A DNA stretch of 64,000 nucleotides, from positions 40,073,338 through 40,137,337 of the forward strand of contig NC_091134.1 of NCBI RefSeq assembly GCF_041381155.1, in the 5' to 3' direction. This document shows positions 1 to 64,000 of this stretch, in pieces; the stretch's first letter is position 1, and every line of letters starts with the position of its first letter. This DNA comes from Argopecten irradians. Its lineage: Eukaryota; Mollusca; Bivalvia; Pectinida; Pectinidae. A program made the translations under genes and the position numbers. A model generated the notes under the pieces. It searched no databases and was not told the origin of the DNA. It was given only the letters and a program-made list of their open reading frames with translations.

Positions 1-721
1 AATTTATTTTCAAAACGTTAATTCGAACCAAAGTATTCCCAGTACGTCAGAATTCTGGAAATGAAATCAAACCGACGTGAATATTATGTACATAATAAAA
101 GCGCGAAAATATGGTTTGAAAATAGGTTTGTGTAGTATACTGTCTAGCGATCACTGAGACATTCCAGGAGAATATTCAAAAAGTAATGTTGGACGTGACG
201 AACGATATATTATTGATTTGTATATACCTTTTCAAGACAGTGACATCTGCAAAGTCATGATCGACACGCTGTAAATAAATACCTGATAATTAGAAGAATA
301 CTGTCATTCCTACCTGCTAAAATGACCGTGATAACTGCAATTATCACCCTTTTGTGTTAGCATCCACTAGTACACGAGAAAGTAATTATAATTACAGCAT
401 ATGCCAATTTTTTGTATTGGGATAGTCAAACAAGAGTTCACCACAATGCTTATCCTTTTGATATAAAAAGCACTGAATAAATCACAATAAACATCCACCT
501 AATATCAGTTTAGTTTATCAATCATTTCCCCAAACCATTTCAAACTACAGTCGATACACACCATAAACTCCCCAGACTCCTGTATCTGTCAAATATTGCA
601 TAAAGGGCATGTTCACGTTTTAATGTTTCTATTGGGGCTATAAGACAAAAAAACTAAATTGGATTACGTCATGAAATTAATTCCTCCAAATGGATCATGG
701 TTTTAAAGAATTCCCGATATA
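1..721. other. non-coding, no gene seen
   Basis: AT-rich sequence with no open frame of convincing composition. It may hold upstream exons or regulatory DNA of the GPCR gene that follows, but nothing supports a specific call. Confidence 0.5.
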
Positions 722-895
722 TTGTTACCAGCACCCCACCTCTGGGTCGCGAGTTCGCATCCTATTTGGTACAAATACCAGGTACTGACCGTATGTCGGT
801 GGTTTTTCTCAAGGAACTTTGACTTCCTTTCACTTGGCACGTCCTTAAGTGAGTTGATAAGACGTAAGACAAATCCAACCAAACCAATAACGTAT
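722..895 (+). repeat. tRNA-derived SINE, copy 1
   Basis: The segment has a pol III box-B-like motif at 751-761 (gagttcgcatc) inside 'gggtcgcgagttcgcatcc', then a body with 'ggtggtttttctcaagg' and 'ggcacgtccttaagtga'. The same order of blocks recurs at 46425-46600. Two diverged copies with a shared internal promoter motif support a SINE. The body resembles the bivalve SINE type whose tail reads 'cacgtccttaaatgaccctgg'. Boundaries are approximate. Confidence 0.65.
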
Positions 896-2012
896 CCAAC
901 AAGCCTTTCCAGTAATATAAATCGCATTTTGTTGTCTAGGAAAGGAATTATTTTAAAATAGATAATTATGACTAAAGGCAATCCCGAAGGCAATGAATAG
1001 AAAAAGATTACCTTTGTATGGTGCATCAATTCACAGAACTTAAGTTCACCAATACAGAATTATCTATAGGGGTAACACGATGAATGAACAAAGATAGTTA
1101 TTTTCATATCATACATCCATGCTTTATTTATTATTTTCCGTTTTCATTTCTCTCAGAAAGTAACTTAAAACCAGGGATAGAATCTGAACCTTTTATTGTG
1201 TATTTTGCAAAGAAAACCGTCACTGTTTCTATGGTAACCATGAATGGTGATACTGCTCGTTTTCGTGTTAAATCAGCTTTGACTTTTCGTATTTACCTGA
1301 ATGTAATCAGAACTAAAAAAAAACATTTTGTATAATTCTAAGCACCGATTAAATTTTGTTAATTCAATTTACACAATATATATTTATGGGTGTATTTTGA
1401 TATTTGTACCGATGAAATTAGAACATAAAAAGTGGGTCTTAGCGTATTTAATAACAAGCTTAGTTAAGGAGTAGCCAATTAACTTACATTTCCGATATAG
1501 ATATTTCATTAATTATTACAGTAAGGTAAACTGTATGACATAAATAAATAAATAAATTGAAAATACGGAAATCTAATTAAACTGCAACTTGAAAAATATA
1601 ACATAAACAATGCGACACAATTAAATTGAAATTTATACTCTTACTATTAGTAATAAAATGAATATTAAAGAGAAATCACTTCATGTCTGTTGTTATGACT
1701 TATTTGCCCTCAATGAAAAGCTTATAAATGACATAATCTTTACTGCTATCGAAGTGTTGCGCGCAAGTATTTTAATCGGTAAACAGCTTACAACGCGACG
1801 GCACATCTATAGAGGTCTTAATAAGTGTAAAATGTTGTACTTACGTTCACAGATCGTTCTACAGCAATTTAAGTTCTGTAGTATTATTTCTGAAAATGAC
1901 CAAAACTAGCGATGATAACAGAACTAAGAAAATAACTTTTATTAACAGTCATTTTTCTCTTTTCTGAAATATGTATACCAGGTACTCCAACAAACTCTTT
2001 TGTGTTTTTCAG
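896..2012. other. non-coding, upstream of GPCR exon
   Basis: No recognisable gene. The run ending at 2012 (tgtgtttttcag) is a good splice acceptor for the GPCR exon, so part of this stretch is probably intron. No upstream coding exon could be identified by eye. Confidence 0.5.
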
Positions 2013-3517
2013 TGAGCCCAAAAGACGTTTCCTTCACGCGCCCAATGGGTGAAGAAGTGTTTCCGATCTCCTTCTCTGTTACACTAACGTTGTTGATAGC
2101 AGCACAGTTTCTACTGGGACTTATACTTAACCTCGGAATAAGGATCAATTCTGTATCACAGCAAATTTTCCAGGTGAAGAGAGGTAATTTGTTTGTGAGG
2201 ACTCTGGGCTGGATTGACACTGTAATATGCCTGACACTTATGCCTTGTACATTCGCGATCCTCATCATGTTCCCAAAAGTCAACATCATGCTCTGTGCCT
2301 TTCACGAGGGTGTTATTTCCATGTCGATTTCAGCAACAACAACATGTGTGTTATTCATATCTCTGGATCGTTATGGTGCCATTGTTACGCCTACAGTTCA
2401 GCGACTGACACATAAAAACTTTCATTTCGTGAACCTGTTGATTGGCGTGATGTCTATATTAGGATTCCTGTTACCTGTTATTTGCCTCTGTTTTGTCACT
2501 CCTACCGATTCTTTGACACAAATAATACCTTCTGGTGTGTTTTGTCGTGATCTTCTATTACGCGCAAGTTCTTTCTACATTTACGAAGTTTATTTTGTTG
2601 TCTTAGCTTCAATTTCTACAATTACAACTACAATAGCGTACGTGAAAATATACAACATTGCTAAAAGAAGGATGAAGGCAAGAGCATCAAATGTCAACAA
2701 TAACGATAGCAGTAATACAAGCAACGCAAGACTTGTCAATAAAATTCAAGAAAGGAAAACAACATGGCTTACACTTGCGATAGTAAGCACGTTTTTCCTT
2801 TCCTGGGGGCCTTATATTCTTATTGCCATTATACAATTACTTGTTCACACCACTCTGCCGTTAGAGATGTCCAAAATGTGTCTTCTTTCTCTTGGGATGA
2901 GTTCAACTGTGTTGCATCCAATATTTTATACATTTCTCAATAAAAAGGAAAGTCGCCATGATCAGCTGAGAAGAATAATGATAGAAGCAGGTAGAAACAG
3001 ATTACGCGAGCAGCAAGCGAAGGAGACAACTTCATCGGTTCACAATCTTGTACAAAGGTCCATTTCACAAAGTATCTCTATTGGGGTCGGTAATAAACAT
3101 GACCTGGAAATCTTTACCACGTACCAGGAGCACAAAAAGAACAGTTCAAGGGACAATGAGACAGATGATGTGTTTAAAGAGAACCAGATTCATATAACTC
3201 CAAAACTTGTTTCTGGTCGAAATCGAGGCGACAGGCGGTCAATCAATCGTAATGATGGTGAAGCGTCTTTACCGGAAACGATTTCCACACGAATCTCGTT
3301 ATCATCTCGTTCCTCCGTGACTCACGATTACACGGACTTACAGAGTTTTCCGAGTATTGACAATCAGTTACCATTATCTCGTACAAGATCACTGGACACA
3401 AATAAATGGTCTTCACGTATAACGGATTCGTTTACTGTGGAGTCTAATAAAGGAAATGCCTTACTGACTAGGAATAGCAGTCTAGGACACTATACAAACG
3501 CTGCATTTGAAAATTGA
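2013..3517 (+). CDS. GPR22: GPR22-like rhodopsin-family GPCR, last exon
   Basis: This is a seven-transmembrane receptor closest in my memory to vertebrate GPR22, an orphan class A receptor. The open frame runs to TGA at 3515-3517. Counting from the in-frame ATG at 2045 (490 aa), hydrophobic segments lie near residues 7-30, 52-74, 88-106, 128-151, 178-203, 241-264 and 278-297. Family marks are 'FHEGVISMSISATTT' in TM3, LDRY at 107-110, a likely disulfide pair C84/C167, SWGP in TM6, and HPIFY in place of NPxxY in TM7 (GPR22 has HPLLY). The third intracellular loop is Asn/Ser-rich and the tail is long and Ser/Thr-rich, giving a protein longer than human GPR22 (about 430 aa). Translation from ATG 2045 would leave only six residues before TM1, while GPR22 has a longer N-terminus. 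The strong acceptor ending at 2012 therefore suggests an upstream exon. The ligand is unknown. Confidence 0.85.
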
Positions 3518-3994
3518 GTACAATCTAGTTATCAAAAAATATAATTCATCTTTTACTATTAAATCGATCCTGTTAATGATGAGACTATATATTGTTATGG
3601 TATGAGGATTATATCCACAAGTGGATCGGATCGAGTAGAATGGTATGAAATGTTAAGTTTATTATTTTAAATCAATCATGTACAAATCAACACCCATTAT
3701 ACTTAATATTCAAATGAATTCTTGAAAAATGTAGGAGGAGCATTTCAGGTAATCATTATTATACAATATGATTTTACGATTATTGCTTATATCTTATGGA
3801 ATAATTCAGTAAAATATATTTTTGTATAAATGAACTTCACTGTTGCTTTCAACAATCTAATTTTGTATGCATGGGTAATGTGTAAAAGCTCATTTATGAC
3901 TTTGATCAATAGATCTAATCCGTAAATACAATACAAACACACAATTTATTCACGTTGCTTACATATAATGTAATTCATAGTTTTACACATATTT

Positions 3995-4000
3995 AATAAA
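3995..4000 (+). terminator. candidate poly(A) signal of the GPCR gene
   Basis: An AATAAA lies 478 bases after the GPCR stop, followed by an A/T-rich run. In such AT-rich DNA the motif is common, so this is only a candidate. Confidence 0.3.
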
Positions 4001-4517
4001 AAACAAAATTTTAAATGAAATTCGATTAAGCTTTTTTGCTATTATTTTGTTCAAATTACAAATATACCTTCGACAGGTTTTTATCTGACAATGCCGTCCT
4101 CTTACTGGGCAATAAAAGACAGATCACTGCACAGTAAATCCTTATTATTCCAAGGTTTGATTCATTATATATAGCGATAGAGTTCGACCTTTGACGAAGA
4201 CAACTTGAACATCAGATACATTTAAGAGAAGTAGTTGGATGGAACATATTGGGGAGTATAAGGATAGACGTCATAACTTTATAAGATGATATATCCTTCC
4301 CGATGCAAGGTCAATGCTGTTCAGTGATTATTATGTGATATTTTTTTACTGAATTGTCACTTAAATTTCCTTTTCCAATGACGCAAAAACGCCTACTTGT
4401 CAGGAGCACCTAATTGCGTTTTACTGGCAACTTTTGTGGCGGCTTAAAACATTTTCTGCTTCATTTTGTGCCATCGAAACGATATCAATATGTAGAGAAC
4501 GACATCATTTATTGCAG

Positions 4518-4897
4518 GGTTATCTGCCCTAGCGGGTAGGTATTGGTTGGGACGTCATGCGTTTGTGAGCATAACGCGATACTTCTTACATCTTGTAAGT
4601 TTTCTTATGTATCGTTTTCCTGTAAACTAATCTAGATTTACTTGTAAGTAGTCACGATTTGAATACGACGTCCACCGTTTTAAAAATAAATACAGGGACA
4701 CAATGTATTAAGTAATCGCCATGACGTAATATTCTTTGACCCGAGGTCAACAGACGGCCAGTTTGTAAGCCGTTGATACATATGTAGAGGTGATTGCGGG
4801 GACCGCAATGAACCCTGGGAGAGATTGGAAAACGACGTAAGTTGTGCTCCCAAAATAATGACGTAACAATCGAAAGCTACCCGCAAGGGAGCTAACT
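4518..4897. mobile_element. MITE with about 55-bp terminal inverted repeats
   Basis: The left end reads 'gttatctgccctagcggg' and runs into 'gacgtcatgcgtttgtgagc'. The reverse complement of the right end reads 'gttagctcccttgcggg' and runs into 'ttacgtcattattttggg'. The two align over about 55 bases. No transposase is inside. Related ends occur at 32039-32178 and near 50590-50650, so this is a dispersed non-autonomous DNA element. Confidence 0.65.
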
Positions 4898-7317
4898 ATG
4901 TAATATGCAAAGACGGAGTAGGTAAGTTTAAGTTGTTTTTATTAAGGTTACGAAAGTTGAAAGTATTTTTATCATAATTTTTTAAATTGGTAGTTTCATT
5001 TTGTTTACATTGACTGTCTGCTAGCTTGATTCTAGATTGCTAGGTGACGTTAATAGAAAGGTGAAAGTGACCTCCCTGAGCTTCAATGTACAAACAGTAA
5101 TATAATTTTAGGTAAATCTTTTACCAAATATAAATATATACTTGTTATGAATGCAGTTTAAAGGATTTCGAATTGTGAAAGAGCTATCTCCCCTGACCCG
5201 GCGATTGAACTCTTATCGATGTCATGTGTTTTGTTCTTATTGCTTATTGTGTGCATTGATTTACTGTACTGCAAAAATTAAAGCCTAACTGAATTACTGG
5301 CATAATATTGAGTTTATAACAAGAAAAACAATATTTGGTATAAAATACTTCGTTTCCGGTTTGCGAGAAAGTTTGTCAATTCTACATACATGTTTATATA
5401 TGATTTACATAGATTAACGTTACCGAGACATCTCTATCACAAGAGTTCGATTCGTGAACGGGCCTTCAGTCTTCAGCCCGTTCGAGCTGCGCTCTCTACA
5501 ATACTGTAAACATACTTATTTTGGAGCGGTACTTCAGGATGTACTCCTCTGAGAAGTCAAAATTTTCTTGCATTAAACTTTTTTTTCTCGTATAGATTTT
5601 TGGAAATAGGAGTTCATACCATTTAAATATTTATTATTTTTCATTATTTTAGAGTAAAAAATAAAAGTGCTCAAATTACTATTAAATGTAAAAATAAAGT
5701 GACAAAAGCGTATAATTTCACGCATTAATGCTCAATATTTTAATTACCACGAACCTAGTAAAGATTTACCGCAAAAATTAGCTCGATACCGCTAAAAATA
5801 CTGGCGCAGTGATGATTTAAGTAAAAGCAATTTAAGCAAAAAATGGTAAAACTTTGACTCTATAATCAAAGCGACAAAAGGCACATTTTCAAAATGGCCG
5901 CTAAATGGGCCATTTCTTATAATCCCTGTATAAAAGAAATCTACTAAAAATATAAATATAATTTTGCATCTGGCAACTTGCTACAGATATTGATAAATTG
6001 TATTTGAAAATATCATAACTTCTTTAATCTTTGTCGAAACGAGACTTCAACGGGACTGAAACCTCAGAAGAATACATCCTTCAAGCTAAAATTTATCTTA
6101 ACAGGAAGAGCGATGATAAATTCGTAACAGTTGATATGCATTTTCTTACAAAACATATTTAAGCGCCAAATCTCGGGCATGAAATTCGCTTAAATATCAT
6201 TACGGTAGGCTGAGATATGAACATTTACAGTTGATATACTAGAAAAAGACGTATAACACAATACGATTCTCTTTCGTGTGTCTTGGGACGCATTTATGGC
6301 AACAAAATCTCAAATATCACAGGGATATAAAATGTTTTAGATCATCTAAAAAGTACATGTAAAAACAATTATCAATCTGGTGCGATTGAACTAAAAGCAA
6401 GCTGCACGTTGATGTATAGAAATAATACCTGGTTAAAATACATGACACATTCCAACACAATTGTCCAATATACATATATGTATAGCATTGGAGAAATAAT
6501 GATTATATTAACATTATAATCAAATCTATAAACTGAACTGTATTGATAAATAGTAACAAATAGCATGTTAAGTCATCATATAGTAAAGTGTCAGTTAAGA
6601 AAATCAGTTACCTTAATGAATTATTTGATGAAGTGTGTAATGGAAATAACAGCCTTTAAAGTATCTCTAGCATACATTCAAAACATCTTATTTAATTCTA
6701 AAACAGTATAGCATGATATCGATCTGAATAACTATACAGATTTGTATTCTCTAGCTTAAATGTTACATTTTCCTTCTGTTATCACAAATTGACATTAATG
6801 ATGAACGCAAAATGAGATGTCACCATTATACGTAGCGGTGCTGACTATTTTGTATTTTGTTCTAGAATTCCACTAACGTCATAACTTCAATCACGTTCTA
6901 TTGTAATGGTGGGAATATCTGGTTCTTTTTGAGTAATTATATGTAATTGGGTATTTCAATACCTGAAACAGTAATACCTGTACAGTATGCATACGGGTGC
7001 ATCCATTCATTTCCAAAATTTAGCTTAGACTGTCTCAAATGACAGCAATTGGTCGTATTCACCGGAAAATCATACTAATGTCAAACCTTAGAATGACATA
7101 TAATTACAAATGGCAGCCATTTACACATCATATGTCATGTAGTCATATAATAACAATGCGCTGTAAACGTGGGCATTTTCGCGTGGGTTTATCAAAGTCT
7201 CATGCCTTTACTTCAGACAAACAAGAACAAGAATATATTTTGCAGTTCCAATACTTAATTACCACTGTGCATATTCGCAGAATATTGTAATGATTGACAT
7301 CAACAGATTTTCCCATA
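4898..7317. other. intergenic, no gene seen
   Basis: AT-rich intergenic DNA. Short open frames here have no recognisable domains and unconvincing composition. No RNA gene or clear repeat array was found. Confidence 0.5.
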
Positions 7318-7414
7318 TTATGGAGATATAACGCCAAATCCGAGTGTACCCTAAATAAACAGCGAATCGGTTTATGATGAGAGTACACTAAGATATTTGT
7401 GTTATATCTCCATA
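7318..7414. mobile_element. short palindromic element
   Basis: The ends 'ttatggagatataac' and 'gttatatctccataa' are exact inverted repeats around a short core, the form of a very short fold-back element or deleted MITE. Confidence 0.5.
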
Positions 7415-7423
7415 ACATTAAAA

Positions 7424-7612
7424 AATCTTTTCAAATAAATCCTTATAATTCTATTTACTGAAGTCATTGTCTTCAAAATTCAAAATTCCTATTTTGGAAC
7501 TCTTCTTTCTATGAAATCATTAAGACGTTATCTCAGAAAATCAGAAGCGACGTTACAAATGGCGACATCATATATTTCCTTTATAGGCTGACAACGTAAA
7601 TGTTTAAGCTTT
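7424..7612 (+). repeat. dispersed repeat, copy 1
   Basis: This stretch matches 63705-63893 in order and wording: 'caaat.a.tccttataattc', 'aaaattcaaaattc', 'tctatg', 'cagaagcga', 'aaatggc/aacggc', then a 'ttcctttaya/cggct' block. Two copies at opposite ends of the window show it is a dispersed repeat. The class is not clear. Confidence 0.55.
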
Positions 7613-7699
7613 TGATAGGTAGTCAAATTTTGCTTTCGTGTCAAAACAGGTGTTGATTGTTACGCTAAGTCAGCTTTCAAACTATTCGCAGCAAAAAGA

Positions 7700-7812
7700 T
7701 GTTCAAGTTATACATCTTAAATAACGAAGTTATTTGTACATATTACGAAGTTATTTATACATCTTAAATAACGAAGTTATTGATACATCTTAAATAACGA
7801 AGTTATTCATAA
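7700..7812 (+). repeat. short tandem repeat, about 31-bp unit
   Basis: About three to four copies of a unit containing 'acatcttaaataacgaag' and 'ttattgatac'. One copy is partly deleted. Confidence 0.75.
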
Positions 7813-8387
7813 GTAAAATTAATGTTTGCACTAGTTAAACATTTTATAGAATTGGAATATGTGAAAATGTCCATGCCGTGAATAATTCTACTTTAATAGT
7901 ATCGCCAGTAGCCTTCTGATTCATACTATACATGGTGTACAATAGAAAAACCAAGAATTAAAGCATGACTTCCACTGATCTTAATACATGTATTTAAATA
8001 CTGTGATATCAAAGAAAATACTTGACTAGACAATGAAATACTGTGCATTTTTATGATTACATAAGTATCAAAACGTGAGAAGATATGCTAACATTTCATA
8101 TTTACTTAAAGGACTCGCTCACAATCAGACTCCTCCCACCATTTCTCCTTATACTGAGTATCCACCATATGCTATGTTCTGAGTTTATGCTTAAGTTCCC
8201 AATTTGATCATTCTATGAGATTAACAAAACAATTTTATCATTCTGTAAGATAAACAAACGTGGTAATGCTGGTGGAACAAGTAATATTTTCCACAAGATC
8301 TTATACATGTAATAAGCTTTATCTAAAAGTAAATTAACCTTAAAGTAAATCACTGCGAAAATCTCATTACAATAAGGCCAAAAAAAT

Positions 8388-8585
8388 ATGTCTGTTTAGG
8401 GTTACCCGACTGACCCTAAGTTTTTAACGCCGACCCTGTTTTTCCCCCCACTATTCTACAAAAAAAAACAAAAGTCGGGATTTCGATCTCAGACTCCGGT
8501 TCCGGCCATTATTTTAGAGTGAAAGACAAAATCCTCCCGACCTACCGATCCTATTTTTTCTGCCAATGTAACCCTAAACAGACAT
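8388..8585. mobile_element. MITE with 20-bp terminal inverted repeats
   Basis: The left end 'atgtctgtttagggttac' and right end 'gtaaccctaaacagacat' are exact inverted repeats. The core has matching halves (gaccctaag...; gtcggga...cccgacc). It lies 66 bases beyond the FAM221A stop codon and may be part of that gene's 3' UTR. Confidence 0.75.
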
Positions 8586-8650
8586 TTCTTGGACCTAAGT
8601 GATACCAGACTATCAGGAACTGGATTTATACTAAAAAAGGTTTAAAAACA

Positions 8651-11600
8651 TTATTTAGGAGGCGGTTTGGTTGTTCTCTTTCCCACAGACCTAGAGGCGG
8701 GAAGTGCCTTTGCTCGCCCTCTTGCTCGCTCCGCTTTTTGCTAAACACAAACAATGATGGAATTTCATTTAAGTAAACAGCTAAGATAGCTGTTCAGAAG
8801 ACAAAATGACATTCTAACACCGAAAATAAGACTCTATCTATCTATATATATATGCAGCTCTTTTATCATTCTTGGATTCGTCAGTTAGATTATGAAGAAT
8901 AAGTGTTAATAATAACAAAGCAACAATGGAGAACGGAAAAGACTTATTCTCCTGTTTATGTATTTAAATCTAGTGAACTTTCGAATTATTTTAATGTATT
9001 TCAGTCAATATTGGCTATATAAAATAACATATAATATAAAGTATCTCATATCAAATGTAATATAAACATCTCGTAATTTGTTTCTTCTCCTCCAAAATTT
9101 GAGACAGAACTTACCCTTTCTTGATATCTTCGTTCAAAGTAGTCCATATCAGTTTCCCCTGGACGTCTCATGGCCGACATACGCTCGGCCAGATCAGCGT
9201 CCGTCTCGTCTGAACCTCCTGCCGCACCTCCTGAGTAACAAACCATGTTAACAACATGATGACAGATATCTCTTGTGTTGTCATTAACAGTCAAATATCA
9301 TTATCTCGAAGTCGGTAAATCTTTGCAAAACTTATAATTATCCCGGTATCATTCAAATTAAGTAAGATAATTGTAAAGTTTGTTTGACACTAAAGAAATA
9401 CTTCGACTAAAGCAAGGTTCGAGTTGTAGGAATTCGAATAGCCGAGTGTCCGTTATTTCTTATCTGTACCACTAACTAGATCAATCATCAAGTTAGTAAA
9501 ATTGATTATACATTACCTGCTAGCGCTCTTTGCTTCATCTGATGATGTTTGATAGATTGGACATTTCCTCGTAAGAAGGGATGATCCGCTGCTGTTATAG
9601 GCTGGTCAAGGAACTCTAATGGTGGAGCACCTGTTTAAGCAAAAATAAACACAATACATCCAGCACAATATAAAGATTGAGTCAGATGTGGAGCAACCTC
9701 CTTAAGGTACCTTTACTCACAATGATTCTCATGAGTGTTTTATTGCTGGCTAAGTGGATGTGAGGTAAGTCGTTATCTATTTGTTCTTACCACTACCAGT
9801 AACCTTGGATGCTTAGTTCTGCTATCGATGTGACAGTTCCATTAGGATGCTGCAAAGTCTGGGCATCAAACTTATTTTAATGGAATACTAACTTAAAATA
9901 CCTACAAGTAATATTGAGTAAGGATTGTCATCAACTCTAACTGAAACTTTACTCCATTCGATCATTCCTTTGTATATCCTTTCTATTCTCCGTTTCAGCT
10001 TTACGACAACAGTACCAGACGTTTCGTCTACTTTCATTATGGAAAAGAAAAAATCAGGTATATAGCAATGAATTATAAGAAACATATTGCAAAAACACAC
10101 TAACGGTTCTAAAATGGTTCATTATTTTGTATTGAAGAAAACACTTTCGGATGGCCAACGCTATGTTGAAATTGGGTAAACCTTCAAAGAAACGTTTGTC
10201 ATAACTATTAGAACGTTAACGAACCCTGTGTTTATCAACACGGGTTTGTTTCCATATGAAGCGACGTAAGTTGAAGAGAATATTGGAATAGGTATGTGGC
10301 GTAACATAGACAATTGAGTGCTTCAATTTCACCTACCATAATAGAGGGACAAATTAAGACCCCAACATTTAAATATCACGATGTTACTATTTTTAGAGCT
10401 ACAAACTGAACATTCTAAATCATAAGTTTTCGATGCAAAGATTTCCATGTTTAAAAAAAGAGGACATCCCTTGTTTTGAAATGGCTAATAGGGTGTTAAA
10501 ATTAAACAGCGTTGGAAAGATGGATTTTCTAGAGTAGTGAGAAGCATAGTGAAAAGTTATTAAAAGTATCAAATCATCAAAATTCCTGAATTTTTGTCTG
10601 TCGGAAACTGCGAAATCGAAATCATTTATTTACGTTGAATTAAGATTTCCCTCGACATACGGTACAGATTATGTCACCAATAGAAGGCTATTATAACACT
10701 TGACCTGTAATCACTTTGTAGTTTTTATTTCTATTGAGAATCTCAACACTTTCCAAATTGAATGAAAGTAATTTAACATTCTATACGAATGGTTTTGAAC
10801 CAAGAAGTGCTTGTGTTATTGTTCCTTTGTCCTTGAAGATAAGATCTACATAATACAACGGGTAAAAATCTATGATCTGCATTAAAATATAGCTGCACTC
10901 TATTTAAAATTCCTTAATAGAATATCGACCCAAACAGGATAGTATTTGTAAATCGATTATTTAAAGAATGGGAATCAATAGTAATACCAAGGTGAACAAC
11001 TCAGACCAGCAATGGAAAAAAGGGTTGTTTTTTTCAATAGTGTTTCAACATGAGAACTTCATCAACAAAACCAAACATAACAGAGTTTAAGGCTCGAGTG
11101 AACTGTCATTCACCCAATATGATATTAACATGACTAATATGTTTTTGGAATCTAAGCCATATAACTTTCACAATAACATGTTCCGGCCTCAGAAATAGAA
11201 GAGTTTATCAGCGGTTTAGGGATTTATGGGTAAACTGGTATAACATGAAATTACGACTGTGTATTTATTAACGTTAATGTTCTGATTTTTTTGTGATTGC
11301 ACTAATGTGGTAACCATGACAATAATACCGAGAATGCACAATTTTGCACCAAAATCAGGAAAGATGTATATGACCTGCGCCTCTATGCATTCAGTTACCA
11401 ATCTTTATATACCGGTGATTGATATTTGCAGAGCGCTGGACAGCACAAAACACTTTACAATCAGCTTTTCATACATATATATGTTTAATGATAATTTTTT
11501 TAATCCATGCAGTAATGTTCTTTGCATAGAACTGAAGTATACCAGATTTAACAATACTTCAAAAACATACATCTGCAATGATGGGAGTCACAAAATCTAA

Positions 11601-14600
11601 TGCATGAAATCTTTATAATATAATGCAACTGTAGAATGTTTAGCAATAACACTCAAACCTTATCAATAACAGAAGGCAAGATCATCGTAAAACGTAATGC
11701 TATCCGAGAATTGAAGTTTAATGAACTCAAATGGAGTGAAAGTTGAAGTTGACAAAATAATTTAAATGAACCAGATATTTGAGTTACCTGAATAAAATTT
11801 TCAGTTTACAAGGTTAAAATGTACAAAAAGGCAGAACTTTCATATATTAAAACTGAATTACCTATATCTGAACTTGTGAATTTGACTCTTTGTAAATTTA
11901 AAACAATTTAAAAATAGTTAAAATGTACATGAAGACTGACCTGTCCCACTTGGGTCCAGTCTCATGTAGCCGTCCATTAGGGATGAGAAACCGGTCAGTC
12001 CACCCATGGCCTGGTAGGGGACACCATCCTGACCAACAGGATGACCTCTGGCTACTCTCTCTTCTTTGGTTTCTACTATCATGTGATGGGCATTGTATGG
12101 TTCTCCACAACCACAGGTGTAGGAACTTTTAAAGCCTGTACATTTACAGCCACCTACAATAACACCACAGTACATTAATAGCCACATACAATTTTACAAA
12201 ACATATTTACAGCCACATACAGTAACACAACAACACTTTTATGCAAATATCATAACAAAACATATTTACAGCAATATAAAAAATACAACACATTTACAGC
12301 CATCTCCGCAATAATACAACACATTTACAGCCACAATATCACAAAACATTTACAGATACATAAAATTACACAACATGTTGACAGCAACATACAATAACAC
12401 AACACATTGACAGCAACATATAATAACACAACACATTGACAGCCACATACAATAACACAACACATTTACAGTCACATTCATTACCACAACACATTTACAG
12501 CCACATTCATTACAACTACACATTTACAGTCACATACATTACCACAACACATTAACAGTCACTTTCATTACCACAACATATTTACTGCCACATTCAAAAC
12601 CACAATACATTTACAGGCACATAAAATAACACAACACATTTACAGCACCATAAAATAACACAACACATTGACAGCCACGTACATTCCCACAACACATTTA
12701 CAGTCACATACATTACCACAACACATTAACAGCAACTTACATAACCACAACATATTTAGAGCCACATTCAAAACCACAACATATTTACTTTCACATTCAA
12801 ACAGCCACATACAACAACACAACACATTTACAGCACCATAAAATAACACAACACATTAACAGCCACCTTCAAAACCACAAAACATTTACAGTCACTTTCA
12901 AAACCACAGTTAACACATTTATAGCCCCTTACAATAACACAACACATTTACAGCCACCTTCAAGAACAACAAAACATTTACAGCCACATATTTATCACAA
13001 CACATTTAGAGTCATCTTCAAAACCACAAAACATTTAAAGTTTTACAGCCACATACATTACCATAACACATCTATATCCACATACAGTAACACAACAACA
13101 AGCATACCAGAATAACAAATATGGGAGCAGTTTTTCATAAAATTACTGTACAGAATAAGCCATATATCAATTTGCAAAAAACATCAATAAAGAAAAATAC
13201 ACAGTTTTCATATTTGCAGTCTACATTTAATTTTTTGTAAGTTCCTAGAAATGGGGGCGTGCTTATAGAGATGGGAACGGTTATTGGGTTGAAATCAAAT
13301 AAACCTATCAAGGTTTTAATATTTACAAACTATCCTCCCCTTCTTTTCCATCCCATAATTTTTGTATGAAGGTAGTTTGTAGCTTGCCTCACCTGTTTTA
13401 CACTTGTACCTGTTTTTATACCTGATTAAGTGTTTTGTAGCTTGCCTCACCTGTTTTACACTTGTACAGGTGTTTTGCAGCATACTTCACCCATTTTATA
13501 CATATGTGACTGTTTTGTAGCTTGTCACACCTGTTTTACACCTGTGCAAGTGTTTTGTAGCTTGTAATACCTGTTTTACACCTGTACAAGTGTTTTGTAG
13601 CTTGCCTCACCTGTTATTATACCTGATTAAGTGTTTTGTAGCTTGCCTCACCTGATTTACACTTGTACGGGTGTTTTGCAGCATCCTTCACCCATTTCAT
13701 ACATATGTGACTGTTTTGTAGCTTGTAACACCTGTTTTACACCTGTGCAAGTGTTTTAAAGCTTGTCTCACCTGTTTTACTCCTGTATGAGTGTTTTGTG
13801 GTTTGCCTCAAATGTTTTACACTTGTACGGGTGTTTTGCAGCATGCTTCACCCATTTTATACATATGTGACTGTTTTGTAGCTTGTAACACCTGTTTTAC
13901 ACCTGTGCAAATGTTTTAAAGCTTGTCTCACCTGTTTTACTCCTGTATGAGTGTTTTGTGGCTTGCCTCACCTGTTTTACACTTGTATGGATGTTTTGTA
14001 GCTTGTCACACCTGTTTTACACCTGTGCAAGTGTTTTGTAGCTTGCCTCATCTGTTTTACACTTGAATGGGTGTTTTGTAGCTTGTCTCACCTGTTTTAC
14101 TCCTGTATGAGTGTTTTGTAGCTTGCCTCAACTGTTTTACTCCTGTATGAGTGTTTTGTGGCATGCCTAATCTGTTTTACACTTGTATGGGTGTTTTGTA
14201 GCTTGTCTCACCTGTTTTACTCTTGAATGAGTGTTTTGTGGCATGCCTCACCTGTTCTACACTTGTACAGGTGTTTTGCAGCTTGTCACACCTGTTTTAC
14301 ACATGTACAAGTGTTTTGTAGCTTGCCTCACCTGTTTTACTCCTGTATAAGTGTTTTGTGGCATACCTCATCTGTTTTACACTTGTACAGGTGTTTTGTA
14401 GCTTGTCTCACCTGTTTTACACCTGATTAAGTGTTTTGTAGCTTGCCTCACCTGTTTTACACTTGTACGGGTGTTTTGCAGCATCCTTCACCCATTTTAT
14501 ACATATGTGACTGTTTTGTAGCTTGTAACACCTGTTTTACACCTGTGCAAGTGTTTTAAAGCTTGTCTCACCTGTTTTACTCCTGTATGAGTGTTTTCTG

Positions 14601-17071
14601 GCTTGCCTCAAATGTTTTACACTTGTACGGGTGTTTTTCAGCATGCTTCACCCATTTTATACATATGTGACTGTTTTGTAGCTTGTTATACCTGTTTTAC
14701 ACCTGTGCAAATGTTTTAAAACTTGTCTCATCTGTTTTACTCCTGTATGAGTGTTTTGTGGCTTGCCTCAGCTGTTTAACACTTGTATGGATGTTTTGTA
14801 GCTTGTCACACCTGTTTTACACCTGTGCAAGTGTTTTGTAGCTTGCCTCATCTGTTTTACACTTGAATGGGTGTTTTGTAGCTTGTCTCACCTGTTTTAC
14901 TCCTGTATGAGTGTTTTGTAGCTTGCCTCAACTGTTTTACTCCTGTATGAGTGTTTTGTGGCATGCCTAATCTGTTTTACACTTGTATGGGTGTTTTGTA
15001 GCTTGTCTCACCTGTTTTACTCTTGAATGAGTGTTTTGTGGCATGCCTCACCTGTTCTACACTTGTACAGGTGTTTTGCAGCTTGTCACACCTGTTTTAC
15101 ACATGTACAAGTGTTTTGTAGCTTGCCTCACCTGTTTTACTCCTGTATGAGTGTTTTGTGGCATACCTCATCTGTTTTACACTTGTACAGGTGTTTTGTA
15201 GCTTGCCTCACCTGTTTTACTCCTGTATGAGTGTTTTGTGGCATACCTCATCTGTTTTACACTTGTACAGGTGTTTTGTAGCTTGTCTCACCTGTTTTAC
15301 ACCTGTACAAGTGTTTTGTAGCTTGCCTCACCTGTTTTTACTCCTGTATGAGTGTTTTGTGACATGCTTCACCTGTTTTACACTTGTACAGGTGCTTTGT
15401 AGCTTGTCTCACCTGTTTTACACTTGTATGGGTGTTTTGTAGCATGATCATCTGAGAAGTGTTTACAGGTACACCTAAGAGCCATACTGCCATTGCGAGG
15501 CACATAATGGTAGGAAACACAGCCACATCCCTTCACCTTACAGGGCAACAGTATTGGCCGATCATCTGGTATCTTCTCAAAATCTGTCTTGTGACTAGAG
15601 TATCTAAAAACAAAAGTTGAAATTTTAAAATTTTATTATCTATCTATTATATATGAGTTCCATTTCTTAAAATTGCATTTAATTCACACATATGAATCAT
15701 CAAACAGTATATTTTCAAAACTGAATTTTCTTTGATTGACAATGAAAGGTATTTTATTAAAAATATGATATTTTGACTTACTTATGTGTACAAAAACAAC
15801 TTGTTTCTGGTCCCACCAGTTTACAGTCCATCCCACTGGGTGCAGCCCATGCTGTGAATATTCTGTTCTTTAACCGCTGTAAAGACAACAAATCAGAAAT
15901 TATAATAGCATAACAGAAAAATATAGATAGATTAATTCAATTGAAAAATATCATTCAGCTAAGGCATAAAATGAGGTGATTTTAGTAAAAATAAATCTTG
16001 TACTCAATATACAAATTTTACTGTTACTTTATCCTTACCATTGGCAGAACTTTTTTCTTGTAAGCTTCATACTGATCTGGTGTAAACATAACACCACCGT
16101 CATCATCTCCGACAATCCTGGAATGTGGTAAAGCAATTTTAAGCTAATATTTTATACAACTCTGTAGTAATAACATTGTAACAGGAACGAGACTGGCCCA
16201 GTTTGTTAATAACTACAAACTACACCCAGCTCCCTACCTGTGTGTTTCAACCCAGGTTCGTAGGGTTTTGCTTGATTTTTGCCGGTGAAGGAAAACGAGA
16301 CAAATACTTTTAACATGTAACAATATTTGATTTATAACGACATATTACATATTACATATTAATCAATGTATTACACAAGACGTAGGGCCCAACAAAGACG
16401 AGACTTACACATATATTTACAAAATATCCCCTGACAACCCCTCCATACCCCACCTACAACCCTACCATCCTAAACCTATAACCCACCTCTATTTAAAACC
16501 TGTTTGGTCCAGGAACTCAATCCTTCATTACACCGCAATGAAATGGACAGAACACCTCTATATATACCCGACTATAACAATACATGCACGATCAACCAAT
16601 ACGAAGACGGAACACAACACACGCACTCTTACAGCTAGCACAGGACCATGACACGATATATATTCCCATGAAACACAAACTATTTACAAGCCCTGCTACA
16701 ACATGTAAACAGTGTAGACTAGCTACATACATGTAAGTATTTTGTACATGTATACATTGTACAGTGTATATGTAGCTACAATGTACACAGTAGATGTATT
16801 CTACATTGTATATGTCTATGTTTATTTTATTTTATTTACAGGACATCAACCTTAATATGTGGTAAAACGTACAGTAATAGAAAAGGATATAATAAATCGG
16901 TACAGTGTTTGTACATGTAAAATATTAGGTACAGATTGTGTACTCTACTACCACAGTACATGTACAATTAACAGCAAATTTTACTCAACCGTACCGTTTA
17001 TATTCCAGGTAAGCATCAACTGAAGCTCCAGCATTTCCTCCGAATTTCAAATGATACTGTCTGTCTGCCAT
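8651..17071 (-). CDS. FAM221A: FAM221A orthologue, complete, eight coding exons
   Basis: Exons in coding order: 17071-16995, 16117-16039, 15876-15782, 15603-15413, 12153-11941, 9630-9517, 9230-9115, 8740-8651. All join in phase with GT-AG borders and give 324 aa plus TAA; human FAM221A is about 298 aa. Diagnostic stretches match the human protein as I remember it: 'SVDAYLEYKRIVGDDDGG' near residues 17-34, 'PSGMDCKLVGPET' in exon 3, a Cys-rich block (CFCTH, CTCKHFSDDH, CKCTGF, CGCGEPYNAHHM) across exons 3-5, 'AMGGLTGFSSLMDGYMRLD' in exon 5, and 'MDYFERRYQER' in exon 7. The paired Cys/His residues suggest metal binding, which is inference. The molecular role of the family is not established to my knowledge. 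Exon 5 has a second in-frame acceptor 18 bases downstream (TGTACAG|GC), which would remove GCKCTG. Intron 4 is almost entirely tandem arrays (see findings). Confidence 0.92.
12131..13095 (-). repeat. minisatellite built on the exon 5 acceptor of FAM221A
   Basis: About 30 units of roughly 30 bp, on the plus strand 'cacatttacagccacata' followed by 'caataacacaa', with many variants. The terminal unit is the true intron 4/exon 5 junction: on the minus strand 'GTTATTGTAG|GTGGCTG' is the splice acceptor, and 'GGCTGTAAATG' is coding (G-C-K-C). In most units the acceptor AG is changed (GTATGTGG). A few, such as those near 12861 and 12952, keep AAG|GTGGCTG. Confidence 0.9.
13378..15445 (-). repeat. 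40-bp minisatellite built on the exon 4 donor of FAM221A
   Basis: About 51 units with exact or near-exact 40-bp spacing. On the plus strand they contain 'gtgttttgtagcttgcctca' and then 'cctgttttacacttgtacag'. The terminal unit is the true exon 4/intron 4 border: the minus strand codes ATKHPYKCKTG and then the donor CAG|GTGAGAC at 15413/15412. Nearly every unit keeps CAG|GTGAG or CAG|GTGTG. A period of 800 bp (20 units) is superimposed. Confidence 0.93.
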
Positions 17072-17460
17072 CTCTGATTGTTCAATGTGGCAAAGTAAAG
17101 TTATAGATGAAATAGGTCCGTCACTTGGCGTCAGTCTGTCAGTGCCAGTGTTAACGTTACATGTGTATCACGAAATGAAAGAAAATGTGCAACAAAGATC
17201 TTTCATTTTGTTCTGTGTTGTGATGATATAAGTTATGGCTAAGCTCACACAAAGAAACACTTATTCGCCAATGGAAAAAAAAATACCACTGTCACCACAG
17301 AACACTTTCTTAGATTGACGATCCCGCTTGCACAGCAGAGCTAGCAACATGTAAACAGGAAATGTAAGGGGGGCAACTCTAATTTCACTTAGCGGCGCGC
17401 AGATGGTTTGTTACTTCCTGGACTTTTTTATTATCTAAAAACCATCTTAATAACAAATGA
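17072..17460 (-). promoter_or_regulatory. upstream region of FAM221A
   Basis: This is the 5' flank of the FAM221A start codon at 17071. No TATA box is visible at a sensible distance. The only CpG-rich patch is near 17390-17400 (agcggcgcgcag). It is a plausible TATA-less promoter by position alone. Confidence 0.3.
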
Positions 17461-17903
17461 ATAAATGACTGGGCTGATTAAATTTATTTTTTTTTATCTG
17501 AGTTTATAATATTGTTTTATCTTATCCAGAGATTCAAAAGCAAATCTCTGTCTTATCTTATTAATAAATTTTATTACTACCATCCTCTGGACATTAATTA
17601 ATATTTTAACATGAAAACATTAAAACAAACGTGAACGATTTCATAAACGGTAAACTATAGCTTTGTTAGCAGTAATAATAACTGTAAAAGAAGTCATGTG
17701 ATATCCATGCACAAATTAAAAAACTAAACTACAATGTAAGTGCGTAAGCATCATGTATAAATATATGAAATAAAAAAAATGGCTAGAATATCATTATTCC
17801 TTTTATTAATAATACGGCCCAAAATGAGATACAATAGATCAATATATTGCTTGCATGATTTGGACGCAAATCATTTACTCAGAGCGGTGTATGAAATTGT
17901 TTG
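17461..17903. other. intergenic, no gene seen
   Basis: AT-rich intergenic DNA with no coding or repeat signal I can support. Confidence 0.5.
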
Positions 17904-18185
17904 AAACGTTTTTGTTGCGTCAATCCAAATATGAAAAATTTGCTGAAAATTACCATTTTTGAGCTTAAAATCTTGTTTTTTTTCATTTCTTAGGTACAAA
18001 TCGCAACATACATGTATATTGGATTATTTGGTCCTGATATGTATTTGCTGTTCTATTGTGGTCATTATAATGAAACCTCATTTGTCTACTTCAGTTGAAA
18101 AATGTCAATGTCATGACTATTTTTCATTTTTTAGTGAAATTCGAGATGGTGGTCATTTCGATGACGTCATAATTAACCGGAACTT
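17904..18185 (+). repeat. dispersed/direct repeat, left copy
   Basis: It is alignable throughout to 18916-19182, sharing 'taccatttttgagcttaaaa', 'ggtcctg.tatgtatttg', 'ctattgtggtcat', 'ctatttttcattttttagtg' and the palindrome TGACGTCA (18162-18169). The copies are diverged, so the duplication or the two insertions are old. Confidence 0.75.
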
Positions 18186-18219
18186 ATACAATGTTAACAT
18201 TGTTGTTTTTGTTGTTATT

Positions 18220-18378
18220 TAAGGAATGATTTTTATTTTTTGTTGTTTACTGGTGTGTAAACTGCATTTTTTGGACAGATATTTTAAATGACGCGCGTCA
18301 GCGCGTCATGTTGAAATATTTGTACAAAAAATGCAGTTTACACACCAGTAAACAACAAAAAATTAAAAACATTCCTTA
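18220..18378. mobile_element. fold-back (hairpin) element
   Basis: A near-perfect inverted repeat. The left arm runs 'taaggaatg' to 'tgtttactggtgtgtaaact' and 'gcatttttt'; the right arm is its reverse complement ending 'cattcctta'. The centre 'atgacgcgcgtcagcgcgtcat' region is itself palindromic. The arms are about 65-70 bp. No coding capacity. Confidence 0.8.
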
Positions 18379-18915
18379 TATTTACATTTCGACCGACCAT
18401 TTCATTTAAATTTAGTGTTCCGGTGAAATAAAGTTTCGTTTTTTCAACGTTATACGATTGATGGAACAGCTGAGTAATTGATGGAATCGCGAAACAGCTG
18501 GCTCCAATTTGGCGGGAAAATGTGTCAAGCTCCGGGAGTAAATAAAATATAGTTCCACAATAACTTTATCGTTTTAAATCTATTTATTCCATATGATTTC
18601 ATTTTTTTATATTTTTTTAATATTAACACAATGCTTTCCATTGCATTCAAACTGATGTTGATATCGAACCTATGGCATGGCATATATTTAGGCCTAACCG
18701 GATGCGCATTCACATAAGGTCGGAAGTCAGTGTTTCGGTTTGTGTTCTTGCGCAGCAGCTCCTCTGCGTTTACGCAAGTGTAAACGATTGCTCGGTTAGT
18801 AAGGTTATATAGGAAAGTGAAAACGGAAATACATTGTTGTTTTTGTTGTTATTGTTGTTTAAACTGATTTATAAGTGGACGAAAAGCTGATTAGAAATAA
18901 TAATTTGCCGTTGGA

Positions 18916-19182
18916 AAACATTTTTGCTGCGTCAAGCAAAACATGAAAAAGTTACTAAAAAAATACCATTTTTGAGCTTAAAATCCCATTTTTTCATTTC
19001 CTGCGTAAAAATCACTACATATATTGGATAATTTGGTCCTGGTATGTATTTGTTGGTCTATTGTGGTCATTTTGATACCTCATTTGTGTACTCGGTTAAA
19101 AAATGTCAATGTTAGGACTATTTTTCATTTTTTAGTGAAATTCGCGATGGCGGCCATCTTGATGACGTCATAACCGGAAGTT
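18916..19182 (+). repeat. dispersed/direct repeat, right copy
   Basis: Second copy of the repeat at 17904-18185, same orientation. It contains 'gatggcggccatcttgatga' followed by the end of TGACGTCA (19163-19170), a YY1-like block next to a CRE-like palindrome. The promoter-like reading is inference. Confidence 0.75.
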
Positions 19183-19964
19183 CATCCAAACTTATGCAGA
19201 GAGTGGTTGGATAATATCAGGAATGAATTATTTAGGTTAGGGCTAGGATATTTATGGAAAGCTGTTCATATTGACTCTTTTAATGAGAGTACTGAACATA
19301 ATTAAAATTCGAATGGTTGATAATTTTTGACTTTATTGTTTCGAATTTATCAATTCGTCACCTAAGTGTTCTTTATACAAATAGATCTAATAGTTTTTTA
19401 GAAAAAAAAAAATAGCGGTCTTGCACGTGTTGGGTGTATCTGTACTATGTATATGTGTCTAGATCTGTGTGCTAAATATCCATGTTATTGTATAACATAG
19501 ATTTGTTGCACTGTATATATTCATGCACCTTTTCTGATGAACCAAGAGGTTCAAAGAAGATGCAATGTCTTTCGTGGTTTCTGCGTTCACAACTGATTCT
19601 GGCTAACCGTTCCAGACATTACCAATCACATTCATCTTCCCTGTTTTGGTGGATATTGGTGTCTTATTTTATCATCTTTACATTTGCTATAACTGCTGAT
19701 TTATATTTCATTAGATTTAGACTTCTGTGTGATGTTGCATAAATTTGTATTGTAGATGAAATGTTTTTTGGTATATGATATACAATTAATGAATAATTAT
19801 TCTTATACATGTATCTCGTCGATACTTTTTTCTCTTGAAACAGTTTATAATACATGTAAAGCAAGGTTTTAAGTTAACTCTCCATATTAGGTCAATGCTT
19901 GTTTGACTTTAAAACGATGGCACATTATAATATTTTCTTGCATTTACAAATGATGTATGGACAG
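19183..19964. other. intergenic, no gene seen
   Basis: AT-rich DNA. Short open frames are unconvincing and no repeat structure was recognised. Confidence 0.5.
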
Positions 19965-20132
19965 TTAACTTAAAGTGTAATTAAAGCCGTCTACACCCGG
20001 CTTGATTGGCCTTCCCGTGTATTTGCCCTGACGCAGATGTATATTTACGTACGTTTGTCTGTTTCCTTCGTTGGTGGGTAGATCGGCGGTCCCTAATATG
20101 GCTAGATGACCTCTCATAGGATACACCCACCA

Positions 20133-20560
20133 GCGATTGTTTCCTTGAGGACCCCTTTTTGATGTGGTATGAGTGATTAGTCGGTGACGAGTTTGAGAAA
20201 TGATGGATGATGCTGAATCGGTGAGTGAACTGGAGAGAGGGGAGTAATGGAATGGAATGGACCAGAGAGAGAGAGAATGTCTGATGATGAGAGTTAAAAT
20301 AGATAGAGAAGGAATAGAAAAAGCAGTCGCACGATGTGTCATGCGTAGACTATTTAAAAAAAATATCGCTGTATATATCATCACTGTTGCTGGATATTGT
20401 ACAACATGTACTTGTGTTATGATCATTTATTTCATTACAAATGGTTATGCTAAGACACGATGTAAATTATCCGCCTAAAAATTGTACAAAATAACTGTAT
20501 TTCACAACTGCTGATATAGCTAACCGATATCAACTTTATCTTATTATATCTAAAAGGTTG
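20133..20560 (+). repeat. left copy of about 430-bp direct repeat flanking a LINE
   Basis: It begins 'gcgattgtttccttgaggac' and ends '...atctaaaaggttg', immediately against the poly-T that marks the LINE 3' end. It is nearly identical to 22129-22560, differing by a few single bases and small indels in A and GA runs. Its position and polarity fit a target-site duplication. Confidence 0.85.
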
Positions 20561-22128
20561 TTTTTTTTTTTTTTTTTTTTACAGTACAAATATTTTATTC
20601 CCCCCAGCTAAGTATGATGTGTATATACATTTGTGGCATTGTAACAAATGTATATACACATCGGTAATTTGGTGAGAGCTGCCAGGGTTGGGGTGCCCTG
20701 GGGTCAACTCCCCGAACAATAATGTCCTCGCACAGGAGGGCTCTCGCACAGCATGCATCAATTCATCAATTTAAACAATAAATATAATTTTAGAGCCATT
20801 ATAGTTAAAGGGAAAAAAGGAAAAAACTTTTTAAGAAAATTACTTGTGTATTGAGTATTCTGTTCACATTAAGATGTGGAATTTAATTGTTTTGGGTGGA
20901 GTGAATAAAACATTTGTATATACAAACAAAATCTAGCACAAAAAGACACACATACACACACACACATATATAAAGAATTATAGACAATACACAAACAAAA
21001 CAAAAAAGATTCAAATCATACATATTTAAGTACTACAACATAAAAACATCATACAAACATAGATTGGCATATTTCAAGAACTATTCAAAAATATATTTCC
21101 AATTGATCCATATTTGATCAAATTTCTCAATACATCCATTTTTAATTGACAGCTTTTTTTCAACATCATATTTTGTTAACAAAAACTCACTCAAACCTTG
21201 CATATTTATGTTTTGTTTTTTTCTTGATACAGAAAAAATATAAAACTTCATATAAAGAATAATAAAATTGAGAGGTATTGAAAAAAATTCAGTCTCACCA
21301 AACAGAATTGTTTCTAATTTAAATTCCACCACATTATTAGTTTTTTCATATATTTTTCTTTTCATACCTTGCCATATTTCAAAAGATTTTTGACAATACC
21401 AAAAAACATGTTCTATGGTTTCAACTTCTGTATTACAGATATTACATATATTATTTTCAGAAATATTTATAATTTTTAAGTAATTATTCAAAGGGAGTAT
21501 ACGGTGCTGTAATCTATACTGGAACCATTGTATTGATGTATCTTTGGTAATTAGAAAAAGTATTTTATATTTGTTTTTCCAGTGTATGTTTCTAAAGACA
21601 GCTTGTTGCTTCCATTTCTGCTCTGATGTTATCAAACCTTTATTTTTTTCAATTAAACAAAGATACATGTCTTTACATCCCTTAATACTTTTAAATAAAA
21701 TATGAATATGGCTAGGTATGAATGGTCTATCTAGTTTATTTAACATACTAAGGTTTAAATTTAGATTCTTACATATTTTCTTGATACAACTGCATATACT
21801 TCGATAAAGCAAAAAAATTTCTGATTCTATACCGAATCTTTGTTTGAAATCATTAAAAGAAAGAAAATTATTCTCTTGGTCTAATAAATCACAAACATTT
21901 CGAACACTCTTATCAAACCATTTTTTGTTAAAAAAGGATTTATTATCAATGCAAAAATAGGGTTGTACCATAAAGGAAGTCTTAAAAATTCTGAAGAAGT
22001 TTTCACCTGTACTGCTTCAGATACCCTAACCCATGCCTGGAAAACATGCATCCAAAATGTATTATTTGTTTTATGGTTTTTGATAAAATCAGTTCCTAAA
22101 TCAGATACATATGATATTGGGAAGTGTT
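20561..22128 (-). mobile_element. 5'-truncated LINE (L1/Tx1-like)
   Basis: The minus strand reads the C-terminal part of a non-LTR retrotransposon ORF2 followed by a 3' UTR and a poly(A) tail (T run at 20561-20580). Two frames carry the protein. One, entering at about 22128, has 'NTFWMHVFQAWVRV' and 'LPLWYNP'. The other, 21081-21971, has 'NKKWFDKSVRNVCDLL', 'SIQWFQYRLQHRILPLNNYL' and the Cys/His motif CNICNTEVETIEHVFWYC. They overlap near 21960, showing one frameshift. These words are typical of L1/Tx1-type elements of aquatic animals. The endonuclease and most of the RT are missing, so it is dead on arrival, but little decayed, so insertion was recent. Confidence 0.85.
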
Positions 22129-22560
22129 GCGATTGTTTCCTTGAGGACCCCTTTTTGATGTGGTATGAGTGATTAGTCGGTGACGAGTTTGAGAAATGAT
22201 GGATGATGCTGAATCGGTGAGTGAACTGGAGAGAGGGGAGTAATGGAATGGAATGGACCAGAGTGAGAGAGAGAGAATGTCTGATGATGAGAGTTAAAAT
22301 AGATAGAGAAGGAATAGAAAAAGCAGTCGCACGATGTGTCATGCGTAGACTATTTAAAAAAAAATATCGCTGTATAAATCATCACTGTTGCTGGATATTG
22401 TACAACATGTACTTGTGTTATGATCATTTATTTCATTACAAATGGTTATGCTAAGACACGATGTAAATTATCCGCCTAAAAATTGTACAAAATAACTGTA
22501 TTTCACAACTGCTGATATAGCTAACCGATATCAACTTTATCTTATTATATCTAAAAGTTG
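22129..22560 (+). repeat. right copy of about 430-bp direct repeat flanking a LINE
   Basis: Near-identical to 20133-20560. It starts exactly where the LINE sequence stops and continues into unique DNA at 22561. Removing 20561-22128 plus one copy restores a continuous sequence. Confidence 0.85.
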
Positions 22561-23100
22561 ATTTGTATTACAATAGAGATATTGGAAACAAATTAACATT
22601 AATAGTCTAGTACTTACCTACAAAACGATTTACTTATAAAGAGTAAACATATATATGATAACAGGGACCTTGAATACTAAATATTAATAACCTAGATGTA
22701 CTAACAATATTGATAACGCGTAGATAGATAATCTGGTGGATAATATTTATATTTGGTATAGGTCATTGTATGTAATATTTATCTGTCAGCATACCAGCGA
22801 GACAACTCAGGTAGCCTTCAGTGACATTGATCTGTTTGACCTGTCTGATAATTATTTTATCGGTCTGATAGATACCTTATCGCCGGAGATTTCCGCTGAT
22901 ATATTTTTCTTTATTTTGTCCCAAAACGAGAGATATTTTTTGGCGATTTTAACAATGTCATGCGAAATCAAAAACACAGCGAGTGTTCAAGCATAGTTAT
23001 CATAATTACTCTACGTAAACTGAGGAGGGACGATACTGAATGCCGATATATACATATCATCGCCCGTGTACTTGTATGATCACAGACGAATTTTCAGACA
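22561..23100. other. intergenic, no gene seen
   Basis: AT-rich DNA with no supported gene or repeat. Confidence 0.5.
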
Positions 23101-24250
23101 GTTTTTGTGGAAATCAGCATTGAAGTATGCGCTGGCAGAAATTGGTCAGCATCCAAGGCAGTCAGCGAAGCAGAGAGCCGATTGCGACACAAAGACATCG
23201 TGGGGACAATCGCTGTAGGGAGACAGGGCCTTGGAGCAGCTAAAACCACTCTCTGGAAGAAAGCAGATGTCGCAGAGAGGCAAACATTGGAACAGAAGGA
23301 GATAAGAAGTGGTGAAAAAGACAGACTAAAGCAGTGGAACTGGGCGTTCAGGGGGCCTGGACAAGGTGGGACACAGAACCACGTGTACTGTCATGGACAG
23401 AAATCTGGGAGTATCCGCAATTCCAACTGCAATTTCTCCTCCGTTCTGTGTATAATGTACTATCAACACCAGCAAATCTCCATAGATGGGACCTTGCAGA
23501 AACACCAGACTGCACTCTGTGTGGACAGAGAGGAACTCTGCAACATATCCTCACCTCCTGTAATGTGGTCTTAGCACAGGGAATATATACATGGCGCCAC
23601 AACGAAGTCCTAAGGGAGCTGGCAGATATTTTAGAGAAAGAACGCAAGAACACTAGGTCCAATCAACCAAGGCCCATTCATACACAGATTAGGTTTGTGA
23701 GGGAGGGGAAAAGAAGAACGTCAAGATCAGAGAAATCAACCTGAATCATCAGCCAGCCAGGGGACTGGAGATTGGCTGTAGATCTCAACCAAAGTTTCCG
23801 GATGTTGTTCCCACCAACCTCAGACCGGATATGGTTCTTTGGTCACCAGGATCATTGAGCTTACAGTCCCATGGGAGGAAAGGTGTAGTGAAGCACACGA
23901 AAGAAAGAGGACAAAGTATGAGGCACTGCTGCTGAAACGTAGGGAACGGGGCTGGCAGACATAAAGCTACCATGTCGAGGTTGATTGCAGAGGCTTCCCT
24001 GCACAGTCTGTGTGGAGAATACTATCTGCACTAGGGTGGGCGGGTAGGACTAGAAGGGCAGCAGTGCAGAGGATGGCCAAGACAGCAGAACGAGCTTCAT
24101 GCTGGGTGTGGATGAGGAAAGACACCAGTAGCTGGACACCCACCACCGACGCGCAGTGACTGATCACCACTGTGGACCCACCATCCTGAGAGTGTACCGA
24201 GTAAGGGGTCGAAACACTCGATAAGGGATGGCCTCGACTGTGTATAGGTA
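23101..24250 (+). mobile_element. broken retroelement relic, probably LINE-type
   Basis: This GC-richer island reads, in more than one frame, like the C-terminal part of a retroelement polyprotein that I have seen repeatedly in invertebrate genomes. One recognisable stretch is 'LAETPDCTLCGQRGTLQHIL' with a CxxC...H...C motif, followed by a 'TWRHNEVLRELADILEKER' stretch. The copy is a fossil with several breaks and no detectable terminal repeats. It is older than the LINE at 20561-22128. Confidence 0.7.
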
Positions 24251-24416
24251 ATTGACCTACTTACTCATTTTAGTGAAGACATATTTACAGGTTTTGCAGC
24301 AAATGATACATTTCACATTCAATTTATTAAGCTGATCATCCTTTAAAAAATTGTATCACCCAAACAAGTGAACAATAACAATAAATGTACACAGAGTCAT
24401 AGTGTAAGCCAATTTA

Positions 24417-24660
24417 TTTTCACGTCGATTTAATTCCACGATAGGAACCTCTTTGGTTCCACTTACAATTGTACCTTGTATTTGAAATCTTTTCACGACA
24501 ATTTAATTTCACGATAGGAATCTTTTGGTTCCACTTTACCTTGTATTTGAAACATTTTCACGACGATTTATTTGCGCGTCGATTTATTTTCACTATAGGA
24601 CCTCTCTTTGGTTCCACTTTACCTTGTATTTGAAACCGTTTTGCATCGATTTATTTTCGT
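24417..24660 (+). repeat. degenerate tandem repeat, 65-75 bp units
   Basis: Three to four imperfect units carry 'tcacga.gatttaatttcac', 'tttggttccacttt' and 'accttgtatttgaaa'. Related single copies with 'gtgaaatacgcgaaagttaatcg' wording occur near 28430-28580, 39030-39100 and 41300-41380, so the unit belongs to a dispersed 'cgcgaa' repeat family. Confidence 0.6.
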
Positions 24661-25363
24661 GATATCTTATATCGCCCGTGAAATACGGCGATTTTCACGG
24701 CGATTATCCAAATGTCTATACTTCTACATAACATCAGCTATATCCATTTGAAACATTTTCGCAGATAATTATTTTTCAGCATTGCCCGCGGAATACGTGA
24801 ACATTAATCGTATGTGAAAATAAGTGGGTCTACATTATTGTGCTCTTCGATCTAAGTTTATTCCTCAGTGCATCTTGATCTTGCTAAAATCAACCAATAT
24901 GACGATATTTCTTGAAATTTTACCTTAAAAAGTCAAAAGTTATAGAAAATATGACAGTAACAAAAACAATGCAACAAATTTATTACCAACGTGATACATG
25001 ATATGTCATATCACTAAATTATCACAATCAAAATAAAAATGAAACGCGAATAGATCGACTGAATTGCAAAAAATTATTACCTAAACTAATAACAGCAGGT
25101 TGCACTGTTTTTTACATATAATTCATGCTGTTAACATTTTGATGATTATACAGCTGACAATATTATCTCATATATTTTATCTTATCAATTATTATGGTAA
25201 CATCAAGGGTTTTGGGCAATCCGACCTTATACCAAACACTGTGAAGCATTGTCGTAGCATTAAAATAACTATTATCAACTAATTAAATTTAGATAATCAA
25301 AAAATAATTGAAAGGGGTAAATGATATGACTATTTGGAAACTAAAGATGAGCAATAGTGTCAG
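24661..25363. other. intergenic, no gene seen
   Basis: It includes the end of the preceding repeat family (to about 24840) and then AT-rich DNA that should contain the 3' UTR of the carotenoid-oxygenase gene. No AATAAA could be pinned close to its stop. Confidence 0.45.
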
Positions 25364-28300
25364 TTACCATACACCAGGGAAGAATCGACCGTGGTAGTTG
25401 AATGGAATCGTGGTTGGTAGGTAAGCTTTGTTGATCAATGTCATTGTTTTTGGATCCACGACTCCAATATAAGACAACCCACGATCACCGTCCAGAATTA
25501 CCATCAGAAGCACGCCATCATCTTCCTCTTTTGCCACTTCCGGTGGCGCAGGCACAAAAAACGCTTCCGTCGGGTAATGGTGCGGGATCTGAAACATCTT
25601 TGTCTCAGTTTTCCCACAGACGTCCTTCTTTACGATTCCGGTGTGACTAAAACCTTTCCCATTCCAGTTGAATACGACGCCATATACATAACAGTAAGGT
25701 TTGGATCTGTAGTTTTCATTGAATGTTGGAATCTCCATATTCAGGGCATCAGGGAAATCGTAGTGCGTGATATTTTTTGTATTCATGTCTATGGTGTACC
25801 GTCTTAATTTTGAAACCAAGGACATGTTCATTCTTTCTGTCGCATTGAGTATGGATTGAAAGTCGAATTTTTTGAAAAAGTATGGATCTGGTTGAACAGG
25901 TATGTCGACTGTAAGTATGTTGTTTACTTCATACGCATTGGCGTGGTGTAGAGCGAAAACTGTTTCCGTCTCAAAGGTTTCCATTTTTCCCGTTGGAATG
26001 TTTACAACGAAAACTTTGGCTTTCTCGTCATTGTTCCATTCCACGCCAGCCGCGGCATATCCGTTTTTCGCCATGGTCATAAAATTTTGGTAATAAGGAT
26101 GAGCGATGAAAACAACATGGTTTTCTGTTACAGCAAAGGAATGCATGTAAGGAACGGAGTCCAAACGCCATTCAGCTATGACTTCGTGGTCCTCGGCGCC
26201 CTTCGTGCGGATCACTGTTATTTTATCTTTGATGACCCCAGGAATCATCCCAGTTCCTGCAAGGTAGTCGATGTACGCCCCTGGATTACCGTATTCCGGG
26301 ATTGGATGAGCAGACGACAACAAACTTACGACGTCATCTGTTTTTGGATGGTTCCCTGTAGGAATCTTGGGGTCGATTAATCTAACCGTATCAAGGGTTG
26401 GAAGGTCGATTTGATAAGACTTCCATAAGTCTGTCACGGCAACAAAGGTGTTGGAATAGTTGTAAAAGTTCACATTCATGTTATCCATGGCATTGAACAT
26501 GGCCGCCACTTTCTGTTCGTCATCATAAGGAGGCACGGTGACTCCAAAATTCAGGTATGGAGCGATGTCGTTTATCTCCACTGATGTTTTGTAGAAGGAA
26601 GACTGGATAAACTTTGTGGTAAATAGACACGAGCCATCACCGGGGAATTTCCAGCTCATTAGCTTGGCGTAACCGTCCAGCGCCTGTGTGAATTTCCTGT
26701 TCCCCATCTCAAACTGTCCGGGACCGTTCCGTACCTAAAAGCAGAATTATTTCATTATCTATACATTTAAGTTAAAAAAAAAAAAAAAAAAAAAAGGATC
26801 CCCAACAACTTCAATGTATCAACATTAATGCATATGCTATGAAGAATAATCCGATAAAAATTTTCCGCTTTTTATTCTTCAAGAATGAAAGTAATTATGG
26901 CGTCAAGTATTTATCTTCTGTCATGGAATGAACTTTGCGGTGTAATGCATAGCTAATATTTCTGCTTATCAATGATATATATTGCTGCATCAGTCTTTGC
27001 TATATCTATCAAACATTAGCAAGTGTATTGACTCTTGAGAGACATAACGAGAATCAGTGTTGGTACATAAATTGAGAGTAACTACAGAGTAAATTTCAAT
27101 GCTTTACAGTATTTGATTTGTAGTGACGTAAAACGAATGTGCATAGTTGATAATGAACAAAGGAGGGAGGGAGAGAGCACAGCGTTCATGCAGAGCAAGC
27201 GTCGCTTTCGCTACCAGCTATATTGATCTACGGGAAACATAAACCGTTTAATTTCCACGGCTCAACTTTAAATGGTTGATTTACAAGTTACAAAGTAAGT
27301 TAAATAAAATTAAGGCATTATTTGCATTTTGATGAACAAATCATAATCACAAAAATTAAAGAAAAAAAAAGTTAAAAAATCATATCACAAACGTAATATA
27401 CCATGTCTACACTGTCATACAAATGGCCTTGGATAATTTAGTTTATATATCTTTCTGTTTGATGACGATAAAATTGCTGCATAAACATTATTAGTAATAA
27501 TGTATGTTTTGATAGCCTAAACCATATACTGGTTATCATTTCGTCATAACAGATAGTAGTTTATCAAAATTATTAAATCGTGGACACTAGAGACTGAAAC
27601 ACGTGAGAGTAATCTGAAATGAGATCACGTGTAGTTTTTGACATTTGTTATCTTAAACAAGTAGGCGTTTTAACCCCGTATTTGGATATCTGATAATTAG
27701 AGGATGTACCAGACTTTGGTTTTGAAGGAACACATATTGTGTCATTGTGTCAGTATTAAGTACATTAATTATCTTTCTAACGTGTAGAACATTTAGTAAT
27801 GAAATTAAGAACATTAGAAATAGATACTTTATGAATTAATGAATGTGTACTTCGATATAAAATACAAGGAAGTAATAGATGAAATTTTATTGAGAAAACA
27901 AAATGTAACAAAAACGACATAAATATTGCATGTTTTGTATTTTCCTATAGCTGACAATAACTAAAGTATGCCAAAATCTTACACAGCAAAGCCGGAAATC
28001 CTCTTTGTTGTTGTTTCATGTCGTAAGTAAATGTATCGATCGAAATGTAAAACTTAGGATTTTGTTAGGTTTTTTTTAAATGTCTGAATACCACATCCTA
28101 CCGAAATTGAACTATTAACATGGATATAAATACTCATATAAATCTGATATATGTCGTGGAATATCAATATCAATGTCTAGTTAAATGACAGAAATAGCTA
28201 CAAAAAATCATGCACCCTCACACTTCGCATGTCGTTACACATGGATTTCCAAATATATCTATTAATCATAATAAAATATTTCATTATTTACCCAGTTTTA

Positions 28301-31048
28301 GTTTAGATTTTATTTTTGCTTAATGGTATTATTCTAAATATAGCACCATACCAGTTCTGCTTGTACATGTAATATACTTTTTAAAACAAGAGAAGAATAT
28401 TTTAAAATTTCAAACAACTTTTTTTTTTCGTGGCGACTTAATATCGCATTTTTACACATAACGACTATTCCAAGACGATGAATTTCGTGATCGAGACCTC
28501 TTTTGTCTCCACTTTATATGTAATTGAAATTTCTTATCGCTTGTGAAATACGCGAAAGTTAATCGTAGACGAAAGAAGGAAGGATAACAGTAGATAAATA
28601 CCCGTTTTATATGTTTGGTTTGTTTCAGCTCTTTGCCATGGCTTCACATAAAAGTATATATGGCGCGTTAAAAATATTGCGTTTTTTTTTTAAATTATTC
28701 TAATTCAAGTCATATTATGTTTTTTAATATTTATATAACAGCACATATATAGTATATATATATAGAAAAAAATCACTTATATACAGAAATATCAAATGAT
28801 TTGAAGATAATATATACTCTAATAGAAAATACAAAACTTAATCAGGCTTGCAATTATGACAGGAAAATACCCGGGAATTTCCTATCCAACTGTAAATATA
28901 TAGTAATCGGCTGCAATATATACTCCTCAAATACTGAAAATACTAAAGAAAATAAAAGTTAATCAGGCTTGCAATTATGACAGGAAAATACCCGGGAATT
29001 TCCTATCAAATGTTGCAACTGATATAGTATATATACTCTAATAGAAAATACAAAAGTTAATCAGGCGTGCAATTATGACAGGAAAATACCCGGGAATTTC
29101 CTATCAAATGTTGCAACTGATATAGTATATATACTCTAATAGAAAATACAAAAGTTAATCAGGCGTGCAATTATGACAGGAAAATACCCGGGAATTTCCT
29201 ATCAAAATGTTGCAAATACGTATATAGCAAGTCACACTTTTACAAGGATATTTAAGACTAACGATATTAAAAAAAACTTTTTAAATGCATTGCAATTTAT
29301 CAATTGAGGTTCGTTGTGTGAAAATGGAAAGTGAGTTACGGGTGAAAAGTTAATATATAATAATACAAATTTTATTAATTTAATTTATACATTGATATAT
29401 AAATATTTGTATATAATATATATACAAATATTTCTTCTGGCGACACCTACAATGCACAGAAAACATTCAGTAAGTACACGCCCCCGTTTCAGGGGCGTCT
29501 GAGAGTATTCTCTACTTATCGATGCTGTCGCTTTTTTGTAGTTTATGCAAACTAATGTCTGTTAAATGTCGTCATAATGAATTATATAATTCTAAATAAA
29601 ACACTTTTAGTTTGAAAATTAAAATCTGTTGATGATGATGAACATTGTTGAACATCGAATGACTCGACCATGTTCTAAATTTTCCCCTTGCTGTCAGATT
29701 CACTTTGTTATCAGGGATCTCCATTCACATATGATACTTCCAGATAAGCAAATTTACGAGTCCTATTTTTATACATTTTGAAATATGCATTTTTAAAACT
29801 GTGTAGATTCTATAAGGTGCAATGATAGAACGTTCGTTTAGGCTCTTAAAACATAACGGAACTTTAAATGGTTATATCTTTAATGTCAGCTATCAAATAT
29901 GCTTTTCATTCATATTGATATAATTTAACAAATTGCGCTCAATGAAATATGGATAAAACATATAATATTTTCATAACCTAAGGTAAAAATGAATCAACAT
30001 AAATTGAATGAACTTAATATAAATATTTTATTTTCATAGTTTGTAATCTGAGGTGAATATTTTATTTCAATATCCTGTGTTTTAAGACTCTTTCATACGT
30101 GGATATGAAGGATAGGGATATTCTACCCGAGGGTCATAAAATGTTGTAAAACCCAAGGCTTGAGGGTTTTACAACATTTTGTGACCCTCGGGTAGAATAT
30201 CCCTATCCTTCATATCCACGTATGAAAGAGTAGTTTTCTCTCATACCTCGAAGTTTTATTACTTATTTTTACTTCAGTACATGTACTTTGATTTTCCGAC
30301 ATTTTGAAATCAATTCGGAAAAAACGCGACGACAAGTCAATTCTCCATACATGAAAATTGCAGGATATTTTTCAACGCAAATCCCATGGTTAGTATCTTT
30401 AAAGTAAATCCCGTATTGTTTCTGAAAAAAATGTTAAAATTCTACCTTAAAAATAGTGATTTTGTTGACGCTGTGACGTTACGAGGCTTTATTGCATGGG
30501 TAGCCATGCAATACTGCCTCAGGCAACATGAGTCTATCATGTAGATAGAATACAGTGAATCTATTACAATCAGAATCACTCAACAAGATTATTTCATAGA
30601 AAATTAATTTATACCTTTTTGTACTCTACTTTTCTTTCATTACAACGTAGGTGTTTTAGTAGAAAAAATAGACGCGAGTACTGAAACCCTCGTTTTGAAG
30701 ATGGTCAGGATATATATTTTGTCAATTAAACACCAACTAACAAGGGACGAGGTGTTATTCACACATATTCTTTATCGATCAAATTATATTTTAAGTAGAT
30801 GTAAAAGGTGAAAAAAATCATATGAGCATATTATATAATCAGTACATTAATACATATGACTTATTTACCAGAGTTCCATATATCCAGTTGGGTAGCGGTT
30901 TTTCAAATTTGATTGGATAATCTTCATAGGTGTCCTTATTTGTTGTCCACCAATGTTGGAAACCAGGAGCATCATCATCATCACCAGGAGCACTGCTAGC
31001 TGTCTGTACTGTCGCCAGCATCAGCAGCAGAAAGGATAGAGACATCAT
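25364..31048 (-). CDS. secreted carotenoid oxygenase (BCO/RPE65 family), copy A
   Basis: Two coding exons: 31048-30869 and 26734-25364, joined in phase 0 (CTG|GTAAAT ... TTTTAG|GTACGG) to give 516 aa ending TAA. The family cleaves or isomerises carotenoids with Fe(II) held by four histidines. Here they fit H203 (SSAHP), H258 (YMHSF), H324 (LHHANAYE) and H508 (NYHGRF). Other marks are RNGPGQF at 62-68, 'ENYRSKPYCYVYG' and 'FVPAPPEVAKEEDDGV'. Residues 1-20 (MMSLSFLLLMLATVQTASSA) form a clear signal peptide, followed by an acidic PGDDDDAPG. NxS/T sequons (NYS, NAT, NMS, NIT) suit secretion, unlike the cytosolic or mitochondrial vertebrate BCO1/BCO2. The whole catalytic part lies in one 1371-bp exon. 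The substrate is unknown. Confidence 0.9.
28807..29215 (+). repeat. tandem repeat, about 96-bp unit, four copies
   Basis: Four near-identical units in the intron of carotenoid oxygenase A, each with 'actctaatagaaaatac', 'gttaatcagg.gtgcaatta' and 'gaaaatacccgggaatttcc'. The first two are slightly diverged; the last two are almost identical. Confidence 0.9.
30087..30231. mobile_element. near-perfect hairpin element
   Basis: The inverted repeat arms are about 66 bp, from 'actctttcatacgtggat' to 'gttgtaaaaccc', with about one mismatch and a loop of about 13 bases (aaggcttga). It sits in the carotenoid oxygenase A intron. It is likely a very young fold-back MITE. Confidence 0.9.
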
Positions 31049-31118
31049 CTTTTTATTTGCTTGTCACGGTAAGTATGCTACATCAGTTGGTATCACACGA
31101 TCTTACGTAATGATGACA

Positions 31119-31125
31119 TTATATA
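31119..31125 (-). promoter_or_regulatory. candidate TATA box of carotenoid oxygenase A
   Basis: TATATAA on the minus strand, about 71 bases before the ATG at 31048. A 'TGCGCATGCAC' (NRF1-like) block lies about 20 bases further upstream. The position is sensible for a core promoter with a short 5' UTR. Confidence 0.4.
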
Positions 31126-32038
31126 GGTATTTTAACCCATGTGCATGCGCAGATAATGTATTAATCATTCTGTATTGTCGTGATCCTAAATCAACTAAAA
31201 GAAGTTGAACAAGTGACAAAGCTATATTTAGATATTGATTCACAATCATTGTCCTTATATTGGGTCATCGTGAAATGTAATTTGTTTTATTGTTTATAAT
31301 GCCCTGAAAGTTATGTTCAGATTGAGATATTATGGATACTATGTCCTATATCCATCCCCTCCAAATTTCTATTGGAGGTTAAATGTTCTTCTAGGGTTTT
31401 GGACCAAAGAGTTTTATTCCCCTTTTCCAAATAATTGATTTTATGAATCCAAACACCATTTATGTGATAAATTTAAGATGATTCTCAATTTCGTAGCAAC
31501 TTGATCAAATGATCAATTATCATTTTCTTCTTTTGTGATACGGAATTAAACTTTTGTGCTTAAATGTTTATTGTGTGTCCATTGTTATCACCCTATATCT
31601 TTTATGTGATTGTCTATAGTTTAAACCTTTATCCGTCTGACAGGACAACTTTCAGTGATAAAACAAAGATAGCTAATTATTCCGGATAAACTGGTTATGT
31701 TCTTGCAGTACCTTTTACATGAATTTCCAAACTAAAATAAAAAATTATATATACCCGCAAATAAAACAGCAAACTCTTATCTATGATTAAGTTAAAACCA
31801 CATAACGTACTGTTAGAAATTGATAAAATCTGCGAATATTTTCCCCGCCAAATTAGTTTCAATTAATGATGAAGTTTGCTGCACGCACAAATAAATATAT
31901 GTACATCTTTGGTGGAATGATGCAATATATTATTCTCCAAAAAATGTGTTCTATATTTAATGACGAAGACAGAAATGATTGTATGGAGTAACTATTGTAC
32001 GCTTATACCACTTGTACTCTGTATTTGTATATTACGGA

Positions 32039-32178
32039 GTTATCTGCTCTTACGGATAGGCACTGACTGTTACATCATTTTATGGGTGCATCGTCATATT
32101 TTGTTTGAGAGAAAACGAGATAATTTATGTTCAAAAGTAATGACGTCACAATTGATACCTTCCCACAAGTGTGATCAC
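32039..32178. mobile_element. short diverged MITE
   Basis: The left end 'gttatctgctcttacggata' and the reverse complement of the right end ('gtgatcacacttgtgggaag', then 'gacgtcatt') are related to the terminal repeats of 4518-4897. The copy is shorter and more decayed. Confidence 0.45.
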
Positions 32179-33270
32179 ACTGTAATGTGAAGTTTTGAAC
32201 CGCATCTTAAAGTAATTACACTAGTTTGTAATGTTTTAAATGCTTTGTAAACACCGACATTTGTATATGTCATGAACTATATGTACGAAAGAAATATACC
32301 AAGATATCATCCGTTTAAACTTGGACTTATGACCGTCACATCAAAACGTTATCATTACAGTGACGTCACTCTGACCTGGACCTCTTTATTGGTCAGCAGC
32401 CGGTCAATGAGTCGACAACATTTTATTATCACATTGCTCGTAATTGTTTAAACGAATTTACTGATAATGCTTAACATACATATATTAATCGCCATGTAAA
32501 TAGGCATGACGACGGCAAAATAAAGATAAAAATACGAAACGCTATCGACTGCTGTCACATCGCGTCTTGACTGCAATACAATGATTGTTTAAATCTTTGC
32601 ATTGTTTTAAATGAAGTAATCGTTATTACAATATAAGACAGACTTGGTTCCATTGAAGTATTCGTTACGCTATTTAACAATTTTAACTATAACTCGTTTC
32701 ATACATTTAAATGACTTTGTCTCCTGGATAATTAACCAGGAAATTTATTATTTGATGCAACTAGTATCTAAAGAGATACCAAAAGTTCCTTATCGGAGGA
32801 AACATGGTATTTGTTACATGAGGTATAATGTAGATATCAGCCCTTATCATAGAAAGCACAATTTCGTTTCAAAACGAAACCAATGAGCAGCAACATGCTG
32901 TAGACCGGTGATTTTCTTCAGTATACATTCTTCTATCTATACTCGATCGAGACTTCAAATCAAATCGAACATAAAATTTAATTTAAATAACAGAGTTTAA
33001 CTTAATTTAAAACAGAGCTATGGCCACTTCTTTGTAAATCAGAACGGTTCAATAAATGTCTTATGTGTTTTCACATGGTTTTTATTTACTACAATTTAAA
33101 AAATAGCAATTTTGTAATAACATCTCATTACAAAAAAAAACAAAAAAAAACAAAAAATAGACTGGCGAGGGAAAGAAGATAATTCATTTGATATAATAGA
33201 GTAAAATGCTATAACGCATTTGACTAAAATACAAAGGATGATTTCCTATGAAATACATAAGTAATACACA

Positions 33271-33276
33271 TTTATT
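33271..33276 (-). terminator. candidate poly(A) signal of carotenoid oxygenase B
   Basis: AATAAA on the minus strand, about 140 bases beyond the stop codon at 33415-33417. Confidence 0.45.
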
Positions 33277-33414
33277 TTCTTTCAGTGATATATAGGCGAG
33301 GATCAAAACTTTGCACATAAACCCACATACATTTAGATATAAATACACTTTTCCAAATCTACACTTTTCCATAATCTCAGTGTAATTTGCAGATCAACAT
33401 TTGTAATTTGCAGT

Positions 33415-36400
33415 TTACCACAAACCAGGGAAAAATCGACCGTGGTAGTTGAATGGAATCGTGGTTGGAAGGTAAGCTTTGTTTATCAGTGTCATTGATT
33501 TTGGATCCACGACTCCAATATAAGACAACCCACGATCACCGTCCAGAATTACCATCAGAAGCACGCCATCGTCTTCTTCTTTTGCCACTTCCGGTGGCGC
33601 AGGCACAAACCACGCTTCCGTCGGGTAATGGTGCGGGATCTGAAACATCTTTGTCTCAGTTTTCCCACAGACGTCCTTCTTTACGATTCCTGTGTGACTA
33701 AAACCTTTTCCATTCCAGTTGAATACGACGCCATATACATAACAGTAAGGTTTGGATCTGTAGTTTTCATTGAATGTTGGAAGCTCCATATTCCGGGCAT
33801 CTGGAAAATCATAGTGCATGATATTTTTAGCATTCATGTCTATTGTGTAACGTCTTAATTTAGAAATCAGTGTCATGTTCATCCTTTCTGTAGCGTTGAG
33901 TACAGAGGGAAAGTTTAATTTTTTGAAAAAGTATGGATCTGGTTGAACAGGTATGTCGACTGTAAGTATGTTGTTTACTTCATACGCATTGGCATGGTGT
34001 AGAGCGAAAACTGTTTCAGTCTCAAAGGTTTCAATTTTACCAGTAGGAATATTGACAACGTAAACCTTTGCCTTCTCCTCTTCTCTCCATTCCATTCCTG
34101 CTGCAGCGTATCCGTTTTTCGCCATGGTCATAAAATTTTGGTAATAAGGATGAGCGATGAAAACAACGTGGTTTTCTGTTACAGCAAAAGTATGCATGTA
34201 AGGGGCGGAGTCCAAACGCCATTCAGCTATGACTTCGTGGTCCTCGGCGCCCTTCGTACGAATCACTGTTATTTTATCCTGAATAACACCTGGAACCATT
34301 CCAGCACCTCCAAGGTAATCGATATATGCTCCCGTATTGCCATATTCCTGAATTGGATGAGCAGATGACATCAGACTTATGACGTCATCTGTTTTTGAAT
34401 GGTTCCCTGTAGGAATCTTAGGATTGATTAACCTAATCGTATCAAGGGTTGGAAGGTCGATTTGATAAGACTTCCATAAGTCTGTTACGGCAACAAAAGT
34501 GTTGGAATAGTTGTAAAAGTTCACATTCATGTTGTCCATGGCATTGAACATGGCCGCCACTTTCTGTTCGTCATCATAAGGAGGCACGGTGACTCCAAAA
34601 TTCAGGTATGGAGCGATGTCGTTTGTCTCCACTGATGTTTTGTAGAAGGAAGACTGGATAAACTTTGTGGTAAATAGACACGAGCCATCACCGGGAAACT
34701 TCCAGCTCATTAGCTTGGCGTAACCGTCCAGCGCCTGTGTGAAGTTTCTGTTCCCCATCTCAAACTGTCCGGGACCATTTTTGACCTGAGAAAAAATGTT
34801 TCTTGTCAGATATCATTTTTAAGTGAAAATCATCCTACATAAAATTATATGATGTAGCCATTTAACCCTGACGATGAAATTGTACCGAACTCTAATCCAT
34901 GGCAAATGATGGGTAAAATTTGATTTTCATATTTGAAGGTTAAATTACAAGATGTTTGACCTGCTATTACGAGATTATGAGTATACTCTACTTGAGTATA
35001 TATTATATTATAGTTATTTTTCTAATTACAGATTTATGTAATCATCCCATTAAATATGAAATGACTTTGTCGTTTGTAATCTTGTGTTTTACAACGACTG
35101 CAATATTTCTTCGAAAAGTTCCTCTGGTAATTTGAAATTTCAAGAAAGTACATTTTATACCTTGAATTTTAAAACTATCTTATATAATTGTCTTAAATAT
35201 AGAATATATTTTTAGTTTACTATATACACATTTAAGAGATATTCTGATTATATCCCACAAATAATAAATAAACCCGTCGGTTTAGACAAAACATCTTCAA
35301 TAATTAAAATACTTTGTTGGGTTGCCATTGGCCTTTCCTGGTTTTTCATGAAATTAATTGAATTTTACCCTGTAAAAAGTCGACGACCAAAAGGGTATAG
35401 CTAGATTGTGTTATCAATTATGGTTTCGAATAAGAGGGAATTTTAATATTCATTGATTTATTTTACTGACAAAAAATGGTTATCAAGATATTTTGAATTT
35501 AAATACTTTTTTACTAGTTGGACACAATTTTAGGTGTTTAAGAGCTCCAAATGCAAATAATAGTTCATCAGAATGTAAGCGACAGAATCACATACATAAC
35601 GTGATACAAACAGAAACACAATTCTGTATCAGACAGATATAGAACAATGAAATACGTGTCATCTGATAACATACCTTTAATCATGTCAATAGATATATAC
35701 ACATCAATAGCCGTATCCTTAACATTGATTATACCAAGGTTATTAGGTCAGATTTGAATATTAACCGTACCGCAGGTCATTTTCGCGGCACATAAGGGAC
35801 CTGTTACAGCTGTCATTGAAGTTTGCCCACAAACCAATTAAACAAAACCTATGTGCATGTTGTAGTACTATGACAGAGAACCTGTAAGATACCTTTAAAA
35901 TATTCAAAAGACCACAGGGGCCTGTTCTAGGTAGGATTTAATGCTGCCCTCCCAAGGTGTACATCAGGGTTCCTTTTTAAAAAAAGATAAAACTGTTTGA
36001 AGTTGTATTTTCAGAATCTTCAAGCATATTATACAATTTTGCATATTATACAATTTTGCTCGGAATTTGTAATTAAATAGAAAACCAATATTATTTATTT
36101 TCAAACATATCCATGATTACATCACTGAAGTTCATCTAATGTTCAAAACAATTTGTATTGATAGATACAGTGAAATAGCAGCATATGGGTGCTTCAATCA
36201 GAAAATGTAAGGGAATTATGTGGGGGATTTTCCGAATTTTTATCCCAAGTGCTCCCCCACTTCCGGTTAATGCACATCTTCACTTTTTTGAATTATGAAA
36301 ACTACACTATAGTACGTAACATAGTGAAAGTTTCGAAAATATCGCAAGCCGGGAAGTTTGTCATTTCAAGGTCAAAAATTTTTTTTGGTCAATTTCTACA

Positions 36401-38179
36401 AATGATCAATATTGTTTATGATAAAAACAGAACAATCAACTTGGGAATATATCTATGTATCTTTTTTTATTCGTTTTGGGGATCAATTAAGGAAAATTTA
36501 AGACTAGAATTTATAGAAAATGATTAGATATTAATTACCATAGACGGTTGATTTTTAGTATAAAGAGATATACATTTTGAGTTTTTAATTGAACACTCAT
36601 TTCGGGTTCATGAACTATCCTTTTTACGCAATTAGGCATTTAGACATGCAATTTTAGCTGTTAATTATTTTTTCAAAAAATAGTGGAAGAATGGTAGATA
36701 CATTCACCTCTTAGCTACCAAGGAAGAGCATCGGAAAAGACTGTTGTGAAATTCATCGACAGAAGATACTGTAAACCAACTTTTTTTCGCGTACGTTTTA
36801 CTTTAGCGAATTTCACGATCTAAGTAAACTCGCGAAAATTTATCTCCGCGAATCGATATCTTCATCATTATATATTAATAATAATATTCATTTAAGTTTT
36901 AAATTCTTAAATTTTATTCTTCGCGAATTTGAAATGGAAATCGGGAAACTTAATAGTCGCGAAAGAAAGTTTTTTGCAGTAAGTCTTTATTTCTGATTTA
37001 AAGTAACACTTTTAAATAATGTTTCTCCGTACCAAATACTGAGCACATTTCAAATGTCATAGATGACACTGTTATCGCTGTCTGATAGTACACGACTGTG
37101 AGTCTACAGATTGATATCTCAAAAGAATTACACCACCAAATCAAATTGTGAGTACAGTTATGAAAAAGTTTTAAAGATGCTACACCGCCGACAGAGCATA
37201 AACGATACTCATCATGAACAATAATTGGTGTCTAATCGTGCATATACATGTGTAATTAACACAAAAATTGTATAAAATAATTGATTTTGCTTTTGTTGCA
37301 TACGCAATCAGTACTTCATTCCATATAGGACATAGTGCCACGGATTTTTTTCGGGACGCAGTTTTAATATTTTAATCTTGAAGTAAAACTAGAAGCTCAA
37401 ACTGTCAAATGGTGGTAATATATGCAAAGTAACTTTTGCAACTAAAGAAAAATACTAGTTCGTCTGCTTTTATTTTTGACAGAAAAAAAATTACCACTTA
37501 TCAGTGGTGTATAATCTTCAAGGAAATTAATTTGCCACGCTTAAACTAATAATGTTTGTTTCGATGAACGCTTGAACAGTCATCCTTCAAAAGTGCTTTG
37601 CCAATTAATGTTTTTATTTTTAAGAGTTTTCCAAAAGATGTCATCAAATGTGTCAAATTAATTTAATGTTCTTTATTTAAATACATTAGCTTTAGGAAAT
37701 AAATATATGCAAATGAAATTTCTGAGAGGAAATAACCAGCTGAATATATTTCTTAATTTCTATGAAAATATACAAACTAAAAACAAAATTAACAATTTAT
37801 CATCCATTTATCATTATACTTAGTTCTATTTCATAACGCACACAGATATAATATATTTATTCAAATTTCATACTTCCGTAGACTAACTTTTATGGAAATC
37901 TACATATCAAATTCGTTCAAATAAGTGTTTCATATCAAACGCTTGTTTCGTTGAAAACAAGAAAGCAATTTGAAAATTAAAAATAAAATTTAAAATCTTT
38001 ACCAGTGTTCCGTAAATCCAAGACGGCAAGGGCTTTTCAAATTTTATTGGATAATCTTCATAAATCTCCTTATTTGTAGTCCACCAATGTTCAAATCCCG
38101 GGGCATCGTCATCACCTGGAGCTCCGCTGGCCAGCAGGACTGCCCCCAGCATCAGCATGAGAGAGGAGGAACCCAACAT
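33415..38179 (-). CDS. secreted carotenoid oxygenase (BCO/RPE65 family), copy B
   Basis: Tandem paralogue of copy A in the same orientation. Exons are 38179-38003 and 34785-33415, joined in phase 0 (CTG|GTAAAG ... TCTCAG|GTCAAA) to give 515 aa. The 1371-bp second exon has exactly the length of that in copy A and, by eye, over 90% protein identity. All four histidine positions are kept (SSAHP, YMHTF, LHHANAYE, NYHGRF). The first exon has a different but equally clear signal peptide (MLGSSSLMLMLGAVLLASGA), followed by PGDDDAPGFEHWW. Differences from copy A cluster in short runs (for example DTIRLINPKIPTGNHSK and EWREEEKAKVYV). The family reaction is oxidative cleavage or isomerisation of carotenoids; the substrate cannot be read from sequence. 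Confidence 0.9.
36768..36982. mobile_element. MITE with 'tactgtaaacc' ends
   Basis: The left end 'tactgtaaaccaactttttt' and the reverse complement of the right end 'ttactgcaaaaaactttctt' are imperfect inverted repeats, both running into TTCGCG. The core is rich in 'gcgaa' blocks. It lies in the carotenoid oxygenase B intron. Confidence 0.6.
37169..37503. mobile_element. TTAA-flanked MITE, copy 1
   Basis: Alignable along its length to 49286-49657 ('gatgctacaccgccgaca', 'taattaacacaaaaatt', 'acatagtgcca', 'gaagctcaaac', 'cgtctgct'). Its left end TTAAAGATGCT matches the other copy, but its right end is decayed. It sits in the carotenoid oxygenase B intron. Confidence 0.65.
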
Positions 38180-38488
38180 CTTTGGTCTGTGGTCACAATA
38201 TTTACTGCAAGATGAGCGTTCGCGACGGGCTATTTTTATTATCTTTAGAAGAGCTCGTCACATGCGCACTCACCGCAATTTGTGATTTATCATTGAAGTA
38301 AATGCTATAAATACCGTTAGACGTATACGTGCAGATATGATAAAATCGAAGATCTTGTATGTAACATAGGTTTAACTATAGCGTTGTATTGAGAATCTAA
38401 CAAATAGTAGCCCTTTGGTGTTTTTTTATCTATTACAGAAAATCTTAACATATCTCACGTGCTCGATAATAAGATCTTTTCGAAAATA

Positions 38489-38560
38489 AAACACACACAC
38501 ACACACACACACACACAAAACCCACAAAAACACACACACACACACACACACACAAAACCC
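38489..38560 (+). repeat. (CA)n microsatellite
   Basis: Two CA runs separated and followed by 'aaaacccacaaaa', so the run plus spacer is itself duplicated. Confidence 0.95.
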
Positions 38561-39207
38561 ACAAAAATAGTGATCATGTATTTGTTACTTTATTAGGAAG
38601 AGTATTTCGAAAATACTCGAATAACAAACGACAATAAAGAATTTGGGACCAGACAGTGAAAATATTTAAATAAGTCTCTTTACATGTACAGTACTTGAAG
38701 CGAAGTAAATGATTTGCATTTTATATTGTGAATATAGTCCATAAATAAGTTTTTTCCTCTTTATTACAACAAACTTCCTATTTTTATCCATTGTGATGCT
38801 GCAACACTTATACAACTATTGTGTTTGTAGCATATGGATGTAAAAAGATTTTCGATAGCCATTCAATCACACTAAAGCAAAACATTAATAAAGATGTGAT
38901 TCTTCATATCACTTCAACTGTCCTAGGAGAGGACTTATATATGCTTTGCATGTTGCCCAATCCTATTGATAATTATCAATAAAGTCATTGAAATGAAATT
39001 TCTTTAATTAAGTGAAATAATGAATAACCGATTTTCGCAGGGAATATGTTTTCGCGATTTCGCGAGACATGCTTTGATCGAGATTTGTTTCGTGAAGTTT
39101 TATAAAATGGTTGATTAATATATACCTTTAGAGTCAGATCGCAAAAACATAAAACCGATAAAATTTCATTTTTTGCGTTTTTAATTCAAATTGCGCCAAA
39201 TTTGAGC

Positions 39208-39395
39208 CATGAAAACAATCGGCTAGATCTATATGGTATTTTTCGCTTGAAAACTCACCACCATTTTGTGAAAACAAAGAGTAGTTTAGTATTCAGGACA
39301 TCATGAAAACAATCGGCTAGATTGATATGGTATTTTTTGTTTGAAACTCAATACCATTTTGTGAAAACAAAGACTCGTATAGTATTTAGGACATT
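39208..39395 (+). repeat. 94-bp tandem duplication
   Basis: Two copies beginning 'catgaaaacaatcggctaga' (39208 and 39302), each with 'ccattttgtgaaaacaaaga' and 'agtatt.aggaca'. They are modestly diverged. Confidence 0.8.
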
Positions 39396-39596
39396 TAAAA
39401 TTTTATTTTGATTTCATATGAATTTTGGAACTTACTGTAAGCATACTTATTTTTTACAACATCAATGCAGATTTTAACGATACGTTCAATATCGAACTGA
39501 ATTAAGCTGTCGCAAAATATATATAAATACATAAAAGAATATATTGTATAATATTATGTTTATTTGCCTTTGTTATGTAGTCATTGAAGTTATTAT

Positions 39597-39602
39597 TTTA
39601 TT
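39597..39602 (-). terminator. candidate poly(A) signal of sulfotransferase A
   Basis: AATAAA on the minus strand, about 37 bases past the stop codon. A second one lies near 39560-39565. Confidence 0.45.
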
Positions 39603-39638
39603 CTTCTTTCAATCAATGTCTAATATTCAGCCGTGTCT

Positions 39639-42600
39639 CTATTCAAATACAATGTCAATATCGTATCCGGCCAGTCTGTCTTTGTAGACACGGTCAAACA
39701 GTTCACTTTGTGCAGGGGTGAACCATCGCTTCCAGTCACCTATTTCACCTGAATTTGTAAATTAAAACATCAATGTGCTTAATGAATCATGCCAACACAA
39801 AAAAATAAACCTTATCTAGACCTTGGATTGATATATGATACACAGGTTATCAAAACTTACAAATACTGATACTAAAATTAAATTTTTATCAAGATACAAA
39901 ATTCGGTTAACGGCCAAACAACATGTGATGAATGCTTAGAAAATAAACTTTAAAATGTATGTCTCTCACAATAATAACGAAGTCATTAGTATCATTTTCT
40001 AATTTCTTTCTTGGGTGGAAATATGTAAGGATGAAGACCAAGACCTATGGGTAAAGCCCACGTCATCACTGCATACTGCAGAGTTGCTTATATTCGCGTG
40101 TCCTTTTTTTTCTTGAAATTGAATACCTCAAAAAATGATCAAAATCAGTATATAGTTTCGGGAATCGAACAGTTGTCTTCTTTGTGAAAGGCAAACATTA
40201 TCACTACTCGAAGCCCTGCGTCAAATTATTTATTTCGCACATCATCTCGAATCATCGTATTACCATTGCTAGTCAACCTTATACGCATGTCAAAGGTATA
40301 TATATATTGCATATTTGAACTGAGCGCATCTAGTGTTGTCATGCTATTCCTCATCCTCAATACTCCAGTGGTTACTTTTACTGTCGTTATATATTCATTT
40401 CTGGTCTATCTCAGAATAAACTGAATACAGTTAAGAAGAAAAAAACTGTCCAACCACATGCTTGCATAGACTTCTTTTGAAGGAGAGCTATTCCAAAGCC
40501 GCGTAGTCAACCACAGTACCATTATTTAATTATTTCGATACAGCAAAGGACCAAATTACATGTATCTTCTGTTGCCTTCACCTTTATGTGGCTATGCCAT
40601 ATTCCACGGGTGTTTCATACCGACAGTGATAGTAGCCCTTGGAGTATCTATGATCACTGTACCACATTCCTTAAAAACATATGTCGTCAGTACAAGCCAA
40701 TTTTCACACCATGAGGATAATTCTTGGTATGTATTTTTCACCGTTAAATATTCATCATCTGTTTTATCTATCGTACCTTGAACTCTTGATTGTTTAACTG
40801 TACATATCTGTATGCTTAGTTTTTTTATTCAAGATGTTGACCGCATTTATGCTATTTCGTATCACATCACATGTACCAACTTACCTTTTCTGTAGATCGG
40901 CAAGATACCATCTTTGACGATATCCTTATATAATCCAATAGGCTTTGATTCTGTTTCGTGGCGCATTTTCATTGTACTGAACCTCATATTAGCCATAACA
41001 GTTTTGCAGAACTTCTCATCTCTAGGAACTTCAAGAAACTGAACGAGTCTTTCCAGGGTTGGAAGGGTGTTCTACAAAAAGGAAATTTATCATTTATTAA
41101 AATTCTCTAAATTTCGTTTCATATTTTATAGTTGCCTCGTGCTCGTATTTGGATTTCAAAAGCTGATTGTATGAAATATAAAACAAATACTTTAAACCTT
41201 TAGAAAGTTACTAGGAAGAGTTTCATCGGACAATAACATAATCGCAAAAATGTCACTCATATCAAAATAGTAATTTAATATACTTATGTATACTTTAATA
41301 ATGATAATTTTTCGCGATGAAAGGGAAAATCGCGATTTTTATAAACGCAAAAATTATCTGCTACGCGATATTTTATTAGATTTTTTATGCATATTCGTTC
41401 AAGATAAATAACTGGATTCTTAAAAAAATTCAACAACTGAACTTACTCGTTTTAAATCTTCATAGAAAAGTGTGTGACTTTTCATCATGGGGTATATCCT
41501 CTTAATATCTAGCCACTGTTTGATTGCTCCGAACCAGTTCCCAAAGAAAACTACAACATAAGCGCAAGATGGTACATGTGAGAAAGCTTGTTATAAATCT
41601 ATATTAATTTCATGTTATAATTCGTGTGCGGATTACGATTGATATTTACAAAAAATGAGACAAACGACTACAAGAGGGGCGGGCCCAATAGGTGAAATAG
41701 AGGTAATTCCTATAAATCGCTACTTGTCCTAGAGTTTTGCATGGATTGTAACCAAATTTGGCCACAAAACATCCTTGGGAGAAGGGGAACAGAACTTGTA
41801 TAAATTTTGCCTCTAACCCGCTGGGTGCAGGAGAGGCGGGACCCAATAGGGAAATTAGAGGTAAATATTAAAATTCCTTCAGAAAAGAACCAGTGAACCT
41901 GTATTTAGAACATTACTTGGCATTACAAACCAGGTGAGCGATACAGGCCCTATGGGCCTCTTGTTACAATTTCGGAAAGTTTTAACCCCCCCCCCCCTTC
42001 TTTTTTATCTTTATTTTTCTCTATTTGAAAAGAGAACAGCTATGTTTATTGGAATGGTCATTTTTAGAGTCCCCAGTTACAATGTATATGTTAATTGAAT
42101 ATGGAGTACTAATTATTATGATGTTATGACCATTCCATTATTTTGTATGTGTTAATTGATAACTTTCATGTGATTTTTACACCTATAACATGGTTTAGTT
42201 TTAATAAACCGTCATCTTATATAAGATGTTATCATCTCTATAAGATGGCCATTTTCAATTCACACATTTGTGTCGAGTTTTATGTTGAGCATGCATAAAA
42301 TAAAATATATATCGCTCGGGGCCTCAAGTTCGGGAAGGCACGAAATTCGTGATGTTACATAGTCACATACAGTGTGGTAACACAGCTCATGCATCAATGC
42401 TTTTGCGTCGCAATTATAGCTATCTGTTGACAACCAAAGTCAAGGTCGCTTGTTGAAGAGTGATCCCAGACCTATGTTATCATAAAATATGTTTGAGTTT
42501 TCCATGATTGTTACATGATTTTTCTAAAAGCTGTCAATGAACAGTAAGTGTTTTTTCATATACAATGTACATGTATGATTTATGTTCAAATGTATCTCAA

Positions 42601-44223
42601 ATGGCAGGCATTAGTGCCATAAAAAGCTCTAAATAAATTGTGATTTTAGTAAATTATGCCGATTTTATTTAAATACTATATTGTTTCATCTAAATCCATC
42701 CGATGTCGGGTTTCAAAAGCTTAATGACGTCATCTTCCGGGTTCACGAACTTGAAGCTGTGTCAAGGCCGACATTTTGTTTCTTAGTAAACATATCGTCT
42801 GCTCTCAGAAGAAAACAAAGATGTCAACTAACAGTTCACACAATTTTAAAATGTGTAAAGAGCACATCGGACATATATAATGTTTTCTACGTTTCTGAAG
42901 TATTAAAATCGCCTTTTATAACTGTTATATACACGACTTCCGGGGCCCGATGATATATTGTTAGCAAACACGCTTACAACAAGCTGACATAGAGAACCAA
43001 TCAGTTTTGTATATAGCTATTTAGTTTTGTTGTAATTTTATACAGATGGTGTTAAGACTCCACTTTTTGTCTGTACATTATTTTAATATATTTAAACGAT
43101 AGATCATGTTGGGATTATAGTCCATGATATTTCACGTGATTTAAATCAAGTAACAAAATAGAAATACAAATGTATATAATAAGGTACTTTTGTATGTTCA
43201 CTTACATTCCTCCTTCAAGTAAAAGCGTAGAAAGCCATCAAAACTTCCTGTGAATCCAACGTTTTTCATTACACTCAGATAACAATAGTAAGAAACAGCG
43301 ACGTCTTTCGGATTCCGGACTATGTTCACAACCATACCAACGCCATTTTTGATGTCTTTCGGGAACATATCTACGGGGAGATGAGTTGCCAATAGTCTTG
43401 GAGATGGCAAATTATTTATCACATCCATGTCGCTATATGCCAGATGTGTTGTTGTTCCAGCATATGTGAAATCCCCGGTTATAAGCATGTGTAGTATATT
43501 GTGCAGCCAATGCGTTCCTGGTAGAGGATATTTTAAAACAATAAACCAATATTAATGAGATGATGCCGATAATGAATTTCAATTAAGAATATTACCATCA
43601 ACAACTAAAACTAATAACAAAGTTCTAAAAATGTCAATAACAATAAAAATTGCGTGAATGTATATAAAAACAATTGATCAATTATAAACTTCATAATTAA
43701 AGATAAAAATAGACTTTTAAGGTAAAATAATAGTGTTAGGTTTGTAATATATGATACTATATTAAACTATACACAATTATACACACATTTGTTTAAATTC
43801 TACCGTAATTACATTTTGTTGGAGATATAGTAATATTAATTTTAGCAAAACAAAGACTTTTTGAAATACTTAATGAAAATACCATGTAATAATATGGGAC
43901 TCTGACATACCATTGGAATCATCGGAACTGATGACATGAAAATAGTAACTTCAAAAGATTAGATCCCCCTGAAGACATACCTATTTGTGATATGACGGTA
44001 GTATGTCAAATCAATATATAAATAAAAACATGCGGGTCATACCAGATTTTGGGTAGGTATACAATAACACATCATTCTGTCGACATTTCAGCTTGGCACA
44101 GTTGGCTACCAGATCGCGGGGGTTGCCCACAACATGGGGAGGAAACGAGCAGCCATTGTACAGAGAGTACTGCAAACAGTTGCCTTCTTCGTCTTTTATT
44201 TCAACCTTCTCAACTACATCCAT
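39639..44223 (-). CDS. cytosolic-type sulfotransferase A (SULT family)
   Basis: Five coding exons: 44223-44043, 43517-43206, 41550-41447, 41071-40885 and 39748-39639 (181, 312, 104, 187, 110 bp; phases 1,1,0,1), giving 297 aa plus TAG. The enzyme moves sulfate from PAPS to a hydroxyl or amine of a small molecule in the cytosol. Visible motifs are the PAPS 5'-phosphosulfate loop YTYPKSGTHWL near residue 55, catalytic His in RLLATHLP, the 3'-phosphate site NIVRNPKDVAVSYY, YEDLKR, and the C-terminal YRKGEIGDWKRWFTPAQ. The last corresponds to the RKGxxGDWKNxFT signature. The dimerisation motif reads TP where many SULTs have TV. Length is normal and no break is seen. It lies head-to-tail with sulfotransferase B. 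The substrate is unknown. Confidence 0.92.
40349..40655. mobile_element. TIR element, copy 1 (sulfotransferase A intron 4)
   Basis: The left end 'ctcaatactccagtggttac' and the reverse complement of the right end 'atagatactccaagggctac' are inverted repeats, each followed by a 'actgtcg' block. The same layout recurs at 53035-53328. No transposase. Confidence 0.65.
41660..41967. repeat. dispersed repeat of bivalve type
   Basis: It contains 'ggcgggcccaatagg' and 'ggcgggacccaataggg' as an internal repeat, 'aaatttggccacaaaacatc', and ends 'gcgatacaggccctatgggc' then 'ctcttgtta'. I recall this ending as a common bivalve interspersed repeat. It sits in sulfotransferase A intron 2. Confidence 0.6.
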
Positions 44224-46424
44224 TGTTTCCGTTTTAATAACCTGAAGACATAGAAAACTGCGCTTCTAAGTTTTTCGTGTGGAAGATAATTTTGAAGTTG
44301 AATCTACAGAGTTATGACTATTTCATCTAGATCAAAAACGTTCAAAAATCACTATTAACTGATTGACAAATCTTTCTTATTTGTTTTTTTGGCATTTGAT
44401 GTCATTAGTATTGACGTATGTCGGCAAAAATGACAACAATTATAAATTGAAAGTATATATCGATAAAGTTGGAAATTGAAAATATTATAAATTTAAATGC
44501 TATTGATAGTTCATTTGTCCTCGAGGACAGATCATTGTGTTCCTTGTTTATATATAGCAATTAATATTAAAGGGAATTTTTCATGATTGTCATGCGGTAA
44601 TGTAGTCTCATAAACGTTAATCGTCTTAAAATGCATATATTAAAGTGCAAAAATAGTTTGTACAAGAAAAGCAAAGTTTTGGGTATCCAAAAGGAATGGA
44701 ATCTTACACTCCACATCGCGTCAGATTTTGATCAACAAATATTATCATTCAAATGAAATCATTTAATGTCTAATAATTACCTGTTGGAATTAGTAGTCTT
44801 CATAAATCCAAAACGGGCTTTCCGGGAGATTCATATAAACACCCTTTCACTATGAACGCATTTTTGGTTGAAACGACATATAATGTTAAGATATGAGAGA
44901 GAATGTTATCGAATTTCGAGTGACATACTTGAAGTTGGGCAATGGAGTGGGAAATGGGCTTTGAGGTCAAAAGTTCAACTACAAAAGTACCTTTATCAAA
45001 TATGACCAATTTCATTGATACTGCTTATACATGTCAAGCATAAAAAAGTTTGAGTATCGGGCTATCGGGTTCAGATCACTGTCAGACCTGCTTCAATCAA
45101 AAATCATAGTCAGCACTCTGACTGTTTCATTGTGTTAAGGATGCTGTTAATTTTGAAAGGTCTGATTTCGAAGCTGTGAGACCAATATCCTTTATCCTCT
45201 GATGTATATGATTAACTTATAGTATCTGAATAGCTTGGTAATTCCAGCAGTGGCCACGTTTTGCTTCAGTGATACTATGTATGCCTATTCTTTGTTCAAT
45301 ATTTCTCTATCGTCTATCGTCCTTTTATTTATAAGCCTTTAGCCGATGAACATCAGAAGTCTACCCGACCATATATAAACCGAGGGAAAAAGTGATCTGT
45401 GCACAGATCGGCATTCAAACTATGTTCATAAAAATGATAAATTCATTTTTATACATATAACACATGTCTCTTCATTGGAAAGGTATCAAAAGGTGATTTA
45501 TTATATTTCTATGTTCAGTTTTTAATTATATATCAATAGCACTGTTATGTACATTTTCTGATATATAAAATTATCTGATGAAAGAAAATAATATGTATGT
45601 AAAGACCTTCTTCCAAATCACATCCGTGCTGGGGTCGCTAATCATTTCCGGAGTTTAAACAGGAAAGGATATCTATATAACTAGACAATAGAGGGACGGA
45701 ATAGTCTGGATCAATTTGGTCCTCAAAGCAGATTTCCCCACCTTATTATTGCCTGGTCATTTACACCGTATTTGGACTACTGAACTCAGAAGAAATGAGT
45801 GCATTTACATATAAAGCAAGAAGTTGATTGTGTGAGTGTAGAATAATGTCTAATTTACATTGTTATCGTTCGTACGCTTTTCGTTTTATTTAAAACAATA
45901 TGAACCATCAAACGATAGTCAGATGTAACTGTATTAGACAAGCAAATTGAAAGCAACGATTTGATATATTTAACCTTATCGGTGATGGCTGTCCAATTTT
46001 CAGAGTTAAGACACTCATGCGTGAAGTGAATAATAAGAAAAAGATATCGTTACGAATGATTGCACTCGCTAGGGGTAGCAGGGTTAGAGCAATGATTTAT
46101 AAATCTTTAAACTGAAGACAAAATATTTGTGACCATTTTTTCATTCTGTTAGTACATGTATTAATTTCAAACTAATTAAATTGTTTTGTAACCATTAGAA
46201 ATATATCATGTATTTTTCACAAACAGTTTGAAGCACAAGAAAGTAGATTTAAAATAGTTCACCTTTCTCTTGTTCATCGTTTGATCGAATATTTAACATG
46301 TACATGTGCTTGTCATAAGCATGTCGGTAAGAAGAAATGGGAAGCATCAGAACTCAACGTGGTTTTGACGACAAGCATTGGCTTTGTGAAATGACATCAA
46401 CGAAAGTTAATCGGTCATCATAGA
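44224..46424. other. intergenic between sulfotransferases A and B
   Basis: AT-rich DNA including the promoter side of sulfotransferase A. No gene, RNA or array could be supported. Open frames such as 44800-45015 (-) have no recognisable domain. Confidence 0.5.
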
Positions 46425-46600
46425 CTAGTACAGTTTCCACATGCTCTCCATCTCTGGATCGCGAGTTCAAATTCCAAGTGTGACAGTAACCAGTTACTAA
46501 ACGCTAGTCGGTGATTTTCTCATGGTACTCCGGCTTTCCTCTCATTTAAATATGGCACATCCTTAAATGACCATGGCTTTAAACTAAACTAAGCGAATCA
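46425..46600 (+). repeat. tRNA-derived SINE, copy 2
   Basis: It matches the order of blocks at 722-895: 'ctctggatcgcgagttcaaa' (box B at 46463-46475), 'agtcggtgattttctca', 'gtactccggctttcctc' and 'ggcacatccttaaatgacca'. This copy keeps the diagnostic bivalve SINE body better than copy 1. Confidence 0.75.
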
Positions 46601-46972
46601 AATAATAAACTTATTTGATTAAAATAATAATTGTTTATATGTCATTGATGTTATCATTTCAGAAGAATGTGAATTTGATATCAAGATTTTCAAGTGTTAA
46701 TTACATAACATCACATTATTTGAGCTTCTGACCAAAATATATAAGGATTTTCATAGACATTCAGATAGATACTTAATGTAATAATGTTCAAATATTACAT
46801 ATTTCATCGACATTATACAAATTGTTTGAATCATTTTAAACATTGTAATAAAATTCAAACACGAATATATGAAGTTATTATCATTTTACTTTTATAACAT
46901 TTGATTTTGGAAATTAGGAATTTTAAAAAAACTTTTTTTATCATTATTATTTATTTAGGATTAGTATTATTG

Positions 46973-46978
46973 TTTATT
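46973..46978 (-). terminator. candidate poly(A) signal of sulfotransferase B
   Basis: AATAAA on the minus strand about 20 bases past the stop codon. Another lies at 46950-46955. Confidence 0.45.
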
Positions 46979-46997
46979 AACGTATTCTAGTGTTGTT

Positions 46998-49900
46998 TCA
47001 TTCGTAAACTAAATCCAGGTCATATTTAGCGAGTCTTTCTTTGTAGACACGGTCAAACAGTTCGCTTTGTGCTGGGGTGAACCATCGTTTCCAGTCGCCT
47101 ATTTCCCCTGTAGATAACAAATAAGACACAGCATAGCCTTGGATTGCAAATGTTTGCCAAATCGTTGTTATTTGATAACTAATAGCAATCTACAAGAGTA
47201 TACAAACTTATAATGGATTATTATCAAATGTAAAAAGAAATATATATAAATAAAAATTTTGTACAAAGCATCTTGAAATAGCACAATAATGATTGAACTA
47301 TGTGTTCCGGAAGGAATAGTATGTGGGATCCTTATTATGCATTACGACTGATAAAGGTCAGACGATAAAAGTTAAAGGGTCAAAAGACAAATAAACTGGG
47401 ACATTGATAGCATCCATGATCTTGCTGCATCATTATAAATTTAGGTCGTAAGGTTATATAGTTGGGTGATAAAAACTGTGACCCATTAACACTTAACCAT
47501 GCCACTTTTATCCGTCCAAAACGAATTTCAAAATATAAAACCCTATCATCACATCTATAACGAACATGATTACAACGAATCCATAGTATTTATTAGGGAT
47601 TTAAAATATTTGTATAACGAACTATGTTTAGATACTAGTAATTTCATTGTTCCTCAAATGTTTTGTTATAAACAAGCGTGTCTAAGTGTGTCCCATATCT
47701 GACATCATAGACACGTATTAGTGTGTCCCATATCTGACATCATGGACACGTCTTAGTGTGTCCTATATCTGACACAATAGACACGTCTTAGTATGTCCTA
47801 TATCTGACACCATGGACGGGTCTTAGTTCGTCCTATATCTGACTTCATGGACAGGTCTTAATGTGTCCCATATCTGACACCATGGACAGGTCTTAGTGTA
47901 TCATATATCTGACATCATGGACAGGTCTCAGCGTGTCCCATATCTGTAACCATGGATATGTCATAATCGGTCCCATATCTGACACCATGGACACGTCATA
48001 ATGGGTCCCATATCTGACACCATGGATACGTCTTAGGGGGGGCCATATATGGCAAAATGAATACGCCTTAGTGTGTCCCATATCGGACACAATGGATACG
48101 TCTTAGTGTGTCTTATATCTGACACTGCGGACACGTGAATACATCTTATTCATACTATTTATCCTAACATTTATATGTAAACCAACCTTTCCTATAGATA
48201 GGAAGGACGCCATCTTTGACAACATCTTTAAATTGTTCGTTGTGTTTTGATTCGGTTTCGTGATGACGTTTCATTGTAGCGAAGCCCGTATTGTCGATAA
48301 CAGATTTGCAGAAATCCTCATCTCTTGGAATTTCAAGAAAGTTGACAACCCTTTTCAGGTTTGGTAGTGTATTCTATGATTAAAAATTAAAAACAAAAGG
48401 CTACAATAGCAAGTTCCTCATTAAAAGTGTAGGCAGAAACATTGTGCTATCTTATACAGTAAAACCTGCCTTATCGACCAACTCTGTATGAAGACCATGG
48501 CATTTCTAGCGTATCTAACGACCAATTTCAACACAAATCAATCTGTGTATAAGACCAACTGACTATAACGACCATTTTCCTCTATCCTTTAGGTAATCTT
48601 AATAGACAGGTTTGAGTGTATTTGGAATATTTTGGTTTGACACCATCATTTTTAATCCAATCAAGAGTGATTATAGGCGAACGAAGTATTTAAGAAAAAG
48701 TCTTTTTAATACAAAATTGTTTGCATTTTCAGGATGCTTATGATATTTTCTAGTATGATTTGCTTCAAAATTAGAACATTGGTTGATTAAAAAAACATTG
48801 GTAAATAGCAACTAATACATACTCTTTTAAGGTCTTCATAATACAGAGTAAATATTTTCATCTTTGGGTAGGTCTTTCCAATATCTAACCACTGTTTCAA
48901 GGCTCCATACCAATTACCGAAGAAAACTGGAAGATAAATCATGAAATTTACAGTTTGCACTCTCATGGGCTCGATAACCATGCTTTCTAGTTTTATCATT
49001 ATGAGTGTATAATGATAGTACAACACGTATGCTGATTCTATTGTTACGGGAATAGTCGCTGACGTAGCATTGTGGGACTTTTGTTGGAAATATGTGAATG
49101 ACTTGATTGCAATCAGATGTTCAATCGAATTCATTGACAAATACGGGAGAGAAACAATATGGAAACATGTATTTTAATTTAAAAAAACTGTCGCTAGAAA
49201 AAAATATTCATTTACGTGAAAAACTGTAAATATAAGTGCTCTATTATCATTATACCCTCATAACCTCAACAAAATACAAACATATTCCTTAAAGATGCTC
49301 CACCGCCGACATATCCTAAATAATACTCATCATTTGAACAACAAGTGGTGTTTAATCGTGTATACATATGTCTAATTAACACAAAAATTATATAAGCTAA
49401 TTCCTTTTGCTTTTGGTGCATGCGCAGTCAGATAATCATTCTATATAGAACATAGTGCCATTGAATTGTTTCGGGATGCAATTATTTTTTCTAATATTTT
49501 TATCTTGAAGTAAAATTAGAAGCTCAAACTTTTCAATGGTGGTATTAAATGGTGTAAAGTAAGTAACTTTTGTAACTGAAGAAACACACCAAATCGTCTG
49601 CTCCTGTTTTTGATAGTGAAAAAATACCATTCGTCAGAGGTAGAGCATCTTTAATCATACGTTGACGTAATGCATTCTTTCCTATATAACTAATTTTTGC
49701 AATTTTGTATCTAAACTTTCAACTTATTCGAAGCACTTCAATATTATAACCTATGATTATAAACAAAAATGTTGTAATACCACAAATAATCACCTAATCA
49801 ATATATAATATGTACCATGGTTCATTTGTCATATGCATGGTATTTATTCAATAGTCACCGAGAGGTGGAATATCCACATTAAATCTTTAGAGCAAGATCT

Positions 49901-51428
49901 TTACAAAGTCTACAGTTTCATGTAAGTTAAACGTAATCATTTATTTTATCAGTTTAAGAATACAATGTTATTTGCATATTTCAATTGTATCCACCCCCAT
50001 CTATATACGCCATTATAAAGACAATTAGCATATAATGATCGGCATATCACAAAAAAAGATTGATAAATAAGGGAAATATTTGTTATTTACACTCTTCCTT
50101 CAAGTAAAAGCGTAGAAAGCTGTCGAATGTTCCGGTGAAGCCGACGCCTTTCATACTGCTTAGAAAACAGTAGTAAGAAACGGCGACGTCTTTCGGATTC
50201 CGGACTATGTTAACAACCTTTCCAATACCGTTCTTTATGTCATCAGGGAACAGATCTACTTCGAGATGTGTTGCAATAAGTCTTGGGGACGGCATGTTGT
50301 CAATCACGTCTATTTTGGCGAATTCCAGATACGAAGCTGTACCGGCGTATGCGAAGTTCCCGGTGATAAACATGTTGAGTATATTGTGCATCCAATGTGT
50401 TCCTGAAAATTTTAAACCGACATAACGACAAAGCTTAAAAGTAAGGTGATCTTAACTAAGCCGTTAAAGTTGTATTACGTTTATAGTCTCATTCCCGCTT
50501 GCGGGTTACAGTCTGACCTTCTAGGTGGGTTTCGATAGATTCCACATTATTTTGTGATCGAAACTTATGTGGTTTTCTCTTAAAAGCATGGCGTTATGCT
50601 CACAAATTTATGAAATCACAATGGATATGTAGTTACCTTAAAAGGTAGATAACTGTATTATGCAAACACATGCATTACATAGACATAAATGATTGAAAGA
50701 TGCGTAAAACATTACAAAAAACTCATTGATAAACTTTTAAAAGCATACCTTTTATGAATTGTTCACAAACTATTCAGAAAAACTCAATTTCCTGACAATA
50801 AAACGTTGTACCTTATATCTAAAAATAATCAAGATTTTGTCTAGGAAACGGAATATTATATGAATTAGAGGTTTTATAATCTTGTATGGAATTCATTCGA
50901 TAAATATAAAAATGTCGCATCATTGCTCGTCATCTTTAAAGACATATCTTTAAAAAAAATATAGCACGTAATGTCCAATAAGTGACAGAAACAAAACATT
51001 TTTGTTGTGTTTTGAATTGGCAGAAAATTTGTCCTTGATGATTCAAGTAAAAATTTGTTTTTGTTTTCAAAGTCGTCACAAAAGTAAATCCATCAAGTTG
51101 TGAAAAATTTTAATAAGCTTTTATAAGACTATGTTATGCATTCGAATTCATACATTTTATAAACACGAATAATTAGCCATAGTCAGAAGCTTTCAAAAAG
51201 AAAAAAAATATAAACAAATAATCATCATAAGAACATGAGGGTCATACCGGATTTGGGGTAGGTGTACAACAATACATCATCCTGTCGACATTTCAGCTTG
51301 GCACAGTTGGCTACCAGATCCCGGACGTTGCCCACCACATGGGGAGGAAAAGAGCAGCCTTTGTAGAGTGAATAATCCATGGTGTTACCTTCCTCATCTC
51401 TTATATCTACCTTCTCAATTACGTCCAT
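46998..51428 (-). CDS. cytosolic-type sulfotransferase B (SULT family)
   Basis: Five coding exons: 51428-51248, 50402-50091, 48926-48823, 48373-48187 and 47107-46998, with the same lengths and phases as copy A, giving 297 aa plus TGA. Motifs are YTYPKSGTHWM, RLIATHLEV (catalytic His), NIVRNPKDVAVSYY, FFGNWYGALKQWLD, YEDLKR and YRKGEIGDWKRWFTPAQ. Exons 1 and 2 are close to copy A (for example 'GCSFPPHVVGN' and 'DLVANCAKLKCRQ'), so the two are tandem duplicates. The exon 4 donor GTTGGT is weak, but the frame and paralogy fix it. The introns carry a TTAA MITE, a pogo-like MITE and a minisatellite. A cytosolic PAPS-dependent sulfotransferase is inferred from the family; the substrate is unknown. 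Confidence 0.92.
47679..48133 (+). repeat. minisatellite, about 36-bp unit
   Basis: About 12-13 units of the form 'cttagtgtgtcccatatctg' plus 'acatcatggacacgt', diverged in the middle. It lies in sulfotransferase B intron 4 and ends about 50 bases from the exon 4 donor. Confidence 0.92.
48456..48620. mobile_element. pogo/Tigger-like MITE
   Basis: The ends 'tacagtaaaacctgcc' and (reverse complement) 'tacactcaaacctgtc' are flanked by TA. The core has repeated 'acgaccaa..tc' and 'taacgacca' words. CAGTnnAACC ends with a TA target are typical of pogo-type Tc1/mariner elements. It sits in sulfotransferase B intron 3. Confidence 0.65.
49286..49657. mobile_element. TTAA-flanked MITE, copy 2
   Basis: The ends 'ttaaagatgctccaccgccg' and (reverse complement) 'ttaaagatgctctacctctg' are inverted, with TTAA at both sides, as piggyBac-type elements produce. 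It is alignable to 37169-37503. It lies in sulfotransferase B intron 2. Confidence 0.7.
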
Positions 51429-52113
51429 TGTTGTCGATAATCTGAAGAGACGAGATTACCTTATCCAGTTATTGTTAGATATACTTAAGTAATTGAAAAA
51501 TGGTAGAAAAAGAAAAGGGCTGCGTATATATCTCTTAACATTCTTAGACACATTAGATAAGTATTCTTGTGTTCTTCTGAATTGGGTATCTAACTCTAAC
51601 TGTTGTGTTAATCAAACGGCTGCTTTAAAAACTATACACTCATACCGTTTCATTAACTATAACGCTTTAACATATATCGTTATTAAGATCATTCGAAAAT
51701 CTGACCACAAAGTAATGAGAGCATTTCAATCTCTGACACTTTCATTGGTAAGTTTGTTGTATAATTTGTCTTTTTTAACATCGTGTGTATAATGTGTATA
51801 ATTGATTGAGACATTCGCCAGTATATGATGTTTGAAAGTTCACAATTTACTTGATGATATGCATTATCAGTGTTTTACCACCAATAGAATTGATTAATAT
51901 ATGCCAAATGTTATGATGAAGCAATATGGTGAAACAAGAGACCCAAAGGCTTTAACAGTCAAATGAGTTCTGATACACAATATCAACAATTGATACTCAA
52001 AAAAATCTGTTCTTCCTTTATTAACCATTATATAGTAAACTTGACCCAAGCGGAAAATCTCGAACACATCAGAGGCATAAAACCCACAATTGTCCTAAAG
52101 GGCCTTAAGACTA

Positions 52114-52668
52114 TTAAAGGGACAGTTCAGTCTAAGAGTACATTAAAACTTATTAACACATATTTCGGAAACAAACCAGTTCTAATGGAAATTAGATAAG
52201 TTGGTTTTACTGTGATATGCCAGAAAAGCCCACTGTAGTCAATTGTATGTGAAATGTTCAATCGCCATTACACATAGCCTTGTATGCCGAACCCTGACCC
52301 TTGCCTGTGTAATAAAGAATTTTTTGTCTAGAACTACTCAAAACGCTCTTACAGTTGTGTTAACATTATTAGATGCATGTTCTTGTCTAAAAATAATTTC
52401 ATCAACTCCTCAGTGGCTATGTATTGCATTTGTTTAACGTGCGTGACTTTGACTCGGGTAAGGGTACAGCGTACATGTTGTACCTGCTTAATCGTATTGA
52501 TCAACGATTTGGAATTTCAATGGTATTAATCAAAATACTTAACAATGTTGTGGAATTTGTCACTATTTCTTGTCATATGTTTCATAAGGAATGTAGAACA
52601 ATACATTTATGTCATATTTTGCTTCGTGGTTATGTAACGAATTAGCCTCACTGAATTGTCCCTTCAAA
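52114..52668. mobile_element. TIR element with 'aagggacagttcag' ends
   Basis: The left end 'ttaaagggacagttcagtct' and the reverse complement of the right end 'tgaagggacaattcagtgag' are inverted repeats. The left body ('acatatttcggaaacaaacc') recalls a common bivalve MITE. No transposase was seen. Confidence 0.6.
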
Positions 52669-53034
52669 TTGTTCAAAAAGACTTTTGATTCAACCACATC
52701 TGTGAAATGATACGAAGAGTTTTGACTACTTTGCCCCATTTTGGCGCTGCCCTTTTTTTCCTTGGTGTTCTTTCAGGAAAAATGTTTAAATTCTAACAAC
52801 GTTCCACTTATTTCCTGTGGAAATCAAACAAATTATGTTCAAAAACTTGTTTCCTTTACATAAACTATAGTAACCCTTATCCTTCTCCCCAGAGAAGCGT
52901 CTGAAACTGTAGGAATTATGAAAAGCATTTTCGTAAAGAGTCTGTGGACTGGTTTTTTCCGCCACATCTGTGAGTTGAGAAGAGTTTAATACTTTCGCAT
53001 AAGAAATCGAGAAAATGTGAATTGGTGAGAGTAG

Positions 53035-53328
53035 GATCATCCTCGATACTCCAGGGTTTACTAAAACTGACGTTATATCCACACATGGACTATAGCTATC
53101 ACATAGTAAAACTGAAGGCAGCTCATGAGAAAAAAAATCTGAACCAATCACAGGCCCGCAATTAGTTCCCATGAAGACTACAGAGAGAGAGAGAGACGCC
53201 CAATTTCTAAGCCACACATTCAACCACAATATACTGTTATACGGTTCTTTTAATATACATCAAAGGACTAGATTACCTCCAGTTGTACTATGAGAACGTC
53301 AGTTATGATAACCCCTGGAGTAGGATAT
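53035..53328. mobile_element. TIR element, copy 2
   Basis: Same family as 40349-40655. The left end 'cctcgatactccagggttta' and the reverse complement of the right end 'atcctactccaggggttatc' are inverted, each followed by 'aactgacgtt'. Confidence 0.7.
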
Positions 53329-54212
53329 ATTAATGGAAAAGTTCGATCTCTAGCGTTACACTGATGACGTCATAAATGTTCAGCAATCCTCAAAAAACTA
53401 CATTCAAATACTTTCTTAACTGAAATATAAATACTTTCACCCTAGCTATTCATTTTACATATTTTCGTCCAAAAATCTATGTTAAATCAGACTAATACAA
53501 TATTTCAGACTAATACAATGTTATCTTGTTATAATAGTAGACGTTACGCCATTGATCATGACAAATATTTGTTTGGCGTTGACATTTGATAACATGCCAT
53601 GACTTACCAGTCCTTGACTGACCCGGGCCCGATATTACTGACGCGTGACCTTGGTCAAATATAGCCTTATTGTTCTTCTGACCGCTAACGACCTATGTCC
53701 ACTCCAAGTTACAGCAGTGACGTACACTTAATCGGATTCGGAGCACGAACACCGCACGCAAGAAATGTGTTGTTGAAATGAATCTGCTGATTATCTCCGT
53801 GCATACAAAATGGCGATGCATCATACCCCCTCGCGTGATATTTTTAACCTATACCTTACGTACCAAGATAAGAATGAGTAGATAGAGAGAGAAAATCAAT
53901 ATATGTGTTGTCGTAAAAATGCCTTTTTACGGGGTCAAGACACATCATAAGAAAAATTACACATTGGCTTTATACCAATCCGAATAAAATCGAAATGAAA
54001 AATATCCCATCAATGTTGCTTGGAGATAACGGTGTAGAAAGAAAATAAACAATATAACATTTTGTTATATCCCTATAAAATAGTTTCTATATAAACTCTA
54101 TTGACAAAAATGCCAATAAATGAACTGTTCTGTCGAGCGGTCCAAAGAACTGTTAAAATCGACTGTTCAAATGTGCTGTTGGACCGAGGTGATGTCACAA
54201 TGGGGTATAACA

Positions 54213-54360
54213 AAACAGTTGTCAACTGAGTTTTCGGGCAACAGATGATTTGTTGGACCCTCACACAAACTGTTGCCCTCGGCCTTCGGCCTTGGGCAAC
54301 AGTTTGTCTTCGGGTCCAACAAATCATCTGTTGCCCTCAACCCCAGTCAACAACTGTATA
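54213..54360. mobile_element. fold-back hairpin element
   Basis: The arms 'gggcaacagatgatttgttg' + 'gaccc...caaactgttgccc' and their reverse complement meet at the centre 'ggccttcggcc'. A weaker outer repeat 'acagttgtcaactg' lies at both ends. It is about 148 bp with no coding capacity. Confidence 0.8.
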
Positions 54361-55562
54361 GTAGTAAGTGTTAATGATAAAATATAAGGAGAGCAGACAA
54401 TATCTACGTTCGATAAGTAATTTTTGACTGAATAAATATTAGGATTTTTAATTCTTATTTTTAAAAAAAGTAAATTTCAAAACATTTTCATCTATTCCGT
54501 GTTATTTGATAATACAATAATTAGATAATAGAATTGACCCCAGGGACATGTATATGAAAGATCATGAGCTATCACAAACACTTTACCCACGTGAAAGTAT
54601 ATAACTTCATAGAATTAGAAATTCAGAAGCAACACAAAAAGGAAGAACGTTTCCCCAGCCACATATGATACAAGGAAAATGAAGTCGGCTGTAGATGTTT
54701 AAGTTTAAAGTTAAATACTTCTAAGATCTGGAGCATTTTATTGAGTGAGATATTTAACATTGTTCATCGCATTAAGTAAATATGGCTTCGCTATTTGTAA
54801 CGGTTAGATACTGATTTATTGGCTGATATAGCTACGGATAACATAGTTAAAGTTGTCCCTCGAGATTCAGTTACCACGGATTAGATTGACATTATTACGA
54901 TAAAGAAAAGAGTGTTGAATTTCATGCAAAAATCAAACAGTGCTCTCATCATTAACTGCTTTACGTTTTATTACAAATTAATTTAGAGTTTTTTGCTATA
55001 TCTCCATACCATAAATGTCTATAAATGGACTAATGTAACACTTCTAGTATACAATTGTTTTTGTAAAAGAATTCATATATTTTAAAGATGCAATTGACAA
55101 AATTTCGAATTAAAATTATTTTCTTTTTTATTTGATTGTTTCAACATTAATGATATTTTGGTTTTGTTTCAGAGAAAATTATATAAAATACAATGTTCTT
55201 TCAATAATTTATTTTTGTTCTAAACAATAATTAATAGGGACAAAATAAAAAAAAAAACATTTAAAACCTTAATGATAAAAATCACAAATAACAAACAAAC
55301 AAACAAAAAAGCTTTATATGGAGACAAATCCAATACGGGAAAAAGAAATACCTTACATGATATAAAATCAATCTGACTAAGCGTTATACTAAAAATAATA
55401 GCTGATACTACCTTCATGTAAGTGGATAAAATGTATGACCTGACACGGCCTACATACATAGACAGTGCAGGACTGTATACCTAACCGAGAGTGTCCTTGG
55501 CCCATGTTGGCCTATCTTATGTTATCTCATGCTACTATGAACTCACTGCACTGTAAATAACA

Positions 55563-58500
55563 ATGGATATTGTTACAGTGGCCGATGACGAGGGGAATAC
55601 CTTGGAATACAAGAAATACAAGGAACATGTTTTTCCGAAACTTGTTAGAGGAAATGTGCAAGACCAGCTGGCTCAAGTAGCACAACTCCAATGCAGAGCA
55701 GACGACATTTTACTATGCACATATCCAAAGACAGGTACAGTCGGTAAACATGGGTATGTCCAAGTAGATAACATACCGTGTAGATGGCCATTTTTGTGGG
55801 AAGAAATGTTCGCGGGACATATACGGTTGCGAAAATATTATCGGATAAGTGTTGACAAACTGGTGAAATATATGTACTGTGCCTTTAAAGGCAGATCGGG
55901 AAGTTTAAAAAGCGCTAAACACTAATTTATTTTTACCCGTAAAAGTAATCGGTGATACGTTTTAACAAGATAAGTTATCTTGACTGTAATAACATTATCT
56001 AACGCAATGTGATCCTTCTGATAATATTCCAGAGCAGCGAGTTGACTGAAGGCGTGACCAGTATCTCTTTGTAGAGATAACCATACATATATCAGAAATG
56101 AAATGAACTATTGAACTTCAACGTGATCATCGTTATCAAAACAGTCGTCTGCCCCAATATTTTTTTTTTTTTTTTTTTTAATAAACAATCATTTACGTTA
56201 TCATTATAGATCGTTTTAAATTGTAAATTCTTATTTGTCTGTCATGTTCTGTCAATAATTTTAGCAAAACTAGAGGAGGGGGATTGGAGGATGTTGTTTT
56301 GTTGGTATGGGTAAAATCAACATGTGGCCAGTACTGTGGTGCAACTGCCGACAAAATGCTGATTTTTTTTCAGACAATATTGTTTTATTTTAAATGTTCA
56401 AATAAAGGTAATTTTAACATCGATCGCCAGGGGTTACTATCACTTCTGTTACACGGCCGACATTGATAGTAAATCCTGGAATCTTCTATTTCACTTCTTT
56501 CTAACTGACTGTTGAGCATTGCGATGTGTTGTTAAGTGTCCTTGGCGACATGCATCAGTGAGGTAGCACTATAACATTGACAAGAGTCCCATTTTTACTG
56601 AGAGACACAACGCGAATATACCACTGTCTCGTTAGGTCCAATCAACCAACCAACATCCTATCTTCCTGTTACTATCTCGTTAGGTCCAATCAACCAACCA
56701 ACATCCTATCTTCCTGTTACTATCTCGTTAGGTCCAATCAACCAACCAACATCCTATCTTCCTGTTACTATCTCGTTAGGTCCAATCAACCAACCAACAT
56801 CCTATCTTCCTGTTATACCACTGTCTCGTTAGGTCTAATCAACCAACCAACATCCTATCTTCCTGTTTATACCACTGTCTCGTTAGGTCCAATCAACCAA
56901 CAAACATCCTATCTTCCTGTTTTACCACTGTCTCGTTAGGTCCAATCAACCAACCAACATCCTATCTTCCTGTTATACCACTGTCTCGTTAGGTCTAATC
57001 AACCAACCAACATCCTATCTTCCTGTTATACCACTGTCTCGTTAGGTCCAATCAACCAACCAACATCCTATCTTCCTGTTATACCACTGTCTCGTTAGGT
57101 CTAATCAACCAACCAACATCCTATCTTCCTGTTATACCACTGTCTCGTTAGGTCTAATCAACCAACCAACATCCTATCTTCCTCTTATACCACTGTCTCG
57201 TTAGGTCTAATCAACCAACCAACATCGTTAGGTCCAATCAACCAACCAACATCCTATCTTCCTGTTATACCACTGTCTCGTTAGGTCTAATCAACCAACC
57301 AACATCCTATCTTCCTGTTATACCACTGTCTCGTTAGGTCTAATCAACCAACCAACATCCTATCTTCCTGTTATACCACTGTCTCGTTAGGTCTAATCAA
57401 CCAACCAACATCGTTAGGTCCAATCAACCAACCAACATCCTATCTTCCTGTTTATACCACTGTCTCGTTAGGTCTAATCAACCAACCAACATCCTATCTT
57501 CCTGTTATACCACTGTCTCGTTAGGTCCAATCAACCAACCAACATCCTATCTTCCTGTTATACCACTGTCTCGTTAGGTCTAATCAACCAACCAACATCC
57601 TATCTTCCTGTTATACCACTGTCTCGTTAGGTCTAATCAACCAACCAACATCCTATCTTCCTGTTATACCACTGTCTCGTTAGGTCCAATCAACCAACCA
57701 ACATCCTATCTTCCTGTTACTATCTCGTTAGGTCCAATCAACCAACCAACATCCTATCTTCCTGTTACTATCTCGTTAGGTCCAATCAACCAACCAACAT
57801 CCTATCTTCCTGTTACTATCTCGTTAGGTCCAATCAACCAACCAACATCCTATCTTCCTGTTTACCACTGTCTCGTTAGGTCTAATCAACCAACCAACAT
57901 CCTATCTTCCTGTTATACCACTGTCTCGTTAGGTCCAATTAACCAACCAACATCCTATCTTCCTGTTTTACCACTGTCTCGTTAGGTCCAATCAACCAAC
58001 CCACATCCTATCTTCCTGTTATACCACTGTCTCGTTAGGTCTAATCAACCAACCAACATCCTATCTTCCTGTTATACCACTGTCTCGTTAGGTCCAATCA
58101 ACCAACCAACATCCTATCTTCCTGTTATACCACTGTCTCGTTAGGTCTAATCAACCAACCAACATCCTATCTTCCTGTTATACCACTGTCTCGTTAGGTC
58201 TAATCAACCAACCAACATCGTTAGGTCCAATCAACCAACCAACATCCTATCTTCCTGTTATACCACTGTCTCGTTAGGTCTAATCAACCAACCAACATCC
58301 TATCTTCCTGTTATACCACTGTCTCGTTAGGTCTAATCAACCAACCAACATCCTATCTTCCTGTTACTATCTCGTTAGGTCCAATCAACCAACCAACATC
58401 CTATCTTCCTGTTACTATCTCGTTAGGTCCAATCAACCAACCAACATCCTATCTTCCTGTTACTATCTCGTTAGGTCCAATCAACCAACCAACATCCTAT

Positions 58501-61197
58501 CTTCCTGTTTACCACTGTCTCGTTAGGTCTAATCAACCAACCAACATCCTATCTTCCTGTTATACCACTGTCTCGTTAGGTCCAATCAACCAACCAACAT
58601 CCTATCTTCCTGTTACTATCTCGTTAGGTCCAATCAACCAACCAACATCCTATCTTCCTGTTACTATCTCGTTAGGTCCAATCAACCAACCAACATCCTA
58701 TCTTCCTGTTACTATCTCTTTAGGTCCAATCAACCAACCAACATCCTATCTTCCTGTTACTACATAATTGATTCTGGTAATTACACTACGTATCGTAAAT
58801 CCTTTCCAAAGTTACAACGACATAGTACTAGTTTTTGTTATGCCGAAATATTTACATCATCGTGTAAGAAAGCATGAAATGATAAACATTTATCTATCAA
58901 AATGCCAACAATGTCTTTCAATCCAATGGCGGTGTATCTGTAAGGTTTTGAATTCGGAATGGAGACGCTTCAATTCCTAATAATGTATACATTTTAATAG
59001 TTCTAATGTTGAAGTCATTTCTTCAACAATTACAATATAATAGTCTTTTTTAAAATAATTTCGTATTGTCCAATATATGGCTGTGTTCGGCCACATTTAA
59101 TCTTTTCTCTGCAGGGTTACACTGGACTTATAACATCGTCCACATGTTAGTATCTGGATCAGCTACCTACCTGGGCAGTCCAAGATACCTAGAATTTGAT
59201 GACATCGCCAACATCGACAGTATGCCACCACGGAGGGTGTTCGCCACGCATTTCGAGGTGTGCCACTTACCAGAAGCTATGAAGTGTGGAACAGGAAAGA
59301 TAATTAATGTCCTCCGTAACCCCAAAGATGTCGCTGTCTCCTACTTCTGTTTCTTGACGTCACTGAACAGTCCTGTATACTCTGGCAATTTCAACGGATT
59401 TCTAAAGTTCTTCCTCAATGAAGATTGTGAGTTCAAAATAATGTCAGCAATTAAATGATTTCGGGAAGATTTTTCTGCTGCAATGGTGATTTCTATGGAC
59501 TTCATTTCTATATAGCAAACATTAAGAGTTAAAAAGCATTAAAATCAAGAGTTTTGAATGACTATCAATTATTGGAAGACGTGCTTCGTGATTAATATAA
59601 TTATCATCAAAAGGTTATCTTTAATTATTATCTAGACAGAAAAATTCATTTACAGTGCTTGCCTCTAATTATCAAAAGCAAAAATATATTAAAAGGACTC
59701 TAGGATGGAACAGCCGATAATTGCGGTCTAAATGTTATCTTAATTTCAAGGTATTTAATTATATTATTCGTGTTTTGGTACAATTCTATCCTATGATATT
59801 TCTTTTTCATTTTCTTATAATGCCTATTTGTTTGTATCTCGATAGTTCTCTTTGGAAATTGGTTCGGTGCGCTAAAACAATGGCTGGATATAAGGAAGAC
59901 ATACCCAGATATGAAGACACTTACTCTACACTATGAGGATATGAAAAGAGCAAGTAACTACAAACCCACACACACCCCTATTTTACACTAGACACAGGCA
60001 AAGTATGTAGCCAAGGACACTCGTGCATTACCTTCAGTTTGATATTACTATATGGTAGATACAAACGCCCTGCAATAAATTACAGCACTTGGTCATTGTT
60101 TTTAAATATCAGTGAAAACATACAGAAGCACAAAGAAAACTATTGGACTAATGAACTGCCAGTCATTAAATTAAGGTAAAACACACACAATATCCCTGAA
60201 GAAATCTTAAACACGAAGTTACTAATTATAAAAGATCTTGCAACAGGCACATACTTTGCCAATAAAATAAACTGATTGCTCCAAAAACAAATTATTTAAA
60301 CATTGGTGATTACCAAGAGTGACTTAATTCCTTACCATAAACAGTTCGACAAACTTAAACTGTGTAGTCCTTATTTGGATGCCAGCTTGCAATTTAATTT
60401 ATCGCTCATAAATGTCTTATAATATATTAATTTACCATATTATTGTCTTTCAGAACAAGCTGCAAAATATCTACACATTAGCAAATTTCCTCGAAATTCC
60501 TACAGGTGAAGACTTTCTTCGACAAGTGGAACTCAATGTTGAATTTTCGAAAATGAAAATCGACCACGAACATGGACCTGCGGGATCCGACACATTTGTG
60601 AACATTTCCAATCGTGGAGTACTCCCAATCTATCGTAAAGGTTTGTACATATTCAACACGATATCCATCGACTGATAATGGCAAATGATAAAATTTTACA
60701 TCAAGATCGTAAAATATGTTGATCCACTCTTATTGCTAAAGAAATAAAGTGCTGATAATGGGAAGCAGTTTATATTTTGTAATAATAAAAACAATCATAT
60801 ATGAGATATGCAAATCATAATTGATTTAATCGGCGGACAATGTTGTTTATATTCTCAATTGAATAGTACATTTGACAAAACGTTCCATATATATACATGT
60901 ATATGATATTATAAGTTGACAAATGACGTTTAACAATATTGTATTATGAAAACACACGTGCTTATTGTACTGTTCCATTATAATGTTTACGTTTTTACTG
61001 AGACTTGTGTGTTTTAATGGACTGATTTATTCTATAATTGATCTATTAATTGATACACATGTGTTTGAATTGGTTTTCCATCACCAGGAGATATTGGAGA
61101 TTGGAAGAATTGGTTCACTCAAGCCCAAAGTGAGGAATTTGATCGCGTGTATCAGCAAAGAATGGCTGGCTATGACATAGATTTTATATACGAATAG
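55563..61197 (+). CDS. cytosolic-type sulfotransferase C (SULT family)
   Basis: Five coding exons: 55563-55734, 59115-59426, 59846-59949, 60454-60640 and 61088-61197 (172, 312, 104, 187, 110 bp), giving 294 aa plus TAG. Exons 2-5 match the lengths and phases of copies A and B exactly; exon 1 is three codons shorter. Motifs are CTYPKTGLHWT (PAPS loop, with Leu where A and B have Thr after the Gly), RRVFATHFEV (catalytic His), NVLRNPKDVAVSYF, LFGNWFGALKQWLD, YEDMKR and YRKGDIGDWKNWFTQAQ. Exon 3 ends AAAAGA|GCAAGT, so its donor is GC rather than GT. Using the nearby GT would add four bases and break the frame. The protein is clearly more distant from A and B than they are from each other. Intron 1 carries a 2.1-kb minisatellite. 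It is transcribed away from copy B. Confidence 0.92.
56521..56615 (+). repeat. partial copy of a SINE-tailed dispersed repeat
   Basis: It aligns with 62693-62787: 'gtgttgtt.agtgtc', 'cagtga.gtagcacta', 'agacacaacgcgaatatacc'. It runs straight into the minisatellite at 56616. Confidence 0.75.
56616..58764 (+). repeat. minisatellite in sulfotransferase C intron 1, 48/53-bp units
   Basis: More than 40 units. The core is 'tctcgttaggtccaatcaac' + 'caaccaacatcctatcttcc' + 'tgt', joined either by 'tataccactg' (53 bp) or 'tacta' (48 bp). The two types differ at one core base (tct/tcc aatc) and occur in blocks. A shortened junction 'accaacatcgttaggtcc' occurs at least three times, showing block duplication. 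Confidence 0.97.
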
Positions 61198-62389
61198 ATG
61201 TGCATCATATAAGCAACTGCAGTGTCAATTATATAAGCAACTGCAGTGTCACAATTCCTTGTAAATATCTAACTGGTTGAAAGTTGCTACAAGAGAATTA
61301 ATTCGCTGTCGTATGAAGGAAGAAGGATAACTCTTACATCGTGTTGCTGTTCCTTTATATCGCGTTTGAGGACTATAGAGTATCTATAAAATTTCATCTT
61401 GTTTCTTGTACTAATTATTTTCTGATACATTTACATTCCCAATCACTTAACTATGCAGTATATCCAATTCTTAATTCTTAGAAATCTATAAATTGACATA
61501 TTTATGTAAATGATATAAAATAACCCCTTCAATATATTTCAAAACTTGTTTCCTTTTTATTTGTACCATATACAGATGTAAATATCGCCTAAAAGGTTTA
61601 TTATTTTGTCAACGACCACACATATGGAATTTTTTCGCATGAACATAAGTACATGTGACGGACAATGTGTGTGTAACGATACCAGAGTCAAGTGATTATA
61701 TATATACAGCAAACATCAGGACATCCTCAAAGTAATACACATGATGTCATGCACGTGAGTATTACATAATGATTACACGTCGTTGATGGTGTAATCAAAT
61801 GTTTTGTGGTCGAGTCATTGACACTGTATGTACTGTATGTTTTAAACTATAGGAATATCTTTAACAGGTGTTGTACCTACCTTGCATAAGTAATGGGCGT
61901 AAGACAAATGCTGGAATGGAGTTTTTAGACAGAGAATTAATGGTTAAGGTATTCATTGCCACACAATAAATACATTTATCAGGAAACAAAAAGTCTTCCT
62001 TGTCATGTTTGCATTAAATTATCTAATGTTTACGTTTCATAATGAATCCCTGTAACTTCATAAATGATTAAATGTTTAATACAGATGTATTCTATGAAGT
62101 GGGGAATAATTTACAGATTTCCGTTTTGTGGTAAAGATATGAAACGTTTCATAGTGACCAACGATACTCGTTATATTGCAGGAGAAAAAGATTAATTTAA
62201 TTTCATTTCAAAATATTTTATTAAATCATTCAATTTAATAGGGATTTCATTTAAATTTTGCAATTCCACATATAGATAAAAAGTGCACCATAGAACTTAA
62301 ATGACAACAATGATAACAAACAGATAACTCATTGCATTCTACTTGTAAACAATATATCTTTTCAGTCAAAATACCTTAACGTTTAGCCC
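61198..62389. other. 3' flank of sulfotransferase C, no gene seen
   Basis: AT-rich DNA. A 20-base unit 'atcatataagcaactgcagt' is tandemly repeated once near 61206-61250. No close AATAAA was found. Confidence 0.5.
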
Positions 62390-62930
62390 TGCAGGTAGGA
62401 CGTTAGAATTGTATCTGCTGCCCCTATTGCATGATCGTAAAAGGCGACTAGATTTTTAAAAATATTTTCTTTCTTCCCGACTTACTTTCTCCTTCCTAAC
62501 GTCTCCCCTTACGCGTCTCACTTTTGGTTTTCAGTTGAGCGTTCGCCCTTGTGAGGAAAGCTTTGGGTTCTGTCCTCTGGCCGAGACACACCATAGTTTA
62601 TAAAAGTGGTAGTTTCTGCTCCTGCTTAGCGCTCAGCATACAGAGTGGGGCGACAGGTTGACCCGTTGTCAGTATAATGTGACCGGTTGGGGTGTGTTGT
62701 TTGGTGTCTTCGGCAGCATGCTTCAGTGATATAGCACTATTAAAAAGGCAACAGTATTCCATTATGCAAGAAGACACAACACGAACATACCGCAGTCTCC
62801 CAAAACACGCACCTCGCACTACATACACGCTACACACCGCATACATGCATATGTAAGGACGGCCTTACATGACCCTGGCTGTTAATAGGACGTTTATTAA
62901 TCAAATAAACAAACAAAAAAACCTTTATAA
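62390..62930 (+). repeat. long dispersed repeat with SINE-type tail
   Basis: The block runs from 'tagccctgcaggtaggacgt' to 'gaccctggctgttaatagga', then 'cgtttattaatcaaataaac' and an A-rich end. The last 60 bases are the tail I associate with bivalve SINEs. Internal wording such as 'gtcctctggccgagacacac' and 'gtgatatagcacta' recurs in part at 56521-56615. No coding frame. Confidence 0.75.
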
Positions 62931-63704
62931 CATTTATATTTAATTTTTAACTTAAGTCAAAATATTTTACCTCACACAACTGCCAACGTCATTTTAAGTT
63001 TCAATAGTGGCGTCATAGACAGTAGTGTATAACAATATAATGTTAGATATATTTACATTTACAAATGGAATAAAAGAGATATGCGTGACGGACGCTTTTC
63101 ACGCACGATACCTCTGAGGTTAGACCTTAGAAAGACAAATAAATAAAAGTATGCACAAAACATTAAGCAATAGCTTGGCTATTCTTCATATATCATGTAC
63201 CACACAATGGTTTATCACAGATAGAAGCAGGAGGGAATGCAAACAAATTATGGAATTCAAAGAAACAAAAAAAAATCTGATAAACTGTATGACAAACACA
63301 AGCATTCATGAAAAACATAAAATACATACACACATACATATATCGAAGTCTCCTCACATACACATACACGTATGTCCACAAACTCGTGGGTGTATCGTCA
63401 TACGTTCTTGACAATTTCTTCTCAATACATATACGTCAGCCTAGTGTTGTCTATTAGGTTTCACATTACACACATATACTGTATACATATATAAGTATAA
63501 TCAAGTGACAAGTACAGCCGCACTTCTAGATCAACGTCTAAGGCAAAAAGTCAATGAATGGTTGACATTTAAAGCGACAATATACATTATATTTAAGGTT
63601 TAATTTGAATAGATTTTTATGGGATAAAAATATAACACAAACATCTGAGTAGTGGTTATGTGATGAGAATGCACTCAGAATTTTGAGTTATTTCTCAATA
63701 GCAT
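62931..63704. other. intergenic, no gene seen
   Basis: AT-rich with short CA/TA-rich stretches near 63320-63510. Overlapping open frames on both strands are composition artefacts. Confidence 0.5.
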
Positions 63705-63893
63705 AAAACACATATTCAAATGATTCCTTATAATTCAATTTACTAAAGATTATCTCTTTAAAATTCAAAATTCATTTTTGAAATTTTTTTTCTATGGAAC
63801 ACGTTGTCATCTCAGCCTGTCAGAAGCGATGATTCAAACGGCAACGCCATTTCTTTTCCTTTACGGGCTAATAAAGTTTTTAAGCCAATGACA
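63705..63893 (+). repeat. dispersed repeat, copy 2
   Basis: Second copy of the repeat described at 7424-7612, same orientation. Confidence 0.55.
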
Positions 63894-64000
63894 AGGAAAG
63901 TTATATTATTATGTGATTTCTAATATAAAAATCATTTTATTTTTTTTACTATTAAAATCGGGTATTAAAAGAGTGTGATTACGGAAGTAAGTAATATTTT

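Follow-up and report, generated by a model that had tools for sequence, protein, structure and literature searches.

The stretch of DNA analysed here (the window, 64,000 nucleotides of Argopecten irradians; positions are counted from its first letter) carries on its minus strand a gene which we take to be FAM221A, a name taken over from the earlier note. The translation of exons 3, 4 and 5, which form a single open frame when joined, matches the Pfam FAM221A/B family (PF14753) with an E-value of 1.5e-78, and exon 4 translated by itself (64 aa) matches the FAM221 family with an E-value of 3.3e-23. The family named in the earlier note is thereby confirmed, while A and B, both of which are covered by the Pfam match, are not separated. 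Other reading frames of the window match Pfam 7tm_1, RPE65 and Sulfotransfer_1.

The exon borders were placed by the sequence and the family match (a slash marks the border in the motifs below; all features are on the minus strand). Exon 3 (15782–15876, 95 nt) lies inside the Pfam match and would be bounded by the acceptor TTTACAG and the donor AA/GTAAGT, in agreement with the joined translation. Exon 4 (15413–15603, 191 nt) ends with ...HPYKCKT and the first base of a Gly codon that is completed by exon 5. The GT of the putative true donor of exon 4 occupies positions 15411–15412 (CAG/GTGAGA, G+1 at 15412). Exon 5 starts at 12153, and its part down to position 12000 is given here (12000–12153); the AG of its predicted acceptor is at 12154–12155 (TTATTGTAG/GTGGC) and gives the in-frame join KCKTG-GCKCTG. 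The pyrimidine fraction of the acceptors is 0.80 for exon 4, 0.67 for exon 3 and 0.53 for exon 5.

The 5' part of intron 4 is occupied by an array of copies of the exon 4/intron 4 junction (13378–15442), in which 51 full units of about 40 bp and a truncated unit were counted. The units were walked in register from the exon on the minus strand and aligned by simple rules; Tandem Repeats Finder (TRF) reports a 40-bp unit in 50.8 copies at 13408–15443 with a score of 2050, so the array of about fifty 40-bp copies that had been described is real. In unit 1 the closing 30 bases of exon 4 run into the donor CAG/GTGAGA. Thus the statement that the exon 4/intron 4 border is the first unit of the array holds as far as the sequence goes. 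The full units start at 15442; 48 of them are 40 bp long and two 41 bp, and the final one has 38 bp. The truncated unit starts at 13402 and keeps its donor (G+1 at 13392). There are 36 distinct sequences among the 51 full units. The GT is intact in 38 of the 51, the other 13 having lost the G, with the T invariant; CAGGTGAG followed by A or G is present in 21 of 51, the true donor counted. That nearly all units keep a consensus GT was therefore an overstatement.

Within the 5' array a higher-order tandem duplication is seen (13601–15201), where units 7–26 recur as units 27–46. The two copies differ at 14 of 800 positions (20 unit pairs), and 13 of these differences fall in the last ten pairs. 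This 800-bp block may be a recent duplication, or equally an artefact in which the assembly placed two haplotypes one after the other.

At the opposite end of the intron lies a second array (12140–13096), overlooked in the earlier note; its copies span the intron 4/exon 5 junction and extend 14 nt into exon 5. Its unit on the minus strand is GTTGTGTTATTGTATGTGGCTGTAAATGT. The exon-side copy has the sequence GTGGTGTTATTGTAG/GTGGCTGTAAATGT, made up of the acceptor and the 14 nt with which exon 5 starts. TRF reports 29-bp repeats at 12140–12788 and 12801–13037 and a 58-bp version at 12140–13035; 32 units of about 29 bp (lengths 27–43) can be walked up to 13096, several of them with insertions or deletions. 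The order along the intron is thus about 52 copies of the donor junction, a spacer belonging to neither array (13097–13377, about 280 nt) and about 32 copies of the acceptor junction, and each array starts within coding sequence. With about 2035 nt in the donor array and about 940 nt in the acceptor array, the 3259 nt of intron 4 are, judged by the sequence, mostly two arrays built on its own donor and acceptor junctions. The window also holds arrays with units of 35, 53, 98 and 93 bp. The 53-bp array has one 17-bp match outside the arrays (23654–23670) and the 98-bp array a further copy at 28810–28886; for the 35- and 93-bp arrays no matching place was found outside the arrays within the window.

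The choice of the acceptor looks readable from these features. An AG at the acceptor column is present in units 6, 25, 28 and 30 and is one base off in units 15, 21, 26 and 27, and 23 of the 31 copies (the true one excluded) have no AG at or one base from this column. The AGs upstream of the presumed acceptor are 83, 151, 363 nt away and beyond, so that its last 82 nt contain no other AG. This interval also includes a branch-point-like TATTAAT (12174–12180), a candidate found by a simple motif rule (yTnAy); its A at 12175 stands 21 nt before the acceptor AG. Ten such matches occur in the 3' array, the next nearest being 123 nt off; TTAAT recurs farther upstream within the array. A depletion of AGs near exon 5 is not claimed. 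Counted by eye, an AG was present in none of the 13 proximal and in 7 of the 18 distal copies (p 0.02), but the cut was chosen after looking (p 0.03 at two nearby cuts, 0.08–0.09 at two others); after the alignment had added unit 6 the count became 1 of 13 against 7 of 18, and the claim was dropped.

The situation at the donor side is different, as neither strength nor accessibility separates unit 1 from the rest. U1 pairing energies were computed with an assumed U1 end sequence. By this measure the true donor is equalled or surpassed by 20 of the 50 full units that follow, and a scan of every GT gives 21 such sites past it in the 5' array, the extra one being the truncated unit; among the GTs of exon 4, of the spacer and of the 3' array, all of them scanned, none reaches the true donor. 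Strong copies are located as close as 81 and 121 nt past the true donor, and over units 2–51 the pairing energy shows no trend with position (Spearman -0.02, p 0.86). The dozens of usable donors proposed earlier are putative: 13 of 51 full units have no GT, 21 later sites equal or beat the true donor in pairing, and the word "functional" that had been given to all copies would apply to unit 1 alone. The predicted accessibility of unit 1 ranks 25th, 27th and 26th of 51 in three settings, hence it is not unusually open; 15, 19 and 17 of the 37 other GT-bearing units are more open.

Conservation does not single out the donors either. Mean variability over units 2–51 is 0.159 in the nine donor columns against 0.130 in the rest, and on a tree of the 51 units the donor columns undergo 2.33 parsimony changes per column against 1.45. 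As a block of nine columns the donor ranks 26th of 40 circular blocks (1 being the most conserved). A comparison of the 800-bp copies over 19 of their 20 unit pairs finds differences at 5 of 171 sites within the donor and at 9 of 589 outside it (Fisher p 0.33); the omitted pair, 7/27, is without differences. Selection keeping the array donors was rejected, as the donor columns vary no less than the other columns of the unit. For the same reason the donor copies look like unconstrained leftovers, and the array donors show no sign of being kept. Donor choice therefore does not look readable here: strength, predicted accessibility and conservation all fail to single out unit 1, and the question how the first donor wins, raised in the earlier note, is a real one.

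The frame read on from exon 4 gives ETSYKAPVQV and then TAA 32 nt past the true donor; this stop falls within the first added unit, as had been predicted. Since it would be retained in every case, every later donor would lead to the same truncated protein, and the corresponding mRNAs might decay. The prediction that later donors add multiples of 40 bases is nearly right; two units of 41 bp and the last full one of 38 bp break the rule, and the retained lengths are therefore 40, 81, 121 and so on.

Probably, junction duplications grew into two tolerated minisatellites, with position choosing the first donor and the nearest AG together with the branch point choosing the acceptor. Both junctions of intron 4 would have been tandemly duplicated, and repeated slippage or unequal exchange would then have enlarged each duplication into a minisatellite, with 40-bp units at the donor and 29-bp units at the acceptor. 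The coding sequence in the exon-side unit of each array argues for such an origin. When a tandem duplication spans a junction, the exon keeps an intact one at its edge, and the duplication can therefore be carried as intron; the growth of the arrays may be tolerated because the copy adjoining each exon stays intact while the extra copies are presumably treated as intron. Unit 1 may win by its position, since it closes a short exon (191 nt), lies next to exon sequence and is transcribed, and bound by U1, before the other copies. The acceptor would be set by the AG-free stretch of 82 nt before it together with the branch-point match just upstream, and the remaining units would drift with no visible constraint on the donor. 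This explanation has its difficulties. None of the measured features explains the choice of unit 1; the pyrimidine tract of exon 5 is weak (0.53) and TTAAT occurs elsewhere in the 3' array; and two arrays at both junctions of one intron are an odd coincidence for chance growth.

It is possible, though unlikely, that the array is a productivity switch, in which unit 1 gives the FAM221A protein, later units give an early-stop mRNA that is degraded, and array length or U1 level tunes the output. The common TAA retained by each later donor and the 21 sites that equal or beat the true donor in U1 pairing fit such a switch, as does human IFI6, where two downstream units are used as donors to give three mRNA species (PMC4526556). 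Donors that are kept would be expected to be conserved above the other columns and to have their GT, and neither is the case for the array as a whole (13 of 51 full units are without GT).

Selection disarming the decoy donors is quite unlikely and would be an addition to the growth of tolerated minisatellites more than a replacement for it. G+1 and G+5 have the most parsimony changes of all 40 columns (6 and 5), and the nine donor columns jointly change more than most random nine-column sets (95% of such sets show no more changes). However, T+2 never changes and G-1 changes once; the sum over the four key columns, which were chosen after looking, is borderline (permutation 0.055), and the strong decoys 81 and 121 nt past the true donor remain.

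Two further possibilities make use of the CAG in front of the array donors. The intron might be self-correcting: the block retained by donor k runs from the GTGAG of donor 1 to the CAG beside exon 5, so it could be removed by a second splice, restoring the normal mRNA. If this is true, the donor array could lengthen without limit and do almost no harm, and the locus would be a case of natural repair by repeat splicing. This is very unlikely; there are few pyrimidines before the array CAGs, and mRNA is reportedly kept from being spliced again by the exon junction complex (PMC8184009). Stepwise splicing, in which CAG/GTGAG would act as acceptor and donor and blocks of units would be removed successively from donor 1, has an even smaller chance of being correct. 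As at the ratchet points of recursive splicing, where an acceptor-like CAG is followed by a donor (PMC8605326), CAG directly precedes most of the intact GTs; but the 15 nt before the 46 CAGGT sites are pyrimidine-poor (mean fraction 0.36, highest 0.53). This poverty is not decisive, because the acceptor of exon 5 also reaches only 0.53.

The least probable of all, and disfavoured, is that RNA structure hides the decoys and leaves unit 1 open, or that the arrays pair and thereby loop the intron out. Both the donor array (over its first 800 nt) and the acceptor array do fold more stably than shuffles (z -5.2 and -2.2, 20 shuffles each), but the ordinary accessibility of unit 1 speaks against occlusion by hairpins, and pairing between the arrays is disfavoured by its being weaker than in shuffles (mean -43.5 kcal/mol for sampled array pieces against -47.5 kcal/mol for 12 shuffled pairs).

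With growth of both junctions into tolerated minisatellites as the preferred explanation, the locus suggests how introns can grow from their own junctions. It is also a natural test of splice-site choice among look-alikes, for donors as well as for acceptor copies. Studies of how identical donors compete have mostly relied on constructed genes with two or three copies. In this natural intron 22 donors, counting the true one, are predicted to pair with U1 equally well or better, and they follow one another in register about every 40 nt. Classic duplicated-donor experiments often favour the intron-side copy. Such a preference would predict the wrong donor here, and this is what makes the locus useful. 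Counts of junctions per unit would show the distance over which a donor is usable, and whether the order of synthesis, the exon length or the local sequence decides.

The open-access literature searched gave no example of an intron with two such arrays, which is a weak negative, and a narrowly worded search there for a minisatellite at a splice acceptor and intron-exon boundary gave no papers. As a working definition, we take a splice-donor minisatellite of the IFI6 type to be an array whose units copy the donor junction of the host exon, starting from the real border, with more than one unit acting as donor in RNA. The human IFI6 minisatellite, with its units serving as donors (PMC4526556; cited also in PMC2572611), is the nearest likeness: here too the units copy the donor junction of the host exon and, by sequence, the first unit is the real border. 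What sets the present locus apart is that its later donors hit a stop and that the intron carries a further array at its acceptor, so that IFI6 is a one-sided precedent. In human segmental duplications, internal tandem repeats at exon-intron boundaries (on average 30-bp units repeated 4 times) alter splicing (PMC2812944). They are minisatellites at exon-intron borders, as here, but belong to recent human paralogs, and no two-junction case is noted in the parts of that report dealing with them. In the potato RdRp gene an intron was gained by tandem duplication across an intron-exon boundary (PMC4974935). That duplication also crosses the acceptor junction, carrying the branch site and the acceptor with it, but a single duplication made a new intron there, whereas here many copies lie within an intron.

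The 5' array of FAM221A intron 4, made of ~40-bp units that copy the exon 4/intron 4 donor junction (window 13378-15442), contains a duplicated 800-bp block, with units 7-26 recurring as units 27-46 (13601-15201). The two 800-bp blocks are distinguished by 14 differences: a single one lies among unit pairs 1 to 10, and the other 13 are in pairs 11 to 20. This uneven spread is such as would be left after a later exchange or an assembly join.

The whole intron (minus strand, 12154-15412; 3259 nt) is A+T-rich. Across this length no AATAAA is found on the sense strand, and ATTAAA occurs on it twice (at 13320 and 13231), each time within the ~280-nt spacer separating the 5' and 3' arrays (13097-13377).

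Other tandem arrays are present in the window. The one at 56617-58762 (~2.1 kb) is built of 53- and 48-bp units with higher-order blocks of 133 and 186 bp; a sulfotransferase match (59054-59455) lies a few hundred bases beyond it, and a 17-bp match to the array is seen at 23654-23670. A further tandem repeat, with 2.8 copies of a 98-bp unit, is located within 28810-29215, and an additional 77-bp match to it (28810-28886) lies directly outside the array.

The minus-strand open frames 19965-20426 and 21881-22378 have the peptide NSLRMTHRATAFSIPSLSILTLIIRHSLSL in common, and the latter overlaps another frame with a zf-RVT match (21084-22016). Because of the common peptide and this overlap, both frames are probably pieces of a dispersed element.

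Long minus-strand open frames of highly similar reading are located at 25364-26734 and 33415-34812. They probably represent a recent tandem gene duplicate; of the pair, the 25364-26734 frame was compared with Pfam and matched RPE65.
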